From: Halorubrum sp. 2020YC2
GTDB lineage: Archaea > Halobacteriota > Halobacteria > Halobacteriales > Haloferacaceae
Assembly: GCF_018623055.1 (NCBI RefSeq)
Contig: NZ_CP076019.1
Span: 620,001 to 684,000 of the forward strand
Length of the DNA: 64,000 nt
Reading direction: 5' to 3'
Below the pieces are notes generated by a model that had not been told where the DNA came from, made no database searches, and worked only from the letters and a program-made list of their open reading frames with translations. Of the stretch, positions 1-64,000 are shown one piece after another (position 1 is the first letter of the stretch; every line of letters starts with the position of its first letter). Position numbers and translations under genes: made by a program.

Positions 1-245
1 TCGGGTTCAAGGCAGAGACGTCGGGCGACGACGCGGCGATGGTCGCGGAGGCCGAGCGCATCCGCGACCGCGTGGGGCTGTCGTTCGTCGTCGCGAACGA
101 CGCGAGCGTGATGGGCGACGACGAGACGCGGGTCCTCATCGTGGGCGAGGACGGGACGGAGCCGGAGGAGGTCGCCGGCTCGAAGGGCGCGGTCGCCGGC
201 CGGATCGCCGACCGACTCGCGGCGGCGCTCGACGCGTCGGCGTGA
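1..245 (+). CDS. coaBC: CoaBC C-terminus (partial)
   Basis: This is the last 80 codons of a gene whose start lies outside the window; the frame is open from base 3 to the TGA at 243-245. The peptide opens GFKAETSG, a motif typical of the phosphopantothenoylcysteine synthetase half of CoaBC/Dfp, followed by a helix of the type AEAERIRDRVGLSFVVAND and a C-terminal helix rich in Ala. The family makes 4'-phosphopantetheine for coenzyme A in the cytoplasm. Only the tail is visible, so the decarboxylase half cannot be confirmed. Confidence 0.75.
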   Translation, partial: GFKAETSGDDAAMVAEAERIRDRVGLSFVVANDASVMGDDETRVLIVGEDGTEPEEVAGSKGAVAGRIADRLAAALDASA

Positions 246-382
246 GTCCGACGGGGCGACCCGGCGGCCGGATCGCCCGCCCCCGGCAGGCTCCCCGCGG
301 ATACAAACTGTTTTGAGGCGTTGGAGTAACCACACGGGTAGAGATACTCATGTACAACGAGACGGTCACGCACGGCTCCGTG

Positions 383-389
383 GGAGGTG
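383..389 (+). promoter_or_regulatory. Ribosome binding site deciding the mnhE start
   Basis: GGAGGTG lies 6 nt upstream of the GTG at 396. An alternative in-frame GTG at 387 overlaps this site and would leave no Shine-Dalgarno sequence, so 396 is preferred. The gap 246-382 upstream holds no gene and no clear TATA box that I can identify with confidence. Confidence 0.6.
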
Positions 390-395
390 TGGTGG

Positions 396-1724
396 GTGGC
401 TGACGCCGACCCGCCGCCCGGCGACGGGACCGCCGCCCGTGCCGACTCGGTCGACTCCGCCGAGTCGACCGACCCGGCCGACTCCGAATCCGCGTCGACG
501 GACGACGCGGCGGTCGGGGCGGTCATCGTTCCCGTCGAGCCGACCTCCACGCTCCGGTCGACGATCGCGCACGTCGCAGAAGCCGCCGCGGCCGAGGGGG
601 CTCCGGCGATCCACCTCGTCGAGATCGCCTCGTGGCGGGACGGCGACCCGGAAAGCGACGAGCGGGCCGCCGCGGCCGACCGCGTGCTCGAACGCGCTGC
701 GGCGTGGGCGACCGCCGACCTCGACGACTCCGAGGCGCCCGGCGCCGCGGACGTCGAGGTCGTTACTGCGGTGATCGGCGCCGACGACTACCTGTTCGGC
801 GCCGACGACTACGTCCGGGTGCTGGCCGAGTACGCGGAGGCCAACGCCGCCGACCGCGTCGTGCTCGACCCCGAGTACACCCCGGTCGGCAACACGACGC
901 TGCTCCAGCCGCTGGAGTTCGCGCTCTCGAACACGTCGCTGTCGGTCGAGACCGCGCCGGTCGACCGACCGACGCGCCGCGAGCGGTTCCGGACCGAGGC
1001 GACAACCGGCCGGTTCGTGGCCCTTTTCGGCCTCTCGCTCGCTTTCTACCTCCTGTTGGGCGACCCGACCTACTGGTTTGACCTCGTGACGGGGGTCGCG
1101 ACCGCCGCGGTCGTGTCGATCACCCTCTCGCGGGTGAGCCTCGACTCGACGCCGGCGATCCCGCGCACCCCGATGCGAATTCTCCGCGGGCTGGTGTACG
1201 TCCCGGTGCTCCTCTACGAAATCGTGAAGGCGAACCTCGTGGTCGCCCGCGTCATCCTCGATCCGCGGCTCCCGATAGAGCCGACGATGAACCGGATGCG
1301 CGTGATCGTCGGGAGCGGGCTCCCGCTGATGACGCTGGCGAACTCGATCACGCTGACGCCCGGAACGTTGACCGTCCGCGCCCGCGACAGCGACCTGTAC
1401 GTTCACTCGCTCGTCCCGTGGGCCCGCGAGGGGCTGTTCGACGGCTCCTTGGAGCGGTGGACCCGGTTCGTCTACTACGGGCGCCGCTCGGCGCGCCTGC
1501 CGACTCCCCGCGAGCGCGACGACGTCGCGATCCTTCAGGGCGACGACGCGACAGAGGAACTACCGATCGCCGCCGCCGACGGCGGCGCGGTCGGCGCGAG
1601 CGACGCGACCGCCGAGGCCGCCGAGACCGATGAGGCCGACGCGAGCGATGCGACCGCCGCGGCTGACGCGAGCGACGAGTCCGACGGCACCGACGGCGAT
1701 GCCGACGAGGTGACCGACCGATGA
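396..1724 (+). CDS. mnhE: Mrp/Mnh antiporter subunit E with N-terminal UspA-like domain
   Basis: First gene of the nine-gene antiporter operon, 442 aa from the GTG at 396. Residues 1-45 are acidic. About 46-185 look like a UspA-type alpha/beta domain (VGAVIVPVEPTSTLRSTIAH, later DRVVLDPEYTPVG). From about 204 come membrane segments and the conserved MnhE core (YVPVLLYEIVKANLVVARVI, then LANSITLTPGTLTV). The last about 60 residues are an acidic Ala/Asp/Glu tail. MnhE alone is usually about 160 aa, so the N-terminal domain is an addition. MnhE is a structural membrane subunit of the complex that exchanges cytoplasmic Na+ for protons. The stop overlaps the mnhF start (ATGA). Confidence 0.88.
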   Translation: MADADPPPGDGTAARADSVDSAESTDPADSESASTDDAAVGAVIVPVEPTSTLRSTIAHVAEAAAAEGAPAIHLVEIASWRDGDPESDERAAAADRVLERAAAWATADLDDSEAPGAADVEVVTAVIGADDYLFGADDYVRVLAEYAEANAADRVVLDPEYTPVGNTTLLQPLEFALSNTSLSVETAPVDRPTRRERFRTEATTGRFVALFGLSLAFYLLLGDPTYWFDLVTGVATAAVVSITLSRVSLDSTPAIPRTPMRILRGLVYVPVLLYEIVKANLVVARVILDPRLPIEPTMNRMRVIVGSGLPLMTLANSITLTPGTLTVRARDSDLYVHSLVPWAREGLFDGSLERWTRFVYYGRRSARLPTPRERDDVAILQGDDATEELPIAAADGGAVGASDATAEAAETDEADASDATAAADASDESDGTDGDADEVTDR

Positions 1725-2026
1725 GCCTCGTGGACGCCCCGCTCGCGGCCGGCTACACCCTCGGTGACTTCCTGCTCGTCGCGGCCGCCGGCTTCGCCGT
1801 CCTCGCGGTCGGCATGCTCTACCGCGCGGTGGTCGGGCCGACGATGCAAGACCGGGTGCTGGCGGTGAACGTCCTCGGGACGAACACCGTCGTCATCCTC
1901 GCCATCCTCGGGGCGGCGCTCGGGGAGCCGACGTTCCTCGACATCGCCCTGGTGTACGCGCTGCTCAACTTCCTGATGGCCATCGCCATCTCGAAGTTCA
2001 CCGTCGAGCGGGGTGGTGTGCTGTGA
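1721..2026 (+). CDS. mnhF: Mrp/Mnh antiporter subunit F
   Basis: 101 aa, three predicted membrane helices. The MnhF signature is visible: RAVVGPTMQDRVLAVNVLGT, then ALVYALLNFLMAIAISKF. It overlaps mnhE by 4 nt (ATGA) and mnhG by 4 nt (GTGA), so it is translationally coupled. Small integral subunit of the antiporter; length is normal for the family. Confidence 0.92.
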   Translation: MSLVDAPLAAGYTLGDFLLVAAAGFAVLAVGMLYRAVVGPTMQDRVLAVNVLGTNTVVILAILGAALGEPTFLDIALVYALLNFLMAIAISKFTVERGGVL

Positions 2027-2355
2027 CCGCCGCCGCGCTGGAGACGGCCCGCGTCTGGCTCGTCGTCGCGCTCACGCTACTCGGGCTGTTCTTCTCGTTC
2101 GTCTCGATGACGGGCGTGCTCCGCCTGCCCGACCTGTACTCGCGGGCGCACACCGCCTCTCAGGCCGACACGCTGGGCGCCGGGTTCGGGCTGGCGGCCG
2201 TCGCGCTCACCGTCGGGCTGGCCGGGGCCGGGTTCAAGTCGGTCCTGCTGCTGTTTTTCATCTTCGTGACGAACCCGACCGCGGCCCACGCCATCGCCCG
2301 GGCCGCCTTCGAGGAGGGAATCGTGCCGTGGACCGACGGGGATGAGCGCCGATGA
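2023..2355 (+). CDS. mnhG: Mrp/Mnh antiporter subunit G
   Basis: 110 aa from the GTG at 2023, overlapping the mnhF stop as GTGA. The family motif GVLRLPDLYSRAHTASQADT is present at about residues 31-50, between membrane helices, followed by LLLFFIFVTNPTAAHAIARA. Small membrane subunit of the antiporter. The next gene starts at 2352, overlapping the stop (ATGA). Confidence 0.92.
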   Translation: MTAAALETARVWLVVALTLLGLFFSFVSMTGVLRLPDLYSRAHTASQADTLGAGFGLAAVALTVGLAGAGFKSVLLLFFIFVTNPTAAHAIARAAFEEGIVPWTDGDERR

Positions 2356-2942
2356 CGGGCGCGCTCGCGGCCGCCGCTCCCCCCGGGGCGCCGGTCGTCG
2401 CGCAGGTGACGGCCGTCGAGGCGAGCCTGTTCGTCTTCGTGGTGTTGACCGCGCTGTTCACCGCGCTGGCGCGCGACGTGCTCGCGGCGGTGATCATCTT
2501 CGGCGCCTACAGCCTCGGGATGGCCGCGCTGTACACGTTCTACCGCGCGCCCGACGTCGCGATGACCGAGGCGGCCATCTCCGCCGGCGTGACGACCGTA
2601 CTGTTGCTGCTCACGCTGGCGAAGACGACCCGGGCCGACCACGAGGCGGCCTTCGAGTCGGTGAACCTGCCCGCGGCGGGCGCGGCGGGGCTGCTGTTCG
2701 GCGGGCTGCTGCTCACGATGGGCGACATCCCGGCGGTCGGGTCCGAGGACGCGCCGATCTGGTCGAACCCGGACGTGAGCCAGTGGTACATCGCGGAGAC
2801 GTACGCGGAGACGGGCGTCGAGAACGCGGTGATGGCCGTGCTGGCGGCGTTCCGCGGGTTCGACACCTTCGGAGAAGCGGTCGTCGTCTTCGCGGCCGGG
2901 ATCGCCGCCCTCATCGTCCTCCACCGGGAGGTGTTCGCATGA
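2352..2942 (+). CDS. DUF4040 / MrpA C-terminal-like (MbhD-type) antiporter subunit
   Basis: 196 aa membrane protein. Residues about 20-95 match the MrpA C-terminal/MbhD domain (DUF4040): ALFTALARDVLAAVIIFGAY, then YTFYRAPDVAMTEAAISAGV. In bacterial Mrp this domain is part of the large MrpA protein; in archaeal complexes it is a separate gene, as here. The second half, with a periplasmic-type loop (EDAPIWSNPDVSQWY), resembles the MbhE-like part of MrpA. It sits between mnhG and mnhB, overlapping both by 4 nt. Confidence 0.85.
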   Translation: MTGALAAAAPPGAPVVAQVTAVEASLFVFVVLTALFTALARDVLAAVIIFGAYSLGMAALYTFYRAPDVAMTEAAISAGVTTVLLLLTLAKTTRADHEAAFESVNLPAAGAAGLLFGGLLLTMGDIPAVGSEDAPIWSNPDVSQWYIAETYAETGVENAVMAVLAAFRGFDTFGEAVVVFAAGIAALIVLHREVFA

Positions 2943-3673
2943 GCGGCTCCGACGCCGACCTCGACCCCGGCGCCGACCCCGACTCCGACGCCGATCCCGA
3001 ACCCGCCGCCCCCGGTTCCGGCGGGGGGTTCGGTCGCGACCGGCCGCCGCGAAGCGACGGTCGCCTCGACTCGGACAGCCGGCAGGGCACCCCGTACACG
3101 GAGAGTCAGGTGATCATGCCGACGGTGAAGATCGTCGCCCCGTTCGCGTTCACCTACGGGCTGTTCGTCACCTTCCACGGCGGCGGCTCGCCCGGCGGCG
3201 GGTTCCAGGGCGGCGCGATCGTGGCCGCGGTCGTGTTCATGATCGCGTTCGCGTTCGGCATCGAGGCCACCCGCGAGTGGCTCGCGAACACCGTTATCGT
3301 CGCGCTCGCCGTCGGCGGCACGCTCGTGTTCGCCGGCATCGGACTCGTCCCGGTCGCGCTCGGCGGCGCGTTCCTCCAGTACGAACTGCTTCCGATCCCG
3401 GACCCCGTCAAGTACGGGATGGAGGGCGTCGAGATCCTCGGGATCGGCACCATCGTCGCCGGCGTGCTCATGGGGCTGTTCTTCGTCCTCGCGAACGGCT
3501 TCAGCGACGCGGGCGGGTTCGCCGCCGCGGGCGCCTTCGACGACGAGGTCGGCGGCGACGCCGACGCGACCGACGACGGCGACGAACCCGACTCGGCCGA
3601 CGCCGAGGCGACGGGCGACCGGTCGGACTCGGACGCCCCGGGACCGGCCGCGACCGACGGGGGTGAGCGGTGA
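2939..3673 (+). CDS. mnhB: Mrp/Mnh antiporter subunit B
   Basis: 244 aa starting at ATG 2939, which overlaps the previous stop (ATGA); the longer open frame upstream is out of frame with the DUF4040 gene and is not used. Residues 1-55 are an acidic, repetitive, disordered Asp/Pro tract. The MnhB core follows: PFAFTYGLFVTFHGGGSPGG, GGFQGGAIVAAVVFM, then four membrane helices. The last about 45 residues form another acidic tail. The HGGGSPGGGFQGG motif is diagnostic for MnhB. Confidence 0.92.
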   Translation: MSGSDADLDPGADPDSDADPEPAAPGSGGGFGRDRPPRSDGRLDSDSRQGTPYTESQVIMPTVKIVAPFAFTYGLFVTFHGGGSPGGGFQGGAIVAAVVFMIAFAFGIEATREWLANTVIVALAVGGTLVFAGIGLVPVALGGAFLQYELLPIPDPVKYGMEGVEILGIGTIVAGVLMGLFFVLANGFSDAGGFAAAGAFDDEVGGDADATDDGDEPDSADAEATGDRSDSDAPGPAATDGGER

Positions 3674-4194
3674 TGTTCGCGCTCGCGTCGACCGGCGGCG
3701 CCGTCGAAATCCTCGCGACCAGACACGCCTACGTCGCGTTCGCGCTGCTGCTCTGTATCGGGCTCTACATGATGATAGCGAACCCCAACCTCGTGAAGAA
3801 GATCATCGGACTCAACCTGTTCCAGACGGCGATATTCCTGCTGTTCATCGCCTCCGCGTACGTCGACGGCGGATCGATTCCGATCGTTCCGACCGGCGGC
3901 CCGGAGGGGGGACTCTACGTGAGTCCGCTGCCGCACGTGCTCGTGCTCACCGCCATCGTCGTCGGCGTGAGCCTCACCGCGGTCGCGCTCGCGCTGTGCA
4001 TCCGGATCTACGACGAGTACGGTACGCTCCGGACCGACACGCTCCGCCAACTGCTCCGCGACGAGGGGTCGATCCCGTCGCCACGCTCGGCGGAGGCGCC
4101 GCGCGCGTCGGGGGAGCCGTCTCCCTCGTCCGCGGCGCCAGCGCCCGGCGAGACGGGCGACGACCCCGCGGACGGAGGTGGGGCCGATGACTGA
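3673..4194 (+). CDS. mnhC: Mrp/Mnh antiporter subunit C (NuoK-like)
   Basis: 173 aa from ATG 3673; a GTG at 3670 directly before it is also possible. Three membrane helices with the NuoK/MnhC signature (LLLCIGLYMMIANPNLVKKI, GLNLFQTAIFLLFI, then PHVLVLTAIVVGVSLTAVAL). The C-terminal 35 residues are low-complexity Ser/Pro/Ala/Asp. NuoK-type subunits carry membrane-embedded acidic residues for proton translocation. The gene overlaps mnhB (TGATG) and the next gene by 8 nt. Confidence 0.9.
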   Translation: MFALASTGGAVEILATRHAYVAFALLLCIGLYMMIANPNLVKKIIGLNLFQTAIFLLFIASAYVDGGSIPIVPTGGPEGGLYVSPLPHVLVLTAIVVGVSLTAVALALCIRIYDEYGTLRTDTLRQLLRDEGSIPSPRSAEAPRASGEPSPSSAAPAPGETGDDPADGGGADD

Positions 4195-5863
4195 CGTCCT
4201 CCTGCCGCTCGCGGTCGTCGTCCCCATCGTCGCGGCGACGCTGCCGCTGGCGCTCGGCCTCCGGTACGACCGCGTCGGCTGGCCGGTCGCGGCGGTCGGG
4301 ACGACTGCCACGGCCGGAATCGCGGCCGCGATCGCGGTCGTGACGGTGATAGACGGGCCGTTCAGGCACGCGCTCGGCGGGTTCCTCCCACCGATCGGGA
4401 TCGAACTCGTGGCCGACCGGCTGTCGGTGGCGGTGCTGCTGCTCGTGGCCGCGGTCTCGGTCGCGACGCTCGCGTTCGCGCGGGTCGCCGGTCCGCGGGG
4501 GAACCCGTTCTACAGCGCGTACCTCCTGCTGGTCGGCGGCCTCGTCGGGATGGTGCTCACCGGCGACCTGTTCAACCTGTTCGTGTTCTTAGAGATCACG
4601 GGGCTGACGACGTACGCGCTCATCGCTTCGGACCGCTCGGGGGCGAGCGCGTACGCCTCGCTCAAGTACCTCGTCGTCGGGACCGTCGGCGCCTCGCTGT
4701 ACCTGCTCGGCGTCGGCTACGCCTTCCTCGCGACGGGGACGCTGAACATGGTCGCCGTCCAAGAGCAGATCGTCTCGCAGGCGGGCTACGGCGACCCGCT
4801 CGTCCGCGCGAGCTACGCGTTCATCGTGACCGGGCTGGCGCTGAAGATCGCCATCTTCCCGGTCCACTCGTGGCAGCCGGACGCCTACCAGCGCGCGCCG
4901 GACTCGGTCACGACCATCGTCGCGGCCCTGGTATCGACCGCGAGCGCGTACGCGCTGATCCGCGTGACTTACACCGTGTTCACGGTTGACTTCCTCGCCG
5001 CGAACGAGGGGATCGCGACCGCGCTGCTCGTCGTCTCGACCGTCTCGATCGTCGCCGGCTCCGCGCTCGCCGCGATGCAGTCGAACCTCAAGCGGATGTT
5101 CGCGTACTCGTCGGTCGCGCAGTTCGGGATGATCGGCGCGGCTGTCGCGCTCGCGAACGAGACGGCGCTGCTCGGCGGGATCGTCCACTTGGTCGGCCAC
5201 GGGATCATGAAGTTCGGTCTGTTCCTCGGCATCGGGCTGCTCGCGCTCGGCTACGGCAGCCGTCAGATCGGGGACCTCGCGAGCGTCGCCCGCGCGGCCC
5301 CGTACACGTCCGGCGCGCTCGCGGTCCTCGGACTCGGCCTCGTCGGGATTCCGCCCTCGATCGGCTTCCTCGGCAAGTGGTACATCGGGGTCGGCGCGGT
5401 CGACGCCGGACTCGCCGGCGGGGGCGCGGTCGGCATCGCGGTCGCGGCGGCGATATTCGTCAGCACGCTGTTCACGCTGTCGTACGTCGCGCGGCTGTTA
5501 GAGCGGTTCTACTTCGCCGGCGCCGGGCTTCCCGGCGACCACGGCGACGACGCCGCGGGAGGCGGGGACGCCTCCGCCGACGCGGCGACCGACGGTGGCC
5601 GCGCAGGCGACGACGCGGCGACCGACGGTGGCCGCGCAGGCGACGACGCGGCGACCGACGGGCGGGGGCCCCCCGCGACGACCGCGGAGGGCCTTCCCGC
5701 GCCCGTCAAGGGCGCCCCGCGGTCGTCGCTCGTCCCCGACCGGGTGCCGACGGCGCCGCTGCTCGCGCTCGGGCTGGCGGCGCTCGCGACGGTCGCGCTC
5801 GGCTTCGGCGGCTTCGCGCTCGCGGAGTGGTTCGACCCGTTCCTCACGGAGGCGTTCGCATGA
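4187..5863 (+). CDS. mnhD: Mrp/Mnh antiporter subunit D, first paralogue
   Basis: 558 aa. Start ATG 4187 chosen because GGAGGTG lies at 4174-4180. NuoL/M/N-type channel protein with about 14 membrane helices. The TM5 glutamate is in LFVFLEITGLTTYAL and the TM7 lysine and histidine are in LALKIAIFPVHSWQPDA. The position that is usually a TM8 lysine reads AALVSTASAYALIR, so that lysine is absent. Residues about 448-515 are a hydrophilic insert with two and a half copies of an 11-residue repeat (AATDGGRAGDD). Likely a proton or Na+ channel of the antiporter. Confidence 0.9.
   Translation: MTDVLLPLAVVVPIVAATLPLALGLRYDRVGWPVAAVGTTATAGIAAAIAVVTVIDGPFRHALGGFLPPIGIELVADRLSVAVLLLVAAVSVATLAFARVAGPRGNPFYSAYLLLVGGLVGMVLTGDLFNLFVFLEITGLTTYALIASDRSGASAYASLKYLVVGTVGASLYLLGVGYAFLATGTLNMVAVQEQIVSQAGYGDPLVRASYAFIVTGLALKIAIFPVHSWQPDAYQRAPDSVTTIVAALVSTASAYALIRVTYTVFTVDFLAANEGIATALLVVSTVSIVAGSALAAMQSNLKRMFAYSSVAQFGMIGAAVALANETALLGGIVHLVGHGIMKFGLFLGIGLLALGYGSRQIGDLASVARAAPYTSGALAVLGLGLVGIPPSIGFLGKWYIGVGAVDAGLAGGGAVGIAVAAAIFVSTLFTLSYVARLLERFYFAGAGLPGDHGDDAAGGGDASADAATDGGRAGDDAATDGGRAGDDAATDGRGPPATTAEGLPAPVKGAPRSSLVPDRVPTAPLLALGLAALATVALGFGGFALAEWFDPFLTEAFA
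5582..5661 (+). repeat. 33-bp tandem repeat inside mnhD (2.4 units)
   Basis: Units at 5582-5614 and 5615-5647 are identical (33 bp, encoding AATDGGRAGDD), followed by 14 bases of a third unit at 5648-5661. A further copy with only two base differences occurs 1.7 kb away inside the next paralogue at 7306-7338. All copies fall in cytoplasmic-type hydrophilic inserts and keep the reading frame. Confidence 0.9.
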
Positions 5864-7989
5864 TAGAAGCTACACCCGACATACGTCCCCTACTGGCGGT
5901 TCTCGTCTCGTTCGTCGCGGCGTTTTTCATCGTCGCGTCGCACCGCTCGCCGAACGTCCGAGAGGGGTGGACGCTCGTCGCGTCGCTCGCGAAGTTTGGC
6001 GTCGTCGCGTCGATGCTCCCGGCGGTCCTCGACGGCGCGGTGTTCGAGTGGTCGGCCGGGGCGTTCCTCCCCGGGGTCGGCGCGCCGATCGAGTTCGCGC
6101 TCCGCGCGGACGCGCTCGGCATGCTGTTCGCGTTCCTCGCGAGCGGGCTGTGGATCGTCACATCGTTCTACAGCATCGGCTACATGCGCGGGTTAGACGA
6201 GCCGAACCAGACCCGGTACTTCGCGGCGTTCGCGGTGTCGCTCGCGGCGACGATGGGGATCGCGTTCGCGGGCAACCTCGTGACGATCTTCGTCTTCTAC
6301 GAGATCCTGTCGATCGCGACGTACCCCCTCGTCGCGCACGACGAGACGGCCGAGGCGCGCTCGGCCGGCCGCAAGTACCTCGCGTACACGATGTTCGGCG
6401 GGGGCGTGCTCGTCCTCGCCGGCACAGCGCTCGTCTACCTGCTCGCCGGCTCCGTCGACTTCACCGCGGGCGGCATCGCGGAGCTCGCGAACGCCGACCC
6501 CGGGCTGGCGATGCTCGCCTTCTTCCTGCTCGCGATCGGGTTCGGCGTGAAGGCCGGGATCATGCCGCTCCACCAGTGGCTCCCCGAGGCGATGGTGGCG
6601 CCGACGCCGGTCTCCGGGCTGCTCCACGCGGTCGCGGTCGTCAAGTCCGGCGCGTTCGGCGTCTCGCGGGTCGTCTTAGACGTGTTCGGTCCCGAACTCG
6701 TCTTCGACCTCTCGCTACCGCTCGGGTTCTCCGCCGGCCTCGTCCTCTCGACCGTCGGGGCGATCACGCTCACCGCGGCCTCCCTCATCGCCCTCCGAAA
6801 GGACCACTTGAAGCGCCGACTCGCCTACTCGACGATCAGCCAGCTGAGCTACATCATCCTCGGGCTGGGGCTGTTCGGTTGGTACGGGCTGGTGGGCGCG
6901 CTCTTACACATCCCGGCGCACGCGTTCATGAAGCTCACCCTGTTCTTCTGTGCGGGCAACATCCACGTGTCGACCCACACGGACTACATCTCCCAGATGG
7001 CGGGGATCGGCAAGCGGATGCCCCTGACGATGGGGGCGTTCACGGTCGCCTCGCTGGGGATGGCGGGGATCCCGCTGCTCGCCGGCTTCGTCAGCAAGTA
7101 CTACATGCTGATCGGCGGGGTTCAGATGGGGATGGAGCTCACCCCGATCGCGTACTACCTCGTGGGCGCGCTCCTCCTCTCCGGCGTACTCAACGTCGCC
7201 TACTTCTGGCCGGTTATCTACACCGCCTTCTTCGAGGCGGAGGACGCCCACGACGCGAAGCCGCTCGTCGACTTCCCGCTCGGCGGCGAGTCGCGGTCGA
7301 TCGTGGCGGCGACCGACGGGGGCCGCGCAGGTGACGACGCGGACGACTCTGACGACGATGACGAGGGGGAATCCGCTGACACCGTCGACGACATCGTCGC
7401 GGACGCGGGAGACGCGGACGACTCCTCGTCCGACGCCGACGGCGTCGACGAGTCCGAGATTCCGGACGCCGACCTCGACGACCTCCCGACCGACGAGGAG
7501 GGCGTCGTCCGGCCGGACTTCGCGGCGAGCGAGCGCGACTTCTCGGAGCCGGCCGAGCGCGTCGACACGGGCGACTACGCTGTCGACAAGCGCCCCTCCG
7601 ACGCCGACGTGCCGTTCGGCCCGGGACGCGCCGACGCGGCCGACGAGCGCGCGGGCGACGCCGCCGAGGCCCACGACGACGGCGAACCCGCCGCCGACGC
7701 TCACGACGCTCACGCCGGCGACGACCACGCCGTAGCTGATCACGACGACCACGGGGCCGACGACCACGACGACGGCCACCACGGCGGCCCGCCGGCTGGC
7801 GGCTGGGAGCACGTCGCCGGGCTCGACGCCCTCCGCGGGCGCGAGTCGACGTGGTTCACGCTCGGCCCGATTCTCACCTCGATGACGCTCGCGGTGCTGC
7901 TCGGGGTGATCCCCTACGAGATGGGCTTCCTGGAGCTGATCGAGCTCATCGTCGACACGCGGCTCCCCGAGGAGGTGATGCGCCCGTGA
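5860..7989 (+). CDS. Mrp/Mnh antiporter subunit D, second paralogue, with His/Asp-rich insert
   Basis: 709 aa from ATG 5860 (ATGA overlap with the previous gene). The best conserved NuoM/MnhD-like member of the three: TM5 FVFYEILSIATYPLVAHDE, TM7 GVKAGIMPLHQWLPEAM, TM8 HAVAVVKSGAFGVSR, so glutamate and both lysines are kept. Residues about 468-657 are a very long acidic insert that starts with one TDGGRAGDDA repeat (7306-7338) and ends in a stretch of His-Asp pairs (7669-7790). One last membrane helix follows (ILTSMTLAVLLGVIPYEMGF). Probably the principal ion-translocating subunit. Confidence 0.9.
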   Translation: MIEATPDIRPLLAVLVSFVAAFFIVASHRSPNVREGWTLVASLAKFGVVASMLPAVLDGAVFEWSAGAFLPGVGAPIEFALRADALGMLFAFLASGLWIVTSFYSIGYMRGLDEPNQTRYFAAFAVSLAATMGIAFAGNLVTIFVFYEILSIATYPLVAHDETAEARSAGRKYLAYTMFGGGVLVLAGTALVYLLAGSVDFTAGGIAELANADPGLAMLAFFLLAIGFGVKAGIMPLHQWLPEAMVAPTPVSGLLHAVAVVKSGAFGVSRVVLDVFGPELVFDLSLPLGFSAGLVLSTVGAITLTAASLIALRKDHLKRRLAYSTISQLSYIILGLGLFGWYGLVGALLHIPAHAFMKLTLFFCAGNIHVSTHTDYISQMAGIGKRMPLTMGAFTVASLGMAGIPLLAGFVSKYYMLIGGVQMGMELTPIAYYLVGALLLSGVLNVAYFWPVIYTAFFEAEDAHDAKPLVDFPLGGESRSIVAATDGGRAGDDADDSDDDDEGESADTVDDIVADAGDADDSSSDADGVDESEIPDADLDDLPTDEEGVVRPDFAASERDFSEPAERVDTGDYAVDKRPSDADVPFGPGRADAADERAGDAAEAHDDGEPAADAHDAHAGDDHAVADHDDHGADDHDDGHHGGPPAGGWEHVAGLDALRGRESTWFTLGPILTSMTLAVLLGVIPYEMGFLELIELIVDTRLPEEVMRP
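7306..7338 (+). repeat. Single copy of the 33-bp mnhD repeat
   Basis: 31 of 33 bases match the tandem unit at 5582-5614 in the neighbouring paralogue (differences T to G and C to T). It lies at the start of the hydrophilic insert of the second D subunit. Confidence 0.85.
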
Positions 7990-9764
7990 CGGTGCCCACG
8001 AGCCTCCTCGCGTCGATTCCGCCGTACGTCCTGATCGCGTTCGCGGCGCTCGCGGTGCTGGCGCTGCCGCGTCGGTCGGGACACGCGGTCGCCGCGCTGG
8101 CGACGGCGTTCACCTTCGCGCAGGCGGTGCTGCTCGGTGACGGTGGCACGGGCGCGCACCTCGCGACGACGTTCCTCGGCTTCGACGTCGTGTTCTTCAA
8201 CGTCGACCAGTTCTCGCTGCTGATGGGCGTCGTCGTCGGATTCCTCGCGACGGCCGCGGTGCTGTACGCGTACGGCAGCGAGGCGCCGACGTGGGTGACC
8301 GCGTTCGCGCTGACGTACGTCGCCACGACCGTGGGGACGATATACGCCGGCGACTGGCTCACCCTGATCTTCTTCTGGGAGCTGATGGCCGTCACCTCGA
8401 CGCTGCTCGTCTGGCAGCACGGCGGCGAGGCGGTGCGGGCGGGCTACCGCTACGCGCTGTTCCACGGCACCGGCGGGACCATCCTGCTCGCGGCGGTCGT
8501 CGTCCACTTCGCCAACGCCGGGACGTTCCTGTTCTCGGAGACGGCCGGGATCCACCCGGCCGCGACGGTGCTCGCGGCGGTCGGCATCGGCATCAACTGC
8601 GGGTTCATCTTCCTGCACAGCTGGCTGCCGGACACCTACCCGCGGCCGCACGTCGCGGCGTCGGTGTTCCTCTCGGTGTTCACGACGAAGACCGCCGCCT
8701 ACGTGATGTACCGCGCGTTCCCCGAGGGCGGCATGTGGCTCGCGTACCTCGGCGGGTTCATGGCCGTCTACGGCGCGTTCTTCGCGCTGCTCCAGTACGA
8801 CCCCCGGCGGCTGCTGTCGTACCACATCCAGGCCCAGCTGGGCTACATGCTCGCCGGGTTCGGCCTCGCCACGGCGGTCGGAGAGTTCGCCGTCGTCGGC
8901 GGCTTCGCGCACCTGTTCAACAACGTCCTCTACAAGAGTCTCCTCTTCATGGCGGTCGGCGTCGTCGTCTACCGGACCGGCGTCGAGGACATCCGAGACA
9001 TGGGCGGGCTGTGGCGGGTGATGCCCGTCACGTTCCTCGTCTACCTCGTCGGTGCGGCCTCGATTACCGCTGTGCCGGGGTTCAACGGGTTCATCTCGAA
9101 GGGGATGGTGCTCGACTCCGCCCACGAGGTCCACGAGTACGTCCTCCTCCTCGACAGCGGGCTGCTCTGGTGGCTGCTCGTCCTCGGCGGCGTGGGGACG
9201 TTCATGTCGTTCATCAAGCTCGGCTACTACGTGTTCTTCCACGGCTCGGCCACGCTGTCGCCGGACGACGCCACGCCGTTCCAGACGGTCGGGATGCTGC
9301 TTGCGGCGGGCGCGTGCGTCTTCTTCGGCGTCTTCTACACCCAGCTGATCGAGCTGATGCCGTTCACCGACCTCATCCTGAGTGACGAGGTGTACTTCAA
9401 GCCGTACAGTCAGAGCCACCTGACCGAGAGCGCGGCGCTTCTGGTCGCCGGCTTCGTCGGCTTCTTCGCGCTGAAGCGGCCGCTCGGCTGGCTCGCCCAC
9501 CGGATGCCGGACATCGACGCCGTCCTCTTCCCGAGCGCCTTCTACCTCGGGCGCGGTTCGGTGTGGGGCGTCACGGAGCTGTGGGCGGCCGTCGACCGCA
9601 CGGTGATGGCGCTCGCGGGCGCGACGATGCGGACCGCGACCCGCCCGCGCGAGGCGCTCGCGCGCGCCGGGGTCGACACGGAGATCCGGGCCGGTATCGG
9701 TCGGAGCGTGCTGTTCTTAACGCTCGCGGCCGGGGTCGCGCTGTTCGCCTCCCTGTTGCTCTGA
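7986..9764 (+). CDS. Mrp/Mnh antiporter subunit D, third paralogue
   Basis: 592 aa from the GTG at 7986, overlapping the previous stop (GTGA); the frame is open further upstream but that part lies inside the second D gene. NuoL/M/N-type fold with TM5 glutamate (LIFFWELMAVTSTLLVW). In the TM7 motif the conserved lysine is replaced (GINCGFIFLHSWLPDTYPRP), whereas the TM8 lysine is present (SVFTTKTAAYVMYR). No long hydrophilic insert. C-terminal helices extend past the usual core. It closes the operon; 9765-9806 is a short gap before a convergent gene. Confidence 0.88.
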   Translation: MTVPTSLLASIPPYVLIAFAALAVLALPRRSGHAVAALATAFTFAQAVLLGDGGTGAHLATTFLGFDVVFFNVDQFSLLMGVVVGFLATAAVLYAYGSEAPTWVTAFALTYVATTVGTIYAGDWLTLIFFWELMAVTSTLLVWQHGGEAVRAGYRYALFHGTGGTILLAAVVVHFANAGTFLFSETAGIHPAATVLAAVGIGINCGFIFLHSWLPDTYPRPHVAASVFLSVFTTKTAAYVMYRAFPEGGMWLAYLGGFMAVYGAFFALLQYDPRRLLSYHIQAQLGYMLAGFGLATAVGEFAVVGGFAHLFNNVLYKSLLFMAVGVVVYRTGVEDIRDMGGLWRVMPVTFLVYLVGAASITAVPGFNGFISKGMVLDSAHEVHEYVLLLDSGLLWWLLVLGGVGTFMSFIKLGYYVFFHGSATLSPDDATPFQTVGMLLAAGACVFFGVFYTQLIELMPFTDLILSDEVYFKPYSQSHLTESAALLVAGFVGFFALKRPLGWLAHRMPDIDAVLFPSAFYLGRGSVWGVTELWAAVDRTVMALAGATMRTATRPREALARAGVDTEIRAGIGRSVLFLTLAAGVALFASLLL

Positions 9765-9806
9765 CCGGGCGTCGAGTCGCCGGTGCCGGCGGCTCGCCCC
9801 GCCGGA

Positions 9807-10166
9807 TCACTCGACCCCGTCACGAATTCGTCGCGCCTGTTCGCTGAGGGTCAGAAAGGCCACGGTCCCGACGAACGCGACCGCGAACCCGAGCGTCCCC
9901 CCGTCGCCCGCCCCGGTGTGGTGCGCGAAAAGCAGCGGACCCGTGCTCACGCCGAAGAGACCGACGCCGTAGCCGACCCGATCGACGCGCTCGTCGAACC
10001 GCGGCGCTTCCGCGAGCAGCGAGATGTCGAACGCGACGTAGAAGTACGCGGCCCCGGCGTAGACGGCGCCGGTTCCGAGCGATGCGGGGAGGTTCGGGAC
10101 GAGCCGGGAGACGCCGGCCGCGACGAGGAGGCCGACGCCGGCCGCGAGCGGGAGGGCGCGCTTCAT
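9807..10166 (-). CDS. Small predicted membrane protein
   Basis: 119 aa, not recognised. Four hydrophobic segments (ALPLAAGVGLLVAAGVS, GAVYAGAAYFYVAFDISLL, VGLFGVSTGPLLFAHH, LGFAVAFVGTVAFLTL), ending in a short charged tail. It is convergent with the antiporter operon, so it is not part of it. Starts at the ATG at 10164-10166. No function is assigned. The gap up to 10313 holds nothing recognisable. Confidence 0.6.
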   Translation of the reverse strand: MKRALPLAAGVGLLVAAGVSRLVPNLPASLGTGAVYAGAAYFYVAFDISLLAEAPRFDERVDRVGYGVGLFGVSTGPLLFAHHTGAGDGGTLGFAVAFVGTVAFLTLSEQARRIRDGVE

Positions 10167-10313
10167 GGCTGTCCGGTCCGGGGGCGAGAAGGTAAAGCCC
10201 GGTGGCGACGCGGGACGGGTCGGACGGCGTCGACGAGAGGCGAGTCGAACGGCGTCGCCGCGAGATGGGTCGGACGACGGAACGGGAACGGTCGAAAAGG
10301 GAGCGGTGCGGCG

Positions 10314-10667
10314 TCAGTACTCCTCGTACGCGAGGTTCATCATCCACTGCGAGAAGGCGTCGGCCTGCGCGTCGACCTCCTCCTCCCCGATGAACGGCGA
10401 GAGCATGTCGCCGGCCATCAGGAGCGAGAAGTCGAGGTCCCGCGGCGCCGGCTCCAGGTAGTAGGTGTTGTGGCCGTTGTAGACGGTCTCCTCGCGCTGG
10501 ATGACCCCAGACTCCTCTAAGGACTCGGCGATGCGGCTCCCCTTCCGCGAGGAGACGTCGAGTTCCTTCCAGAAGTCGCTCTGGTGGATGCCGCCGGTCT
10601 CGCGGATGAGTTCGAGACCGGCGCGCTCGTCCGCCGACAGCTCGGACTCGATTTCGGACGCGCTCAT
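10314..10667 (-). CDS. Winged helix-turn-helix regulator, haloarchaeal type
   Basis: 117 aa. Residues about 12-75 form a MarR/Lrp-like winged helix: LSADERAGLELIRETGGIHQ, then WKELDVSSRKGSRIAESLEE as the recognition helix region, then a wing around GVIQREETVYNGHNTYYLEP. The C-terminal 40 residues are acidic with aromatic residues (SQWMMNLAYEEY), possibly a dimerisation or sensing part. Probably binds DNA. No target can be named; its neighbours are unrelated single genes. Confidence 0.65.
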   Translation of the reverse strand: MSASEIESELSADERAGLELIRETGGIHQSDFWKELDVSSRKGSRIAESLEESGVIQREETVYNGHNTYYLEPAPRDLDFSLLMAGDMLSPFIGEEEVDAQADAFSQWMMNLAYEEY

Positions 10668-10737
10668 GGTTTCACACGCCCCCCGAATCGCTTAAAACTG
10701 GCTTTCCGGTCGGCCGCTCCGACCGCGCCGCACCGCC

Positions 10738-11547
10738 TCATCCCCGGGAGCGCGCGAAGTCGGCCGGCAGCGACACCGGTTCGGCCGGCGTCTCACAGGG
10801 CGGGCCGTCCGCGTACGCGACGGCGGGGTCCTCGCCGGTCCGGACCCGGGTGAACGACCGCGTGCCGAACTCGTCGCCGTGGAGGCAGGCGTCGTACTCG
10901 TGGTCCGCGAGGACGCCGCTCGCGCGGTCGAGCCACGACGCTCCGGACTCGCCCGGTTCGGGAGCGAGCGCGGCCGCGATCCGCCTAGCGCTGTCGGCGC
11001 GCTCCCGGCCGAACTCCAGTCGACGCTCGGGGATCGCGAACCGCTCCGCGCCGTTCACCACGCCGCCGACGTTGCCGACGACGTGGACGCCCGGGTCGAG
11101 TCGAGTCACGACGAGGCCGCCGTCGTAGGCGAGCAGGAACGCCGCCCGCTCGTCGGCCAAGACGAGGTTGAACCCGTCGTACGTGCGGTCGTCGAGTTCG
11201 CGCTCGACCGCTCGGACCCCCGCCTCGGCGGAACCGGCGGTCAGGCAGTCGCGGACGAGCAGCCCGCGTGAGCGGTCGCCCTCGCGGTCGGCGTCGAGCC
11301 ACCGGTTCGTGACCGCGACGACGAGGCCGTCCTCCGAGGCCCCGATCCACGTCCCGCCGGCCTCGGCGTCGCGCGGGGCCACGTATCGGACGCCGCCGTC
11401 TCCGTCGCCGTCGTCGTCGCCACCGGTCTCGCCGCCGCTCCGGAGCGACGGCGGTTCGCTCGGTCGGTCGAGCGCCTCGTCGCGGGTGGCCGCGAGCGCG
11501 ACGGGGGCGTCACCGAACGTCCGCCACGCGAGGGTCAGGGTACACAC
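10738..11547 (-). CDS. NRDE family protein (TANGO2-like)
   Basis: 269 aa from a GTG at 11545-11547 giving MCTLTLAWR, which places the conserved Cys at position 2 as in the NRDE/TANGO2 family and in N-terminal-nucleophile-like proteins; the longer upstream frame is therefore rejected. ATRDEALDRPSEPP is the name-giving NRDE-type motif (here TRDE). GGTWIGASEDGLVVAVTNRW and GFNLVLAD also fit. An Asp/Gly-rich insert lies at about residues 40-52. Family function is unclear (metabolic maintenance in eukaryotes). Confidence 0.8.
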   Translation of the reverse strand: MCTLTLAWRTFGDAPVALAATRDEALDRPSEPPSLRSGGETGGDDDGDGDGGVRYVAPRDAEAGGTWIGASEDGLVVAVTNRWLDADREGDRSRGLLVRDCLTAGSAEAGVRAVERELDDRTYDGFNLVLADERAAFLLAYDGGLVVTRLDPGVHVVGNVGGVVNGAERFAIPERRLEFGRERADSARRIAAALAPEPGESGASWLDRASGVLADHEYDACLHGDEFGTRSFTRVRTGEDPAVAYADGPPCETPAEPVSLPADFARSRG

Positions 11548-11610
11548 GCCCGTCGCTACGCCGCGACCGGGTGAAAATCCACCGGGGACGCGGGGACACC
11601 GTTTACTCAC

Positions 11611-11618
11611 AATAAAAG
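11611..11618 (+). promoter_or_regulatory. Probable TATA box of gdh
   Basis: AATAAAAG in an AT-rich patch about 35-42 nt upstream of the gdh ATG, in otherwise GC-rich DNA. This would give a short 5' leader. Confidence 0.45.
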
Positions 11619-11652
11619 AAATCTTTTGGTGACTGGCCGCCTGAGTCGAGAC

Positions 11653-12723
11653 ATGAACGCGATTGCCGTCTACGAGGGGGCCGACGAACCGGTCGTGACC
11701 GAGAAGCCGCGACCGGAGCCGGCGCCCGGCGAGGCGCTGGTTCGAACCCTCCGCGTCGGCGTCGACGGGACCGACCACGAGGTGATCGCCGGCGAGCACG
11801 GCGGGACGCCCGCGGGCGAGGACCACCTCGTGTTGGGTCACGAGGCGGTCGGCGTGGTCGAGGACCCGAACGACACGCCGTTCGAGGCCGGCGACGTCGT
11901 CGTCCCGACGGTGCGCCGCCCGCCCAACGGCGCCAACGAGTACTTCGCGCGGGGCGAGCCCGACATGGCGCCGGACGGCGAGTACCACGAGCGCGGTATC
12001 GTGGGCGCGCACGGCTTCATGGCGGAGTACTTCACCAGCCCCGCGGAGTTCTTAGTCGAGATTCCCCCGGCGCTCGCGGAGTGGGGGTTCCTCGTCGAAC
12101 CGGTCTCGATCGCGGAGAAGGCGATCGAACACGCCTACGCCACCCGGTCGGCGTTCCATTGGGAGCCGGAGTCGGCGCTCGTGTTGGGCAACGGGTCGCT
12201 CGGACTCCTGACGGTCGCGACCCTCGACGAGGAGTTCGACCGGATCTACTGTCTCGGGCGGCGCGAGCGCCCCGACCCGACGATCGAGATCATCGAGTCG
12301 CTGGGGGCGACGTACGTGAACTCCAACGAGACGGCGGTCTCAGAGGTCCCCGACGCGTACGAGCCGATGGACCTCGTCTTCGAGGCGACCGGCCACGCGC
12401 CCCACGCGTTCGAGACGATCGAGGCGCTCGCGCCCAACGGCGTCGGCGCGCTGCTCGGCGTCCCGGGCGACTGGGAGTTCGAGATCGACGGCGGCCGACT
12501 CCACCGGGAGTTCGTCCTCCACAACAAGGCGCTCGTCGGCAGCGTCAACTCCGGCTACGGTCACTTCGAGACCGCGATCGAGTCGCTCTCGGGGCTCTCG
12601 GCGGAGTTCTTGGGCGATCTCGTGACGGGCGTCCACGGCCTCGACGAGTTCGAGGCCGCGTTCGCGGATGACGACACGACTATTAAAACGGCGGTCGAAT
12701 TCGCCGCGTATGAAGAACGTTGA
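11653..12723 (+). CDS. gdh: Glucose 1-dehydrogenase, NAD(P)+-dependent, zinc type
   Basis: 356 aa, very close to the well-known haloarchaeal glucose dehydrogenase (Haloferax type). Motifs: EALVRTLRVGVDGTDHEVIA, VLGHEAVGVV (catalytic zinc His/Glu region), VVVPTVRRPPNGANEYFARG, the dinucleotide-binding LVLGNGSLGLLTV and the C-terminal FEAAFADDDTTIKTAVEF. It oxidises beta-D-glucose to gluconolactone, the first step of the semi-phosphorylative Entner-Doudoroff pathway. Start ATG 11653 is chosen because the N-terminus MNAIAVYEGADEPVV matches the family; an upstream GTG adds nine unrelated residues. The 3' end overlaps gfcR by 14 nt, a pairing also known from Haloferax. Confidence 0.92.
   Translation: MNAIAVYEGADEPVVTEKPRPEPAPGEALVRTLRVGVDGTDHEVIAGEHGGTPAGEDHLVLGHEAVGVVEDPNDTPFEAGDVVVPTVRRPPNGANEYFARGEPDMAPDGEYHERGIVGAHGFMAEYFTSPAEFLVEIPPALAEWGFLVEPVSIAEKAIEHAYATRSAFHWEPESALVLGNGSLGLLTVATLDEEFDRIYCLGRRERPDPTIEIIESLGATYVNSNETAVSEVPDAYEPMDLVFEATGHAPHAFETIEALAPNGVGALLGVPGDWEFEIDGGRLHREFVLHNKALVGSVNSGYGHFETAIESLSGLSAEFLGDLVTGVHGLDEFEAAFADDDTTIKTAVEFAAYEER
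12681..12687 (+). promoter_or_regulatory. Possible internal TATA box for gfcR
   Basis: TATTAAA inside the last codons of gdh, centred 26 nt upstream of the gfcR ATG. This is the spacing of a leaderless haloarchaeal transcript, so gfcR could be transcribed independently of gdh. Confidence 0.45.
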
Positions 12724-13345
12724 CGACCTGATAGACAGCGCTGCCGACCTCGCCGAGCGCGGGCTCTCGAAGGGAGAGATCGCGGACGAACTGAACGTCT
12801 CCCGGGAGACCGCGAGCTGGCTGGTCGAGCGCGGCGGCGGCTCGGAGGCCGCCGACGCGCCCGCGGGGGCGACGGCGTCCGCCGACATCCACGTCGACTG
12901 GTCAGCGCTCGGCCGCGACTCGACCCGCCTCGGCTACGCGGCGAGCGCGATGGCCGACCTCCTGGCCAAACAGGGCGAGGCGGTCGACCTCACCGTCGGC
13001 ATCGAGAAGGCCGGCGCGCCGCTCGCGACCGCGGTCGCGGACCGGCTCGACACCGACCTCGGCACCTACGCGCCCGCGAAACACCAGTGGGACGAGGGCG
13101 ACATCGACGAGCAGGGCGGCGGCTTCTCGCGGAACTTCGCGGCCATCCGGAACCGCGACTGCTACGTCGTCGACGACATCATCACCTCGGGGACGACGAT
13201 GCGGGAGTCGATCGACGCGATCCGCGACCGGGGCGGCGAGCCGGTCGCGTGCGTCGTGTTGGTCGACAAGAAGGGGTACGACGAGATCGACGGGGTCCCG
13301 GTGTACTCGCTGGTCGACGTCGTCCGCGTCGACCGCGACGAGTAG
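12710..13345 (+). CDS. gfcR: GfcR, PRTase-like transcriptional regulator of sugar catabolism
   Basis: 211 aa. Residues about 1-45 are a helix-turn-helix (LIDSAADLAERGLSKGEIAD, ELNVSRETASWLVER). From about 65 follows an orotate phosphoribosyltransferase-like fold with the PRPP-type loop CYVVDDIITSGTTMRESIDA. In Haloferax volcanii, GfcR is the activator of glucose-degradation genes and is thought to sense a pathway intermediate through the PRTase-like domain rather than to act in pyrimidine synthesis. Its position overlapping gdh supports this role. Confidence 0.85.
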   Translation: MKNVDDLIDSAADLAERGLSKGEIADELNVSRETASWLVERGGGSEAADAPAGATASADIHVDWSALGRDSTRLGYAASAMADLLAKQGEAVDLTVGIEKAGAPLATAVADRLDTDLGTYAPAKHQWDEGDIDEQGGGFSRNFAAIRNRDCYVVDDIITSGTTMRESIDAIRDRGGEPVACVVLVDKKGYDEIDGVPVYSLVDVVRVDRDE

Positions 13346-13370
13346 GGTTGCCACGGTTCTGGGCTCTTCA

Positions 13371-13708
13371 ATTATAAATATCGACCCACCAGGTGACACG
13401 TTGCGGTGGCGCGTGCCGGTGAGCGCCGCACCGCGGCGCGAACCGCACGCGCGAGGTCGTCGGGCTTCGGCCGACTGCCAGAGGGGCGTCGCGCCTCGCT
13501 GTCACCGGACGTAGTCCGGCGACGAGGCTGGGGAGGCGTGAGGTGCGGTGCTGTGCGGTGCGGGGCGGGACTCAAAGGGGCAGCCGCCGGCGACACCGCA
13601 GGAAGCGAGCAACGCGAGCGACTGAGGGCACAACGAGCGTGCGCCCGCCTCGCGGCTGGGGCTCTGGCGGTGTTCGCCGCCGATCAGGTGGCAGTTATTT
13701 ATAAATAA
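13371..13708 (+). repeat. Structured dispersed repeat, copy 1 (candidate ncRNA)
   Basis: Fills most of the 560-bp gap between gfcR and the glutaredoxin gene. It runs from an AT box (TTATAAATA, 13372-13380) to a perfect 14-nt palindrome TTATTTATAAATAA (13695-13708). Shared blocks with the other copies: GGTGGCGCGTGCC (13405-13417), CGACGAGGCTGGGGAGG (13520-13536), GGGACTCAAAGGGGCAG (13567-13583) and GGCTGGGGCTCTGGCGG (13654-13670). Hairpins: GCGCGTGC/GCACGCGC (13409-13416 with 13445-13452), CCGGAC/GTCCGG (13505-13519), GGCGGT/GCCGCC (13666-13681). Reading frames across it are low-complexity and unlike real haloarchaeal proteins. Confidence 0.8.
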
Positions 13709-13765
13709 GCGGCTGGGACTTCGGCGGTGGTCATCGACCACCCTCACTTGATCGCTTATAAATAA
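13709..13765 (+). repeat. Extra 3'-end module of the repeat after copy 1
   Basis: After the palindrome that closes copy 1, a second short stretch (GGCTGGGACTTCGGCGG..., hairpin GGTGGTC/GACCACC at 13736-13752) resembles the 3' module of the repeat (GGCTGGGGCTTTGGCGG). It ends in another TTATAAATAA at 13756-13765. The remaining 13766-13905 holds nothing recognisable. Confidence 0.5.
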
Positions 13766-13905
13766 CACTCCGCTGCGTCGGCGGCGCTCTTTGCCTGTTC
13801 AGTCGCACCCTATCCCGATTCGAGAGGCCTCCGCGTCCGAACCGCCTCACGATCACCCCTCTCCCGTGCGGAACCCCTTTGTCTCGCCGTCGCGTACGCG
13901 CCTCC

Positions 13906-14250
13906 ATGACGTTCAGTCCAGAGACCGACGCCGACCCGGACGAGATCACCGAGCGCGTCGAGACGACGATCGCCGACAACGACGTGGTGCTGTTCATGAA
14001 GGGGAACCGCCTGATGCCGCAGTGCGGCTACTCGAAGCGCGCCGTCGAGCTCATCTCCCAGCACGTTGAGGAGTTCGAGACGGTCGACGTGTTGCCCGCG
14101 CTGCCGCAGTACCGCGAGGCCCTGGAGTCGCACAGCGGCTGGGAGACGATCCCGCAGACGTTCGTCGACGGCGAGTTCGTCGGCGGGAGCGACGTGCTCT
14201 CCGAACTCGACGAGCGGGGCGAGCTCGCGGCCGAGCTCGGCGCCGAGTGA
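13906..14250 (+). CDS. Monothiol glutaredoxin (Grx4/GrxD type)
   Basis: 114 aa. The active-site region reads VVLFMKGNRLMPQCGYSKRA with one catalytic Cys (C40) in CGYS, followed by SGWETIPQTFVDGEFVGGSD, the TIPQ cis-proline and glutathione-binding region. Monothiol glutaredoxins of this class carry or transfer [2Fe-2S] clusters. In haloarchaea the thiol partner would be gamma-glutamylcysteine or a related low-molecular-weight thiol (inference). Single gene, downstream of the structured repeat. Full family length. Confidence 0.88.
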   Translation: MTFSPETDADPDEITERVETTIADNDVVLFMKGNRLMPQCGYSKRAVELISQHVEEFETVDVLPALPQYREALESHSGWETIPQTFVDGEFVGGSDVLSELDERGELAAELGAE

Positions 14251-14323
14251 GTCGCGGCGCCGTCCAGTTCGTGAGGGGTCGCCCGCGCGTGACACGCCGA
14301 TCTTTGGGTTTCGAAGGGCAGTC

Positions 14324-14331
14324 CATATAAA
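14324..14331 (+). promoter_or_regulatory. Probable TATA box for the 14416 gene
   Basis: CATATAAA in a GC-rich gap, about 85-92 nt upstream of the next start codon, implying an unusually long leader (about 60 nt) for a haloarchaeal gene. Confidence 0.45.
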
Positions 14332-14415
14332 CCCACGGTGCCTATGTAAGGGTAGAAGCAGGCGTTGCCGCTGCCGCCGCGACCACCGGTTCGACCCCAC
14401 CGCTTTCCACAAACA

Positions 14416-14985
14416 ATGACAGGCCGCGTGTTCAGACTCCATTCGACGCTCGAACTGCCACTCGAAGACGTAGAGACGTACTTCGACGAAGATCCCGATC
14501 TCCCGCCGGAGATCGACGACATCGACATCACGCGTCGAAACAACACACTCATCATCAAGGCCCTGTCCGACGACGAGTCGATCAGCAAGTACACGCCGAC
14601 CGCTCAGCTGAAGGCGTCGGTCACGGAGACGCGCGTCTGGGAGGAGGAGCCGCCGCGCGCCGGCGGGCCGCAGTGGATGGACGACGAGGAGGAGGAGATC
14701 CCCTCCGAACTCGTCGAGTTCGCCTGTTTCAAGGGCGACCGCGAGACCGTCCTCCAGAACTCCGCGCTCCAGTACCCCATGTTCCTCGTGTTACGCGAGA
14801 TCGCGACCCGCTCTGAGAAGGGGACGCTGACCGCGATAACCGAGGAGGACGGCGATCTCGAGGCGACCCGGATCGTCGAGGGCGAGCGGCGCCCCGCGAG
14901 CATCGAGGTTGTCGAGAGCCCGCAGGGCGCCGGCGAGGGCGACGGCGGCGTCAACTGGCGCGACAACGAGTTCATCTCGGACTGA
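14416..14985 (+). CDS. Conserved haloarchaeal protein of unknown function
   Basis: 189 aa, very acidic. The opening MTGRVFRLHSTLELPLEDVE and the ending GGVNWRDNEFISD belong to a protein family widespread in haloarchaea (I recall it as DUF7110, tentatively). A central acidic linker (MDDEEEEIPSELVEFACFKG) separates two alpha/beta parts; the second contains VLQNSALQYPMFLVLREIAT. No catalytic motif is seen. Soluble, cytoplasmic. It stands alone with its own promoter region. Confidence 0.7.
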   Translation: MTGRVFRLHSTLELPLEDVETYFDEDPDLPPEIDDIDITRRNNTLIIKALSDDESISKYTPTAQLKASVTETRVWEEEPPRAGGPQWMDDEEEEIPSELVEFACFKGDRETVLQNSALQYPMFLVLREIATRSEKGTLTAITEEDGDLEATRIVEGERRPASIEVVESPQGAGEGDGGVNWRDNEFISD

Positions 14986-15047
14986 GCCGAACGCGGCCGC
15001 CGCGACCGACCGCCGACCCTTTATCCGCGCGACACGCTCTTCCGATC

Positions 15048-15761
15048 ATGAGCGACTGGGTGAGCCTCTTTTCCGGCGGGAAAGACTCCTCGTGGGCGTT
15101 GTATCAGGCGTTAGAGGAGGGACTCGACGTCTCGCGACTCCTGACCGTCCACCCCGCCGGCGACTCGTACATGTACCACACGCCGGCGACTGAGCTAGCG
15201 TCGCTCGCGGCCGAGAGCGTCGGGGTCGACATCGTCGAGGTGTCGCCCGACGACTTCGGCGCGGACGACGTCGACGACGCGGGCGCGCAGGGCGACGCCG
15301 AGTTGGAACCGATGGAGGCCGCGCTGCAGGAGATCGCCGCCGAGGACGGCGTCGACCTCGCGGGCGTCACGGCCGGCGCTGTCGAAAGCGCGTTCCAGAC
15401 GAGCCGGATCCAGGCGATGTGCGACCGGCTCGGGATCGACCTCTTCGCGCCGCTGTGGCAGGAGGACCCCGCCGAACTCGCGGCGGCGATGTTCGACGCC
15501 GGCTTCGAGATCCGGATCGTTCAGGTGGCGGCGTACGGACTCGACGAGTCGTGGCTCGGCCGGCGGTACGACGCCGACGCGCTCGACGACCTGCTCGCGC
15601 TCCGCGAGGAGTACGGCGTCCACCCGCTGGGGGAGGGCGGCGAGTTCGAGACGTACGTCGTCGACGGCCCGCACATGGACCGCCGCATCGACCTGACCTA
15701 CGACGCGGTGTGGGAGGGGGACCGCGGCCACGTGGAGGTCCGGGACGCGTCGCTGGAGTGA
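15048..15761 (+). CDS. dph6: Diphthine--ammonia ligase (ATP-dependent), PP-loop protein
   Basis: 237 aa. The PP-loop SGGKDSSWALYQALEEG at residues 9-25 marks an adenylating N-type ATP pyrophosphatase. Family features follow: FAPLWQEDPAELAAAMFDAG, LGRRYDADALDDLLALREEY, and GVHPLGEGGEFETYVVDGP. It amidates diphthine on elongation factor 2, the last step of diphthamide synthesis. A TTTAT box near 15018-15024 lies about 27 nt before the ATG (leaderless). dph2, for the first step, lies 10 kb downstream in this window. Confidence 0.85.
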   Translation: MSDWVSLFSGGKDSSWALYQALEEGLDVSRLLTVHPAGDSYMYHTPATELASLAAESVGVDIVEVSPDDFGADDVDDAGAQGDAELEPMEAALQEIAAEDGVDLAGVTAGAVESAFQTSRIQAMCDRLGIDLFAPLWQEDPAELAAAMFDAGFEIRIVQVAAYGLDESWLGRRYDADALDDLLALREEYGVHPLGEGGEFETYVVDGPHMDRRIDLTYDAVWEGDRGHVEVRDASLE

Positions 15762-15806
15762 GTCGGGGGGCGCCGGCGAAACCCTTCCCTTCCCCGAAAG
15801 CTTCTT

Positions 15807-17060
15807 TTACGGCCAGTTTCCGGCCTGATCGTACGCGTCGACGATCCGACCGATCCCGACGACGTACGCCGCGGTCCGCAGGTTGTGGACGTCGTTCGAC
15901 TCGTAGGTGTCGACGAGCGTGTCGAACGCGTCCGTTATCACGCGTTCCAGCTCCTCGTTGACGCGCTCCTCGGTCCAACTGAACCGCTGGCGGTTCTGGA
16001 CCCACTCGAAGTAGGAGACGGTGACGCCGCCGGCGTTCGCGAGGATGTCGGGGACGACGTGGACGTCGCGCTCGGCCAGCACGTCGTCGGCGTCGGGCGT
16101 GAGCGGGCCGTTGGCCGCCTCGACGATCAGGTCGGCGCGGACGTCCGTCGCGAGGTCGCCGTCGACCGCGTTCTCCAGCGCCGCCGGGACGAGGCAGTCG
16201 GCGTCGAGCGTCAGCAGTTCGTCGTTCGTGAGGGCGTCGGCGCCGGCGTAGCCGGTCACCGAACCGGTCTCGGCCTTGTGCGCCTTCACGTCGCGGGGGG
16301 CGAGTCCGTCGGGGTCGTGGATTCCGCCGGAGGAGTCGGACACGGCGACCACGCTCGCGCCGAGGTCGTCGAGCAGCGCGGCGGCGACGGAGCCGGCGTT
16401 GCCGTACCCCTGAACGGCGACCGTCGCGCCCGCGAGGTCGCGATCGAGCCAGTCGAACGCCTCGCGAACCGACAGCGCCACCGAGCGGCCGGTCGCCTCG
16501 ACGCGCCCCTCGCTGCCGCCGGAGTCTATCGCCTTCCCCGTGATGACGCCGGGGGCGGTGGTGTTTTCGAGGGTCTCGTAGGTGTCTTTGATCCAGTTCA
16601 TCTCCCGCTGGCCGGTGTTGACGTCCGGTGCGGGGATGTCGCGGTCCTCACCGATCAGCGGGCGCAGTTCGGTCGCGAACGCGCGGGTGATCCGCTCTAG
16701 CTCGTCCGCGGAGTAGTCGGCCGGGTCGATCGCGATACCGCCCTTGCCGCCGCCGTACGGGACGTCGACGACGGCACACTTGTACGCCATCCACCCCGAC
16801 AGCGCCTTCACCTCGTCGCGAGTGACGCCCGGATGGTAGCGGATCCCGCCCTTGTACGGCCCGCGGTCGCCGTTGAACTGCGAGCGGTACGCGCGGACGG
16901 TCTCTAGGGAGCCGTCGTCGCGCTCGAACGTCAGGTTCGTCTCTAACACCCGTTCCGGGTTCTTCAGCCGCTCGATGACGCCCGCGTCGGCGTCGACGAC
17001 CGCCGCGGCGTCGTCCACCTGCTCCCGCAGACTCTCGAACGGGTTCGCCTCAGAAGACAT
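15807..17060 (-). CDS. gdhA: Glutamate dehydrogenase (Glu/Leu/Phe/Val family)
   Basis: 417 aa from ATG at 17058-17060; the longer upstream frame is not homologous. Substrate-binding [20 protein letters not shown] with the catalytic lysine region [20 protein letters not shown], the invariant [10 protein letters not shown], and a Rossmann motif [19 protein letters not shown]. It interconverts glutamate and 2-oxoglutarate with ammonium. Convergent with dph6; the 45-bp gap contains T-rich CTTCTTTTACGG, a plausible bidirectional terminator. CitE-like lyase and MaoC hydratase genes follow upstream. Confidence 0.92.
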
Positions 17061-17168
17061 ACGATCACGTGCTGGCGGCCGGAGGTTAACTGTGACGACC
17101 GGAACGGAAATTGTGCGTGCCGACACCGCCCGCGGCCGCCGCCGGCGGAACCGCCCGGCCACGCGGAC

Positions 17169-18050
17169 TCAGCGGTCGCCGTCGGGCGCCCGGTCGAGGA
17201 TCCGCTCCGCCTGCGCGATCAGCGGCGCGTCGATCATCTCGCCGTCGACCTCGAAGACGGCCCGACCCTCGCGTTCCGCCTCGCCGCGGGCGTCGAGGAC
17301 GGTTTCCGCCCACTCCACGTCCGCCGGATCCGGGGTGAACGCCTCGGTGATCGGCGCCACCTGCGCCGGGTGGATCGCGAGCTTCCCGTCGTAGCCCAGT
17401 CGCCGCGCGAACGCCGCGTCCTCGCGGAGCCCCGCGTCGTCAGAGAAGTCCGTGTACACCGTGTCGAGCGCGTCGACGTCCGCCGCGCTCGCCGCGAGGA
17501 CGACGTGCTCCCGGGCGTACAGCACCTCCGTCCCCTCGTCGGTCCGGGTCGCGCCCACGTCGGCGGCGAGGTCCTCGGCGCCGAAGGCGAGCGCGTCGGT
17601 CGGGTCCGCGGCCGCGATCGACTGGGCCGAGAGGACGCCCGCGGCGGTCTCGACGAGCGCGAACACGGCCGGGTCGCGCCCGCGCTCGGCGCACAGCGCG
17701 GCGGCGTCCGCGACGCGGCCGGGCGCCTCGACCTTCGGGAGCATCACCGCGTCGAGGCGGACGTCGTCCGTCTCGCTCTCCGCGCCGCTCTCGCCGCCCG
17801 CGTCGCCCCCCAACACGCCGTCGAGGTCGGCGGCGGGCGACTCGACGGTCAGCCGGACGCACACCTCGGCGTCCGGGTCGAACGCGGGGTCCGAGAGCAC
17901 CTCGCGGACGGCCGCTCTCGCCTCGTCTTTTCGGGCGGGAGCGACAGCGTCTTCGAGGTCGAAGCAGATCACGTCCGCCCCGGCCCCGGGCGCCTTCCGC
18001 ATGAGGTCGGGGCTGTCGCCGGGAGAGAACAGCAGGCTTCGTCTGGCCAT
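17169..18050 (-). CDS. HpcH/HpaI-CitE family acyl-CoA lyase (malyl/methylmalyl-CoA lyase-like)
   Basis: 293 aa. CitE-type TIM barrel: MARRSLLFSPGDSPDLMRKA, then VICFDLEDAVAPARKDEARA (metal and CoA region), MLPKVEAPGRV, FALVETAAGVLSAQSIA, LAFGAEDLAADVG and DGKLAIHPAQV. In haloarchaea such proteins cleave or form beta-methylmalyl-CoA or malyl-CoA. A Gly/Glu-rich insert sits at about residues 105-118. The gene diverges from a MaoC-type hydratase, a combination that fits a hydratase-lyase pair acting on a branched hydroxyacyl-CoA. The exact substrate cannot be told from sequence. A TATA-like box lies 23-31 nt upstream of the ATG, so the mRNA is probably leaderless. Confidence 0.8.
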   Translation of the reverse strand: MARRSLLFSPGDSPDLMRKAPGAGADVICFDLEDAVAPARKDEARAAVREVLSDPAFDPDAEVCVRLTVESPAADLDGVLGGDAGGESGAESETDDVRLDAVMLPKVEAPGRVADAAALCAERGRDPAVFALVETAAGVLSAQSIAAADPTDALAFGAEDLAADVGATRTDEGTEVLYAREHVVLAASAADVDALDTVYTDFSDDAGLREDAAFARRLGYDGKLAIHPAQVAPITEAFTPDPADVEWAETVLDARGEAEREGRAVFEVDGEMIDAPLIAQAERILDRAPDGDR

Positions 18051-18072
18051 GTCGAGGCCTCCCCGTCGTCGG

Positions 18073-18081
18073 ACATAAATC
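18073..18081 (-). promoter_or_regulatory. TATA box of the CitE-like gene
   Basis: On the minus strand CGATTTATG lies 23-31 nt upstream of the start at 18050, the normal distance for a leaderless haloarchaeal promoter. Confidence 0.5.
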
Positions 18082-18102
18082 GTGGGCGTTCGAGCGGGAC
18101 AA

Positions 18103-18409
18103 TTTATAAGCAAACGAGGCGGTGCGGTGGCGCGTGCCTGCGAGCGGTCGCCATCGGCGGCCGCGAGTCGGCACGCGCGAGGGAGTCGGCCGACCGCAGG
18201 GAGGCCGACGAGGCTGGGGAGGTGTGAGGTGCTGTGCGGTCGCGGGCGGGTGGGACTCAAAGGGGCAGTCGTGAGGACGGCGCAGGTGACGCGAGCACCG
18301 CAGGAGCGAGTGGAACGAGCGACGAGGAGCGCGGCGAGCGTGCGGCGTCCTCACGACTGGGGCTTTGGCGGTGCTCACCGCCGATCGGCCGGCAGCCATT
18401 TGTAAATGA
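18103..18409 (+). repeat. Structured dispersed repeat, copy 2 (candidate ncRNA)
   Basis: Occupies the divergent gap between the CitE-like and MaoC genes. It starts at TTTATAAG (18103-18110) and ends near CATTTGTAAATG (18397-18408). Conserved blocks: GGTGGCGCGTGCCTGCGAGC (18126-18145), GACGAGGCTGGGGAGGTG (18207-18224), GGGACTCAAAGGGGCAG (18252-18268) and ACTGGGGCTTTGGCGG. Pairings: GCGCGTGCC/GGCACGCGC (18130-18138 with 18170-18178), GTCGGCC/GGCCGAC (18185-18191 with 18203-18209), a 13-bp stem CAGTCGTGAGGAC/GTCCTCACGACTG (18266-18278 with 18347-18359), and TTGGCGGT/ACCGCCGA (18365-18384). The remaining 18410-18495 holds nothing recognisable. Confidence 0.8.
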
Positions 18410-18495
18410 CCGACTGCCTTTCGGAGGGAGTCACCACGAACGGCCCTCCAGTAAAGAGCGGTACCGATTTCACGACGCCGGGCGACCGGCGCGTC

Positions 18496-18981
18496 ATGCC
18501 CGGACTGTACTACGAGGAGTTCGAGGTCGGCCAGACGATCGAACACGAGAGGCGACGGACGATAAGCGAGGCCGACAACCAGCGCTTCTGCGACATGACG
18601 ATGAACCAGCAGCCGCTCCACCTCGACGCGGACTTCGCGGGCGAGACCCAGTTCGGCGAGCGGCTGGTGAACGGGCTGTACACGATGTCGCTCGCGGTCG
18701 GGGTCTCCATCCCGGAGACGACCGACGGGACCATCGTCGCGAACCTCTCGTACGACGAGGTCGAGCACCCGAACCCGGTGTTCCACGGCGACACTATCCG
18801 CGCGCGGTCGACGGTCACGGACAAGCGGGAGACGAGCGACGGCGAACGCGGCGTCGTCACCATGCGCGTGGAGGCGTTCAAGATCGTCGACGGCGACGAC
18901 GACGTCCTCGTCTGCGAGTTCGAGCGGACGGTGCTCTCCGAGAAGCGGCCGGAAGGCGACGCGGACGGAGGGAGAGACTGA
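18496..18981 (+). CDS. MaoC-like (R)-specific hydratase, hot-dog fold
   Basis: 161 aa from ATG 18496 (MPGLYYEEFEVGQTIEHERR), preferred over an in-frame ATG at 18406 that lies at the edge of the repeat. MaoC hydratase features: RTISEADNQRFCDMTMNQQP, HLDADFAGETQFGERLVNGL, and NLSYDEVEHPNPVFHGDTIR. Hydrates or dehydrates enoyl-CoA thioesters. Divergent from the CitE-like lyase, suggesting joint function on a mesaconyl-CoA or related intermediate; this is inference. It is shorter than double hot-dog mesaconyl-CoA hydratases. Confidence 0.82.
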   Translation: MPGLYYEEFEVGQTIEHERRRTISEADNQRFCDMTMNQQPLHLDADFAGETQFGERLVNGLYTMSLAVGVSIPETTDGTIVANLSYDEVEHPNPVFHGDTIRARSTVTDKRETSDGERGVVTMRVEAFKIVDGDDDVLVCEFERTVLSEKRPEGDADGGRD

Positions 18982-18992
18982 GACGGCGACGC

Positions 18993-19574
18993 CTAGCTCC
19001 CGCCTTCGGCGGCCAGCAACAGCCCGAGGTAGGAGGTCCGGACCTGGTCGTCCGCGTCGAGGCCGAGGCGGCCGAGCGCCTCGACCGCCGCCTCGCGGGC
19101 CGCGTCGACCTCGCCTTCCGTCTCGACGGCGCGCTCTATCTCGACGTACTCGTCTAACCCGGTGACGGCGTCGAGCGTCACCGTGAACCCGTCGTACGAC
19201 CAGAACTCCCGCCGCTTCTCGACCGTCGCGGCCGGCTCGAAGCCGAGCCCCGAGAGGGCCGCGGCGAGCGCCTCGCCGTCGTCGACGCCCGTCTCGTGTT
19301 CGGCGCGCGTCTTTGAGGCCTCCTCGAGGAGCGGCCCCTTGTAGGTGACCGTCGCCGTAGACTCTCCGTCCTCCGCCGCCGATCCACCGTCCTCCGCCAG
19401 CGGCGTCTCGCGGCGGATCCGAAGCGCCTCGTCCGTCTCTGCGAACTCGCGGTGCGGCGCGTCGTAGTAGGTGTCGCGCTGGAGTCGGGAATCGACGCGC
19501 TCGGCGCCGGCCTCGCGGAGCCGCTCCCGCGTCGCGTCGAGGCCGGCCGGGACCTTGATCTCGACTTCGTACAT
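18993..19574 (-). CDS. CYTH domain protein (CyaB/ThTPase-like)
   Basis: 193 aa. Begins MYEVEIKVPAG, the EXEXK-type N-terminal strand of CYTH tunnel-fold enzymes, followed by LQRDTYYDAPHREFAETDEA, ALRIRRET, ATVTYKGPL, EFWSYDGFTVTLDAVTGL and YVEIER. Such proteins hydrolyse triphosphates or make cAMP; the activity here is unknown. Start 19574 is preferred over 19601 because minus-strand CTTTTGAA lies about 25 nt upstream. Convergent with the MaoC gene, 11 bp apart. Confidence 0.8.
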   Translation of the reverse strand: MYEVEIKVPAGLDATRERLREAGAERVDSRLQRDTYYDAPHREFAETDEALRIRRETPLAEDGGSAAEDGESTATVTYKGPLLEEASKTRAEHETGVDDGEALAAALSGLGFEPAATVEKRREFWSYDGFTVTLDAVTGLDEYVEIERAVETEGEVDAAREAAVEALGRLGLDADDQVRTSYLGLLLAAEGGS

Positions 19575-19744
19575 GGCGGTGCGTGCGTTCGGGGCGTTCA
19601 AAAGGGACCCGGGACCGCGCTCCGAGGACGGCCGCCGCGACCCGCGGGCGGCGCGTCAGCGCCCAAACCGCCGCTGTTTCCCGCTCGTCGGCGGCCTTCG
19701 GGCCGAACCGTGCTTCTTAAGGGTGTAACAGGTGACCTTCAGGT

Positions 19745-20671
19745 ATGAGCGATCAGGAGCAAGCGGACGCGGCCGACGAGGCCGAAGAGACCGAGACCGA
19801 CGCCGACGGACTCGAAGACGGCGACTTCGTCCGCGTCGCGTACACGATCCGAACGGCCGACGACGGTCGCGTCATCGACACGACCGACAAGGAGACGGCC
19901 GAGGACGCCGAGATCGACGTCGACGAGTACGACTTCGAGCCGCGAATCATCGCGCTCGGCGCCGGCCACGTGTTCCCCTCCGTCGAGGAGGCGTTCGTCG
20001 GCGGCGCCGTCGGTGACGAGGGCACCGTCGACGTCCCCGCCGAGGACGCCTTCGGCGAGTACGACCCCGACGAGGTCGAGACGGTCAAGGCCGACAAGAT
20101 CCCCGAGGACGACCGCTACCCCGGGGCGCAGGTCCAGATCGACAACCAGCAGGGCCACCTCGAAACGATCATCGGCGGCCGCGCCCGCGTCGACTTCAAC
20201 CACCCGCTGGCCGGCGAGGACCTCGAGTACGAGTACGAGATCCTCGAAGCGATCGACGACCGCGAGCAGCAGGCCGCCGGCATGCTCGGGATGTACCTCC
20301 AGGAGGCGCCGGAGGTCCGCATCGAGACGGTCACCGAGGAGGAGGAGACCGTCACCGAGGACGACGACGGCGAGGAGACCGTCGAGACCGAGGAGGTCGA
20401 GAAGGACGTGCTCTACGTCACGGCGACGCAGGCGATGCAGATGAACCAGCAGTGGATGTTCCAGAAACAGCAGATCGCGCAGGACCTCATGAGCCGCCTC
20501 GACCTCGACCGCGTGGTCGTCGAGGAGGTCATCGAGGGCGGCGGCATGGGCGGTCTCGGCGGCATGATGGGCGGCATGGGCGGCGGCGCCGGCGACGTCG
20601 ACATCGAGGAGGCGCTCGAAGACGTCGACGTCGACGCCGACGAGATCGTCGACGAGATCGACGAGGAGTAA
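19745..20671 (+). CDS. FKBP-type peptidyl-prolyl isomerase, SlyD-like, long
   Basis: 308 aa. Residues about 26-175 are the FKBP plus inserted-flap arrangement of SlyD: FVRVAYTIRTADDGRVIDTT, IIALGAGHVFPSVEEAFVGG, VPAEDAFGEYDPDEVETV and RVDFNHPLAGEDLEYEYEIL. The C-terminal half is a second alpha/beta part with an acidic linker, a Met/Gln-rich helix (TQAMQMNQQWMFQKQQIAQD), a Gly/Met-rich stretch and an acidic end. Assists folding in the cytoplasm. The Gly/Met-rich tail recalls chaperonin tails and may bind unfolded protein. The T-rich CCGTTTTTC about 40 nt after the stop is a possible terminator. Confidence 0.85.
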   Translation: MSDQEQADAADEAEETETDADGLEDGDFVRVAYTIRTADDGRVIDTTDKETAEDAEIDVDEYDFEPRIIALGAGHVFPSVEEAFVGGAVGDEGTVDVPAEDAFGEYDPDEVETVKADKIPEDDRYPGAQVQIDNQQGHLETIIGGRARVDFNHPLAGEDLEYEYEILEAIDDREQQAAGMLGMYLQEAPEVRIETVTEEEETVTEDDDGEETVETEEVEKDVLYVTATQAMQMNQQWMFQKQQIAQDLMSRLDLDRVVVEEVIEGGGMGGLGGMMGGMGGGAGDVDIEEALEDVDVDADEIVDEIDEE

Positions 20672-20786
20672 CCGGCCGCTCTTTCCGCCGCCGGTCCGCG
20701 GATTCTTCCGTTTTTCACGCCGCGTGTAGCGACCGCTTCGACCGCCGAACAGATCCCTTTTGCCCGCCGGCGCGTCCAGACTGGGT

Positions 20787-21047
20787 ATGGAGATCGAACG
20801 GGCACGCGAGGACGCGCTCGTCGCCGCGGTCGCGGGCGCGACGACGGTCGCGCTCGCGCTGCTGTCGAGTTTCACCGGTGTCGTCTCGGTCGCGACGCTC
20901 CCGACGCTGGCGCCGCTCGCCGTGTACGCGCTGTACCTCTTCTCGCGGAAGGGCGGGCCGTACGGGGCCGTCGACACCGCGCGGAACTGGGCGGTCGCGG
21001 CCGTCGTCGCAGGTGTCGTCGTGATCGGCGTCTCCGCCGTGTTCTGA
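20787..21047 (+). CDS. Small membrane protein
   Basis: 86 aa from ATG 20787; upstream in-frame codons are not needed. Three hydrophobic segments: ALVAAVAGATTVALALLSSF, LPTLAPLAVYALYLF and WAVAAVVAGVVVIGVSAVF, joined by a short basic loop (SRKGGPYGAVDTARN). Not recognised. Convergent with the ATPase-like gene that follows. Confidence 0.6.
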   Translation: MEIERAREDALVAAVAGATTVALALLSSFTGVVSVATLPTLAPLAVYALYLFSRKGGPYGAVDTARNWAVAAVVAGVVVIGVSAVF

Positions 21048-21085
21048 CTCGGGAACCGAGCCGACTGCGAGCGCGTCGGGCCGGG

Positions 21086-21706
21086 TCAGGCGATGTCGCG
21101 GCTCGTGTCGACGGCGACCGTGTCGGTGAGCTTCAGCTTCAGCGGCTCTTCGAGGGCGGCGCCCCCACGGAACTTGGGAACGATGAGGCGGTTCGCGATC
21201 TCGGTCCCGGTGACCGTGGTTCGGAGGTCGAACACGACGTCCGCGACCTGCTCCGTGATCCGCCTCGTCTGAGGGTCTTCGCCGCCGCGAAGCGCGTGGA
21301 GCAGCGCGACGCCCCCGGCGGCGTCGACGCGGGACCTGACCCCGTCGAGGAACTCGGCGTACGCCGACGGGGACGCCCCGTCCTCCAGCGGCTCCACGGA
21401 GTCGACGATGAGGGTCTCTCCCTCCGAGAGGTCGTCGATCAACGACGCCGCCTCGTGGAGGTCCCCGGCGTCCTGCGTCGCCTCGACGGTCGTCTCCTCG
21501 TCCCCGTCGAGACTGAGGGCCGACTCCACCGCCTCGGCGGACCGGACGGTCGTGAGGTAGCGGCACCGCCGGATCCGAGCGAACCGGTCCAGGATGAGTT
21601 CGGACTGGCTGTCGGGGTTCGCCTTCAACACGACGACGCTACCGCTCGGGATTCCGCCGCCGAACTGTCGGTCCAGCACCGAGATCCCGGTCGGAAGCGT
21701 CTCCAT
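21086..21706 (-). CDS. RecA/KaiC-superfamily protein with degenerate P-loop (HTR-like)
   Basis: 206 aa. Starts METLPTGISVLDRQFGGGIP like RadA/KaiC proteins, but the Walker A position reads VVLKANPDSQSELILDRF: no GxxGxGK[ST], so classic ATP binding is unlikely. A Walker B-like strand GETLIVDSVEPL and the C-terminal FDLRTTVTGTEIANRLIVPK are present. A haloarchaeal family of such Rad55-like proteins with a 'SQSE' loop is known to me, without a clear function. Same strand as the ParA-like gene 121 bp upstream; probably one unit. Confidence 0.7.
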   Translation of the reverse strand: METLPTGISVLDRQFGGGIPSGSVVVLKANPDSQSELILDRFARIRRCRYLTTVRSAEAVESALSLDGDEETTVEATQDAGDLHEAASLIDDLSEGETLIVDSVEPLEDGASPSAYAEFLDGVRSRVDAAGGVALLHALRGGEDPQTRRITEQVADVVFDLRTTVTGTEIANRLIVPKFRGGAALEEPLKLKLTDTVAVDTSRDIA

Positions 21707-21827
21707 ACGATCGCTGCCGCCTGTGGACGCTTGGGTCTGTCGATGGCGCCCCTCTCGCCCGGCCGCGGCCCCGCAGTCCGCCGTTCCCGGGCCGTCCGCA
21801 GCCGTGATTCTCACGCGACGCTCCGAC

Positions 21828-22526
21828 TCACGCGACCGTCCATGCCGCCGCGGCCTCGGTCTCTCCGAGGCGGCGGGCGATATCGTCGTACGCGCTTCGG
21901 ACCGCCGAGTCGGAGAGCGGGGCCGCCCCGCCGTCCGGGACGCTCCCGAGGAGGGGACAGCCGAGCAGCGCCGCCACCCGGTCCGGCACGCTCGTCTCAC
22001 CGATCACGACCGCGCCGACCGGTGGACAGCCGAGACGGCTGGCGATCGCCGCCGTCTTCGCCGCGTCGCGGAGCGCGGCTCGCCTGAGCGGCGTCGCGAT
22101 CAGCGCGCGGTCGGCCGCCCGCAGGGGCGCGGCCACGTCCGGCGACGCGCCGGCCGGACAGTCGAGCAACACCGGCGCGTCGTTCGGCGTCGCGGCGTCG
22201 AGCGCGTCGAACGTCGCGTGCGCGTCCACGGACCGCGGCGAGTCGGGGGCCGCGAGGACCGTCGGCTCGGAGCGGTCGGGACGCACCCGCTCGGTCCCGC
22301 GGGCCGCGTCGAGGACCGTCCGACCGTCTTCCTCGGCGGCCCGCAGTCCGGTTCCGGCGGGCACGCGGTCCGCCGCGGTCTCCGCGGCCAACCGCGCGAG
22401 GTTCGGCAGGTCCCAGTCGGCGTCGGCCGCGACGACGGGGGCGCCGCGCCGCGAGAGCGCGCGGGCGAGCCCGAGGGTGGTCGTGGTCTTTCCGCTTCCG
22501 CCCTTCCCGCCGGCGACGGCTATCAC
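21828..22526 (-). CDS. ParA/MinD-like P-loop ATPase
   Basis: 232 aa. Deviant Walker A MIAVAGGKGGSGKTTTTLGL with the signature lysine, followed by VVAADADWDLPNLARLA (A' motif) and PVLLDCPAGASPD (Walker B). Family members position cell-surface or chromosomal cargo, switching between monomer and ATP dimer. The last residues (ETEAAAAWTVA) do not show a clear amphipathic membrane-targeting helix. Upstream of and co-directional with the KaiC-like gene, which suggests a shared process. Confidence 0.82.
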   Translation of the reverse strand: MIAVAGGKGGSGKTTTTLGLARALSRRGAPVVAADADWDLPNLARLAAETAADRVPAGTGLRAAEEDGRTVLDAARGTERVRPDRSEPTVLAAPDSPRSVDAHATFDALDAATPNDAPVLLDCPAGASPDVAAPLRAADRALIATPLRRAALRDAAKTAAIASRLGCPPVGAVVIGETSVPDRVAALLGCPLLGSVPDGGAAPLSDSAVRSAYDDIARRLGETEAAAAWTVA

Positions 22527-22644
22527 GTCGGGCGTGGGTCGGCATCCGGTATAAGGAGTCGGCCGCGGTCGCCGGACGGTACGGTGTTCAGCTCACCGTG
22601 GCGGCGGATGCGGATCGCGGTCAGCACAATTCAAGATGGAGCTC

Positions 22645-22683
22645 CCGACCTCAAGGAGCGACGGAAGGGAGCGAGTAGGTCGG
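22645..22683 (+). ncRNA. Orphan stem-loop resembling a tnpB omega-RNA 3' end
   Basis: CCGACCT ... AGGTCGG (22645-22651 with 22677-22683) encloses a loop containing CTCAAGGAGCGACGGAAG and GAGCGAGTAGG. The end of the tnpB element (24027-24076) has the same layout, with CCCCACCCT/AGGGTGGGG enclosing CTCAACGAAGCGAACGGAAA and GAGCGAGTAGGG. Stem sequences differ but pairing is kept. It lies upstream of the intact tnpB, so it may be a relic of another element or part of a separate guide-RNA unit. The rest of the 22527-22785 gap is unremarkable until the AT-rich element start. Confidence 0.5.
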
Positions 22684-22746
22684 CGAGGAAATCGACATGT
22701 GATGGCAGGCTCCTCGTTCGATCGCTGACTGGTCCCCACCGAACCG

Positions 22747-24084
22747 TTACTAATATAAAAAGTAAGAAATACATCTGAAGTACGGATGGAGGTACGGCGC
22801 ACCGTGCCAGTCAAGCTCGATATGGCCGACAGCGACGCTGATCTCCTCCATGAAACCATCTCCGAGTTCCTGTGGGCCGCCAACTACGTGGTCGACCACG
22901 CCTGGCAAGGCGAGTATAAAACGACGAGCAAGGCCGAACTCCAACGTGAAACCTACGACGACGTGCGGGCTGAGACGCGTTTACAAGCGAATCTCGTTCA
23001 GAACGCTCGCAACAAGGCCGCCGACGCCGTCCAAAGCGTCGTTGCCCGCTGGAAACAAGGCGACTACGCAGGGAAACCATCCTTTTCCGCCCCCACACTC
23101 GTCTACGACAAACGCTGTGCGACGTTCAACGACGATCACGCGACGCTCTCAACCGTCGAAGGCCGAATCACGGCCGAGTACGTCCTGCCAGACGATAACC
23201 GCGAGACACCCCACTCGGAGTACCTGTTCAACGACGACTACGAAGTGACGGGCGCGGAACTCCACTACCGCGACGGCGAGTTCTACCTTCACGTCCGCAC
23301 TAAGGCCGACGTGGAGTCCGAGACTGCCGACGACGGCAACGCCGAGCACAGCACAGTCCTCGGCGTTGACCTCGGCATCGAAAACATCGCCGTCACTTCA
23401 ACAGGCACGTTCTGGAACGGGGCAGAGCTGAACCACTGGCACCGCGAGTTCGAGAAGCGACGCGGATCGCTCCAACAGCGCGGGACGCGGGCGGCTCACG
23501 AAACCATCCAGTCGGTCGGACGCACAGAGACGGGACGCTACGATCACTTCTTACACACAGTCTCGAAGGAACTCGTCGCAGAAGCCGTCGAACACGACTG
23601 TGACGTGATCGCATTCGAGAACCTGACGGGAATTCGTGAGCGGATGCCGAACGCCAAGAAGTTCCACGCGTGGGCGTTCCAACGTCTGTTCGAGTACGTC
23701 GAGTACAAAGCCGAAGTCGTCGGCATCTCGGTCGAGCAGGTGAGTCCCGCCTACACCTCCCAGCGGTGTTCCAAGTGCGGGTTCACTCACGAAAACAACC
23801 GCCCGACCTCGGACGGACAGGACGTATTCGAGTGCCTGAAGTGCGGATACACTCCCCACGCGGACTACAACGCAGCAAAAAACATCGGTCTGAAGCATCT
23901 CCGCTCGGCGCAAACGTCGTCGAGCGGAGGCGCACCCGTAAACGTGCGCTTGAATCGCGGGACGTTGAACGTGAACGGTGATTACGAGCCTGCCAGCGAT
24001 GGCCAGAACGGGAGTCCACGCGAAAGCCCCACCCTCAACGAAGCGAACGGAAACGCCGTGAGCGAGTAGGGTGGGGTAGTTTAC
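22747..24084 (+). mobile_element. IS1341-type (IS200/IS605 superfamily) element with tnpB only
   Basis: AT-rich DNA after CCGTTAC at 22744-22750 (TAATATAAAAAGTAAG) begins the element and probably supplies the tnpB promoter. The right end is the stem-loop and GTAGTTTAC at 24077-24085. No tnpA is present, so it cannot move by itself and would need a TnpA in trans. No terminal inverted repeats or target duplications are expected for this class. Both borders are my estimate. Confidence 0.65.
22786..24069 (+). CDS. tnpB: TnpB, RNA-guided nuclease of IS1341-type element
   Basis: 427 aa. N-terminal OrfB HTH/wedge part, then RuvC-like core with catalytic acidic residues in [15 protein letters not shown] (about residue 196), [20 protein letters not shown] (about 278) and [15 protein letters not shown] (about 361), and a zinc finger CSKCGF...CLKCGY (about 329-353). 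All key residues are intact, so the protein is probably active. TnpB cuts DNA matching the guide at the 3' end of its omega-RNA and helps keep the transposon at its site. It lies upstream of a ylbF-like gene in opposite orientation. Confidence 0.9.
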
Positions 24085-24085
24085 T
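23930..24085 (+). ncRNA. Candidate omega-RNA (sense-overlapping 3' RNA of tnpB)
   Basis: The 3' end of tnpB after the zinc finger codes for a low-complexity tail and ends in a strong stem, CCCCACCCT/AGGGTGGGG (24027-24035 with 24068-24076), followed by GTAGTTTAC. In haloarchaea, sense-overlapping transcripts at tnpB 3' ends are known, and TnpB omega-RNAs end at the element border with the guide copied from flanking DNA. The guide here would be the bases right after about 24084. The 5' limit is a guess. Confidence 0.6.
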
Positions 24086-24455
24086 CCTGACAGCAGCCGC
24101 CGGCCTCGCCGCCGAAGTCGACGGCGAGCGGCTCGGAAATCGCCTCGTTGACGGCTTCGAGGGTGTCCTCGAGCTCGTCTTGCGCGTCGAGGTACTCGCT
24201 CATCACGGGCATCGAGTGGAGCTCGTCTTGCGCCTCTTGGACGCGCTGAAGCCCCTCGTTCGTCGCCTGCCCGGTCTGGCGGGCCTGCATGAACTCCGCG
24301 CGCAGCTGCTCGAACTCGTCGATCCGCTCTTGGACCGCCTCGTCGCGCTGGACCGCCGCTCTCGCCTCTTCGAACCGCTCGTACTCCGGGGTTTCGGCGA
24401 TCCGGTCGCCGAGCTCTCGGCCGAGGTCTTCGATGGAGACCTGTTCGACGCTCAT
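24081..24455 (-). CDS. YlbF/YmcA-family protein
   Basis: 124 aa from ATG 24453-24455; the longer upstream frame is a shadow. Mostly helical and coiled: EDLGRELGDRIAETPEYERF, RDEAVQERIDEFEQLRAEFM, QEAQDELHSMPVMSEYLDAQ, matching the YlbF/DUF964 fold. In Bacillus the family is part of an RNA-processing regulatory complex; the archaeal role is unknown. The tail EAGGCCQE with adjacent cysteines recalls the Fe-S-binding Cys of that complex. Its TAA stop coincides with the right end of the tnpB element. Confidence 0.75.
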   Translation of the reverse strand: MSVEQVSIEDLGRELGDRIAETPEYERFEEARAAVQRDEAVQERIDEFEQLRAEFMQARQTGQATNEGLQRVQEAQDELHSMPVMSEYLDAQDELEDTLEAVNEAISEPLAVDFGGEAGGCCQE

Positions 24456-24520
24456 ACCTGAGCGTGGTGACCGAGCCGTTTGAACCTGCCGGAGCCGGGG
24501 GTCGGGTCGGCCTCCACTCT

Positions 24521-25174
24521 CTACCGCGACTCGACGAACTCGATGACCGCGTCGAGCTCTTTCGGACCGATACCGTGGCCCCCCGGGAAGCTGCCGTGGG
24601 TGACGACGGCGTCGACGGCTTCGAGCCGCTCGACGGCCGCCGTCGTCCGCGACTCGGGGATCACGCGGTCGCCCGCGCCGGCGCCGACGAAGACGGGCTT
24701 GCCCGCGATACCGTCCGGATCGAGGTCCGCGTGCGACTCCGGGAGATAGCCGTGGAGCGCGACGACCCACGCGTAGCGGTCGGGGTCTTCCAGCAAGAGC
24801 GAGAGGCTCGTGATCGCGCCCTGGCTGAACCCGAGCAGCCCGACCCGGTCGGCGTCGAGTCCGTAGGCGTCAACCGCCGCCTCGACGCTCTCGACTATCA
24901 GGTCGAGGCTCCGCCGGAAGTCGTCGGCGTCGGGCTGGCTCGACTCCAACCCGCCGGCGGAGAGGTCGAGTTCGTACCACGTGTACCCGCCTTGAAGCGG
25001 GTCCGGCGCGCGGAGGCTGACGACGTGGAGTTCGTCCGGCAACTCGGCGGCGACCGGGAGCAGGTCCTCCTCGTCGGCGCCGCGACCGTGGAGGACGAAG
25101 ACGGCCGGCGCCGGCTCGCCGTCAAACCCCTCGTCGGGCGCGACGTGAACGTGTTCGAGCGGAATGTCGGTCAT
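24521..25174 (-). CDS. Alpha/beta-hydrolase, carboxylesterase/phospholipase type
   Basis: 217 aa from ATG 25172-25174; upstream codons belong to the promoter gap. Oxyanion segment AVFVLHGRGADEEDLLPVAA, nucleophile elbow GLLGFSQGAI, catalytic Asp in GAGAGDRVIPESR, and His in SFPGGHGIGPKELDAVIEF. This is the YpfH/lysophospholipase-like esterase family, acting on small acyl esters in the cytoplasm. Full length. No operon partner; diverges from dph2. Confidence 0.85.
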   Translation of the reverse strand: MTDIPLEHVHVAPDEGFDGEPAPAVFVLHGRGADEEDLLPVAAELPDELHVVSLRAPDPLQGGYTWYELDLSAGGLESSQPDADDFRRSLDLIVESVEAAVDAYGLDADRVGLLGFSQGAITSLSLLLEDPDRYAWVVALHGYLPESHADLDPDGIAGKPVFVGAGAGDRVIPESRTTAAVERLEAVDAVVTHGSFPGGHGIGPKELDAVIEFVESR

Positions 25175-25341
25175 CGGTGCGCGGTTGGCGAGGGCGGCGG
25201 TTAGCTCCGTCGGCCGCGGCAGGCACACGAGGACGCTCGGCGCGAGCGAACACCGTCGACCCGATACTGGTAACCGGGAGCGGTTACACCATCCGTCTCC
25301 GAACGCGCCGTTTAACCGTCCTGCCGCACAATCCGGCTCAC

Positions 25342-26385
25342 ATGAGCGGCTCCACGGAGGGCGACCTGACGAAGACGGGCATGGCCCTGAAACACGACCG
25401 CGAGTGGGACTACGAACTCGACCGGATCTTAGAGGCCATCGAGGAGCGCGACGCCTCCAAGGTCGGCCTCCAGTTCCCCGAGGGACTCAAGCGCCGCGGG
25501 CCGAAGGTCGCGGACGACCTCCGCGAGGTCGCGCCCGACGACGTGACGTTCATGCTCTCTGGACAGCCCTGCTACGGCGCCTGCGACCTCGACACGTACC
25601 TGATGCGCCGGACGGACGTGTTCGTCCACTTCGGTCACACGCCGATGAAGGAGTCCGACAGCATCGTCTACGTCCCCCTCTTCTCGAACGTCGACCCCTT
25701 CCCGATCATGGAGGACGCGCTCGAAGAGGAGCTAACGCCCCCCGAGGAGGACGCCGACGTGGGCCTCGTCACGACGGCCCAACACATGAACCGCTTCGAG
25801 GAGATGACCGACTGGCTCGAAGAGCGCGGCTACGAGGTCCACACCCGACGCGGCGACGACCGCCTCACGAAGGAGGGGCAGGTGCTCGGCTGTAACTACG
25901 CCTCCGCGGACATCGACGCCGAGCAGGTGCTGTACGTCGGCGGCGGGAAGTTCCACCCGGTCGGGCTCGCGATGGAACACCCGGACAAGCGCGTCGTCAT
26001 CGCGGACCCGGTCAACAACGCGGTGTCGATCGCGGAACACGACCAGTTCCTCAAGCAGCGCTACGCTGCGGTTCACAAGGCGATGGACGCCGAGAAGTGG
26101 GGCGTCATCTTCTGTACGAAGATCGGGCAAGGCCGGTGGGAGAAGGCCCAGGAGATCGTCGACAACAACGAGAACGCCTACCTGATCACGATGGACGAGG
26201 TGACGCCGGACCGCCTGCGGAACTTCGACATGGACGCGTTCGTGAACACCGGCTGCCCGCGGATCACGACCGACGACGGCCCGCGGTTCCACAAGCCAAT
26301 GTTAACGCCGGGCGAGTACGAGGCCGCCATCGGTGAGAAGCCGCTCGACTCGATCGAGTTCGACACGTTCCACGACACCTGGTAG
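25342..26385 (+). CDS. dph2: Diphthamide biosynthesis enzyme Dph2 (radical SAM-like, 4Fe-4S)
   Basis: 347 aa. Three widely spaced cysteine sites bind the 4Fe-4S cluster: QPCYGACD (C77/C81), LGCNYAS (C184) and NTGCPRI (C305). Other family motifs: KVGLQFPEGLKRRGPKVADD, VHFGHTPMKESDSIVYVPL, ILYVGG-type VLYVGGGKFHPVGLAM. It transfers the 3-amino-3-carboxypropyl group from S-adenosylmethionine to a histidine of elongation factor 2. Start ATG 25342 lies about 30 nt after CGTTTAACC (probable TATA). The gene upstream diverges. Confidence 0.92.
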   Translation: MSGSTEGDLTKTGMALKHDREWDYELDRILEAIEERDASKVGLQFPEGLKRRGPKVADDLREVAPDDVTFMLSGQPCYGACDLDTYLMRRTDVFVHFGHTPMKESDSIVYVPLFSNVDPFPIMEDALEEELTPPEEDADVGLVTTAQHMNRFEEMTDWLEERGYEVHTRRGDDRLTKEGQVLGCNYASADIDAEQVLYVGGGKFHPVGLAMEHPDKRVVIADPVNNAVSIAEHDQFLKQRYAAVHKAMDAEKWGVIFCTKIGQGRWEKAQEIVDNNENAYLITMDEVTPDRLRNFDMDAFVNTGCPRITTDDGPRFHKPMLTPGEYEAAIGEKPLDSIEFDTFHDTW

Positions 26386-26526
26386 GGCGGCGCGAAAGCG
26401 AGGGATCGCCTTTTCGGCTCCGTTGAAGTCTTCAGAAGGCGAGACGCGTTGCTTCCGTTTCGGTCGGCGCAGAAATAGCGGTGAGCTAGCGGGAGTGGAT
26501 CACTCGAATCGGTCGCTGTGAAACGA

Positions 26527-26536
26527 TATTTAAATA
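26527..26536 (+). promoter_or_regulatory. AT-rich TATA-like box upstream of repeat copy 3
   Basis: ATATTTAAATAG stands out in GC-rich DNA 25-34 nt before the TTATAAA of repeat copy 3. It could be a promoter for a transcript covering the repeat. The rest of 26386-26560 holds nothing recognisable. Confidence 0.35.
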
Positions 26537-26560
26537 GCCGTGAGCGGCAGCGACGTTCAC

Positions 26561-26762
26561 TTATAAAGGTAGACGGTGGCGCGTGCCTGCGAGCGGCCTC
26601 TTGACCGCGAACCGGGACCGAAGGTCCCTCGCTGGAGTCAGTCGCCCGACGCGGAGCGAGGGCGACTGACAGGCCGAGAGCGGAGCTCTCGCTTACAGCC
26701 GGACGGAGTCCGGCGACGAGGCTGGGCTTTGGAGGTGTTCTCCGAAGGATCAGTGGTCATCT
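26561..26762 (+). repeat. Structured dispersed repeat, copy 3 (short form)
   Basis: Starts TTATAAA (26561-26567), then GGTGGCGCGTGCCTGCGAGC (26575-26594). A series of hairpins follows: GGGACC/GGTCCC (26614-26628), an 11-bp stem GTCAGTCGCCC/GGGCGACTGAC (26637-26647 with 26660-26670), GAGAGC/GCTCTC (26676-26690), CCGGAC/GTCCGG (26699-26713). Then CGACGAGGCTGGG joins directly to the 3' hairpin CTTTGGAG/CTCCGAAG (26727-26747). The middle block with GGGACTCAAAGGGGCAG present in copies 1 and 2 is missing, with the junction at a GGCTGGG sequence. Confidence 0.8.
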
Positions 26763-26777
26763 GACCCGGAACCGATG

Positions 26778-26993
26778 TCACGCCTCGTTCGGCGGGTGCC
26801 AGAACAGTCCGTCGACCACGAGGACCGCGGCCGCGAGCGACGCGCCGGCGACGGGCACCGCGTACCCCTGAGCGAGGAGCGACCCGACGGCGTACACGGC
26901 GCAGAACGCGAGCGGGATCGCGAGCAGGATGAGGTCGGCGCGCTCGATCCCGCCGGAATTAGCCGACCCGACCCCCGGATGCCGCCCGCTCAT
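26778..26993 (-). CDS. Tiny two-helix membrane protein
   Basis: 71 aa. Hydrophobic segments LILLAIPLAFCAVYAVGSLL and VPVAGASLAAAVLVVDGLFW separated by AQGYA; short polar N-terminus. The ATG overlaps the stop of the gene upstream (26990-26993, ATGA), so the two are translationally coupled. Not recognised; a two-gene unit with a small DNA-binding-like protein. Confidence 0.65.
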   Translation of the reverse strand: MSGRHPGVGSANSGGIERADLILLAIPLAFCAVYAVGSLLAQGYAVPVAGASLAAAVLVVDGLFWHPPNEA

Positions 26994-27190
26994 TCCATGT
27001 ACCCCAAGTCCCGGAGCTTCTGAGCGATCTGTCTCGCTTCCGCCTCGGAGACCCCTTCATCGGACTCCATCTCCTGGACGACGACGTGCTTCACGAACTC
27101 CTTGACCGAGCCGAACGGCTCGTCTTCGATGTACTCCTCGACGTCCGCGACGAACTCTTTCCGCAGAGAAATCGTGGTGTAGTCGCTCAT
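26990..27190 (-). CDS. Small ribbon-helix-helix-like protein
   Basis: 66 aa. An N-terminal strand MSDYTTISLRKEFVADVEEY followed by two helices (SVKEFVKHVVVQEMESD, AEARQIAQKLRDLGYME) resembles CopG/RHH DNA-binding antitoxin-type proteins. Coupled to the tiny membrane protein gene downstream. The minus strand has TTTATCA and TTAATT-type AT-rich DNA just upstream (27212-27240), a likely promoter. Confidence 0.65.
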   Translation of the reverse strand: MSDYTTISLRKEFVADVEEYIEDEPFGSVKEFVKHVVVQEMESDEGVSEAEARQIAQKLRDLGYME

Positions 27191-27354
27191 TGACGGATCC
27201 GTCCTGCTCCGGACTGATAAATCTTAATTACATCTAATTACCGGTCGTTCCCGCCCGGGAGCGCGGCTCGGAGATCGAGACAGACCGCAACCCGATCGCG
27301 CCGACCCCGCCGGATCCTCCGCCCTTTTCGGAGTGCGTCCCGTAATCCCGATCG

Positions 27355-28509
27355 ATGACGACGAACGACGGCCACATCTCCACCACGCACGTCGGTAGCC
27401 TGCCGCGACCGCCGGAACTGCTCGACCTGCTCACCCGCCGTCAGGACGGGGAGACGGTCGACCCGGACGAGTGGAACGAGACGGTCGCGGACGCGACCCG
27501 CGACGTCGTCGACCGACAGGTCGAGACCGGTCTCGACTCGATCAACAACGGCGAGCAGTCCCGCGTCTCGTTCAACTGGTACGTCGCGGACCGGCTCAGC
27601 GGCATCGACGGGAAGCGGGAGACGGAGCTGTGGGCCGACCTCCAGGAGTTCCCGTCCTACGCCGAGGAGACGTTCAAGACCGACGTGATCGACCTCTCGA
27701 TGCACCCGGTCGTGGCCGAGGCGGTCGAGTACACGGGCCGCGAGGAGGCGCAGGCGGAGGTCGACGGCTTCACCGACGCACTCGCAGTCGCGGACCGCGA
27801 CGTCGACGACGCGTTCATGACCGCGGCGTCGCCGAGCGTCGTCACCGCGACCCACGTCGACGACTACTACGACGACTACGAGGAGTTCCTGTTCGCGGTG
27901 GCCGAGGCGATGAAGACGGAGTACGAACTCGTCGCTGACGCCGGGCTTACCCTCCAGATCGACGCCCCGGAGCTGCTGACCGTCGGCCACACCGCGGCGT
28001 ACGCGGACGAGCCGCTGGCGGCCGCGAAGGACGCGACGCGGCTCCACGTCGAGGCGCTCAACGAGGCGCTCGCGAACGTGCCCGCCGAGCAGGTCCGGCT
28101 CCACACCTGCTGGGGCAGCTACGAGGGGCCCCACCACTTCGACACCGAGCTCGCGGAGATGCTCCCGCTGATCTACGAGGCGGACATCACCGGACTCAGC
28201 GTCGAGCAGGCGAACCCGCGCCACCAACACGAGCACCGCGCGTTCGCGGAGCACCCGCTCCCCGACGGCTGGACGCTCATCCCCGGCGTCGTCGACGTGA
28301 AGACGAACATCATCGACCACCCCGAAACGGTCGCGGACCGCTTGGAGCGCGTCGCGGACGCCGTCGACGACGGGACCCCGCTCGTCGCCGCCCCCGACTG
28401 CGGGTTCGGCACGCAGGCCGGCATCGGCATGGTCGACCCCGAGATCGCGTGGGCGAAACTGGAGGCGCTCGTCGAGGGCACCGAGATCGCGAACGATCGG
28501 CTCGACTGA
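27355..28509 (+). CDS. MetE-like cobalamin-independent methionine synthase family protein
   Basis: 384 aa, corresponding to the C-terminal catalytic barrel of MetE only. Motifs: TTHVGSLPRPPELLDLL, GLDSINNGEQSRVSFNWYV, LTLQIDAPELLTVGH, RLHTCWGSYEGPHHFDTELA (zinc His/Cys), GVVDVKTNIIDHPETVADRL and APDCGFGTQAG (zinc Cys). Archaeal short MetE proteins use a methyl donor other than the folate polyglutamate used by full MetE. Single gene with its own promoter region. Confidence 0.85.
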   Translation: MTTNDGHISTTHVGSLPRPPELLDLLTRRQDGETVDPDEWNETVADATRDVVDRQVETGLDSINNGEQSRVSFNWYVADRLSGIDGKRETELWADLQEFPSYAEETFKTDVIDLSMHPVVAEAVEYTGREEAQAEVDGFTDALAVADRDVDDAFMTAASPSVVTATHVDDYYDDYEEFLFAVAEAMKTEYELVADAGLTLQIDAPELLTVGHTAAYADEPLAAAKDATRLHVEALNEALANVPAEQVRLHTCWGSYEGPHHFDTELAEMLPLIYEADITGLSVEQANPRHQHEHRAFAEHPLPDGWTLIPGVVDVKTNIIDHPETVADRLERVADAVDDGTPLVAAPDCGFGTQAGIGMVDPEIAWAKLEALVEGTEIANDRLD

Positions 28510-28537
28510 GCCGACGCGAAACCCCTTGACTCCCGGG

Positions 28538-28999
28538 TCAGTCGACCCCGCCGCCGCGACCGGCGGCTCGCTCCACGTACTCCACGGCCGCCGCGGGCGA
28601 GTCGACGGCCTCGACGCCGTCGACGTCGTGCGTGTCCAGCCCCGCCACGGGGCGACCCTGCGCGAGCGCGAGCCCGATCTCCGAGAGCGTGCCGCTCGCG
28701 CCGTTGACCGCGACCGCGGCGTCGCCGTTCATGACGACGAGCGCGTTGCGCGCGTGGCCCATCCCCGTCGCGACGGGGATCGTGACGTGCGGGTTCGCGT
28801 CGCTCCGGTCGCCCGTCGGCAATATTCCGATCGTCTCCCCGCCGGCTCCTCGGGCGCCGCGGCAGACCGCTTCCATGACGCCGCCGAGACCGCCGCAGAC
28901 GACGACGTGACCCCGCTCCGCGAGCCGTTCGCCGAGGGCCTCCGCGGCCGCCGCCGTCTCTGGACCGATCGAACTCCCGCCGATGACGCTGACGCGCAT
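28538..28999 (-). CDS. SLOG/LOG-like Rossmann protein (TIGR00725 type)
   Basis: 153 aa. MRVSVIGGSSIGPETAAAAE and VVVCGGLGGVMEAVCRGARG match the TIGR00725 family, related to molybdenum-cofactor carriers and LOG phosphoribohydrolases. TIGILPTGDRSDANPHVTIP, GMGHARNALVVMNGDAAVAV and GASGTLSEIGLALAQGRPV follow. Probably binds a nucleotide or cofactor; the role here is unknown. Convergent with the MetE-like gene, 28 bp apart. Confidence 0.82.
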   Translation of the reverse strand: MRVSVIGGSSIGPETAAAAEALGERLAERGHVVVCGGLGGVMEAVCRGARGAGGETIGILPTGDRSDANPHVTIPVATGMGHARNALVVMNGDAAVAVNGASGTLSEIGLALAQGRPVAGLDTHDVDGVEAVDSPAAAVEYVERAAGRGGGVD

Positions 29000-29135
29000 G
29001 GATGCTTCGCGGCGCCGCGGCTGGTAAAACCGACCGGTTGATGCGTCGATATCGGCTGAAACGTCGCCTCGCGTCGATTCTCGCCGCTGAGACCGTCACT
29101 GAAACCCTTATCCCCGCCCGCCGTGAATGGAGCCT

Positions 29136-29792
29136 ATGACGTACGATACCGTCGTGTTCGACAACGACGGTGTCCTCGTGGGCCGCACGCGCTTCGACGT
29201 GCTCCGGGATGCGACCCGGAACGCGTTCGAGGAGTGCGGCGTCGAGGAGCCCGATCCGGACGACGTAGAGCAGATGACCATCGGTGCGACCCCCGGTAGC
29301 GTCGGCACCGTCTGTCAGACGTACGACCTCGACCCGGGGTCGTTCTGGCGGACGCGCGACGACGTGGTGTCGCGCGCCCAACAGCAGGAGGCCCGCGAGG
29401 GGCGCAAGACCCCATACGACGACCTCGACGAGCTACAGGACCTCGACGTCGAGATGGGAATCGTCTCCTCGAACCAGCAGGCGACCGTCGACTTCCTCGT
29501 CGACCACTTCGACGGGTTCGACCGGATGGGCGCCGCCTACGGCCGCGAGCCGACGATCCACTCGCTCCAGCTCCGCAAGCCGAACCCGCACTACATCGAG
29601 CAGGCGCTCGGTGACCTCGACGCGGGTAACGCCTTGTTCGTCGGGGACAACGAGTCCGACGTCCGCGCGGCCGAGAACGCGGGGATCGACTCGGCGTTCA
29701 TCCGCCGTCCTCACCGCCGCGACTGGGAGCTGAACGTCTGGCCGACCTGGGAGATAGAGAACCTGTCCGACCTCCACGACATCGTCGACTGA
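29136..29792 (+). CDS. HAD-superfamily hydrolase
   Basis: 218 aa from ATG 29136; ATG 29127 is also in frame, but a CCTTATCC box at 29105-29112 puts a leaderless start near 29136. Motif I TVVFDNDGVLVGRTRFDVLR has Asp-x-Asp; motif II is in EMGIVSSNQQATVDFL, motif III in QLRKPNPHYIEQAL, and motif IV in ALFVGDNESDVRAAENAGI. A phosphoglycolate-phosphatase-like enzyme with an alpha-helical cap (about residues 15-85); substrate unknown. Confidence 0.85.
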   Translation: MTYDTVVFDNDGVLVGRTRFDVLRDATRNAFEECGVEEPDPDDVEQMTIGATPGSVGTVCQTYDLDPGSFWRTRDDVVSRAQQQEAREGRKTPYDDLDELQDLDVEMGIVSSNQQATVDFLVDHFDGFDRMGAAYGREPTIHSLQLRKPNPHYIEQALGDLDAGNALFVGDNESDVRAAENAGIDSAFIRRPHRRDWELNVWPTWEIENLSDLHDIVD

Positions 29793-29870
29793 GACCGGCT
29801 CGTCCCCGTCGCCGCGCCGTCCGGCAGCGACGCGTCGGCGGCGCCGACCCCGGCCCGCTGCCGCCGATGA

Positions 29871-29880
29871 AGCGTTTAAA
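29871..29880 (+). promoter_or_regulatory. TATA box of the XPD-like helicase gene
   Basis: GCGTTTAAAT lies 25-34 nt upstream of the GTG start at 29905, the spacing of a leaderless haloarchaeal promoter. It supports the GTG as the true start. Confidence 0.5.
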
Positions 29881-29904
29881 TCGGATGGGGCGTAACTCGC
29901 TCCC

Positions 29905-32274
29905 GTGACCGACTCGCCCCCGTGGGCCGACTTCTTCGGCCATCCCGAACCCTACCCCGAGCAGGCCGACGGCATCGACGCCGCCGTCGACGCGGCCGAG
30001 GACGGCGGCTTCCTCGCGCTGGAGGGCGCCTGCGGGACGGGGAAGACGATGCTCGCGCTCACCGCCGGCCTCGACCGCGTCCGCGACCCGGACTCCGAGT
30101 TCGAGCGCGTCTTCGTCCTCACCAGCGTCAAACAGCAGCTGCGCCAGTTCGAGACGGACCTGCGGACGATAAACGACGACCTCCCGGAGGAGTACGACCC
30201 CGTCTCCGGACTCACGCTCGTCGGGAAGGCGGACGTCTGCCCGTACGCGCGGGAGAACCGCGGCGGGATCGACCGCGAGAACGTGTACGAGCGCTGCGAG
30301 GGGCTCCGCGAGCGCACCCGCAACCTCGTGGGCGACGGCGGGGCGACGACGACCTCGAACCTCGTGAGCGAGGCGCGGAGCCAGCAGGTCGGGCTGATGG
30401 ACTCGGGTGCCGACGCCGGCCCGTCGGCGGATGAGTCCGGCGCCGCCGACTACCTCTCCGTTGACGGGGAGCCGACCCCGTACCGCCCCGACACCGAGGA
30501 GTACGACGACGTCGAGTTCTGTCCGTTCTACGCCGGCTTCCTCGACGACCTCCCGGAGGACGGCGACCCCGCGGAGGCGGTCCCGTTCGACGTGGCCGAA
30601 CTCGGTCACGTCGACGCCGACGAACTCGTCCGGCTCGCCGCGGGCCACGGCTCCTGTCCCCACTCGATCATGGGCGCGCTCGTCCCGGAGGTCGAGGTCG
30701 TCATCGGCAACTACTACCACGCCTTCGACCCGGTGACGACCGGCACGTTCACCGGCGCGCTGCTGGACGACTCGACGTTCGTCGTCTGCGACGAGGCGCA
30801 CATGCTCGAACCCCGCGTGCGCGACCTCGTGAGCGACGCGGTCGCGGACGCCAGCCTCCGCGACGCCGAGAACGAGCTCACCCGCGTCGTCCAGCCGCTC
30901 TCCTTCGAGTCGGCGGGCGCGGAGTCCGACGACGCCGCCGTGGTCCGCGGCGAACTGGAGGACGCGGACGTGACCGTCGAAGAGATCGAGGCGGTCCGCG
31001 AGTTCTACGCCGACCTCCGCGGCGAGCTCGACCGGCGCGTGACCGCGCACCTCGACCGCGAGCGCCCGGACTGGCGGGCGTCGATGCGCGACCTCGACGA
31101 TACGGAGATCCCCCTCCGCGACCCCGAGGAGCCGAGCGAAGACGAGGTCACGGCGTGGGCCGACGACGAGGGGTACGGCGAGCGCGTCTGGGCGCGCGCC
31201 GAACAGGTCGGCGCGGTCGTCGGGCGCGTCCTCGACTCGCTGGAAGACGAGGACAAACAGCGCGCGGCGCCCGGCGTCGGCCGCACCCTCAACGCCTGGT
31301 ACCGCGAGGGCCACACCGACTTCTTCCGGGCGATCGAACTCGAACGCACGTTCGACGAGACGGAGCCGCCGGACTCGTGGCGGCGGGCGTACAACGCGCG
31401 CCTCGCGCTCCACAACTGCCTGCCGAGCGAGCCGATAGGCGACCGACTCGCGTCGTTTGGCGGCGGCGTCCTCATGAGCGCGACGCTGGAGCCCATGGAC
31501 CTGTTCCGGGAGGTCACCGGGCTCGATCACCTCGAAGAACGCGGCCGTCCGGTCGTCGAGCGGACGTACGGCCTCTCTTTCCCAGAGGGGAACCGGGCCA
31601 GCCTCGCGGTCGACGCGCCGAAGTTCACCCACCAGAACCGCGGCGCGCCCGGCGAGGAGAACCCGACGCGGCTCGCGCACCTTGACGCGACCGCCGCGGT
31701 CGCGCGCCGCGAGGGCAACGTCCTCGTCGGGACCCCGAGTTACGCCGAGGCGACGTGGATGGCCGAGTCGCTCTCGGAGCGGCTCGACAAGCCGGTCCTC
31801 TTAGACGAGTCCTCGGGCGACCGCGAGACCGAGTCGCTGAAGGACGACTTCTTCGCCGGCGACGGGAAGGTGTTGGTGACGAGCCTCCGCGGCACCCTCA
31901 CGGAGGGCGTCGACTACCGCGGCGACCGCCTCTCGGCCGCCGTCGTCTGCGGCGTCCCGATCATCAACACGGCGCGGCCGCAGACCCGCGCGGTGATCAC
32001 GGCCTACGACCGCCGGTTCGAGTCGGGGTTCGAGACGGCCCTCACCGTCCCCGCCGTGCGGAAGGCGCGGCAGGCGGTCGGCCGCGTCATCCGCGGGCCG
32101 GACGAGCGCGGCGTCCGCGTCCTCCTCGACGCCCGGTACGCCCGCGACTCGTGGAACGGGGTCCGGGAGTACCTACCCGAACACGAGCGGAATGAGTACC
32201 AGCCGGTGAGCCCGGACATGCTGGAGGTGGCGCTGGACCGATTCGAGTCGCGGTCCCCGGCAACGAGCGAGTGA
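29905..32274 (+). CDS. XPD/Rad3-family DNA helicase with Fe-S cluster
   Basis: 789 aa. Walker A LEGACGTGKTMLALTAGLDR (about residues 38-57), Fe-S cysteines in ADVCPYARE, YERCEGL, EFCPFYAGF and GSCPHSIM, and a DEAH box TFVVCDEAHMLEP (about 295). HD2 has VLVTSLRGTLTEGVDYRGDR and the motif VI region RQAVGRVIRGPDERG. Superfamily-2 5'-3' helicase for repair. An insert at about residues 155-195 between the Fe-S ligands is Gly/Ala/Asp-rich. Single gene. Confidence 0.9.
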   Translation: MTDSPPWADFFGHPEPYPEQADGIDAAVDAAEDGGFLALEGACGTGKTMLALTAGLDRVRDPDSEFERVFVLTSVKQQLRQFETDLRTINDDLPEEYDPVSGLTLVGKADVCPYARENRGGIDRENVYERCEGLRERTRNLVGDGGATTTSNLVSEARSQQVGLMDSGADAGPSADESGAADYLSVDGEPTPYRPDTEEYDDVEFCPFYAGFLDDLPEDGDPAEAVPFDVAELGHVDADELVRLAAGHGSCPHSIMGALVPEVEVVIGNYYHAFDPVTTGTFTGALLDDSTFVVCDEAHMLEPRVRDLVSDAVADASLRDAENELTRVVQPLSFESAGAESDDAAVVRGELEDADVTVEEIEAVREFYADLRGELDRRVTAHLDRERPDWRASMRDLDDTEIPLRDPEEPSEDEVTAWADDEGYGERVWARAEQVGAVVGRVLDSLEDEDKQRAAPGVGRTLNAWYREGHTDFFRAIELERTFDETEPPDSWRRAYNARLALHNCLPSEPIGDRLASFGGGVLMSATLEPMDLFREVTGLDHLEERGRPVVERTYGLSFPEGNRASLAVDAPKFTHQNRGAPGEENPTRLAHLDATAAVARREGNVLVGTPSYAEATWMAESLSERLDKPVLLDESSGDRETESLKDDFFAGDGKVLVTSLRGTLTEGVDYRGDRLSAAVVCGVPIINTARPQTRAVITAYDRRFESGFETALTVPAVRKARQAVGRVIRGPDERGVRVLLDARYARDSWNGVREYLPEHERNEYQPVSPDMLEVALDRFESRSPATSE

Positions 32275-32360
32275 CGGCGGGTCCGCCTGCCGCCGGATAA
32301 CGGCGCGTTACTCGCCGGTAGGCGGCTTGTAACTATACGGGTATACCACGTGTCGAACGT

Positions 32361-32513
32361 ATGGACGCCGTCTCTCGGAACGAACGGTATCACCTCGTCT
32401 GCCGCGAGTGCTCGGTCGAACACCTGTGCGACGCGCCGGACGACGCCGACGCGCTCCGGCGCGAGCACGTCGACGAGACCGGGCACCGCGTCGCCGTCGA
32501 TCGGGTGGAGTGA
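32361..32513 (+). CDS. Small zinc-finger-like protein (50 aa)
   Basis: 50 aa. LVCRECSVEHLCDAP gives a CxxC pair (C14, C17) plus H21/C23, and DALRREHVDETGHRVAVDRV gives H36 and H42, a pattern of a small C2H2-like or mixed zinc-binding module. Such zinc-finger micro-proteins are common in haloarchaea. A TATA-like CTATACGG stands about 27 nt upstream of the ATG, supporting a leaderless start. No partner gene; the next gene is convergent. Confidence 0.65.
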   Translation: MDAVSRNERYHLVCRECSVEHLCDAPDDADALRREHVDETGHRVAVDRVE

Positions 32514-32585
32514 CGATCGGCCCGGGCGACGACGCCGGCGAGTCGCCCCGCGTTCAGCCGACGGTGCGGTCGGCCGACGCTGCGT

Positions 32586-33761
32586 TCAGACCACGTTCGA
32601 GTCGATGTCCCGCGGGAAGTTGGTGAGCTGTTCCGTTCCCGACTCGGTGATAGCGACCGTGTCGGAGTGGCGGTACCCGTACTCGTCGGTGTAGAGTCCG
32701 GGTTCGATCGTGTACACGTGCCCGGGCGCCATCACGGCGTCGTCGCCGTCGTAGCGCTCGCCCCAGCCGCGGTCGATGTACGGCGGCTCGTGGCCGCCCA
32801 GCCCGATGTTGTGGCCGACGTGGTGTTGCGCGAGGTCCGTCACGCCCTGCTCTTCGAAGTACTCCCAGACGACGCGGTCGACCTCCGCGACCGGCACGCC
32901 CGGCCCTAACGCGTCGATCGCGAGCGTCTGCGCCTCCAGCATTAGCCCGAAGTAGTGCTCCTGCTCGTCGGAGTAGTCCCCGACGAACATCGTCCGCTCC
33001 AACTCGGAGCGGTAGCCGTCGACGTTCGCGGTCGCGCCGGTGACCAGCACGTCGCCCTCGGAGAGCCGCTCGTTCGGGGTGTGCCCGTGCGGGAGCGCGG
33101 TCTCCTCGCCGGAGATGTAGCCGGCGTGGACCGGCCCGTCGCCGCGGACGCGGACGCTGTAGGCGTCCCCGAGCGTGTCGAGCATGGCGCGAGACGCCTC
33201 GGTCGACGCCCGCTGCGAGACGGTCGCCGGGTGCGCGCCCGGCTCGGAGAAGTCCGCGAGGTAGCGGTGCCCGAGGTTCGCCCACTTCGCGGACTCGCGG
33301 ATCAGGTCGACCTCCGCGTCGGACTTCGCCCAGCGCATCCGGTCGACCCACGACTGCGTCTCGACGTCGAGCGACTCGGAGAACGCGGGCCCCTCGTACC
33401 CCATCACGCCCGGCGGCCCGTCGGCGTCGGCGGCGATCGCGTCGGCGCCGAGACCGTCGAGCATCTCGACCGCCACCGAGACCGGCTCGCCGCCGGGGTA
33501 GTCGAAGTAGTCGTTGACGGCGTCGATCCGCGGGTTGGGGGAGACGCGCTCGACCTCCAGGCGGGGGACGGTGATCTCGACGCGGTCGTCTGTGACCGCG
33601 AGGACGACCGGGCGCTCCGTCTGGATGTGATGGAACCCGGTGAGGTACTCGATAGACGTCGCGCCGACCCACGTCGCGGCGTCGGCGTCGGTCGCTGCGA
33701 GCCGGTCTCGGACCGCGGCGAGCCGGTCCGCGAAGGCCGACTCGGGGAGTCGCGTGGCCAT
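32586..33761 (-). CDS. M24-family Xaa-Pro peptidase
   Basis: 391 aa. N-terminal creatinase-type domain (about 1-150; VGATSIEYLTGFHHIQTERP) and C-terminal pita-bread domain with metal ligands visible in ATANVDGYRSELERTMFVGD (Asp, plus a second position occupied differently from the classic DxG...D), QHHVGHNIGLGGHEPPY (His), VYTIEPGLYTDEYG (Glu) and YRHSDTVAITESG (the expected final Glu region). It removes N-terminal residues before proline. Because the first metal site reads ATANVDGYRSELERT, full metal coordination should be checked. Monocistronic, starts at 33761. Confidence 0.82.
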   Translation of the reverse strand: MATRLPESAFADRLAAVRDRLAATDADAATWVGATSIEYLTGFHHIQTERPVVLAVTDDRVEITVPRLEVERVSPNPRIDAVNDYFDYPGGEPVSVAVEMLDGLGADAIAADADGPPGVMGYEGPAFSESLDVETQSWVDRMRWAKSDAEVDLIRESAKWANLGHRYLADFSEPGAHPATVSQRASTEASRAMLDTLGDAYSVRVRGDGPVHAGYISGEETALPHGHTPNERLSEGDVLVTGATANVDGYRSELERTMFVGDYSDEQEHYFGLMLEAQTLAIDALGPGVPVAEVDRVVWEYFEEQGVTDLAQHHVGHNIGLGGHEPPYIDRGWGERYDGDDAVMAPGHVYTIEPGLYTDEYGYRHSDTVAITESGTEQLTNFPRDIDSNVV

Positions 33762-33835
33762 ACCTCACGATGAACGAAGACGCCGATAAACGGTCGGGTA
33801 GCGGAACGCCGCGGCCGGCTTCCGTCGGTGCCGAG

Positions 33836-34447
33836 TCAGTCCTCTCGGCGGGCGAACGCGAGGTTGCCGGAGACGTTCTTGATGTACGCCGTCACGGTCT
33901 CGCCCTCCTGTGCGCCGGGGACGAAGATGGTGTACTCGCCGCGCTCGGCCACCCCGTCGCCCTTGCGGCCGGTGCCGACGATCTCGAGTTCGTACGTGTT
34001 GCCCGACTCGACGGCGTCCTCCTGCCGCTGGGTGTTCGAGGTGTTCTGCTTGGCGACGGGCCGGAACGCCCCGCAGGCCTCACAGCGGAGCATCGGCGTC
34101 CGGTTTTCGGTCTCCAGCCGCGTGTCGGGGAGCCCGCACTCGGAGCAGGTGACGAACGACTCGATGTACGAGTCGATCGCGGCCTGGAAGTCGCGCTCGC
34201 GGAAGTTCCCGCTGTATCGTGCGCGGCCGTCCTCGTACTGGCCGGCCGTCCCGAGCTCCTGTTGGATCTTCGAGTGGACGTGTTCGGGGTCGCGGCTTAG
34301 GGCGTCCGCGATCCCCGAGAGGTTGGTCAGCCGGGTGAACGCCCCGTCTTTCTGCCATTCCGGGTCCGGAACCGACAAGCGTTCGTCGGAGCCGCCGAGG
34401 TCCGGCACCTCCTCCATCGCGCGGTCGAGGCTCGATTCGTAATCCAT
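33836..34447 (-). CDS. Translation initiation factor aIF2 subunit beta with TRAM domain
   Basis: 203 aa. N-terminal helix and core (EWQKDGAFTRLTNLSGIADA, HVHSKIQQELGTAGQYEDGR, SGNFRERDFQAAIDSYIESF), then zinc ribbon FVTCSECGLPDTRLETENRT with RCEACGAFRP, then a TRAM domain (residues about 145-203: NTYELEIVGTGRKGDGVAER, GEYTIFVPGAQEGETVTAYI). The TRAM fusion is a haloarchaeal trait. aIF2 brings initiator tRNA-Met to the ribosome, and the tRNA-Met gene lies 235 bp upstream in the same orientation. Confidence 0.9.
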   Translation of the reverse strand: MDYESSLDRAMEEVPDLGGSDERLSVPDPEWQKDGAFTRLTNLSGIADALSRDPEHVHSKIQQELGTAGQYEDGRARYSGNFRERDFQAAIDSYIESFVTCSECGLPDTRLETENRTPMLRCEACGAFRPVAKQNTSNTQRQEDAVESGNTYELEIVGTGRKGDGVAERGEYTIFVPGAQEGETVTAYIKNVSGNLAFARRED

Positions 34448-34548
34448 ACGGGAGGAAACGACAGCGCGACGGAAATCGCTTCCGGGTTCGGTGGCGACGA
34501 CTCCGGAAGACAGAGGCGAGGCTAGGAGGGTAGCAGTCGGCCAGAAGG

Positions 34549-34570
34549 AGCGGGAGGTAGATCTGAACCA
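34549..34570 (-). repeat. Duplicate of the tRNA-Met 3' end (possible attachment-site scar)
   Basis: 20 of 22 bases equal the 3' terminal part of the tRNA-Met gene (34683-34704): acceptor 3' strand and most of the T-arm. The rest of a tRNA is missing. It lies 112 bp beyond the tRNA's 3' end, the arrangement left by integrases that use the 3' end of a tRNA gene. Between them I see no gene, only a GC-rich inverted-repeat stretch. Confidence 0.5.
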
Positions 34571-34682
34571 CGGTCACTCCGCGCCGCTTCGTTTCCTGGT
34601 TCAAACCTCTCCCGGGGCTATCTCGCCGACGACGGCGCTCACGCCTCGCTGCGCTCGGCGTTTAGCGTCGTCGACAACAGAT

Positions 34683-34756
34683 AGCGGGAGGTAGATTTGA
34701 ACTACCGATCTCCGGGTTATGAGCCCGGCGGAATCTCCTGGCTATCCCATCCCGCT
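34683..34756 (-). tRNA. Initiator tRNA-Met (CAU)
   Basis: The reverse complement folds into a full cloverleaf: acceptor AGCGGGA/TCCCGCT, D-arm GGATAGCCAGGAGATTCC, anticodon arm CCGGGCTCATAACCCGG and T-arm GGTAGTTCAAATCTACC. The A1:U72 first pair and the GGG/CCC pairs next to the CAU loop mark it as the initiator type. 74 nt without encoded CCA and no intron. The same orientation as the aIF2-beta gene. Confidence 0.93.
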
Positions 34757-34937
34757 ATCGTAGCAAAACCGCGTGCGACTGTTAAGGGTTCTGATCCCGC
34801 CGCCCGTGTGCGATTCGTCCACGCGTTCACCGCGGTCGCCTCTCCCGCGACGGCACCCGGTCAGTCCGCCCTCCCCGTCCGCGTCGGTCGACCCGGCAGC
34901 CGGCCGTATCGGCCGCGGCGGGCGACCGCACGGGCGG

Positions 34938-35177
34938 TCACTTCCGGCTCGCGTCTCCGTCGTCTCCCGACCGCGCCGCGATCGCTTTGATCCGCAGCCG
35001 CAGCGCGATGACCGCGACGGCGGCGAAGCCGACCGGCACGGCGACGTCGGCCGGATCGCCGGAGAGCGCCCGCTGCGCGGTGAGCCCCGCCATCAGCGCG
35101 AAGGCGAACGACAGCAGCCCCGCGATCGGAATCACGTACCCCTCGGAGAACGCCGACCCGCCGGACTCGTCGCTCAT
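34938..35177 (-). CDS. Small two-helix membrane protein
   Basis: 79 aa from ATG 35175-35177; the much longer frame upstream is a shadow of the acyl-CoA ligase gene. Hydrophobic parts VIPIAGLLSFAFALMAGLTA and VAVPVGFAAVAVIALRL with a basic C-terminus (RIKAIAARSGDDGDASRK). Not recognised. Divergent from the acyl-CoA ligase. Confidence 0.6.
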   Translation of the reverse strand: MSDESGGSAFSEGYVIPIAGLLSFAFALMAGLTAQRALSGDPADVAVPVGFAAVAVIALRLRIKAIAARSGDDGDASRK

Positions 35178-35273
35178 CTCCGATCCCTCTGCGACCGACC
35201 CTGAAAAGGGTCCCGCGCTCACCCCTCCCTTGCGTCGGCCGCAAACGATTTCACCCATCATCGATAGTGAAGG

Positions 35274-36893
35274 ATGATGCACAAGCCGCTGTTGACCACG
35301 GACTTTCTGGACCGGGCGCGACGCCACTACGCCGACGAGGAGGCCGTTCTCGCGGTCGACGGGACGCGATACACGTACGCGGAACTGGGCGAGCGCGCCG
35401 ACCGCTTCTCCGCGGCGCTTCAGGCGCGCGGGATAGAGAAGGGCGACCGGGTCGCGGTGTTGGACCCGAACACGCACTACCACCTGGAGGCCGCCTACGG
35501 CGCGATGCAGGTCGGCGCTATCCACGCGCCGCTGAACTACCGGCTCACGCCCGACGACTTCTCGTACATGCTCTCGGACGCCGGCGTCGACGCCATCTAC
35601 GCCGACGCCGAGTACGCCGCGAACGTCGAGGCGGTCCGCGACGAGGTCCCCACCGAGACGTTCCTCACGAACGACGCGGACGCGGTCGAGGGCGACTGGG
35701 AGTCGTTCGACGACGCGCTCGACGACGCCGACCCCGACGCCTACGAGCGACCGGAGATGGACGAAGACGAGGTGATCACGATCAACTACACCTCGGGGAC
35801 CACCGGCGACCCGAAGGGGGTCTGCCGGACCCATCGCGCCGAGACGCTCCACGCGTACCTCATCTCCATCCATCAGGAGATCACCGACGACGACGTGTAC
35901 CTCTGGACGCTGCCGATGTTCCACGTCAACGGGTGGGGACACATCTACGCGATCACGGGGGCGGGCGCCCGGCACGTCTGTACCCGCGGGGTCGACGTCG
36001 CGGAGACGTTCGACCGGATCCGCGGCGAGGACGTGTCGTACTTCTGTGCGGCGCCGACCGTCCTCAACATGCTCGGTGACCACTACGCCGAGCACGGCGG
36101 GGAGACGACCGGCGACAACGACGTGCGCGTCGCCACCGCGGGCGCGGCGCCGCCGGAGGCGACGATCCGCACCGTCGAGGAGGAGTTCGGCTGGGACCTC
36201 AAACACGTGTACGGCGCGACCGAGACCGGACCGCTGATCACCACCTCGGACGCGAAGCGCCACTTCGACGAGGGGGCCGACGACCGGTTCGCGGTGAAGA
36301 AGACGCAGGGGATCGGCTACCTCGGGACCGACGTGCGCGTCGTCGACGAGAACGGCGAGGACGTGGCCGCCGACGGCGAGACGATAGGCGAGATCGTCGT
36401 CCGCGGCAACCAGGTGATGGACCGCTACTGGAACAAGCCCGAGGCCACCGAGGAGGCGTTCTCGGAGCGGCTGGAGGGGTACTACCACATGGGCGACCTG
36501 GCGGTCGTCGACGAGGACGGCTTCGTCTCGATCCAAGACCGCAAAAAGGACATCATCATCTCCGGCGGGGAGAACATCTCCTCGATCGAACTGGAGGACA
36601 CCCTCTTCGAGCACGACGCCGTCTCCGACGTCGCCGTCATCCCCGCGCCCGACGAGCGGTGGGGCGAGACGCCCAAGGCGTTCGTCGTCCCCGAGAGCGG
36701 GGACCCGGAGGACGCGGGCGCGACGCCCGAGGAGCTCAAGGCGTTCGTCCGCGAGCGCGTGGCCGACTACAAGACGCCCGGCGAGGTGGAGTTCGTCGCG
36801 GAGCTCCCCACCACCGCGACCGGGAAGATACAGAAGTACGAACTGCGCGAACGCGAGTGGGACGAGGAAGACCGAATGGTCGGTGAGGGGTAG
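35274..36893 (+). CDS. Acyl-CoA synthetase (AMP-forming)
   Basis: 539 aa; starts ATGATG, so either codon may be used. ANL-superfamily motifs: P-loop INYTSGTTGDPKGVCRTHRA, A4-like LPMFHVNGWGHIYAI, VATAGAAPPEATIRTVEEEF, VYGATETGPLITTSD, hinge GDLAVVDEDGFVSIQDRKKD with IIISGGENISSIELE, and the catalytic Lys in LPTTATGKIQKYELRERE. Activates a fatty or aromatic carboxylate as the CoA thioester. Substrate range cannot be read from the sequence. Its own promoter region, no operon. Confidence 0.87.
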   Translation: MMHKPLLTTDFLDRARRHYADEEAVLAVDGTRYTYAELGERADRFSAALQARGIEKGDRVAVLDPNTHYHLEAAYGAMQVGAIHAPLNYRLTPDDFSYMLSDAGVDAIYADAEYAANVEAVRDEVPTETFLTNDADAVEGDWESFDDALDDADPDAYERPEMDEDEVITINYTSGTTGDPKGVCRTHRAETLHAYLISIHQEITDDDVYLWTLPMFHVNGWGHIYAITGAGARHVCTRGVDVAETFDRIRGEDVSYFCAAPTVLNMLGDHYAEHGGETTGDNDVRVATAGAAPPEATIRTVEEEFGWDLKHVYGATETGPLITTSDAKRHFDEGADDRFAVKKTQGIGYLGTDVRVVDENGEDVAADGETIGEIVVRGNQVMDRYWNKPEATEEAFSERLEGYYHMGDLAVVDEDGFVSIQDRKKDIIISGGENISSIELEDTLFEHDAVSDVAVIPAPDERWGETPKAFVVPESGDPEDAGATPEELKAFVRERVADYKTPGEVEFVAELPTTATGKIQKYELREREWDEEDRMVGEG

Positions 36894-36935
36894 GCAGTAC
36901 CGGTCCGCTCGGCCTTCCGGCGAGGAAACGCCCGC

Positions 36936-37352
36936 TCAGTTCTCGTTGCCGCCGTTCTCGTCGTCGGCCGGCGCCGCCACGTCGGCAGGGCCGTCCGCCG
37001 CTGTCGCGTCGTCCGTGCCGGGATCGTCCGCCTCGACGCCTTCCCCGTCTGCGCCGGGATCGCTCAGGCGGTCGGTGTCGATGCTCACGCCCGGCGGGGT
37101 CACCACGAGGAAGCCGCGGAAGTGCATCAGCTCGCCGTCCATCTCCTTCACGTCGCGCGCGAAGCCGGCGGCAAGCTCGTTGAGGTCGCCCTCGATCGAC
37201 AGCACCAGCGTGTTCCCGTAGTCGACGCTGCGGACCCACTCCTCCGGGTCGGTCGTGCCGTCCAAGACGCCGAGGACGACGTCGCCCGCCGCCGCGAACG
37301 CCTCGTCCATCTTCGCCTCGGCGTCCCGCAGGTCGAGGTCCCAGTCGCTCAT
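36936..37352 (-). CDS. Conserved haloarchaeal protein (DUF5779-like)
   Basis: 138 aa from ATG 37350-37352. The N-terminal about 95 residues form an alpha/beta domain (WDLDLRDAEAKMDEAFAAAG, DVVLGVLDGTTDPEEWVRSV, GNTLVLSIEGDLNELAAGFA, ELMHFRGFLVVTPPGVSIDT), recalled as DUF5779. The rest is an Asp/Ala/Pro-rich tail ending DDENGGNEN. Function unknown. Convergent with the acyl-CoA ligase. Confidence 0.65.
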   Translation of the reverse strand: MSDWDLDLRDAEAKMDEAFAAAGDVVLGVLDGTTDPEEWVRSVDYGNTLVLSIEGDLNELAAGFARDVKEMDGELMHFRGFLVVTPPGVSIDTDRLSDPGADGEGVEADDPGTDDATAADGPADVAAPADDENGGNEN

Positions 37353-37464
37353 ACGTGGGGGTCGACAGGCGGCGGCAAAAGCGTTCGGGAGCGGGACCGC
37401 TCCCCGTTTCCGGCCCCCGACGGGTCGCGGAGTCGTTAAGTGCGCGCCGGCCCCAGCGAGCGGT

Positions 37465-38133
37465 ATGGAACGCACGCGGCGGTCCCTGCTCGCGGGCGCG
37501 GCGTCGGTCGGCGTCGTCGGCGCGGCGGGGTGTCTCGGCGGCGGAAACGGCGGGAGCGGCGGACTGAGCTTCGACGCCGGGGCGTACGACTGTGACCTGA
37601 CGGAGCCGAGCGATCCGGACCTCGACTATCGACCGACCCTCGGGAATCCCGACGCCGACGTGACGGTTCGGGCGTTCGAGGACTTCACCTGTGGCCACTG
37701 TGCGACGTACAAGCTCGAACACTTCCCGACGATCCGCGAAGACTACATCGAGCCCGGCGACGTCCACTACGAGCACTGGGACTTCCCGCTCCCCGTCGAC
37801 GAGCAGTGGGCGGTCCCGATCGCCAGCGCGGCCCGCGGCGTGGGGGACCGCCACGGCGACGAGGCGTTCTTCGAGTTCGCCTCGGCCGCCTACGAGTCGC
37901 AGGGCGTCTACGGCGACGGCAGCAGCGTAGACACCATGCCGGGCGGCGCCGACCCCTGCGCGGTCCTCTCCGACGCGGAGTTCACCGCGTACGAGGAGGC
38001 GAGTCAGAGCGACAAGTCGGAGGGGGAGTCGATGGGCGTTTCCGGAACGCCGGCGATCTTCGTGAACGGAAGCCCGGTCGAGGGCGGATACGCCGCCGAG
38101 TCGATCGCCGCGGCGATCGACGCCGAGCTCTGA
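37465..38133 (+). CDS. DsbA-like thioredoxin-fold lipoprotein (Tat-exported)
   Basis: 222 aa. Twin-arginine lipoprotein signal: MERTRRSLLAGAASVGVVGA with lipobox AAGC at about residues 20-23. After a Gly-rich linker comes a thioredoxin fold with CxxC in EDFTCGHCATYKLEHF, helix insert (VPIASAARGVGDRHGDEAFF) and the cis-Pro region GVSGTPAIFVNGSPVEGGYA. Probably anchored outside the cell, introducing or reshuffling disulfides in exported proteins. Single gene. Confidence 0.85.
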   Translation: MERTRRSLLAGAASVGVVGAAGCLGGGNGGSGGLSFDAGAYDCDLTEPSDPDLDYRPTLGNPDADVTVRAFEDFTCGHCATYKLEHFPTIREDYIEPGDVHYEHWDFPLPVDEQWAVPIASAARGVGDRHGDEAFFEFASAAYESQGVYGDGSSVDTMPGGADPCAVLSDAEFTAYEEASQSDKSEGESMGVSGTPAIFVNGSPVEGGYAAESIAAAIDAEL

Positions 38134-38237
38134 CGCGCGACGACATCGACCGAACCCGGGCGGCGCCCCGTCTCGGTCGCCGGACGCCGCTTCCCGGAGC
38201 GTCGATCTTTTGCCCGTTCGACCCGTTTTATAAGTAG

Positions 38238-39569
38238 ATGAGCGACGCCGACCCCACCGTCGAACCCGGTCCCTCCGGCGGCGGCGACGCCGCTGTCGAC
38301 GGCGACCCGTCCCTCGCGGCCGAGACCGACGCCGGTGACCGCCGTCGGCTCGGGGGCGTCGTCCTCGCGGTACTGATCTCGCAGGTCCTCCTCTACCCCG
38401 GCGTGCCCGACCTCGTCGTCGCGCTCGGCGCGCCGGCGGGCATCGACGCCGGCATGTGGTTCCTCGTCGCGGAGTTCGGCGCGTTCGTGACGTTCGCCGT
38501 CGTCTGGGGGGCGCTCTCGGACGCGCTCGGAACGCGGGTCCCCCTCGTCGTCGCCGGCGCGTTCGGCGGCGCCGCCTCCTACGTCGCGCTGGCGTCGCTG
38601 CCGGGGCTGGGTCTCGGATTCGAGGCCGCACTCCTCGTCAGGGTCGTCGGTGGCGCGCTCACCATCGGCGCGTTCTCGCTTTCGATCACCCTTCTGATGG
38701 ACCTCCGCGGCGGCAACGGCCGCAACATGGGGACCGCGGGGCTCGCGATCGGACTCGGCGCCGCGGTCGGCTCGGTCGTCGGCGGGTCGCTTGCCGACCT
38801 CGACGCGCTCTACCCGGTGTACGCCGGCGCGGCCGTGCTGGCCGCGGCGGGGCTGCTCGCGGCGACGGTCGACGACCGGGCGGCGCCGGTCTCGACGGGT
38901 GACGGAGGTGACGCGGAGGCGACCGACGACGTCGGGTTCCGCGACGTGCTCGCCCGCGCCCGGACGACGCCCGGCCTCCTCGTCCCCCTCGCGTTCGGCT
39001 TCGTCGACCGCCTCACCGCGGGATTCTTCGCCCTCGTCGGCGTCTACTACTTCCAAGACCCGGCGACGTTCGGGCTGTCGGCGGCCGGCGCGGGCGCGAC
39101 GCTCGCGCTCTTTTTCGTCCCGTTCGCGCTGCTCCAGTCTCCCCTCGGCGCGCTCTCGGACCGGATCGGTCGCTTCCTTCCCGTGGTGGCGGGGTCGCTC
39201 GCGTACGGCGTCGCCACGATCGGCGTCGGCGTCGCGCCGGCGTACCCGATCGCCGCGGGGCTGATGGTGCTGGTCGGCGTCTGCGGCGCGCTGATGGCGC
39301 CGGCGACGATGGCGCTCGTCACCGACCTCGTCGAGCCGGAGGCGCGCGGCGCGGCGATGGGCCTGTTCAACGTGTTCGGCTCGCTCGGCTTCCTTACGGG
39401 CTTTCTCATCGGCGGAAGCGCCACGGGCGCGTTCGGCTACACGCCCGCGTTCCTCGCGGTCGGCGGGCTGGAGCTGGCGATCGCGATCGCGCTGCTGCCG
39501 GCGGTCCGGTCGATCTCCCCCGGCGCGGGAGTGATCAACCGGCTCGGCGCGGAGGGACGCGCGGAGTGA
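38238..39569 (+). CDS. MFS transporter
   Basis: 443 aa, about 12 membrane helices. First helix at about residue 37 (LGGVVLAVLISQVLLYPGVP), conserved loop 2-3 VWGALSDALGTRVPLVVAGA, a central acidic loop at about residues 215-230, loop 8-9 SPLGALSDRIGRFLPVVAGS, and FNVFGSLGFLTGFLIGGSAT. Drug or metabolite efflux is likely for this class, but the substrate is unknown. A TATA-like TTTTATAAG (38226-38234) sits only a few bases before the ATG, so the actual start of the mRNA or protein may differ from 38238. Confidence 0.8.
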   Translation: MSDADPTVEPGPSGGGDAAVDGDPSLAAETDAGDRRRLGGVVLAVLISQVLLYPGVPDLVVALGAPAGIDAGMWFLVAEFGAFVTFAVVWGALSDALGTRVPLVVAGAFGGAASYVALASLPGLGLGFEAALLVRVVGGALTIGAFSLSITLLMDLRGGNGRNMGTAGLAIGLGAAVGSVVGGSLADLDALYPVYAGAAVLAAAGLLAATVDDRAAPVSTGDGGDAEATDDVGFRDVLARARTTPGLLVPLAFGFVDRLTAGFFALVGVYYFQDPATFGLSAAGAGATLALFFVPFALLQSPLGALSDRIGRFLPVVAGSLAYGVATIGVGVAPAYPIAAGLMVLVGVCGALMAPATMALVTDLVEPEARGAAMGLFNVFGSLGFLTGFLIGGSATGAFGYTPAFLAVGGLELAIAIALLPAVRSISPGAGVINRLGAEGRAE

Positions 39570-39670
39570 CGGGTCGGGAGGGGCGAACGAGGGCGGCGAG
39601 GGGACCGTCTCACCCCTCGGTCCCGAGGCGAGTCCTTTTAACCGGCGCGTCACCTCCGTTTCCGTAACCG

Positions 39671-40444
39671 ATGGACCTCCTCGTCGTCGGCGCCGGTGAG
39701 ATCGGGCGCTGGGTCGCTGACACCGTCTCGGTCGACGCCGCGCCGGTCGACGCGAGCGTCGCGTTCGTCGACCGCGACCCGGCCGTCGCGGCCGACGCCG
39801 CGGCGGACCGCGACGCGCGGACGGTTGACGCCGACGGCGACACCACTCACGACGCGGTCTGCCTCGCGGTGCCGATGTCGGCGGTGCCCGCGGCGGTCGA
39901 GGCGTACGCGCCCCGGGCGGAGCGGGCGATAGTCGACGTCTCGGGCGAGATGACCGACGCGGTCGCCGCGATGCGCGAGCACGCCTCCGACCTCGAACGG
40001 GCGAGCTACCACCCGCTCTTCGCGCCGCCGCGCGTCCCGGGCAACGTCGCGGTCGTCGTCGACGAGGGCGGCCCGCTGGTCGACTCCCTCTCGGCCGCGG
40101 TCGAGGCCGGCGGCAACGACGTGTTCGAGACGACCGCCGAGGAGCACGACGAGGCGATGGAGACCGTTCAGGCGGGCGCCCACGCCGCGGTGCTCGCGTG
40201 GCGGCTCGCCGCCGGGCCGGTCCGCGAGGAGTTCCACACGCCCGTCTCGGCCGCGCTCGACGAGGTCGCGGACACCGTCACCGAGGGGTCGCCCGCGGTG
40301 TACGCCGAGATACAGCGCGCCTTCGACGGGGCCGAGGACGTGGCCGACGCCGCGGCGGCGATCGCGGACGCGGACGACGAGGCGTTCGCCGCCCTCTACG
40401 AGCGCGCCCGCGGCGACCGCGAGGGGCGGGAGCGGCTGGAGTGA
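39671..40444 (+). CDS. tyrA: Prephenate dehydrogenase
   Basis: 257 aa. N-terminal Rossmann motif MDLLVVGAGEIGRWVADTV, then DAVCLAVPMSAVPAAVEAYA, VDVSGEMTDAVAAMREHAS, and SYHPLFAPPRVPGNVAVV with the family's HPL/F-type active site. The helical C-terminal half starts with EEHDEAMETVQAGAHAAVLA. Converts prephenate to 4-hydroxyphenylpyruvate for tyrosine synthesis. CTTTTAACC about 30 nt upstream is a probable TATA box. The gene that follows starts 27 bp later. Confidence 0.82.
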   Translation: MDLLVVGAGEIGRWVADTVSVDAAPVDASVAFVDRDPAVAADAAADRDARTVDADGDTTHDAVCLAVPMSAVPAAVEAYAPRAERAIVDVSGEMTDAVAAMREHASDLERASYHPLFAPPRVPGNVAVVVDEGGPLVDSLSAAVEAGGNDVFETTAEEHDEAMETVQAGAHAAVLAWRLAAGPVREEFHTPVSAALDEVADTVTEGSPAVYAEIQRAFDGAEDVADAAAAIADADDEAFAALYERARGDREGRERLE

Positions 40445-40470
40445 GACGACGCGAGGCAGACGAAAATCCA

Positions 40471-41946
40471 ATGATCGACAGAACCGCGGTCCGGAACAAC
40501 GCGAACTACCTGCGCAACGTCAGACCGATCGACCCCGAGGAGATAGCGGAGTACATCGAGGGGACCCCGCACCCGGCGGTCGTCCGCGAGACGCTCCGCG
40601 AGGAGGCGTTCGACCTCCGGCTCCGCGAGCGCGAGGACGGCGCCTTCGTCCCCGTCGAGGAGTCGCCCGTCGACCCGCCGGGCTGGTCGCCCGAGGCGCT
40701 GCCGGAGACGTACGCGTTCGCGGTCGAGGACCTGCTCGTCCGCGAGTACGGCGCGAACTGGCACCGCGGCGACTCCGGCGACGAGCTCCGCGAGCGCGTC
40801 CGCCGGCTGAAGACCGACTACCTCTACGAGAACGAGGTCGAGTACGACCGCGTCGCGGCGCTCGGCTACGCGATATACCACCTGCCGGCGTACTACGCGA
40901 CGGTCGGCTACGTCCTCGACGACCTGACCGAGAACGGCCTGCTCGACCGGACGCTCCGCGTCCTCGACGTGGGCGCGGGCGTCGGTGGTCCCGCGCTCGG
41001 TCTCCACGACTACCTCCCCGACGACGCCGTCGTCGACTACCACGCGGTCGAGCCGAGCGCCGCGACCGACGTCCTCGACCGGATGTTAGAGGAGACCGGC
41101 CGCAACTTCCGGACGACGGTCCACGAGGCGACGGCGGAGGCGTTCCTCGGGCTCGACGAGAAAGAGGAATCTGCCTCCGTGGCCGACGACTCCTTCGACC
41201 TCGTCGTCTTCGGCAACGTCCTCTCTGAACTCGACGACCCCGTCGCGGTCGCGGGCGCCGCGCTCGACGCGCTCGCGCCTGACGGCAGCCTCGTCGCGTT
41301 CGCGCCCGCCGACCGGAACACCGCGATCGGGCTCCGTCAGATAGAGCGCGCGCTCGTCGCGGGAGACGGCGAGGGGCCCGGCGGCGGCGACCCCGGGCGC
41401 GACGCCGAGATATACGCGCCCGCGCTCCGGCTGTGGCCCGACGCGGTCCCGAGCGACCCGGGCTGGTCGTTCGACGTCGCCGCCGACCTCGCGGTCCCGC
41501 CGTTCCAGCGCCGGCTCGACGAGGCGACGGCGCGCGGGGAGACCGACGAGCCGGGCGAGTTCGTCAACGTCGACGTCCAGTTCGCGTACTCGATCCTCCG
41601 TTCGGACGGCAAACGGCGCGTCGACGTCGAGGCGAGCGCGGAGCGGTGCGCGCGCATGGCCCAGTCGGAGCGCCACGTCACCGACCGGGTGAACCTGCTC
41701 GCGGTGAAGCTGAGCCACGACTTAAGCGAAGGCGACAACGCGCTGTACCGCATCGGCGACGGATCGCAGGCGACGGACCACTACCTCGTCTGTACCCGCG
41801 AAACGGCGCTGAACCGCGACCTCCGCGAGGCCGGCTACGGGTCGGTCGTCTTCGTCGAGAACGGGCTCGTGCTCTGGAACGAGGACGAGGGCGCGTACAA
41901 CGTCGTCGTCGACGACGAGACGGTCGTCGACCTCGTCGCGCCCTGA
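40471..41946 (+). CDS. Rsm22-like SAM-dependent methyltransferase
   Basis: 491 aa from ATG 40471. The SAM-binding motif LRVLDVGAGVGGPALGLHDY lies at about residues 164-183, followed by VDYHAVEPSAATDVLDRM and DLVVFGNVLSELDDPVA. The arrangement and the C-terminal domain (LLAVKLSHDLSEGDNALYRI, YGSVVFVENGLVLWNEDEGA) fit the small-subunit Rsm22 family, linked to ribosome assembly. The classic Cys cluster of Rsm22 is not obvious. Co-directional with tyrA, 26 bp apart. Confidence 0.65.
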   Translation: MIDRTAVRNNANYLRNVRPIDPEEIAEYIEGTPHPAVVRETLREEAFDLRLREREDGAFVPVEESPVDPPGWSPEALPETYAFAVEDLLVREYGANWHRGDSGDELRERVRRLKTDYLYENEVEYDRVAALGYAIYHLPAYYATVGYVLDDLTENGLLDRTLRVLDVGAGVGGPALGLHDYLPDDAVVDYHAVEPSAATDVLDRMLEETGRNFRTTVHEATAEAFLGLDEKEESASVADDSFDLVVFGNVLSELDDPVAVAGAALDALAPDGSLVAFAPADRNTAIGLRQIERALVAGDGEGPGGGDPGRDAEIYAPALRLWPDAVPSDPGWSFDVAADLAVPPFQRRLDEATARGETDEPGEFVNVDVQFAYSILRSDGKRRVDVEASAERCARMAQSERHVTDRVNLLAVKLSHDLSEGDNALYRIGDGSQATDHYLVCTRETALNRDLREAGYGSVVFVENGLVLWNEDEGAYNVVVDDETVVDLVAP

Positions 41947-41977
41947 GCGGCCGACCCCTTCCTCCGGTAGCCGCCGC

Positions 41978-42712
41978 TCAGTCCCCGGCGACCGGCTCGA
42001 TCAGGTCCGGCGCGTCGACGCCCGGCGAGTTCACGCGCGTCGACACCGGGTGCGCGGTGAGTTCGTCGCTCGGGTAGGGGTCGAGCAGGGCGGCGGCCTC
42101 GTCCGGATCCCCTCGGAGCCACGTCTCTTCCTCACCCGCATCGGGGTCGAGGATTACCGCCATCCGGTGGTGGAGGTCCGCGACGAGGTCGTTCGGCTCG
42201 GTGGTCACAATCGCGAACGTCTCGATCACGTCCGGGTCGTCGTTGGCACCATCGTCTCCGCTTCTGCTCCCGCCGCCGAACGCGCCGAGCCCGGTCTGGG
42301 TCGTCTCCGGCGTCGGCGGCTCCCACCGCTCGTAGACGCCCGCCATCGCGAACGGCCGATCGTCCTCGAACGCGACGCGGTAGGGGGTCTTCCCGGAGCC
42401 GCGGTCGCCGCCGACCCACTCGTAGAAGCCGTCGGCGGGGACGAGACAGCGCCGGCGCTCGAAGGCGTCCGCGAAGCTCCGCTTCTCGCGGACCGTCTCG
42501 GCGCGGGCGTTGATGAGGTCGAACGACTCGTCGGCCCACGAGGGCGTCAGGCCCCACTCCATCCGCGTCGCTTCCTCGGGGTCCTCGTCGGTGACGACGG
42601 GGAGCGACTGGCCCGGCGCGCAGTTGTAGCTCGGCTCGTGACCGCCGAAGTCGGCGCCGAACCGGGCTTCGAGGTCGGCGGTCGGGGTGAAGAGGGTGTA
42701 GCGGCCGCACAT
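41978..42712 (-). CDS. SRAP domain protein (HMCES/YedK-type)
   Basis: 244 aa. Starting at ATG 42710-42712 gives MCGRYTLF, placing the catalytic Cys at position 2; a longer start would block it. CAPGQSLPVVTDE, MEWGLTPSWADESF, LINARAETVREKRSFADAFE, RRCLVPADGFYEWVGG (active-site Glu) and DLHHRMAVIL (active-site His) complete the SRAP set. It forms a covalent cross-link with abasic sites in single-stranded DNA and so protects them during replication. A Gly/Ser/Asp-rich insert sits at about residues 145-160. Confidence 0.9.
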   Translation of the reverse strand: MCGRYTLFTPTADLEARFGADFGGHEPSYNCAPGQSLPVVTDEDPEEATRMEWGLTPSWADESFDLINARAETVREKRSFADAFERRRCLVPADGFYEWVGGDRGSGKTPYRVAFEDDRPFAMAGVYERWEPPTPETTQTGLGAFGGGSRSGDDGANDDPDVIETFAIVTTEPNDLVADLHHRMAVILDPDAGEEETWLRGDPDEAAALLDPYPSDELTAHPVSTRVNSPGVDAPDLIEPVAGD

Positions 42713-42772
42713 GTGTCCCACGTTCGTCCGGGAGACACTTAATTCCGCGACGGAGCGGACGCCCTCCCCGAC

Positions 42773-43459
42773 TCAGAACAGGTCCCACCGGTCGGAGACG
42801 ACCCCGTCGACCCCGGCCGCGAGGAGCCGCTCGACGTCCTCGCGGTCGGCCGCGGTCCACGCGTTGACCGTCAGACCCGCGTCGTGCGCCGTCTTGACGA
42901 ACCCCGACTCGGTCGCGATATCGATCGGGGGGTGGACCGCGGCGCAGCCGAGGTCGGTCGCCGCCTCGACCGCGCGCTCGACGCCCTCGTCAGCGACGAG
43001 CAGCGCGCGGTCCGTCGTCGGGTCGCGCTCTCGCAGCGTCGCCAGCGCCTCGGGGTGAAACGACGAGAATAACACGTCGGTTTCCGCCCGACGGGCCGCG
43101 TCGAGCGCGTCGCTCGCGGCGCCCGGCTCCTTGAGTTCGACGTTGACGAGGAGGTCGTCGGGCGCGGCCGCGAGCGCCTCGTCGAGCCCCGGGATCGGCT
43201 CGCCGGAGTCGTGAACCGTCAGTCCGCGGAGTTCGTCCCGGTCGGCGTCCGCGACCGGCCCGGACGCGTCGGTCAGCCGGTCGAGTTCCGCGTCGTGGAA
43301 GACGACGAGTTCGCCGGTCGCACACCGACGCACGTCTATCTCGACGGCGTCGACGTGCGGCGCCGCGCGCTCGACGGCCGCGACCGTGTTCTCCGGGTAC
43401 TGCCCGGCGCAGCCGCGGTGGCCGATCAGCGTGACGTCGCCGCGGCTCGTCCGGTTCAT
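42773..43459 (-). CDS. Glycerophosphodiester phosphodiesterase
   Basis: 228 aa. GDPD-type TIM barrel: LIGHRGCAGQYPENTVAAVE (catalytic HRG and ENT), VDAVEIDVRRCATGELVVFH (metal Glu/Asp and second His), DDLLVNVELKEPG (third Glu), and AGLTVNAWTAADREDVERLL near the end. Splits glycerophosphodiesters to glycerol 3-phosphate and an alcohol. No signal peptide, so cytoplasmic. Divergent from the exonuclease gene. Confidence 0.88.
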   Translation of the reverse strand: MNRTSRGDVTLIGHRGCAGQYPENTVAAVERAAPHVDAVEIDVRRCATGELVVFHDAELDRLTDASGPVADADRDELRGLTVHDSGEPIPGLDEALAAAPDDLLVNVELKEPGAASDALDAARRAETDVLFSSFHPEALATLRERDPTTDRALLVADEGVERAVEAATDLGCAAVHPPIDIATESGFVKTAHDAGLTVNAWTAADREDVERLLAAGVDGVVSDRWDLF

Positions 43460-43593
43460 CTCTCTCCTCCCCGCCGGCTCGGTCGGTCGCTCACGGTCGC
43501 GTCTCGGGACCCGACCGTGTTACCTCTTCCCCCGATGTCGGCTGCGCGGCCGCTCCCGTCGGGTTTTTTGCCGCGCGTCGCTCCGGGACGGAC

Positions 43594-44364
43594 ATGCGCA
43601 TCGAGAACAGCTTCATCCCCGTCGAGGGGGTGGGCGAGACGACTGAACGGCGCCTCTGGGAGCGAGGGGTCACGAGGTGGGAGGAGTTCGACCCCGCGGT
43701 CGACGTCGCGGGCGTGGGCGCGACGACCGCCGACCGGATCGAGTCGTTCATTGCGGAGGCGTTGGCGCGGCTCGACGACGGCGATTCCGCGTACTTCGAC
43801 CGGGAGTTCCCCTCCGGCGAGCGGTGGCGGCTCTACGAGAACTTCCGCGAGGAGACCTGCTTCTTCGACATCGAGACGACCGGGCTCGACGAGCGGCGCG
43901 ACCGGGTGACGACGGTCAGCTTCCACCAGGGCGGCGAGACGACGACGCTCGTCGCCGGCGAGGACCTCACCGCGCGGCGGCTCCGCGAGCAGTTCGCGGA
44001 CGCGAGCCTGCTCGCGACGTTCAACGGCGCGCGCTTCGACGTCCCCTTCCTCGAGACCTCCTTCGACGTCGGAATCGACACGCCGCACCTCGACCTGATG
44101 TACCCCGCGAAGCGGATCGGGCTCTCGGGCGGGCTGAAACCGATAGAGAAAGAGATCGGGATCGAGCGCGACCGGCCGGACATCTCCGGCCGCGACGCGG
44201 TCCGCCTGTGGCGCGAGCACGAGCGCGGGAGCGACGAGGCCTTAGAGACGCTCGTCTCGTACAACCGCGAGGACACCGTGAACCTACGCACGCTCGCCGA
44301 CGAGGTCTGTGCGCGGCTCGACGACGAGGTGTTCGTCGCCGCCCCCGACGGAGACGGCGACTGA
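43594..44364 (+). CDS. RNase H-like exonuclease (YprB-type) with helix-hairpin-helix start
   Basis: 256 aa. N-terminal helix-hairpin-helix-like part (PVEGVGETTERRLWERGVTR, VAGVGATTADRIESFIAEAL), then a DEDD exonuclease fold: CFFDIETTGLDERRDRVTTV (Asp, Glu), LATFNGARFDVPFLETSF (Asp) and LVSYNREDTVNLRTLADEV (Asp). Likely a 3'-5' exonuclease or structure-specific nuclease in repair. Single gene. Confidence 0.82.
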   Translation: MRIENSFIPVEGVGETTERRLWERGVTRWEEFDPAVDVAGVGATTADRIESFIAEALARLDDGDSAYFDREFPSGERWRLYENFREETCFFDIETTGLDERRDRVTTVSFHQGGETTTLVAGEDLTARRLREQFADASLLATFNGARFDVPFLETSFDVGIDTPHLDLMYPAKRIGLSGGLKPIEKEIGIERDRPDISGRDAVRLWREHERGSDEALETLVSYNREDTVNLRTLADEVCARLDDEVFVAAPDGDGD

Positions 44365-44441
44365 GAGGGACCCGATAGGTCGCGGACGACGGGTATGGAC
44401 CGTCGCGACTGCTGTTCTCGTGGCGGCCACCGCCGACGCCG

Positions 44442-45395
44442 TTACCGGCGTAGGACGGTACCGCCGGCGCCGACGACGACGGCGTCGCCGTCGCCGTCGA
44501 CCGCCTTCAGGCTCTCCCCGACCGGCGTGTCGAGGACGACCTGTTCGTCGGCGGTCAGCTCCTGAACGACGCCGCCGCTGCCGACGACGTAGCCCGCCTC
44601 GCCGTCCGTCTCGACGTCGACGAGGTCGGCATCACCGAGGACGTCGGGCGTCCAGGCCGCGCCGTCGTACGTCAGGAGGGTGCCGTTCCCTCCGGAGACG
44701 GCGACGTCGTCGGGCGCGTCGCTGTCCAGCCCGTAGAACGTCACGTCGGCGTTCTCGATCCCGATCGCGTTCCAGGTACCCCCGTCGTCGGTGACGAAGA
44801 CGCGGCCGTTCGTGTCGATCGCGTGGCCGCTCCGGGGCCCGTGGAAGTCGATCGCGGGGAGCGCGGAGCCGCCGCCCGGCGTGACGTAGTCCCACGTCCC
44901 CGTCGCGCCGTTCTCGAAGCTGTAGTAGATCTTCCCGGAGTCGCCGGCGACGTAGACGTTCGCCTCGCCGGCTTCGCCGGTGACCGCGACGTCGTTGTAG
45001 TTGTTCGTGTTGCCCATCGGCGCCGAGTGGTCGACGAGCGTGTCCGTCGCCGGGACGTACTCCCCGATGGCGCCGCTGGCGCCGACGAACCAGACGCGCT
45101 CGCCGTCGTCCGTGACGGACGCCCCGTAGAGGTCGTTCCCGTTTCCGGTCGGGCCGCCGTCGCGGAGCTTCTTCCAGCCCGCTTCCGCGGGCGCGGTGAG
45201 GACACCGCCGCCGCCGACGGCGAAGCGGCCAGCATCCGCTGACACCACGTCGTGAAGCGTACCGTCCGTCTCCGTCTCCTCAACGCTCCACTCGCTTTCC
45301 GCGGCCGCGGCGACTGTAGTCACACTTCTCGAGGCGACGAGCGCACCCAGTCCCGCCAGCGTCGCGCGGCGGGTCGCTGTCAGCGATCGGCTCAT
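44442..45395 (-). CDS. Exported beta-propeller protein (YCF48/BNR-like repeats)
   Basis: 317 aa. N-terminus MSRSLTATRRATLAGLGALV is a Tat-like signal with twin arginine, followed by an Ala-rich cleavage region. The rest is built from about six blades with recurring motifs such as ERVWFVGASGAIGEYVP, ANVYVAGDSGKIYYSFENGA, GRVFVTDDGGTWNAIGIENA and GEAGYVVGSGGVVQEL. Photosynthesis-stability or sialidase-type propellers share these repeats. Probably an extracellular binding or scaffold protein; no catalytic residues are evident. Confidence 0.75.
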   Translation of the reverse strand: MSRSLTATRRATLAGLGALVASRSVTTVAAAAESEWSVEETETDGTLHDVVSADAGRFAVGGGGVLTAPAEAGWKKLRDGGPTGNGNDLYGASVTDDGERVWFVGASGAIGEYVPATDTLVDHSAPMGNTNNYNDVAVTGEAGEANVYVAGDSGKIYYSFENGATGTWDYVTPGGGSALPAIDFHGPRSGHAIDTNGRVFVTDDGGTWNAIGIENADVTFYGLDSDAPDDVAVSGGNGTLLTYDGAAWTPDVLGDADLVDVETDGEAGYVVGSGGVVQELTADEQVVLDTPVGESLKAVDGDGDAVVVGAGGTVLRR

Positions 45396-45611
45396 GACGC
45401 GGCCGGCGCTTTCGGTGCCCGTTGTAAGTGCCTTGTGTCAGTTTAGAGAGTCCCCGAAATTAAACCGGCTAAAATCGAGTTAAACGTTCGTCCGACCGGC
45501 CATTTATCGGTTAAAACACTCCGGTTATCACGCGATAGCCGGCGTGTTAGTCGCTAAAAACAGATAGTACGGTTTTGACCCGGTCGAATCGAACGCATTC
45601 GCCCCGATGGG
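45396..45611. other. AT-rich intergenic region with repeated TTAAA-type motifs
   Basis: No gene. The stretch 45455-45570 is clearly AT-richer than its surroundings and holds several similar short motifs (ATTAAACCGG, CTAAAATCG, GTTAAACG, GGTTAAAAC, CTAAAAACAG). The bactofilin gene ends at its right edge and the propeller gene starts at its left edge, so it serves at least as the promoter of the propeller gene. Confidence 0.5.
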
Positions 45612-46754
45612 TCAGGGATCGCCCTCGGATCCCGACCCGTCCGCCGACGGTTTCGCGTCGGCCGTCACCGCCGCGGTCTCCTCAGTCCCGGGGTCGGGCC
45701 CCCCCTCGGACTCGGCGGCCTCTGTCTCGCGCGCGGACTCCGCGGTCTCGCTTTCGGCCGCGTCGTCGTCGGAACCGACATCCTCGTCCGATTCGCTGTC
45801 GCTGTCGGTTCCGGTCCCAGTTTCGTCCGAGTCTTCGGTCCCGGCTTCGTCCGATCGCTCGGACTCGTTCTCGTCCGGTTCCTCGGTCTCTGATTCCTCG
45901 GGCTCGCTCTCCCGCTCCGTCTCTTGGATCAGTTTCATTTCCCCGCGCGCCCTAAGGGTGCCCTGAATCTCCGCCCCGTCGTAGACGACTAGGTCGCCTG
46001 CGGAGACGTCACCGAGCACGCGCGCGCCGGCCTCGACGGTGACGGTCCCGCCGCGAGTCGTCACGTCGCCGTGGATCACGGTCTCGCCGCCGACCGCGAT
46101 GTCGTCGCGGGCGCGCAGCGATCCGAACACCTCGTTGCGCTCGCCCACGCGGATCGACTCCGCGCGGAGGTTGCCGTGGAGCCGGCAGTCGTCACCGACG
46201 GTCGCCGGCGTCGACACGCGCCAGGCGTCGTCGGATATCTCGGCGCTCCGCGGGACCAAGAGCGGGTCGCGGACGTCGTCGCCGTCCGCGAGCGCCTCGG
46301 CCAGTTCGTCGGCCGCGTCGGTCTCACCGACGCGCAGCAGCTGCGAGAGGACGATGAAGTAGAAGACGATCGTCGGCACGGGGTTCCGGATGACGATCCA
46401 GCCGTTGGCCTCGAACCCTTCCTCGATCGTCACGTCGTCACCGATGTCGAGGTCGCCAGAGACCATCAGGCGGCCGGTGACGGTCACCCGCTCGCCGATG
46501 TACGCGTCTTCGCCCACCAAGACGTTCCCGTCGACGGAACACCAGGTGTCGAGCCGGCAGTCGCCCTCGGCCTCGATGTCGTTGGCGACGCTCACGCGCT
46601 CGCCTATCGCGACGTTGCGGCCGCGGACGCCGAGCTCGACCGTCGACTGTCCGCCCACGAGCACGTCGCCGTCGACGACGACGTCGTGTTCCTCGACGGT
46701 CGTCCCCGAGGGGATCGCGAGCTCTTCGACCGGCCCGTCTCCTCGCAGCGACAC
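45612..46754 (-). CDS. Bactofilin-like polymer-forming protein with acidic tail
   Basis: 380 aa from the GTG at 46752-46754 (MSLRGDGPVEELAIPSG); the open frame further upstream is not coding. Two runs of right-handed beta-helix repeats (VDGDVLVGGQSTVELGVRG, VSVANDIEAEGDCRLD, VTVTGRLMVSGDLDIGDDV; later DDCRLHGNLRAESIRVGERN and VIHGDVTTRGGTVTVEAG) flank a hydrophobic segment VPTIVFYFIVLSQLLRVG at about residues 140-158. The last about 110 residues are Glu/Ser/Asp-rich. Haloarchaeal polymer-forming cytoskeletal proteins have a similar plan, and a structural role near the membrane is likely. Confidence 0.78.
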   Translation of the reverse strand: MSLRGDGPVEELAIPSGTTVEEHDVVVDGDVLVGGQSTVELGVRGRNVAIGERVSVANDIEAEGDCRLDTWCSVDGNVLVGEDAYIGERVTVTGRLMVSGDLDIGDDVTIEEGFEANGWIVIRNPVPTIVFYFIVLSQLLRVGETDAADELAEALADGDDVRDPLLVPRSAEISDDAWRVSTPATVGDDCRLHGNLRAESIRVGERNEVFGSLRARDDIAVGGETVIHGDVTTRGGTVTVEAGARVLGDVSAGDLVVYDGAEIQGTLRARGEMKLIQETERESEPEESETEEPDENESERSDEAGTEDSDETGTGTDSDSESDEDVGSDDDAAESETAESARETEAAESEGGPDPGTEETAAVTADAKPSADGSGSEGDP

Positions 46755-46777
46755 ACCGGGAGCAGTCGCCCCGCGGG

Positions 46778-46784
46778 TATAAAC
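46778..46784 (-). promoter_or_regulatory. TATA box of the bactofilin gene
   Basis: GTTTATA on the minus strand lies 24-30 nt upstream of the GTG at 46754, giving a leaderless transcript and supporting that start. Confidence 0.6.
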
Positions 46785-46930
46785 GGTGCGGGGCGTCCGA
46801 CGTTCGTCGGACGCGGCGGGCGCTCCGCGTTCCGGCGCCGTTTCCCCGGAGCGTCCCCGCTCCCGCGTGAACCGCTCCCGTACCGAGTCGTGGTCGCTGT
46901 GCTTTTCACCCTGCCGCCGAAGGTTCGGGT

Positions 46931-47110
46931 ATGGGATTTGGATCGTACGACGAGAGCGAACAGAAGGACCAGGACGTGGACACCGACGAGGACGACGCGG
47001 TGAACGTCCACGAGAACGACCACGACGGCGACGTCTCCATCGAGGGCGACGCCGACACCGACGACCTCGTCGGCCGCCTCTCCGAGATGCGCGACGACGA
47101 CGACGACTGA
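46931..47110 (+). CDS. Small acidic haloarchaeal protein (DUF5786-like)
   Basis: 59 aa. MGFGSYDESEQKDQDVDTDE followed by VNVHENDHDGDVSIEGDADT and a C-terminal DDLVGRLSEMRDDDDD. I recall this N-terminus as the DUF5786 family, present across haloarchaea. About half the residues are acidic. Function unknown. Divergent from the bactofilin gene. Confidence 0.75.
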   Translation: MGFGSYDESEQKDQDVDTDEDDAVNVHENDHDGDVSIEGDADTDDLVGRLSEMRDDDDD

Positions 47111-47206
47111 GACCCCGTTCTCCTGTGGAGCGCCTCCGACGAAGCGGTACTCCCTGAGGACGACCGGCGGCGCCCGGTGTGCGTACCGTTCGCACGACCC
47201 GTTGAG

Positions 47207-47214
47207 ATTTATAG
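47207..47214 (+). promoter_or_regulatory. TATA box of the 47238 gene
   Basis: GATTTATAG lies 24-31 nt before the ATG at 47238, supporting a leaderless start there rather than at an upstream in-frame codon. Confidence 0.55.
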
Positions 47215-47237
47215 TCTTTCGAGGCATGTGTTACCAT

Positions 47238-47501
47238 ATGTCACGGAGGTACGGCGGAACGAACCGACCCGAGCGCACGACGCGACGGAGTCGCCGACGG
47301 CGAAGGCTCGGCGCCGGTCGCTCAGGAGACGCGAACCGAGACCAGCGGGCGGACGACGTCGATGACACGGAGGGCGACGACGCCTCGGCCGCGACGGTCG
47401 CGCTCGCCCGACGCCTCTGCGCGAACGGGAACGAACAGGCCTGCGAAACGCTCGAACGACTCTGTGAGTCCGGACACGACGCCGCCTGTAGGGTCATCTG
47501 A
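47238..47501 (+). CDS. Small Arg-rich, Cys-containing protein
   Basis: 87 aa. The N-terminal 45 residues are basic (RRYGGTNRPERTTRRSRRRR) and the C-terminal 30 hold five cysteines: LARRLCANGNEQACETLERL and CESGHDAACRVI. The Cys spacing suggests disulfides or a metal site. Not recognised. It has its own promoter and no clear partner. Confidence 0.55.
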   Translation: MSRRYGGTNRPERTTRRSRRRRRLGAGRSGDANRDQRADDVDDTEGDDASAATVALARRLCANGNEQACETLERLCESGHDAACRVI

Positions 47502-47604
47502 CGGCGGCTCCGGTTCGGCGCCGGTAGCCCGCGGTGACGCGTCGCCACTCCGTCGCCCTCCCGTTTGCGTGCCGCTTATGCCCGCGGACGGAGTAGCCGA
47601 GCGT

Positions 47605-47802
47605 ATGAGCACGGACCTGACGTTCACCGACCGCGGCGTCGACGTCGTCTACGAGGGGACCGAGTTCGAGTTGGAGAAGGCGCTGATCGAGGAGGCGACC
47701 GGGAAGTCGTACCGCGACGTCACCGACCACGAGGTGTTGACAATCGTCGCGGAGGATCCGGAGCTGGACGGCGAGCCGGTCCGGATCGGCGACGTGCTGT
47801 AG
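47605..47802 (+). CDS. Small conserved haloarchaeal protein (DUF5800-like)
   Basis: 65 aa from ATG 47605; the longer open frame upstream is low-complexity. DLTFTDRGVDVVYEGTEFEL and EKALIEEATGKSYRDVTDHE are strongly reminiscent of a haloarchaeal family I recall as DUF5800. Soluble alpha/beta protein of unknown function. Convergent with the propeller lipoprotein; the T-rich GGTTTTAGAG gap may terminate both. Confidence 0.65.
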   Translation: MSTDLTFTDRGVDVVYEGTEFELEKALIEEATGKSYRDVTDHEVLTIVAEDPELDGEPVRIGDVL

Positions 47803-47826
47803 AATCGGTTTTAGAGCAGTCTCCTC

Positions 47827-49128
47827 TTACTCCGCGGCGACGAGCTTGTAGCCGCCGCCGTCGGTGTCACCGCCGTCCGGGTCCGGCGCGCGCTCGGCGT
47901 AGTAGACGTCGCCGTCGACGACGCGCGGCGCGCTCGTTATCCACCCGTCGTGTTCGACCCGCCACACCTCCTCGCCCGAGTCGGCCTCCAGCGCGTAGAG
48001 ATTCCCGTCCTTCGACCCCGTCAGCACGCGGTCGCCGGCGACGGTCGCGCAGCCGGTCAAGGGGCGGCCGGTCCGGAAGCGCCACTCCATCTCGCCGGTC
48101 GACGCGTCGAGCGCGTACAGGTGGTCGTCGTGACTCCCCATGTACACCGCGTCGCGCTCGGGGTCGACGGCGGGTCCCGTCATCGAGAGGTCGCCCGTCT
48201 CGAAGGCCCAGTCCTCATCGCCCGTCTCTAGGTCGACCCGGTAGACGCTGTGGTCCCACGAGCCGAAGAAGGCGGCACCGTCGTACGTCGCGATCGGGCC
48301 CTTGATCTCCCCGCTGTTCGTCCCCGGCGGGTCGGTCGCGAACCGCCACCGGAACTCAAGGTCCGGGAAGCTCCAGCAGTAGAGATAGCCGTCGTTCGAC
48401 CCGCACACCATCCGGCCGGCGTCGAGCGAGACGGCCGGCGAGGAGTGCGGGTGGTCGGTGGGCCGGTGGTCCGGCTCCGCCCAAGTGACCTCGCCCGTCT
48501 CCGCGTCGACCGCGAACATGCGCCCCTCGGGGGTCGGGAACTCCACCGAGACGTACAGTTCGCCGCCGACGTACAGCGGGCTGGAGCCGATGGAGCCGCC
48601 GAGGTTCGTCGACCACTCCAACTCGCCCGAGCCGAGCGCGAACGCGTAGAGCACGCCGTCGTACGCGCCGACGTACGCGCGGCCGTCAGCCACCGCCGGG
48701 GTCCCGTGGATCCCGCGCCCCCCGGCGTCCGTCTCGCCGCGCCAGCGCACCTCGCCGTCGGCCGTAATCGCGAGCAGATCGCCGGTGTCGCCCGGGAGGA
48801 GGACGCCCCCGTCGGGGGCGGGCACCGCGCTCGCCTTCGCCGCGCTGTGATCGCCGGTGTTGACCTCGGGGATCCGCCACGCCTCCTCGACCGCGTCGGG
48901 CACCGTCTCGTCGGGGTAGTACCCCCACCGCTCCAGCGAGCCGCGGAACTGCGCGACGCCCGAGGGAATCGTCTGCCGCGTCGAGTCGCCCGCGCCGGGT
49001 TCCACGTCGGGGGCGTCCCTGTCGCCGTCCGCGGGTAAACTGTCGAGGGCGGCGCAGCCGGCGGCGCCGGCGGTCGCCGCCGCGCCGACCGCGGCGAGCC
49101 ACTCGCGTCGGGAGGGGGCGTCGGTCAT
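47827..49128 (-). CDS. PQQ-like beta-propeller lipoprotein (Tat-exported)
   Basis: 433 aa. Tat lipoprotein signal MTDAPSRREWLAAVGAAATA with lipobox AAGC at about residues 22-25. After a disordered linker come repeated quinoprotein blades, each with a motif of the type GRAYVGAYDGVLYAFALGSG, SSPLYVGGELYVSVE, MVCGSNDGYLYCWSF, VYMGSHDDHLYALDASTGEM and VLTGSKDGNLYALEADSGEE. PQQ-binding catalytic residues are not evident, so it may be a binding propeller like BamB. Cell-surface anchored. Confidence 0.85.
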   Translation of the reverse strand: MTDAPSRREWLAAVGAAATAGAAGCAALDSLPADGDRDAPDVEPGAGDSTRQTIPSGVAQFRGSLERWGYYPDETVPDAVEEAWRIPEVNTGDHSAAKASAVPAPDGGVLLPGDTGDLLAITADGEVRWRGETDAGGRGIHGTPAVADGRAYVGAYDGVLYAFALGSGELEWSTNLGGSIGSSPLYVGGELYVSVEFPTPEGRMFAVDAETGEVTWAEPDHRPTDHPHSSPAVSLDAGRMVCGSNDGYLYCWSFPDLEFRWRFATDPPGTNSGEIKGPIATYDGAAFFGSWDHSVYRVDLETGDEDWAFETGDLSMTGPAVDPERDAVYMGSHDDHLYALDASTGEMEWRFRTGRPLTGCATVAGDRVLTGSKDGNLYALEADSGEEVWRVEHDGWITSAPRVVDGDVYYAERAPDPDGGDTDGGGYKLVAAE

Positions 49129-49239
49129 CGAGGTGTCCCTCGCGCCGCGGTCGCTTTAGTGTGGGGGACCGCGTCGGTCGCGGGCGCCGTCGCGCCTTCC
49201 GACCGGACGACTTTTTCCGACGGTGGCCGAACCCCCGGT

Positions 49240-49440
49240 ATGGAGATCGGATTCGAACTCGGAGCGAACGTCCCGTCCGGCGTGTTCGCGCTCCACGCCG
49301 TCATCGCCGTCGTGTTCCTCGGCCTCGCGGGCGTGAACGGGTCGAACGGCGAACTGATCGGACTAGCGATCTACCTCGCGATGGCGGGCATGATCGCGCT
49401 CGTCGGCGTGATGGCCGCGCGGATCGTGTCGCGTCGGTAG
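49240..49440 (+). CDS. Small two-helix membrane protein
   Basis: 66 aa from ATG 49240. Hydrophobic stretches GVFALHAVIAVVFLGLAGV and LIGLAIYLAMAGMIALVGVM with a basic end (RIVSRR). Not recognised. Divergent from the propeller lipoprotein gene. It is the last normal gene before the accessory region. Confidence 0.6.
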   Translation: MEIGFELGANVPSGVFALHAVIAVVFLGLAGVNGSNGELIGLAIYLAMAGMIALVGVMAARIVSRR

Positions 49441-49484
49441 TCGCGGGTCGGAGCGGATTCCGAGCGTTGCCCGCAGCAGGCTCC

Positions 49485-49997
49485 CTATACTCTCAGTACT
49501 ACTACCGCGGCGACGACGGGGACACCGATGTCGCTGTACAGGCGGTTGTGGTTGATCGGGCCGGAGTAGCGCGCTTCGAAGCGCTCCTTCAGCGCGAGGC
49601 CCTTCGGCAGTTCCTCGACATCGACCTCGGTGGCGGCGATGAAGAGGTCGCGCTGGAATCCGGGGGGTCGTACCAGACGGTGTCGTCGCGCGGTGCTGGT
49701 CGCCTCGGTGCGAGTCGGCATGCGTCGGGGCCCGCCCGACGCGTGGTTTATACTGACCCGGCGCGTTCCGAACGGTCCGCGCCGTCCGGAACGGACCCCG
49801 CCGGCCCGCCGTGTCCACCTGCCCGAAAGAGGGGCGCGTCTCGCTCGGTCCGGCTGATACGGATCGGTCGCGACGTCGGGGCGGGACACGTCCTCGGCGT
49901 CGATCCCCCTGAGGATCGGGAGTGCGTCCTCGTGCGCGCTGTCCCGGCGGTACGCCGCCGCGGAGAGCACGCTCGTGTCGACGAGTGCCCGGGGCAT
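49485..49997 (-). pseudogene. vapC-type PIN toxin, decayed
   Basis: The first about 33 codons (MPRALVDTSVLSAAAYRRDS, then AHEDALPILRGIDAED) are a clear PIN-domain N-terminus with the catalytic Asp in LVDTSVL. After about 49890 the open frame continues for 135 codons with no PIN features (no acidic residues at the expected later positions), so the rest of the gene has been replaced or lost. The 3' end (RDLFIAATEVDVEELPKGLA) may derive from another gene. The ATG follows directly after the antitoxin stop. Confidence 0.6.
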
Positions 49998-50211
49998 CTA
50001 CTCGGGGTCGACGCCCCACGCGTCGTGTCCGCTCTCGACGTCGGTCGCGATCGCGTGGTCCGACCCGGCCCGTGTGGTCCGGGTCCGGAAGCGCCTGAGC
50101 GCGCTCGCGCTCTCGGTCCTGGACCAGCTGTAAGAGGAGCGCGTTCTGGAGTTCGAGGGCGTCCGCGATCCGCTCCAGGTCGTCGCGTTGTTCGCGACCG
50201 CCGTCGGTCAT
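49998..50211 (-). pseudogene. vapB-type antitoxin gene with a frameshift
   Basis: Begins MTDGGREQRDDLERIADALE (ATG 50209-50211) and ends in another frame with DHAIATDVESGHDAWGVDPE and TAG at 49998-50000. The span of 214 nt is one base off a multiple of three, so a single-base shift lies near 50070, between PDPDHTGRV and SDHAIATD. The arrangement antitoxin-stop next to toxin ATG is that of haloarchaeal vapBC-type pairs. Confidence 0.6.
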
Positions 50212-50600
50212 CAGCCGCGTTTCCCAGCAAAATTTTCTGTATCTAGCCCTTGATCTGTCTTGGTGTGATCGGCACACCACGTCAGAGGTACGCACCTGCG
50301 TATTCCTCCCTTTCTGCCGCCGAAACCGCGTTCGGATTCGTCGCCGGTACTCCCCGGCTGATCGATACCGCCATCGGTTACAAGCTCGCGCTCGCCGGCG
50401 TGGTACCCGAGGTCCTCGACGAGCGAGATCACGCGGTCGGCGTCAAGGTCGCGCCGGAACCGGTCGCGGAGATCGAGTTCGTCCACGACCCGGGTGTCCT
50501 CGCGAACGGCGAGGCGTGCGACTGTCTCGCCGTCGGCGCCGTGACGCCGGTCTACGAGCGCGTCGAGCGATTGGAGCACGTTCCGGTGGTCGGGATGAGG
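50211..50600 (-). pseudogene. Unrecognised gene remnant
   Basis: The minus strand from about 50600 to 50320 reads like protein-coding haloarchaeal DNA (NVLQSLDALVDRRHGADGET, REDTRVVDELDLRDRFRRDL, DADRVISLVEDLGYHAGERE). It is cut off upstream at the IS6-type element and changes composition after about 50300. The stop overlaps the antitoxin ATG (TGATG), but the tail codons there look non-coding. I do not recognise the family. Confidence 0.4.
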
Positions 50601-50620
50601 CGCTCGACTTCAGAGTGTCT

Positions 50621-51259
50621 ATGGCCGAAACCGAGCGCCTCAGCGAACGTATCGCGTGGATCGAGTTGTCGTTTGTGGAGCGAGATCGAACGCCGCGATG
50701 GGCGATTGGAGTAGGGATCCGCTGTCACTTGGCCGGTATGTCAGCATAAGAGGTAAGTAAGCATGTTGAACTGTTTGGGATCGATCGGAGTCATGTCGCG
50801 ATCCATAACTGGGTTCATAAGGCCGAACTACAGCCGACCTCGACCGTCTCCGAGGATCAACTCGCGGTTGACGAAAAGATGATCCGCCTCCACGGCCAGG
50901 AGTTCTGGCTGTACGGCGCGGTTGATCCACAGACGAACGAGATCCTTCACGTGAGCCGCTATCCGACCGCAAATAAACAGACGACGAGATGGTTTCTCAC
51001 CGAGCTACACCGGCGCTATCAGCTCGATAGCGTGGAATTTCTCGCCGATGACGCAGACTATCTCGGATCCGTTCTCGCTGAAGACGGCTATCGATTTCAA
51101 CTCATTCAAGGTGGAAATCGGAATGCTATCGAACGTATCTTTTGAGAAATAGAACGACGAACATCATCGTTTACGAATAGTTTCAGCAATGTCGCGTTAG
51201 AGACAGCTCAAAACTGGCTCGAAGCCTTCGCCGTCTACCACAATTCACGCCAAAGTTAA
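50621..51259 (+). pseudogene. IS6-family transposase with two nonsense codons
   Basis: One continuous frame of 213 codons from MAETERLSERIAWIELSFVE to FAVYHNSRQS, typical of haloarchaeal IS6-type transposases. It is interrupted by TAA at 50747-50749 (after HLAGMSA) and TGA at 51143-51145 (after AIERIF). DDE residues are still recognisable in LAVDEKMIRLHGQEF, FLADDADYLGSVLA and GGNRNAIERIF. No frameshift is needed. Terminal inverted repeats could not be identified. It truncates the minus-strand gene remnant upstream. Confidence 0.8.
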
Positions 51260-51388
51260 CGCGACCTGCGTGTTATAGAATACGTATCACACCCTCTACA
51301 CAGCGATTTTGACTGCATCATCTCACGCTTGAGTCGGAGAAGCATCATATTCCCGTCTCGATAGTCGGTGGCTGTCGTGGGGCGGATG

Positions 51389-51901
51389 CTACAGCGAAGA
51401 CCGGATCTCGGTGGAGAGTGTTTTCAGGTCTGCTGTCGCGAGTTCGTCGGTTGCGATAAGCCGAAGTCGGGGGCGACCGATGTCTAGTGGGACTTTTTCA
51501 GTCTCGATGAGGCCAGCATCTTCGAGTGCTGATTTGGCCCGTGAGAAGGTTGCTTTCGAAGCGATACCCGTATCCTCTCCCCATTTCGAGACGTCGTAGA
51601 AGAGGACCTTGTTGCGGGCTGTGAGGATGAGCATGACCTCGACGATACTGAGGCATTCGTTGCTGTTGGAAATCTCTTCAGCGTGTGCGAGGACTTCGGT
51701 GAGTTCGTCAGCGACATCGTCGCCAATCTTCTCCCGGAGCGTCTCTTTCACTACTGAGAGGTGAGGTGTCCGAAGGTGATACTGCTCGGCAGCCTCGAAT
51801 CTGGGGTCGAACTCGCCGTAGACTGATGGGACCAGTTTGGGATCCGAACTCGAGATACTGTGCTTGCCAGAAGGGCTCCGAGAAGAGATTTCAATAATTT
51901 G
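51389..51901 (-). pseudogene. TbsP-like winged-helix regulator, 5'-truncated
   Basis: A 120-codon frame with GTG at 51749-51751 shows the C-terminal wHTH of TbsP-like haloarchaeal regulators: VLFYDVSKWGEDTGIASKAT, FSRAKSALEDAGLIETEKVP, LDIGRPRLRLIATDE. The same frame stays open upstream to a TAA at 51902-51904 and is still homologous there (GEFDPRFEAAEQYHLRTPHL), but contains no ATG or GTG. Full TbsP proteins are about twice as long, so the 5' half is missing. The short form may still be made from GTG 51751. Confidence 0.6.
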
Positions 51902-51904
51902 TTA

Positions 51905-52029
51905 GCTATCAGTCCGATATCAGATCAAATAATTCGGCCGTAGGTTATTACATATACACCATCAAACGCACTCATATTGATGGGTGTCCCAATATCAGAA
52001 AGTCACAAGCGTAGGGAATTTACCGCGTG
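51905..52029. other. AT-rich intergenic region upstream of the 7TM kinase
   Basis: No gene seen. AT-rich motifs (ATAATTCGGCC, GTTATTACATATACACC) make it a plausible promoter region for the kinase at 52030. Confidence 0.4.
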
Positions 52030-54093
52030 ATGGCTGGAGTATTGACGACACCAGCGGGTATCGCATATATTAGTTTATTTTTTATTAGTGGCATCATCTG
52101 TTTTGCGGCTATTCCGCGTGCGAGGATGATCTCCGACGCCGACATCCGTCGCGGCTTGGTCGGAATGCTTGTGGCGACCGGAATCTGGGGAATGTTCAAA
52201 ACGGGATACTTTCTTGTGCCGGACCCACTCAAGGAGCCCGCGTATATTATTGGACTCGTGTTCGGATTCGGGACCGTTTGGGCGTGGTTGTACTTCGCAT
52301 CCGCCTATAGCGGCCGGCAACTACATCAGAACTCGAGTATACGTCTCCTCAGTACCGGCGTGTTTCTCTCCGTGGCAACGGTGAAGCTTACCAATCCGTT
52401 ACACGGCCTCTATTTTACGATCAGTGAAGCTACCACGCCTTTTCGCTATTTGGCGATCAACCACGGTATAGTCCACTGGATAGCAACTGGGTTCTCGTAT
52501 GTGCTCGCAGCCGTCGGCCTGTTCATGGTATTCGAAGTATATGTGAAGTCGGAGTATGACTCACGGCTGCTGACTGGCATGGCCGGCCTCCTCGGCTTGC
52601 CTGTTATCTTTGATCTCATCGCTATTATGATACCGACGTTGATTGAGTTCATTTACGCGCCAGTTGGGGTAGCAGGGTTCGCAGTCGGGGCAGTGTTCCT
52701 GTTCGGCGACCGGTTCCTAGCAGTCGGCGCGGCCTCCCAAGCCGGCAACTTGACCGTGATCGTCGACGACGATGGTCGGATCAAAGACTACTCAGCCGCG
52801 ATGGTAGACTCGTTTCCGGATCTTAGTGGATCAGTCGGCAAGAGTCTCGAAGATGTGTTTCCGGAACTCCGTGCGGCCCAGAACGGGACAAAAAACGTCG
52901 TCACGCAGAACAACGGCGCTCAGCCGAGCCACTACCTCGTGTCGTCACAGTCAATGGGTGTCGGGGGATCGGAGACAGACGTTTTGACTCTCAATGACAT
53001 TTCGGAACGCGAGCGGCAGCGTCAGCAACTGGTAAAGCGAGAACGCGAACTCGACCAACGGAACGAGCTCTACCGGGCCATTCTGGCTGCGAGCTTCTCG
53101 TTCGTGTTCCGGATCGACATCGAGATGCGATTCAATTATGTGTCCGAGTCGGCCGAATCATTCGTGGGATACGAGCCTGAAGAGTTGACTGGCGAGCACA
53201 TCTCAGTACTTGCCGCAGATGACGAGAGCCTCACAACAGCAGTGGAGCGTCTCGACGAGGTCATAAATGGCCAGACAGCTCAGATGCGCGACCACCCTAT
53301 CGTGACACAGTCGGGTCGCACCACTTATATCGACATGCGGCTCGTTCCAATTTACGACCCTTCTGTGAGCCGCGACAAGCGGACGGCCGACGACGTCACA
53401 GAAGTCCAAGTGATGGTTCAAGACGCGAGCCAGCGACGAAAGCGCGAGGGCCTGATCAGCGTATTAAATCGCGTGTTACGACATAATGTCCGGAACGAAC
53501 TGACGGTGATCAATGGCCGTGCCGAACTGCTCGCAAACGAACTTGACGGAGGTGCTAAATCGAGCGCTGAGACGATCGTTCAGGCTGGTGAACGCCTGTT
53601 GGACATTGCCGAGTCAGCGCGACAGATCGAAGAGAATCGGGAGGTGTCGCCGGAACTTCAAGCAGTCGATATTATTCCGACCGTCAGCGATACGATCGCA
53701 AAACTCGAACAGCGGCACCCGGAAGTGGGAGTGACAACCGAGCTACCGGACACTGCGGTCGCAGAAACTTTACCACGGATCGGGACGGCCATGTGGGAGT
53801 TGCTCGAAAACGTTGCGGAGCACACCGGCTCGGACCCGGCCGTCAAGGCAACTGTAATCGAGCGTAATGACTCAGTTGTGCTGACCATCGCGGACGAGGG
53901 GCCTGGAATCCCGAAAGAAGAAGAAGAAGTTCTGGTTAAAGGAAAAGAGCAATCATTAGTCCATGGCCAAGGGCTCGGTCTCTATCTCGCGTATTGGATT
54001 GTCGTCACGGTAGGAGCGGACATCGAAGTGTCCGGGTCTGAATCGGGGACAACCATCCAGATCCACCTCCCAACCCCTACGGACTCCCCATAA
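52030..54093 (+). CDS. 7TM-PAS histidine kinase
   Basis: 687 aa from ATG 52030 (a GTG at 52027 is adjacent). Residues about 1-230 are seven membrane helices of the 7TM-7TMR-HK sensor type (GIAYISLFFISGIICFAAIP at the start). Then two PAS-like domains (about 240-330 and 345-460; RFNYVSESAESFVGYEPEEL), HisKA-like VLRHNVRNELTVINGRAELL with H485, and an HATPase domain with ELLENVAEHT, DEGPGIPKEE and GQGLGLYLA. Membrane sensor kinase. Codon use is AT-richer than in the core genes, suggesting acquisition from another haloarchaeon. Confidence 0.85.
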   Translation: MAGVLTTPAGIAYISLFFISGIICFAAIPRARMISDADIRRGLVGMLVATGIWGMFKTGYFLVPDPLKEPAYIIGLVFGFGTVWAWLYFASAYSGRQLHQNSSIRLLSTGVFLSVATVKLTNPLHGLYFTISEATTPFRYLAINHGIVHWIATGFSYVLAAVGLFMVFEVYVKSEYDSRLLTGMAGLLGLPVIFDLIAIMIPTLIEFIYAPVGVAGFAVGAVFLFGDRFLAVGAASQAGNLTVIVDDDGRIKDYSAAMVDSFPDLSGSVGKSLEDVFPELRAAQNGTKNVVTQNNGAQPSHYLVSSQSMGVGGSETDVLTLNDISERERQRQQLVKRERELDQRNELYRAILAASFSFVFRIDIEMRFNYVSESAESFVGYEPEELTGEHISVLAADDESLTTAVERLDEVINGQTAQMRDHPIVTQSGRTTYIDMRLVPIYDPSVSRDKRTADDVTEVQVMVQDASQRRKREGLISVLNRVLRHNVRNELTVINGRAELLANELDGGAKSSAETIVQAGERLLDIAESARQIEENREVSPELQAVDIIPTVSDTIAKLEQRHPEVGVTTELPDTAVAETLPRIGTAMWELLENVAEHTGSDPAVKATVIERNDSVVLTIADEGPGIPKEEEEVLVKGKEQSLVHGQGLGLYLAYWIVVTVGADIEVSGSESGTTIQIHLPTPTDSP

Positions 54094-54281
54094 ATATTCT
54101 CGACTGTTTAGCTTATTAAACTATATTATACAAGTTCAAAAAATATACTGTAGCTTTAGCTGTAGGATGATCCGGTATTCGGCTACAGAATTCATTCGAG
54201 AAACCGATTCTCAATCATCAGATACCAAGTTCATCATAGTCTATCGTAGCTGCGGCAGATGTTGGTTACACTACGATTGAG

Positions 54282-54731
54282 TTGCTGAAATCATCTGAAT
54301 CTGACAGAAACGGCGTGCGAGATACAGAGGATTTCAACGGAGCCGCGCAGACCTCCCGATGTCGGTGGGAGGTTGAGTCGTTGTTCCGTGAGTTGAAGCC
54401 GCAGTACGAACTGGATGAGTTCGACACGAGTGGTGAACAAGCGGTAAAGATCCTACTGTACGCAGCGTTGCTATCGCTGCTTGTAAGCCGTGATCTGTTA
54501 GATCTGGTGACCGAGCAAGCGGGTGATGGGATCGTGTTTCCGACAGAGCGCTGGGCGGCGACCTTTCGGTCGCACGCCCATCTCATCCTCTACGAACTCG
54601 GTGAATATCTCGGCTACTCACCGCCGCCACTTCTAGAACGGTTGATCGAAGACGCTCAGAAGGTCCACAGGCAACGACCAATCTTACAAGAGACACTCGC
54701 TACCGCTACACAACCGAGGTGTGAGGCCTAA
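54282..54731 (+). pseudogene. IS4-type transposase, C-terminal fragment
   Basis: From about 54345 the protein reads RCRWEVESLFRELKPQYELD, the end of the Y-(2)-R-(3)-E-(6)-K signature of IS4-family transposases, though the Tyr position is not conserved. LLYAALLSLLVSRDLLDLVT, RWAATFRSHAHLILYELGEY and LGYSPPPLLERLIEDAQKVH follow, with a normal C-terminus. The N-terminal two thirds, with the two catalytic Asp residues, are missing; the first about 20 codons are unrelated. The 54094-54281 gap before it is AT-rich and holds no gene. Confidence 0.7.
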
Positions 54732-55152
54732 CTAAAGGCGGATGCCCCGCTGCTGTATGGTGATTCAACACAGCCCTTTTAACCTCCCAGTAGTACTCTT
54801 GAGGGCCACGTGATCGATACTAACTGACTAGTCAGTTAAGAGAATCTCGTGGTAAACCAAGACATCACACAGAGGTCGTCGGCACCGCTGTGGTCGTCCA
54901 GGGCGGGACCGATTTTAGCGTGAAGAGGGTCCGGATGTTCTCCTATGCTACTGCCCCAATCGTAACCAACACAGTCGAGTGAAGCGTGATTTTGTTGGGT
55001 AATTCCTAGTGTCCATACGAGCAGGCACTATCATGATCAAAAAATTATATGACAAAATCAGTCGTGTCCGAAGACACCATGTGAGAGTAGTCGAGGCTGG
55101 GAGTTAGACCCGTCATTTTTCTCTGTACAGCCCGTGTAATTCGATAGTTAGG
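54732..55152. other. Long intergenic region between IS4 fragment and REC-kinase gene
   Basis: No gene seen on either strand. It contains CCCTTTTAACC near 54775 (TATA-like), the 18-nt palindrome at 54821-54838, and AT-rich DNA at 55034-55050 (AAAAAATTATATGAC). It probably mixes IS debris with the promoter of the kinase at 55153. Confidence 0.5.
54821..54838. promoter_or_regulatory. 18-nt perfect palindrome, candidate operator
   Basis: TAACTGACTAGTCAGTTA is identical to its reverse complement. A short perfect palindrome of this size is typical of dimeric HTH repressor sites (TetR or MarR type). No regulator gene lies next to it now, so it may be a leftover of a removed gene or control something at a distance. 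Confidence 0.5.
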
Positions 55153-56601
55153 ATGTCGATCGATAACCCGGACAAAGCGGCCGCTGCGTCAATTGAAATC
55201 TTACATGTCGACGATGATCCGATGTTTTTGGATCTGACCGAATCGTTCTTAGAGAACGAATTAGACGCCATTGATATCACGACCGTGAGCAGTCCAGACG
55301 AGGTGCTCGCAACACTCGACGACCAGACGGTCCACTGTGTCGTCAGTGACTACGAAATGCCCGACATGGATGGGCTTGAGTTACTCGACAGCGTTCGTGA
55401 CCAGTACAGCGATCTTCCGTTTATTCTCTACACGGGGAAAGGCAGCGAAGAGATCGCGGCCAAAGCAATCAACGCGGGCGTCACTGGGTATCTCCAGAAG
55501 GGTGGCCCAGACCAGCATCGACGCTTAGCCAATCGCGTCAAACATGCCGCAACAGAGTATCGCGCGCAGATTGAATCAGAGCGGTACTCGACGGTGTTGC
55601 GAGCACTCGAGTACCCGATCTATGTGGTGAACGCTGACGCCGAATTTGAGTACGTCAATCAGGCGTTCGTTGACCTGGTTGGGTACAGTCGTGATGAGAT
55701 CATTGGCAGCCAACCAGGGAAAGTCAAAACCGAGGAGGGAGTTCGCCGGGCAAACGATATGCTTGCGACGATTGTCTCGAGTTCAGGGGCAGAGACACAG
55801 CAGTTCCGCGTTGATATCCAGACGAAAGACGGCGATACGGTGCCGTGTTACGATCACATGGCAGCGCTACCCTTCGATGACGAGTTCCGCGGCTCTGTCG
55901 GAATTCTCCGAGACGCAACCCGCGAACAACAACAGCGCGAGGAGCTCATCAGGCAGAACGAGCGACTTGATGAGTTCACCTCGATTGTCTCGCATGACCT
56001 CCGGACCCCGCTTCAGAACGCGAAAACGGCCGCGGAGATGGCCCGGACCTCAGGCGATGAGACTTTTTTCGACTCCCTCAATCAAGAACATAAGCGGATG
56101 GACCAGATGATTGATGACCTGCTCACGCTCGCGAAGGAAGGCGAAACCGTTTCTGAGACGGAACAGGTCGATATCAGCACGCTCGCTACGGACGCGTGGG
56201 AACCGTTCGGATGTCCGGCAGATACCTTGGAAGTGCCCGACACCGGAATCCCCGTCAACGGTGATCGCTCCCGTATCCGGCGGTTACTAGAGAACCTGCT
56301 CCGAAATGCCGATGAGCACTGCGAATCACCGGTAACGGTGACGCTCGAACAGACGACAGATGGGTTTTATATAGCCGATAACGGGCCGGGACTCGACGAA
56401 ACGAACTGTGAGCAGATATTTGAACCCGGCTACACCACAGCGACGGACGGGACGGGGTTCGGGCTGACTATTGTCAAACGGATTGCTGACGCTCATGGGT
56501 GGACGATTTCGGTTAGTAACAGCAGATCTGGTGGTGTTCGATTCGAGTTTAATGTGAATCCGGAAACCTCGGAGGACCGTAGCGCACCCATCTCACCGTG
56601 A
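55153..56601 (+). CDS. Hybrid response regulator-PAS-histidine kinase
   Basis: 482 aa. Receiver domain about 14-130 (ILHVDDDPMFLDLTESFLEN, phosphoacceptor D66 in VVSDYEMPDMDGLE, K115 in GYLQKGG), PAS about 145-258 (YPIYVVNADAEFEYVNQAFV), HisKA with H281 in TSIVSHDLRTPLQNA, and HATPase with NLLRNADEHC, DNGPGLDE and GTGFGLTIV. Cytoplasmic; typical haloarchaeal REC-PAS-HK protein that takes up phosphate from another kinase and may pass it on. No output regulator gene adjoins it. Codon use is AT-richer than in the flanking core. Confidence 0.88.
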   Translation: MSIDNPDKAAAASIEILHVDDDPMFLDLTESFLENELDAIDITTVSSPDEVLATLDDQTVHCVVSDYEMPDMDGLELLDSVRDQYSDLPFILYTGKGSEEIAAKAINAGVTGYLQKGGPDQHRRLANRVKHAATEYRAQIESERYSTVLRALEYPIYVVNADAEFEYVNQAFVDLVGYSRDEIIGSQPGKVKTEEGVRRANDMLATIVSSSGAETQQFRVDIQTKDGDTVPCYDHMAALPFDDEFRGSVGILRDATREQQQREELIRQNERLDEFTSIVSHDLRTPLQNAKTAAEMARTSGDETFFDSLNQEHKRMDQMIDDLLTLAKEGETVSETEQVDISTLATDAWEPFGCPADTLEVPDTGIPVNGDRSRIRRLLENLLRNADEHCESPVTVTLEQTTDGFYIADNGPGLDETNCEQIFEPGYTTATDGTGFGLTIVKRIADAHGWTISVSNSRSGGVRFEFNVNPETSEDRSAPISP

Positions 56602-57085
56602 GACGGGTTCGCGAGGCGATAGGCAGGTGAATGAAGCCCAGACCCGCCGAAAGTATCTCAGGCGATTCACCCTGTCTCGGCCGGTACTCCGGCGACCGCT
56701 ACACGCCGACGGGGACTGTCGAGGACGGCGGGTGGCCGCTCTGCGAGGCGTGCGCCGACGTCGCCCGCTGGCTCGGCGGAAGCGATTCCGACGCGGTCGC
56801 GGATCACGCCTTTGAGGACGCCACGAGTGGACGACGACCGCCGGGCTCCTCCTTGAGCGCGTGGACAGGACCGGCGACGTCCGGTGGAACTCGAACCTTC
56901 GGTGGAGCCAGGCGACCTACCTGCTGCTCGTCGAGAATCACGTCCGTGACAAGGCGTTCGGGCTGGCGCCCGCGGGCGCGCGGACTGAGCGGCGGCGCGG
57001 CCGAATCCCTCACGAGGAGACGGGTTTCAGCGGGCGGCGGCGACTCGCGGCCGATTTCGCGCTGTTCGGCCGCACCTGTCCGTGA
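56602..57085. other. GC-rich stretch with possible decayed gene
   Basis: No confident gene. Two plus-strand frames contain protein-like pieces (RYTPTGTVEDGGWPLCEACA near 56697-56760, then RTGDVRWNSNLRWSQATYLL near 56865-56930) that do not join in one frame, as in a frameshifted remnant. The composition returns to high GC right after the kinase at 55153, so this is the right edge of the AT-richer island. Confidence 0.35.
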
Positions 57086-60000
57086 TCACTCCATCGGAAC
57101 GCGGAGTCGCACGTCGGTTCCGGCCTCCGCCGTACGAACCGAGATGTCGCCGCCGGCCTGCATGGTGATCATCCGAACCATCCACAGCCCGAGCCCGTTT
57201 CCGTGGTTGAGTGGCGTTTCCTCGCCGGTTTCGAGCGCTTCGGCTTCCATCTGCGGGAGTCCCGGTCCGTCGTCGCGCACGCTGACTTCGATCCAGCCGT
57301 CCTCCGGACTGCTGAGTTCGACCTCGACGTCGGCGTCGGGGCCCGTGTTCGCCGCGTTCTCCGCGAGCTCGCGGATCGCGTCGAGCAGCGTCGCCGGAAC
57401 GCGCGTCAGCGCGTCGGACGACACCTCGGTCGAGATCGTCGCGTCCGGGTGCTCGTCGCGAACCGGCGCCACGGCATCTGCGACCAGCGACTCGGGGTCC
57501 GCCCCCGTCGACTGGTCGATCCGCTGAGAGGCCCGGCGAACCTGCTTCACCCGCTCGGTCATCGACTCCCACTTGTCGAGGATGCGGTTGAGAATCGCCA
57601 GATGCTCCGTGCGCGCGTCCCGGTCCGATTCCTCGCACATCAACTCCGCCCAGCCCCGGACCTTCCCGAGGTCGTTCCGCATGTTGTGTCGCATCACCCG
57701 ATGGACGACGTCAAGGTGCTGCCGCTGGCGTTGCTCGGCGGAAACGTCCCGACCAGCGACCACGATCAGCGAGGTGTCGCCGTCCTCGCGCGTCACGGGT
57801 TTCACCGACAGGTCGACCGTCACCAGCCCGTTCGCGCCGCGCATCTTCGTCTCGTACCGGGTGCCCTCGCCGTCCGCGGCCTGCTCGACCGCGGTGCGGA
57901 GGTCGGTCCTCGCCGCGTCCGAGTGCTCCCACAGCGGCGTGTCGCAGAACCGCTCTCCCACGAGCGTTTCCCGCGTCTCCTCGTCGAGCGCAAACGACGT
58001 GTCGTTCAGTTCCACGATCGTGCCGTCCGGGTTCAGCAGGCCCGCGAACTGGAACGTCTGGTTGAACACGCTCTCGAACCGCCGGGCGCGCTCGCGCCTG
58101 TCGGTGACGTCGCGGAGGTACAGCAACATCCCGTCGATGGCGCCGTCGTCCAGCATGTTCTGGCACTGCCCCTCGACGTTGAGCCACTCGCCGTCGCCCG
58201 ACTCAAGCCGAAACTCCAGCTCTCGGTTCGAGTCCGGCCGGTCGACGGCCTCGAAGAACGCCTCCATCGTCTCTTTCCGGTCGGTCGGGTGCGCGTGATC
58301 GAAGAGGTTCCTGCCGACGAGGTCGTCGGGTTCGTGCGCGAGCACGCTCCGGCTCGACCCGCTGGCGTACGTGACCGTCCCGTCCGTGTCGACGACCGTG
58401 ATCACGTCGTCGGACTCCTCGACGAACCGCTCGGTCCGACGCTGCTGGCGGCGTCGCTCGGTCATGTCGTGGACGATCATCGCGTACCCGCGGAACGTCC
58501 CGTCGTCGTGGTCGAGCCGCGCGTACCGGACGTCCGCGTAGAACCGGTCGCCGTCGGCTCCAACGTACCACCCCTCGTGGGCGCTCTGGCCGGCGATCCG
58601 TGCTTGGTCCAGCAGGCGGTCGGGAAGCCCGGTCTCCCGGTCGTCGACCGGATGGAGCCCGGCGATCGACATGCCGACCGCCGCCTGTTCGCCGTATCCG
58701 AAGAGGCTCTCGGCGTTCTCGTTCCACGTCTGGATCCGTCCCTCCTCGTCGACGACGAGGAAGGCGTACTCGTCGATGCTCTCGAGCAGCAGGCGGAACC
58801 GCTCGCGCTCCGCGAACAGCTTCTGCTCGCGTTCGCTGCGTTCGGTGACGTCCTGTTGGATACCGATGTAGTTCCGGACGACCCCCCGGTCGTCGGTGAC
58901 CGGCGTGATCGAGAGCTGACTCCAGTACGGCGTGCCGTCCTTCCGGTAGTTCTGGATGTCGAGCGACACCGGTTCGTCCCGTTCAATCGCCTCGCGTAGC
59001 CGAGCCTTCTGCTCCGGGTCGGTGTCTTCGCCTTGGAGGAATCGCGGGTTCCGACCGAGCGCCTCCTCGGGCGCGTACCCCGTCACCTGCTCGAACCCGT
59101 GGTTAACGTACACCAGCGGGTTGTCGTCTCGCGTCGCGTCAGCGATCTGGATCGCGACGGTGGCCTCGTCCATCGCCCGTTCTTTCAGTTCCAGCTCACG
59201 CTCGCGCTCTTTGCGGTCCGTCTCGTCGCGCACGGTGCAGACGAGGCGGCCGTCCTCGATGATCGTCAGCGAGAGCTCCGCCGGGAACGTCGTCCCGTCG
59301 GGGCGCCGACCGGTGACTGCCCCGCGCCATCTCCCCTCGGCCTCGAGCGCCGGGAAGGCCTCGGCCTCCAGCCGCTCGATCTCGTCGTCGTCGTACAGCC
59401 GCCGCCAGCTCTCCCCGAGGAGCTGCGCTTTGCTCTCGAAGCCGTACATCTCGACGTGCGTCTCATCGATGTACGTGTACTCGTCGTCGTCGAGAACGGC
59501 CACGCCGTCGGCCGCCTGTTCGATGGCCTGCTGGAACAGCTCAAGCTCCTCCCGCTGGCGCTGCCGCTCGCTCTGGTCGCGAGCGGTACAGACGATCCGG
59601 CCGTCGTCGACGGCGGTGAGCGAGATCTCCGTCGGAAATGTCGTCCCGTCGGGGCGCCGGCCGGTGACCGTCCCGCGCCACCGCCCCTCGGCCTCAACGG
59701 CGGGTAAGGCCTCGGCCTCCAGCCGCTCGATCTCGCCGTCATCGTACAGCCGCCGCCAGCTTTTCCCGAGGAGCTGCGCCTCGCTCTCGAAGCCGTACAT
59801 CCCGACGTGCGTTTCGTCGATATACGTGTACTCCCCGTCGTCGAGGATGGCGAACCCGTCGGCGCTCTGCTCGATCGCCCGCTTGATCGACGCCAGCTGT
59901 CGCTCCCGTCGCTTCCGAGACGTGATGTCGCGGAGGACGCCCGCCGTGCCGCGGAACTCGTCGTCGCCGATCAGCGCGATGCGGTTCTCGACGATCTTGT

Positions 60001-61261
60001 GGTCCCCGTCGGTGGTGCGGAGGTCGAACTCGGCCCGTTTCGATCGCTCGTCTCCTTCGGTCAGTTCGACGATCTGTTCCCGGACGCGAGCGATGTCCGC
60101 CTCAGCCATCCCGATCGACGGATCGGCGCCGACCACCTCGTCGCCGTAGCCGAACTCCCGCTTCGCCGCCTCGTTGACGAAGGTGAACTCGCCGGCGGCG
60201 TCCAGCGCGTACACCGGGTCGTCGACCGCTTGGAGGATCGTCTCGTACCGCTCGAGCTCCTCGAGCCGGTGCCGCCGTTCGATCTCGGTTCCGACCCACT
60301 GCGCGAGGAGCTTGATGAACTCGCGCTCGCCCGCTCGGAACGGCGCCGACCGCGGCTCCTCGCTGAAGAAGGCGACCGTGCCGTAACTCGCGCCGTCGAC
60401 GAACACCGGCACACCGATGTACGCGTCCACGCCCTCCGCGGCCGAGGACGCCGCGTACTCGGTCTCGGTCACGTCGGCGAACGCCACGGGTTCGGTCGGG
60501 TTCCCGTCGAGCGTGGCCGCGCAGATCGCCTCCGCGGCGTCGAACGTCGCTCCGGTCTCGTACGTTCCGGTCCGGTCGGCGACGCTCTCGACCGTGAACG
60601 TCTCGTCCTCGACGCGAGAGAAGATCCCCACGTCGAGGTCGACGTAGTCGCGGGCGAGCGAGAGCAGCTCCGCGACCGCCGCGTCGAACTCGGCCCCCGC
60701 CATCGTCGTCTCGTGGAACTGGTGTAGCGCCGCCGCGTCGAGCGCGGCCGCGTCCCGTCGCCGCTCGCGGTCAGGTTCGCGGCTCCCCACGACTCGGTTC
60801 AGCGCCGCTGCAGCCGCCGATGCGACCCGCTCGATCAGGGCGGTCGTTCGATCGGCGGCTCCGTCCGCCGACGGGAGCGTCACGCGGAGGACGCCGTGAT
60901 GGGCGACGGGCGCAAAGAGATCCGTTGTGGCCGTGTCCCACCCCTCGGCGTCGGCCTCCGTCGCAAACTCGTCGCCCCTCGTGACCGACTCGGCTTCGAT
61001 CACGGAACGCACGACCGAAACTGGTACCGCCTCGTCTCCCGATCTGCGGACGGCCTCGGTGGTGTCAGTCGATTCGAACGTCGTCACGGCGTCGGACCCC
61101 GCGTCGAGCCCGTGGTACGTGACGGTGGCGTCAGAGAGAAGCGACCGGACGACGGAGAGCGAGCGAGCGAGGACGACGTCGGCCGACTCGGCGCCGCCGA
61201 GCGCCTCGGCGAATGCCAGCAGCTCGGCCTCCACGCCAGACCGACCAGCGGGATATTGCAT
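57086..61261 (-). CDS. Multi-domain GAF/PAS sensor histidine kinase (1391 aa)
   Basis: Domain order: GAF-like about 10-165, GAF about 180-335 (DAYIGVPVFVDGASYGTVAF), PAS about 340-455, two near-identical PAS domains about 460-580 and 580-700 (EYTYIDETHV, LLGKSWRRLYDDGEIERLEA), a LOV-like PAS about 705-820 with P739 in place of the photoactive Cys (ALGRNPRFLQGEDTDPEQ), and three more PAS about 825-1180. HisKA H1192 (VMRHNMRNDLGKVRGWAELM) and HATPase (ELAENAANTG, DDGPGLPQ, GNGLGLWMV) end it. No membrane helices, so a cytoplasmic multi-input sensor. Divergent from the next kinase. Confidence 0.88.
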   Translation of the reverse strand: MQYPAGRSGVEAELLAFAEALGGAESADVVLARSLSVVRSLLSDATVTYHGLDAGSDAVTTFESTDTTEAVRRSGDEAVPVSVVRSVIEAESVTRGDEFATEADAEGWDTATTDLFAPVAHHGVLRVTLPSADGAADRTTALIERVASAAAAALNRVVGSREPDRERRRDAAALDAAALHQFHETTMAGAEFDAAVAELLSLARDYVDLDVGIFSRVEDETFTVESVADRTGTYETGATFDAAEAICAATLDGNPTEPVAFADVTETEYAASSAAEGVDAYIGVPVFVDGASYGTVAFFSEEPRSAPFRAGEREFIKLLAQWVGTEIERRHRLEELERYETILQAVDDPVYALDAAGEFTFVNEAAKREFGYGDEVVGADPSIGMAEADIARVREQIVELTEGDERSKRAEFDLRTTDGDHKIVENRIALIGDDEFRGTAGVLRDITSRKRRERQLASIKRAIEQSADGFAILDDGEYTYIDETHVGMYGFESEAQLLGKSWRRLYDDGEIERLEAEALPAVEAEGRWRGTVTGRRPDGTTFPTEISLTAVDDGRIVCTARDQSERQRQREELELFQQAIEQAADGVAVLDDDEYTYIDETHVEMYGFESKAQLLGESWRRLYDDDEIERLEAEAFPALEAEGRWRGAVTGRRPDGTTFPAELSLTIIEDGRLVCTVRDETDRKERERELELKERAMDEATVAIQIADATRDDNPLVYVNHGFEQVTGYAPEEALGRNPRFLQGEDTDPEQKARLREAIERDEPVSLDIQNYRKDGTPYWSQLSITPVTDDRGVVRNYIGIQQDVTERSEREQKLFAERERFRLLLESIDEYAFLVVDEEGRIQTWNENAESLFGYGEQAAVGMSIAGLHPVDDRETGLPDRLLDQARIAGQSAHEGWYVGADGDRFYADVRYARLDHDDGTFRGYAMIVHDMTERRRQQRRTERFVEESDDVITVVDTDGTVTYASGSSRSVLAHEPDDLVGRNLFDHAHPTDRKETMEAFFEAVDRPDSNRELEFRLESGDGEWLNVEGQCQNMLDDGAIDGMLLYLRDVTDRRERARRFESVFNQTFQFAGLLNPDGTIVELNDTSFALDEETRETLVGERFCDTPLWEHSDAARTDLRTAVEQAADGEGTRYETKMRGANGLVTVDLSVKPVTREDGDTSLIVVAGRDVSAEQRQRQHLDVVHRVMRHNMRNDLGKVRGWAELMCEESDRDARTEHLAILNRILDKWESMTERVKQVRRASQRIDQSTGADPESLVADAVAPVRDEHPDATISTEVSSDALTRVPATLLDAIRELAENAANTGPDADVEVELSSPEDGWIEVSVRDDGPGLPQMEAEALETGEETPLNHGNGLGLWMVRMITMQAGGDISVRTAEAGTDVRLRVPME

Positions 61262-61428
61262 ACAAACGTATCAACGCGCATGATTATTATCGTATCGGTG
61301 CGACCGATCGGCGTCGGGACCGAACGGCCGCGATCCGCCTCCGAGGCAGTCAGATATTATCTCTGCGAATCAGCGCAACGCACTCAAGTAGGCGCTCGGC
61401 GTAGGTCGATTATGTGGTGTGACAGGCG
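61262..61428. promoter_or_regulatory. Divergent promoter region between the two PAS kinases
   Basis: 167 bp with AT-rich motifs just upstream of each start (ATTATTATCG near 61283-61292 for the minus gene; AGATATTATC near 61351 for the plus gene). Probably drives both kinases. Confidence 0.4.
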
Positions 61429-63954
61429 ATGAACGACGCCGGGGAATTCGCACCGGGCACGTCGGCGTCGGAAGTCCTCAGGCGAGTGACGGACCCGCTG
61501 TTCGCGCTGGACGAACGCGGCGCGCTTTCGTTCGCCAACGAGCCCGCTTCGGACCTGTTCGGGAGCGCGGACGGCGTCCCGCTGGATGAGACCGTCTGGG
61601 AGCAGCTGCGGGACAGATTCGGCGTGGAGGCCGAGGCCCGTCTCCGGGAGGCGTTCGAGGCGAGTGCGACGCGGTCTGTGACCGCGTACGACGGGACCGA
61701 CCGGCAGTGGGTCCGCATGGGGGCGCATCCGTCGGCGACCGGGATGACCGTGACAGTCTCGCCGGCGCCGGACGGCGACCGGACGCGGCTGTCGGAGGCC
61801 GCGGACGCGGCGATAGACGGTATCGCGATCCTCGACGACGAGGAGTACGTGTACATGAACGAGGCTCACGCCGCGATCTTCGATTTCGAGCCCGACGAGC
61901 TGCTCGGGAAGAGCTGGCGGCGGTTGTACGGCGACGCGGAGGAGGAGCGGATCGAACGAGAGGTGTTTCCGCAGCTCGAACGGGAGGGGGAGTGGCGCGG
62001 TGAAACCGAGGGGCGGCGCAGCGATGGGAGCGGCGTCCCCCAAGACGTCTCGCTCTCGCTTCTGGACGACGGCACCCTCGTCTGCGTGAACAAGGACATC
62101 ACCGAGCGGAAGGCCCGCGAACGGGAGCTCGAACAGACCCGCGAGTTCCTTGAGCGCGCGCAGGCGAGCGCCGCCGTCGGCGGCTGGGAGGTCGATCTCA
62201 CGACCGAATCGTTACACTGGACCGACGAGGTGTATCGGATCCACGAGTTGCCCGTCGACGCGCACATCAGTCTACAAGACGGGTTCGACTTCTACCACCC
62301 CGAGGACAGGGGGGTCGTCACCGACGCGTTCGACCGCCTCGTCGACGAGGGGGAGTCGTACGACCTCGAACTCCGGATCGTTACCGCGGCGGACCGGACG
62401 CGGTGGGTCCGGACGGTCGGCGAACCCCGGACCGACGCGAACGGGGACGTGGTCGCGGCGGTCGGCGTGTTTCAGGATATCACCGAGCGAAAGCGGCGCG
62501 ACGAACAGCTCGACCAACTCCGCGAGCGGCTCGACTTGGCGGTCGAGGGCGCTAACCTCGGCGTCTGGGACTGGGACATGACGACCGACGAGGTCGTGTT
62601 CAACGACCGGTGGGCGACGATGCTGGGCCTCTCGCCGGACGCTATCGAACCCAGTCTCGACACGTGGGAAGACCGCGTTAATCCCGATGACATCTCGCGT
62701 GTGAAGGCGGCTCTCAACGCTCACATCGAGGGCGAGACCGAGATGTACGACTGCGATCACCGGATGCGCACGGCCGAGGGCGACTGGCTGTGGATTCGGG
62801 ACGCCGGGAAGGTCGTGGACCGCGACGCCGACGGCCGCCCGACGCGGGCCGTCGGGATCCATCTCGATATCTCCGCACAGAAGGAACAGGAGGCGGCGAT
62901 CGAACGCGCCCGGAACGAGCTCCGGCAGGTAATCGACCTCGTCCCCGACCTGATCTTCGCAAAACGTGACGACGGAACGTACCTCCTCGCCAACGAAGCG
63001 ACCGCGGAGGCGTACGGGCTGACGGTCGCCGAGACGGAGGGGAGCACGGACGCTGAAATCCTCCCGGACAGCGCCCAGTCCACTCACTTCCGGGCCGACG
63101 ACCAGCGGGTGATCGAGTCGGACGAACAGCTCGAGATCCCTGAGGAAGAGTTGACGACGGCCGACGGCGAGACGCGGCTGTTTCAGACGACGAAGATTCC
63201 GTACCGGGTCGCGGGCACGGACGACGACGCCATGTTGGGATACGCTCGGGACATCACGCCGCTCCGTCGATACGAGCACCGTCTCGAACGGCAGCGGGAC
63301 AGTCTCTCCGTCCTCAACAAGATCGTTCGCCATGACATCCGCAACGCGCTCCAAGTCGTCAGCGGAAGCGCGGAACTCCTCGAGCACCGTCTCGATGCCG
63401 AGAACCACCGGCTTCTCGAGGCCATCCGGACGGCCGCCGACGAAGCGGTCGATATCACCGTCTCGGCCAGGGAAGTCACGGAACTCCTGATGGAGGCCGA
63501 CAGGGACCCCGTACCGGTGCCGCTGTCCCCCGTACTCACCCGGCAGATCAGTGCCGTCCGCTCGGGCGATCGGTCGGTCAGCGTGACGAGAGTCGGCAGG
63601 TCCGACGAGAAGCCCGTACTCGCCGACGAGATGCTGAAATCCGTCTTCAGAAACCTGTTACGCAACGCCGCGATTCACAACGACAGCGACAGCCCGTCGA
63701 TCCGCGTCTCGACGGAGGCGCTTCCGGACCGGGTCCGCGTCGCCGTCGCCGACAACGGTCCCGGGGTGCCGGACGAGTTGAAGCGGACCATCTTCAACGA
63801 GGGTACGCAGGGGATCGACAGCGACGGGACGGGGCTCGGATTGTACCTCGTCAAGACGCTCGTCGACCGCTACGGCGGCGCCGTGTGGGTCGAAGACAGC
63901 GAAAGCGGAGGGGCTCGGTTCGTCGTCGAACTGCCGCGTGCCGACGGGGAGTGA
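61429..63954 (+). CDS. Multi-PAS sensor histidine kinase (841 aa)
   Basis: No membrane helices. PAS-like domains at about 10-120, 125-235 (AIDGIAILDDEEYVYMNEAH, LLGKSWRRLYGDAEEERIER; the same module as in the divergent kinase), 240-360 (GGWEVDLTTESLHWTDEVYR), 365-490 (LGVWDWDMTTDEVVFNDRWA) and 500-615. HisKA H635 in IVRHDIRNALQVVSGSAELL; HATPase with NLLRNAAIHN, DNGPGVPDE and GTGLGLYLV. Cytoplasmic sensor; phosphoacceptor partner unknown. The 46 bases after it are the end of the window. Confidence 0.88.
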   Translation: MNDAGEFAPGTSASEVLRRVTDPLFALDERGALSFANEPASDLFGSADGVPLDETVWEQLRDRFGVEAEARLREAFEASATRSVTAYDGTDRQWVRMGAHPSATGMTVTVSPAPDGDRTRLSEAADAAIDGIAILDDEEYVYMNEAHAAIFDFEPDELLGKSWRRLYGDAEEERIEREVFPQLEREGEWRGETEGRRSDGSGVPQDVSLSLLDDGTLVCVNKDITERKARERELEQTREFLERAQASAAVGGWEVDLTTESLHWTDEVYRIHELPVDAHISLQDGFDFYHPEDRGVVTDAFDRLVDEGESYDLELRIVTAADRTRWVRTVGEPRTDANGDVVAAVGVFQDITERKRRDEQLDQLRERLDLAVEGANLGVWDWDMTTDEVVFNDRWATMLGLSPDAIEPSLDTWEDRVNPDDISRVKAALNAHIEGETEMYDCDHRMRTAEGDWLWIRDAGKVVDRDADGRPTRAVGIHLDISAQKEQEAAIERARNELRQVIDLVPDLIFAKRDDGTYLLANEATAEAYGLTVAETEGSTDAEILPDSAQSTHFRADDQRVIESDEQLEIPEEELTTADGETRLFQTTKIPYRVAGTDDDAMLGYARDITPLRRYEHRLERQRDSLSVLNKIVRHDIRNALQVVSGSAELLEHRLDAENHRLLEAIRTAADEAVDITVSAREVTELLMEADRDPVPVPLSPVLTRQISAVRSGDRSVSVTRVGRSDEKPVLADEMLKSVFRNLLRNAAIHNDSDSPSIRVSTEALPDRVRVAVADNGPGVPDELKRTIFNEGTQGIDSDGTGLGLYLVKTLVDRYGGAVWVEDSESGGARFVVELPRADGE

Positions 63955-64000
63955 GACGGGCCGGGGCAAGCGAGTGAGATCGATCGAGGCAGACGGTCGC

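Follow-up and report, generated by a model that had tools for sequence, protein, structure and literature searches.

The BOX repeats of Streptococcus pneumoniae, and similarly ERIC, REP and RUP, are modular, structured intergenic repeats that occur in about 100-150 copies, lie in both orientations and contain internally repeated modules. Repeats of this type are thought to move in trans. The bacterial BOX-type repeats have been covered in a review (PMC10969869). Among haloarchaea, Haloquadratum walsbyi carries transposase-free dispersed repeats (PATE, MITE and SMR), of which the PATEs have palindromes near their ends, make no target duplications and are heterogeneous (PMC3119063). The STAR sequences of Staphylococcus are interspersed intergenic repeats whose units expand and contract in number, and which keep a stable sequence of their own at every locus (PMC3532100). 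Finally, the class I intergenic repeats of the Halorubrum virus HF2 are 56-58 bp long and carry AT boxes (PMC8707807).

Here we describe an element of roughly 350 bases that sits between genes in Halorubrum sp. 2020YC2, starting from a stretch of 64,000 nucleotides of its chromosome, which we call the window and which covers positions 620001-684000 of a single contig of 3,063,515 bp. The copies of the element are dispersed and intergenic, with modules that fold and that recombine or differ in number; this makes it BOX-like in kind rather than by homology. It differs from BOX in being longer, in having a covarying long-range helix (P3) and a tail that repeats the element's own 3' strand, in its class-wide occurrence in haloarchaea and in the swapping of cores at fixed sites; a relation in sequence is not expected. 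Unlike PATEs, it shows no match to the ends of the three IS200/IS605 loci of its own genome, has a complex internal fold, is confined to the chromosome and is site-stable with exchanged cores. Its behaviour is the opposite of that of STAR, since sites are stable and contents are exchanged, and the HF2 repeats, close in length to its 57-bp tail units, differ in being viral promoters with other conserved motifs. Our preferred reading, to which we give a probability of about 0.58, is that of a BOX-like element of haloarchaea that is dispersed between genes, modular and non-autonomous, and whose cores are exchanged between fixed sites.

Anatomy of the element

The original prediction had recognised three copies on the plus strand of the window, each preceded by a TTATAA-like box, made of shared blocks and closed by a hairpin. 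Re-reading of the motif positions confirmed this: GGTGGCGCGTGCC is found at 13405, 18126 and 26575, CGACGAGGCTGGG at 13520, 18206 and 26714, and GGGACTCAAAGGGGCAG at 13567 and 18252 only, that is, in copies 1 and 2, all on the plus strand, with a TTATAA box 5' of each copy and a hairpin and tail 3' of each. The parts are given below, with E-values from two covariance models (R1 and R2); P1 to P3 are the paired regions.

Copy 1, 13372-13378, no strand assigned: TTATAA box, palindromic, 5' of the element (sequence; the box typically lies 14-25 nt upstream of copies).
Copy 1, 13406-13583, plus strand: P1, expanded P2 with extra hairpins, G-rich linker and GGGACTCAAAGGGGCAG (R1, E 9.6e-25).
Copy 1, 13563-13691, plus strand: P3 helix, its 5' side partly deleted, and start of the tail (R2, E 5.1e-16).
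Copy 1, 13656-13769, plus strand: two tail units with a TTATAA box in each, at 13698 and 13756 (sequence).
Copy 2, 18103-18109, no strand assigned: TTTATAA box (sequence).
Copy 2, 18127-18268, plus strand: P1, P2, linker and GGGACTCAAAGGGGCAG (R1, E 3.4e-25).
Copy 2, 18248-18392, plus strand: P3 helix and first tail hairpin (R2, E 6.8e-31; fold z-score -4.6).
Copy 2, 18393-18450, plus strand: remainder of the tail unit plus another unit that has decayed (read against the congener copy in L102).
Copy 3, 26526-26567, no strand assigned: TATTTAAATA box about 31 bp 5' of the TTATAA box, a minority type of leader (sequence).
Copy 3, 26575-26760, plus strand: decayed; start block, P2-type hairpins, and CGACGAGGCTGGG fused to CTTTGGAGGTGTTC (sequence; weak R2 score).

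Copy 1 runs on into a second tail unit, the two units lying at 13656 and 13713. The third copy, proposed for 26561-26762, does contain the blocks but is a decayed, truncated copy and not a full element: it lacks the 3' strand of P1 as well as the whole of P3, and falls short of E <= 0.001 in both models (E 0.29 with R2).

The general anatomy was derived from 74 parsed copies of the genome, using fuzzy anchors, so that degenerate copies are under-represented in the statistics. The modules follow in the order AT box, P1, P2, GAGGCTGGGGAGG with the G-rich linker, GGGACTCAAAGGGGCAG, P3, CTGGGGCTTTGG and tail units, and the parsed copies bear out the earlier proposal that the order of blocks is fixed and the parts between them diverge. 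P1 is formed by GGCGCGTGCC and GCACGCGC, with a three-base step (TGC/GCA, GAC/GTC, GGT/ACC and TCC/GGA among other versions) followed by a tandem G-A mismatch and an inner stem. P2 is a stem that exists in many versions, with extra hairpins in some copies, and P3 is a long helix with a GGG/GGG internal loop in its base and an apex of short helices with G-A mismatches between them. The tail consists of one to seven units, mostly of 57 bp, in which the 3' side of the P3 base is repeated together with a small hairpin and often a TTATAA.

Five G-tracts in the linker and P3 base (TGGGGAGG, GGGNGGG, AAGGGGC and TGGGGC) make up the most invariant part of the copies. We considered a G-quadruplex core and set it aside: the tracts are present in 70-74 of the 74 copies, but ViennaRNA favours the quadruplex in just two of 25, with parameters that are not made for molar KCl, in which a quadruplex is conceivable.

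The TTATAA box lies mostly 16-18 nt 5' of the element, and within 14-25 nt for most copies. It is present whether the left gene ends there (27 of 35) or starts there (19 of 35) and occurs nowhere further upstream. This independence from the direction of the left gene indicates that the box belongs to the Halorubrum element and is not the promoter of a neighbouring gene. At the loci read from other genera it is absent from the corresponding place. The original prediction had taken it for the TATA box of an RNA, which we do not uphold, since it is too close to the element in addition to being absent from those relatives. In haloarchaeal promoters the TATA box usually lies about 27 nt before the start; from a box 16-18 nt away, a start at this spacing would fall about 12 nt inside P1, and a start about 24 nt on from the box would leave out its 5' strand. 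As P1 is a helix kept by covariation, TTATAA is an unlikely promoter for the complete fold. In about 12% of the copies of the genome a TTTAAA box is found 30-32 bp above TTATAA (26526-26567 in the window; L022, L023, L046, L048 and L050 elsewhere). Judged by spacing, the start predicted from this box lies 5' of P1, and such copies may be expressed.

A fold conserved on one strand

The original prediction left its structured RNA to be judged by covariation, and this proved very significant against shuffle controls, which contain no model of phylogeny. RNAalifold on 33 copies of the genome gave 58 pairs, 28 of them with compensatory double changes. The named helices of P3 hold 56 double-change cells against 15 in shuffles, and those of P1 and P2 hold 86 against 30 (0 of 500 shuffles in both cases, with the phylogeny ignored); in the count over named helices, 98.8% is paired. 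Single copies also fold better than their shuffles (z -4.6 and -6.4). Across genera the signal is stronger still, with double changes in 36 of 39 pairs of the P3 part and in 20 of 24 pairs of the P1/P2 part, in alignments fitted to the models, which favours the signal.

In the paired columns, G-T combinations outnumber A-C by 70 to 11 (p 1e-11), from which it follows that the plus strand is the strand that folds. The plus strand thus folds as a single strand, with the fold conserved by compensatory change, and RNA and single-stranded DNA are both compatible with this. Of the structured RNA originally proposed, the structure and the undescribed family stand, whereas RNA as the material does not follow, given that the wobble data fit single-stranded DNA too.

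It could be argued that the compensatory changes are an artefact at the DNA level, in which template switching at quasi-palindromes makes perfect stems without any selection on the fold. Whole stems do differ at the same site between close species and still pair perfectly, as such a process would predict. However, being symmetric on the double strand, it predicts as many A-C as G-T combinations, in conflict with the 70:11 found. Nor would it be expected to produce fixed unpaired blocks or a long-range P3 base helix that is conserved across genera (CAAAG/CTTTG, CGAAG/CTTCG, GAAAG/CTTTC and GGAAG/CTTCC), and the same exact stem versions are found at many loci, which makes exchange more likely than rewriting. 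We regard this explanation as highly improbable.

A different possibility is a noncoding RNA that is encoded in many copies and serves the cell, in which case many copies would be transcribed, the folded RNA, with the tandem G-A internal loops and the GGG/GGG loop of P3, would act in a ribonucleoprotein and the swapping of cores would be concerted evolution of the kind seen in rRNA genes. The complex architecture with near-invariant unpaired blocks conserved across genera speaks for it, as does the wobble bias on one strand. Should the family be transcribed, few unexplained RNA families of archaea would be more abundant. We nevertheless consider this reading unlikely, because the orientation to neighbouring genes varies (-- 25, +- 21, ++ 14 and -+ 10 around intergenic copies, with a home-made gene finder), the common AT box is misplaced as promoter of the whole fold and missing in relatives from other genera, many copies have decayed, and there is gain and loss of sites. 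The fold most likely serves for recognition of the element in its single-stranded state while it is copied, a cellular RNA function being less likely.

We also noticed, after the fact, that the start GCGGTGGCGCGTGCCTG (18126-18140, and other copies) has a 17-nt identity with the 5' end of human 7SL RNA. SRP covariance models gave no match to the element up to E 10; the likeness is probably a coincidence, and we set aside a relation to SRP RNA or its Alu-like derivatives.

Copy number and distribution

A search with a 17-mer at up to two mismatches found 67 + 83 = 150 occurrences in the genome, compared with none for a reversed-pattern control, and the covariance model gave at least 152 matches in the 3.06-Mb chromosome. 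Many full copies also came up in a DNA search. With 150 copies of about 350 bp, the family is estimated to occupy some 50 kb, or about 1.7%, of the chromosome. The shared plus strand noted in the original prediction is true of the window but is a local coincidence, as the 150 copies listed comprise 66 on the plus and 84 on the minus strand. The elements are spaced at random, about one per 20 kb and on both strands, and we dismissed a replication-oriented signal for want of strand bias along the chromosome.

Further copies in related genomes, for which the original prediction called, are numerous. In a class-wide sample all 46 Halorubrum genomes match, nearly all of them strongly, and at E <= 1e-4 matches were found in 126 of the 391 genomes sampled and in 33 of the 86 haloarchaeal genera, with up to 80 matches per genome outside Halorubrum. 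Among the matches listed for the exact GGGACTCAAAGGGGCAG, 79 of 80 stretches carry the title Halorubrum and one that of 'uncultured archaeon A07HR67'. Relatives in other genera retain P1, GGCTGGGGAGG, the G-rich linker, GGGACTGAAAGGGGC paired with GGGGCTTTC, the apex of P3 and tail-like units.

The description of the family as a candidate new one also holds for the sources covered. The scan of the window with Rfam 15 returned a single tRNA, with no meaningful match for the element regions up to E 5-10. Text and sequence-string searches of the open literature found no description, though the family may have been mentioned elsewhere. Plasmid-borne spread was rejected, the element being present in three PLSDB plasmid records in all. 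The phage records showed no similarity to the element, and a viral origin was discarded too: 61 viral contigs contain the 15-mer, and just four of these reach a weak score (best E 0.00086), all four with one common 153-bp layout of lower GC, which we judged to be chance.

On a practical matter, six draft contigs of the congener genome G021 (C52, C56, C57, C58, C87 and C88) terminate inside an element, so these repeats probably break short-read assemblies of Halorubrum. For haloarchaeal genomics, this means repeats at the ends of draft contigs that also fill the intergenic regions in which promoters and small RNAs are sought.

Replacement of cores at inherited sites

The modules of the copies in our genome come close to linkage equilibrium. 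Similarity matrices computed for P1, P2, linker, P3 and tail show almost no correlation (Mantel r about 0), with P2-P3 alone reaching 0.24, and the best whole-core identity between two copies is 0.925. Between species, we followed 37 sites in two close congeners, G021 and G016, whose flanks are mostly 90-97% identical. At least 28 of the 37 have an element at the same site, and P1, P2 and P3 there are mostly other versions that are still paired. Core identity averages 0.72, only slightly above that of non-orthologous copies, and within some 75 bp the left flank has returned to 93%. Among 19 element-free spacers, 14 are at 0.83-0.99 and five at 0.31-0.80; given these five, the turnover may partly be general to intergenic DNA.

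The comparison of our genome with G061 gave the same pattern. Both genomes are single contigs, which makes assembly chimeras an unlikely source of the mosaics. Fifteen of 20 sites are occupied in both, and cores at a shared site are no more alike than random pairs (P1.726/.725, P2.724/.721, P3.783/.782), whereas orthology is kept in the upstream 60 bp (.73/.54) and in the tail (.81/.72); at least one of the 15 pairs (L471) has an imprecise P1 boundary. Since the flanks of shared sites stay about 85-97% identical between congeners, the pattern shows that the core at an inherited site is replaced from the family pool much faster than its flanks diverge. The prevailing base of P3 differs by clade, CGAAG/CTTCG in the copies of G016 and G021 and CAAAG/CTTTG in our genome, which points to concerted evolution. 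The family thus offers a measurable case of concerted evolution, in which positions are inherited and contents are exchanged within about 5% divergence.

As a pattern, then, the family evolves in concert while many stem versions persist. In our preferred reading, cores would be replaced through ectopic gene conversion from one copy to another, seeded in the near-invariant blocks that separate the modules. The fold would be retained for recognition of the element as a single strand, RNA or top-strand DNA, during copying. Haloarchaea are polyploid and have active gene conversion, which makes this the simplest mechanism, although the rate over such short shared blocks would be unusual. Replacement could alternatively come about by re-insertion at the same place, in which case the tail units would be relics of earlier occupants. 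In the pair L412/L466, the two genomes share an orthologous distal tail unit, and one of them carries an additional proximal unit. This would be expected of tails that keep a record of earlier occupants, or of tails produced by unequal exchange. A bolder reading is a self-propagating family of structured RNA or single-stranded DNA that homes to its existing sites and copies its cores as intact cassettes, the stacked tail units being a record of past occupants; it would be an archaeal analogue of retrohoming that lacks its own enzyme. We think of this as rather unlikely. No match to the reverse transcriptase family PF00078 was found in the genome, and the element was not assigned to the retroelements or group II derivatives.

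The genome does contain three Y1 (IS200/IS605-type) transposase genes, and the element could be PATE- or MITE-like and be moved by such an HUH enzyme, with its top strand as single-stranded DNA folding at near-terminal hairpins. This would explain both the strand bias and the absence of target duplications. It is in line with hairpins near both ends, a fold on one strand and the lack of terminal inverted repeats in the aligned copies, and the PATEs of Haloquadratum are of a similar type (PMC3119063). Against it, none of the three Y1 loci shows a link to the element and their ends are unrelated to it, the element is nearly absent from plasmids even though plasmids carry Y1 elements, there has been no recent burst of near-identical copies, and the long P3 fold is more than a transposase would require. 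We therefore hold movement by Y1 to be decidedly unlikely. One of the Y1 genes (L393, at about 2.313 Mb) has two in-frame TAG codons and lies about 1 kb from an element whose ends do not match; a neighbour at this distance is expected by chance.

Most sites are inherited between species, with an occasional gain or loss. That of copy 2 holds an element in our genome and in one congener (L102), a tail remnant in another (L103) and a short empty spacer in 26 congeners; at empty sites, neither an exact insertion junction nor a target duplication was readable. The suggestion of a mobile element is hence right insofar as sites are present or absent between species, but the copies are mosaics with no recent whole-element duplicates, unlike an ordinary transposon burst.

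Eleven pairs of elements lie less than 3 kb apart, and ten of them are in opposite orientation, eight as '+ gene -'; perhaps direct close pairs are lost by recombination. A composite transposon was considered for the inverted pairs and rejected, as the genes between them are housekeeping genes (msrA-, thi4- and hisA-like and others, for example at L040, L045, L014, L068 and L087 of our genome). In other genera, too, elements or halves of them lie close together on opposite strands (L172 1260-1521, L177 and L180), and in the first of these stretches the two elements overlap tail to tail and have their 3' end in common.

Follow-up and report, generated by a model that had tools for sequence, protein, structure and literature searches.

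The repeat described here, an interspersed element of about 270 nt, is probably a mobile element that lacks autonomy and carries a structured RNA as its payload, the fold of which outlasts the ends of the transposon. Three copies are situated in the window, that is, the whole stretch of 64,000 nucleotides analysed in our study (G000:C1:620001-684000, from a 3.06-Mb Halorubrum genome). This interpretation builds on observed properties of the repeat: its copy number, the covariation of its stems, the asymmetry between its strands, the recent near-identical copies, the terminal repeats and target duplications, and the compensated changes seen in place.

Copies of the repeat in the window

The repeat comprises three paired modules, P1, P2 and P3 (Table 1). 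Beyond its outer strands, P1 of copy 2 contains three covarying pairs, a tandem G.A/A.G mismatch and an apical hairpin, and P2 is the module with the greatest variability of the element. In copy 1, P3 is broken, its 5′ side being partly deleted, and copy 3 appears to have lost P3 through a deletion between two GGCTGGG repeats, as suggested by the junction GAGGCTGGGCTTTGGAGG.

Table 1. Features of the repeat and of its surroundings, in window coordinates
Feature	Position	Strand	Description
Copy 1	13408-13684	+	P3 covariance model (R1) 53.7 bits; P1 retained, several hairpins in place of P2
Copy 1, 3′ hairpin	13666-13671/13676-13681	+	closed by a T.G pair
TATA-like box	18103-18109	+	TTTATAA; 5′ of copy 2
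Copy 2	18129-18384	+	only whole copy of the window: P1 to CTTTGG plus fading 3′ stretch
Copy 2, P1	18130-18178	+	GCGCGTGC (18130-18137) pairs with GCACGCGC (18171-18178)
Copy 2, P2 hairpin	18185-18209	+	GTCGGCC/GGCCGAC; read from the sequence
Copy 2, R1 match	18246-18377		124.8 bits (P3 covariance model)
Copy 2, P3	18258-18367	+	CAAAG (18258-18262) pairs with CTTTG (18363-18367)
Copy 2, P3 interior			CAGTCGTG (18266-18273) pairs with CACGACTG (18352-18359); GGG/GGG internal loop; inner helices
Copy 2, 3′ hairpin	18365-18372/18377-18384	+	
Outer terminal repeat remnant	26416-26431	+	GGCTCCGTTGAAGTCT; 5′ of copy 3; three mismatches to GGCTCTGTTGAAATCC
Inner terminal repeat remnant	26486-26505	+	around GCGGGAGTGGA; 5′ of copy 3
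Copy 3	26578-26747	+	P1 and expanded P2; P3 absent
Copy 3, 3′ hairpin	26727-26734/26740-26747	+	register differs from copies 1 and 2

Around the base of P3, copy 2 has G tracts at four places (18216-18219, 18252-18254, 18262-18265 and 18359-18362), and G tracts at this place recur in copies from other genera. The haloarchaeal cytoplasm is rich in K+, and in such an environment these tracts could form a G-quadruplex. Among other sequences of the window, an IS1341-type TnpB gene is located at 22822-24069, between copies 2 and 3, and two direct repeats of 300 bp, 84% identical and 351 bp apart, are found at 59214-59864, with inverted matches at 61816-61970.

Fold and covariation

With a 308-nt query taken from copy 2, 40 long matches were obtained in the window genome (one per candidate, the best 40 of 333 being scored). 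From the loci of several searches, two of which scored the best 12 and 13 candidates per genome, at least 114 distinct copies of full length were obtained. Anchor motifs were used to extract them, and these anchors are therefore conserved partly by construction. Two diversity-filtered subsets were aligned: 52 sequences for P3 (alignment A1), comprising all 14 from other genera and 38 of the 44 selected Halorubrum sequences (from 104), and 34 sequences for P1/P2 (alignment A3; 34 of 40 selected, from 99).

P3, with the sequence arms GGGACTCAAAGGGGC ... GGGGCTTTGG aligned over the 38 Halorubrum and 14 other-genus copies, was folded by RNAalifold into 33 pairs, 26 of them changed on both sides. 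In a direct count over 32 pairs, 96.3% of the cells were paired compared with 76.4 ± 0.6 in shuffled alignments, double-sided change was present in 26 of the 32 pairs, doubly changed cells numbered 304 against 79.6, and the covariation score was 0.514 against 0.161, with none of the 500 shuffles matching the pairing, the doubly changed cells or the covariation. Slid controls reached at most 42.7% paired cells in each version, and by an independent stem score 105 of 107 distinct P3 sequences exceeded the best of 107 shuffled ones. For P1/P2 (34 copies), 91.7% of the cells were paired versus 77.8% after shuffling, with 115 doubly changed cells versus 37.7 (0 of 500 shuffles); for P2 alone, the paired share in the same 34 copies was 79.3%. 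Covariation beyond the controls, the property looked for in a structured non-coding RNA, was thus found in P1, P2 and P3.

The tandem mismatch of P1 is G.A in 33 of the 34 copies at its first position and A.G in 34 of 34 at its second. Three strongly covarying pairs lie alongside it, occurring as TCC/GGA, TGC/GCA, GAC/GTC, GGT/ACC, GAT/ATC or CGT/ACG. Covariation also extends over long distances, as CAAAG/CTTTG in Halorubrum is replaced by GAAAG/CTTTC in the 14 other-genus sequences, and the same comparison gives a second case, AAGCACC/GGAGCGC versus AAGGACC/GGACCGC. When Rfam 15 was searched, the only hit of the window at gathering scores was a tRNA, and copy 2 returned two sub-threshold matches at E ≤ 10, none near significance.

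Parts of the fold also occur in multiplied or inverted arrangements. A 3′ module of about 54-57 nt, starting within the 3′ arm of P3, is present as several tandem repeats at each of five loci (L008, L273, L284, L286 and L291), the modules being near-identical within one locus; a CRISPR-like reading of these tandem modules of about 57 nt was rejected, as the supposed spacers recur within a single array. At L322-L331, from two other families, the P3 module is present as inverted dimers (P3 reversed, linker, P3), which thereby have terminal inverted repeats of their own, and at L332 the inner hairpin in one half of such a dimer is turned round against the borders of that half, as if by a stem-loop inversion at the DNA level.

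The 3′ hairpin of the repeat

In the first-pass annotation, a hairpin at the 3′ end of the three window copies was described as occupying the same position with different base pairs, and these differences were taken for compensatory changes indicating selection on the structure of RNA or single-stranded DNA. All three hairpins are present at the positions given in Table 1, but they do not represent one homologous hairpin, because their registers differ: with the C of CTTTGG as column 1, pairing is between columns 5-10 and 15-20 in copies 1 and 2 (register 1) and between columns 1-8 and 14-21 in copy 3 (register 2). In a larger alignment of 105 distinct copies (A2), pairing was preserved in neither register. 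For register 1, 69.6% of the cells were paired versus 68.9 ± 0.6 in shuffled alignments (79 of 500 shuffles as high), with a covariation score of 0.215 versus 0.197 (28 of 500 as high); for register 2, the corresponding shares of paired cells were 62.5% and 62.6% (342 of 500 as high). The third pair of register 1, between columns 7 and 18, is unpaired in 77 of the 105 copies, since the common base there is an A opposite a G.

Conservation declines steadily 3′ of CTTTGG, in the region holding this hairpin, and such fading, together with the lack of covariation, implies that compensatory change is not a property of the hairpin. Its ability to form in all three window copies is outweighed by the absence of covariation in both registers over 105 copies, and it is extremely unlikely that the hairpin itself is selected for pairing. 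Selection on structure can instead be attributed to the whole repeat, where P1, P2 and P3 covary well beyond shuffles and slid controls; there, the maintenance of pairing with changed sequence is stronger than had been proposed, and it is also seen in place at orthologous sites. Hairpins judged on three copies can mislead although the larger repeat is real.

Abundance and distribution

With the covariance model of P3 (R1), 132 matches at E ≤ 1e-5 and 141 at E ≤ 0.01 were found among 150 candidates scored in the window genome. In another Halorubrum, all 150 scored candidates matched at E ≤ 1e-4, and at this threshold six genomes of other genera, belonging to five families, contained 78, 40, 37, 32, 10 and 2 matches (150 candidates scored in each); one further genome of the same family had none among its 150 candidates. 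Matches at E ≤ 1e-5 were present in 58 of 392 genomes of the phylum, all 58 in the order of the window, with the best eight candidates scored per genome, so that misses in this sample are not proof of absence. Within the genus, 45 of the 46 genomes listed matched in blastn (best two candidates per genome).

No match was detected in phage records, and as 25 pattern matches in IMG/VR yielded no copies either (nhmmer, 1e-8), a viral origin was rejected. Among 72,556 plasmid records, only three weak partial matches were present. Regarding the literature, no description of the structured RNA was found in the portions of text covered from PMC7002113, PMC5892119, PMC3956466, PMC3119063, PMC7986276, PMC10927574, PMC10544981 and PMC6011602.

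Persistence in place and exchange between copies

Orthologous sites were compared in 16 of the 17 listed pairs, two of which share L001 and two L100 (L002/L120 was dropped, as no full copy was called in L120). Seven motifs, located by best match, which favours conservation, differed at 45 of 1184 positions (3.8%), the flanks at 10.4%, and the 5′ arm of P3 at 80 of 288 positions (27.8%). Out of 128 cells of outer P3 pairs, 100 were the same and 28 had changed, 20 of the latter on both sides and 5 on one side with pairing retained, while the remaining 3 were broken in one copy. Change is thus more rapid in the stems than in the flanks, and this suggests that copies exchange sequence with each other.

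In agreement with such exchange, none of the 25 pairs of copies whose P2 hairpins are identical has P1 in common, and the similarity of their P3 (0.789) exceeds only slightly the 0.754 of permuted pairs, with 21 of 300 permutations as high. Identical P2 hairpins next to different P1 and near-unrelated P3 modules suggest that many of the apparently compensatory changes result from the exchange of modules and not from stepwise substitution, and compensated change would, at least partly, represent module exchange under a requirement for pairing. A further arrangement was noticed in a related genome, where L156 (in G152), compared with L026 and window position 18450, combines the 5′ flank of one copy with the 3′ flank of a second. 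An inversion through two copies would produce such a junction, and in this respect the repeat marks points of recombination.

Mobility and terminal repeats

Among the Halorubrum loci listed, most lack an element at the site of copy 2 and some have one. The site of copy 1 is occupied in four of six genomes and empty in the other two, and the site of copy 3 has an element in the opposite orientation in one genome. Two loci of the window genome share a 547-bp unit, 97.6% identical, in unrelated surroundings, and two loci in one other genome (L380 and L381) carry copies that are identical by eye. Some copies reside within units of about 0.6 kb with inverted-repeat ends and 8-bp target duplications, and such long units have matches in 33 of 52 Halorubrum genomes (E ≤ 1e-40, best 11 candidates per genome). 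Their ends are nested inverted repeats, the inner approximately TGATCGATAGCGGGAGT and the outer GGCTCTGTTGAAATCC.

In 22 units, selected as long matches, the outer terminal repeats were present at both ends in ten. The 8-bp flanks of these ten units matched at 7, 7, 3, 5, 6, 2, 6, 0, 7 and 7 positions, with a mean of 5.0 versus 2.3 in mismatched controls, and at least six positions matched in 6 of the 10 units (two of these six being orthologous to each other) versus 2 of the 90 controls. Both features by which MITEs were to be recognised, terminal inverted repeats and a target duplication of fixed length, are accordingly found in the selected long units. Most copies, among 64 distinct ones scanned (three loci gave none), have no recognisable terminal repeats while the fold is still present, and the transposon could consequently have become a vehicle late on, or account for only a minority of the spread; we infer, nevertheless, that the repeat spreads mainly by transposition in trans. 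In one unit (L371), the interior is inverted by eye relative to the unit ends.

The same outer terminal repeat, GGCTCTGTTGAAATCC, also bounds elements of 2.47 and 1.2 kb in the window genome (L389, G000:C1:1973900-1976950, and L392, G000:C1:2589000-2592000, respectively), with other genes inside and no recognised transposase, and these ends apparently mobilise cargo of different kinds. One such terminal repeat is found in the window at 54329-54344 on the minus strand, within 54303-54728, where it directly adjoins an ORF that by eye resembles part of an IS4-type transposase.

Relation to known mobile elements

Structured RNAs within mobile elements, with many ORF-less copies per genome, are known from HEARO and from the omega RNAs of IscB and TnpB, and the repeat shares these properties. 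It differs from them in having no Rfam match and no association with TnpB, and the boundary of its conserved RNA does not coincide with the end of the element; in the lack of an Rfam match and of a linked tnpB, membership in the omega RNA/HEARO group was rejected. IStrons likewise have a structured RNA nested in a DNA transposon (PMC4227781), whereas no group I intron or other Rfam family was found for the repeat in the searches of the window and copy 2.

IS6 elements are characterised by 8-bp duplications and by ends that have GG at the tip and contain a CTGTT motif (PMC7986276). The repeat resembles MITEs with IS6-like ends, which are short and ORF-less, produce 8-bp duplications and have terminal inverted repeats that start with GG at the tip and include CTGTTG/AAA (PMC7986276). 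The known IS6 MITEs are 227 and 336 bp long and consist of fused ends (PMC7986276), whereas the repeat has a conserved structured RNA inside, which is found far beyond transposon ends, and is not accompanied by an IS6 transposase. The profile of the latter (PF13610) had no match at E ≤ 1e-10 in any of the 52 Halorubrum genomes, although it may miss haloarchaeal members, and an IS6 family derivative with an IS6-type DDE partner was rejected on this absence.

PATEs and SMRs of Haloquadratum are, like the repeat, transposase-free, numerous and haloarchaeal, with palindromes and with core deletions mediated by repeats (PMC3119063). PATEs are described there as having neither terminal inverted repeats nor target duplications, both of which the repeat units possess, and an identity with PATEs was rejected for this reason; SMRs, of about 110 bp, are likewise described as lacking target duplication (PMC3119063). 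No conserved internal RNA fold of PATEs or SMRs is described in the parts of PMC3119063 covered.

Strand, genomic context and alternative explanations

The consensus fold has an energy of −40.3 kcal/mol on the + strand of the window versus −27.2 on the other strand, and single sequences fold better on the + strand in 52 of 52 cases for P3 and 34 of 34 for P1/P2. G.U outnumbers A.C by 51 to 12 among the cells of P3 (alignment A1), the pairs of which were taken from an RNA folding program that leans toward G.U, and by 18 to 13 in P1/P2. For P2 alone, 87 distinct hairpins examined by an alignment rule neutral to both gave G.T 26 and A.C 23, which speaks against a pure RNA reading of this module. 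As a whole, the strand asymmetry, in both the G.U excess and the folding energy, favours RNA over DNA. A palindromic repeat acting only as DNA, comparable to REP or MITE sequences and shaped by single-stranded or cruciform DNA or by copying from arm to arm, with no role for the RNA, could account for the equal mismatches of P2, the exchange of whole hairpins between copies, and the inverted dimers and flipped inner hairpin of L322-L332. However, it does not predict the G.U excess of P3 or the strand favoured in folding, copying between arms would erase the tandem G.A mismatch kept in 33 of 34 copies, and the unpaired linkers are conserved; we consider this explanation unlikely. It could also be that the repeat is selected by the host as a cis element at gene ends, namely a structure in the RNA, located in 3′ UTRs or in the spacers of convergent genes, that terminates or protects the transcripts and is kept site by site. 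At 51 of the 52 chosen loci of the window genome, those with both neighbours called, no copy was inside a gene, and the flanking genes were convergent in 21 cases, divergent in 8 and tandem in 22; this location, as well as the fold maintained in place at orthologous sites, would suit such a role. Yet both orientations are equally common in tandem spacers (12 versus 10), and the occupancy of sites, and at the site of copy 3 also the orientation, differs among species, making a host function of this type rather improbable.

An origin from IS200/IS605 elements, either as a PATE or as a free-standing TnpB guide RNA (omega RNA), has some precedent, as multi-copy ORF-less structured RNAs exist in the form of HEARO. 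PATEs also provide a transposase-free, numerous, palindrome-bearing element prone to core deletions in a haloarchaeon (PMC3119063). Only 2 of the 13 OrfB_IS605 loci in the genome, however, have an R1 match (E ≤ 1e-10) within about 1.5 kb, with a chance expectation of about 2, and at such a level of linkage the TnpB guide RNA was rejected; moreover, full units have terminal inverted repeats and 8-bp duplications, unlike the definition of PATEs in PMC3119063. Such an origin is therefore highly unlikely.

Proposed mechanism and possible role

The repeat would, according to the mobile-element interpretation, be a haloarchaeal ORF-less element, the conserved payload of which is a structured RNA of about 270 nt read from the + strand of the window and made up of P1, in which the tandem G.A motif lies, P2, the long helix P3, and G-rich linkers that stay single-stranded. 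The units of about 0.6 kb in which some Halorubrum copies lie are presumably mobilised in trans, by a transposase with its gene elsewhere. Once a unit has inserted between genes, its ends would decay and the RNA core would remain, its unpaired motifs staying nearly constant while its stems change with compensation, in part through the exchange of whole hairpins between copies. Selection on the RNA, and not on DNA folding alone, would then keep the fold.

The payload RNA would, in this interpretation, be transcribed. A TATA-like motif is present 10-40 nt 5′ of the anchor in 67 of 105 copies; it is common in Halorubrum copies and by eye not evident at that position in 20 copies from other genera. 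Since this box lies about 20 nt before the 5′ strand of P1, the usual promoter spacing would place the start inside P1, and the box is a doubtful candidate for a promoter of the element itself. In the full units L334, L335 and L363-L382, each side of the RNA has, by eye, two TATA-like boxes spaced about 31 bp apart.

As a first guess, the RNA could be a scaffold for a protein that helps the copies to spread or persist. In a broader sense, it may belong to an undescribed class of functional structured RNAs, an RNP scaffold or a ribozyme, which haloarchaea carry in copy numbers that can exceed 100 per genome, with small transposons as the means of spread, and the copies of which are kept by an activity of the RNA itself, for example RNA-guided or RNP-mediated copying into the empty alleles on the many chromosomes of a polyploid cell; this reading is offered with considerable doubt. 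As sampled, the RNA family is restricted to one order, and it has no Rfam name. If transcribed, it would in our judgement, made without a count against other families, be among the most numerous structured RNA families of any prokaryotic genome, and it raises the question of why more than 100 copies of one RNA fold are kept in a genome while their sequences turn over.
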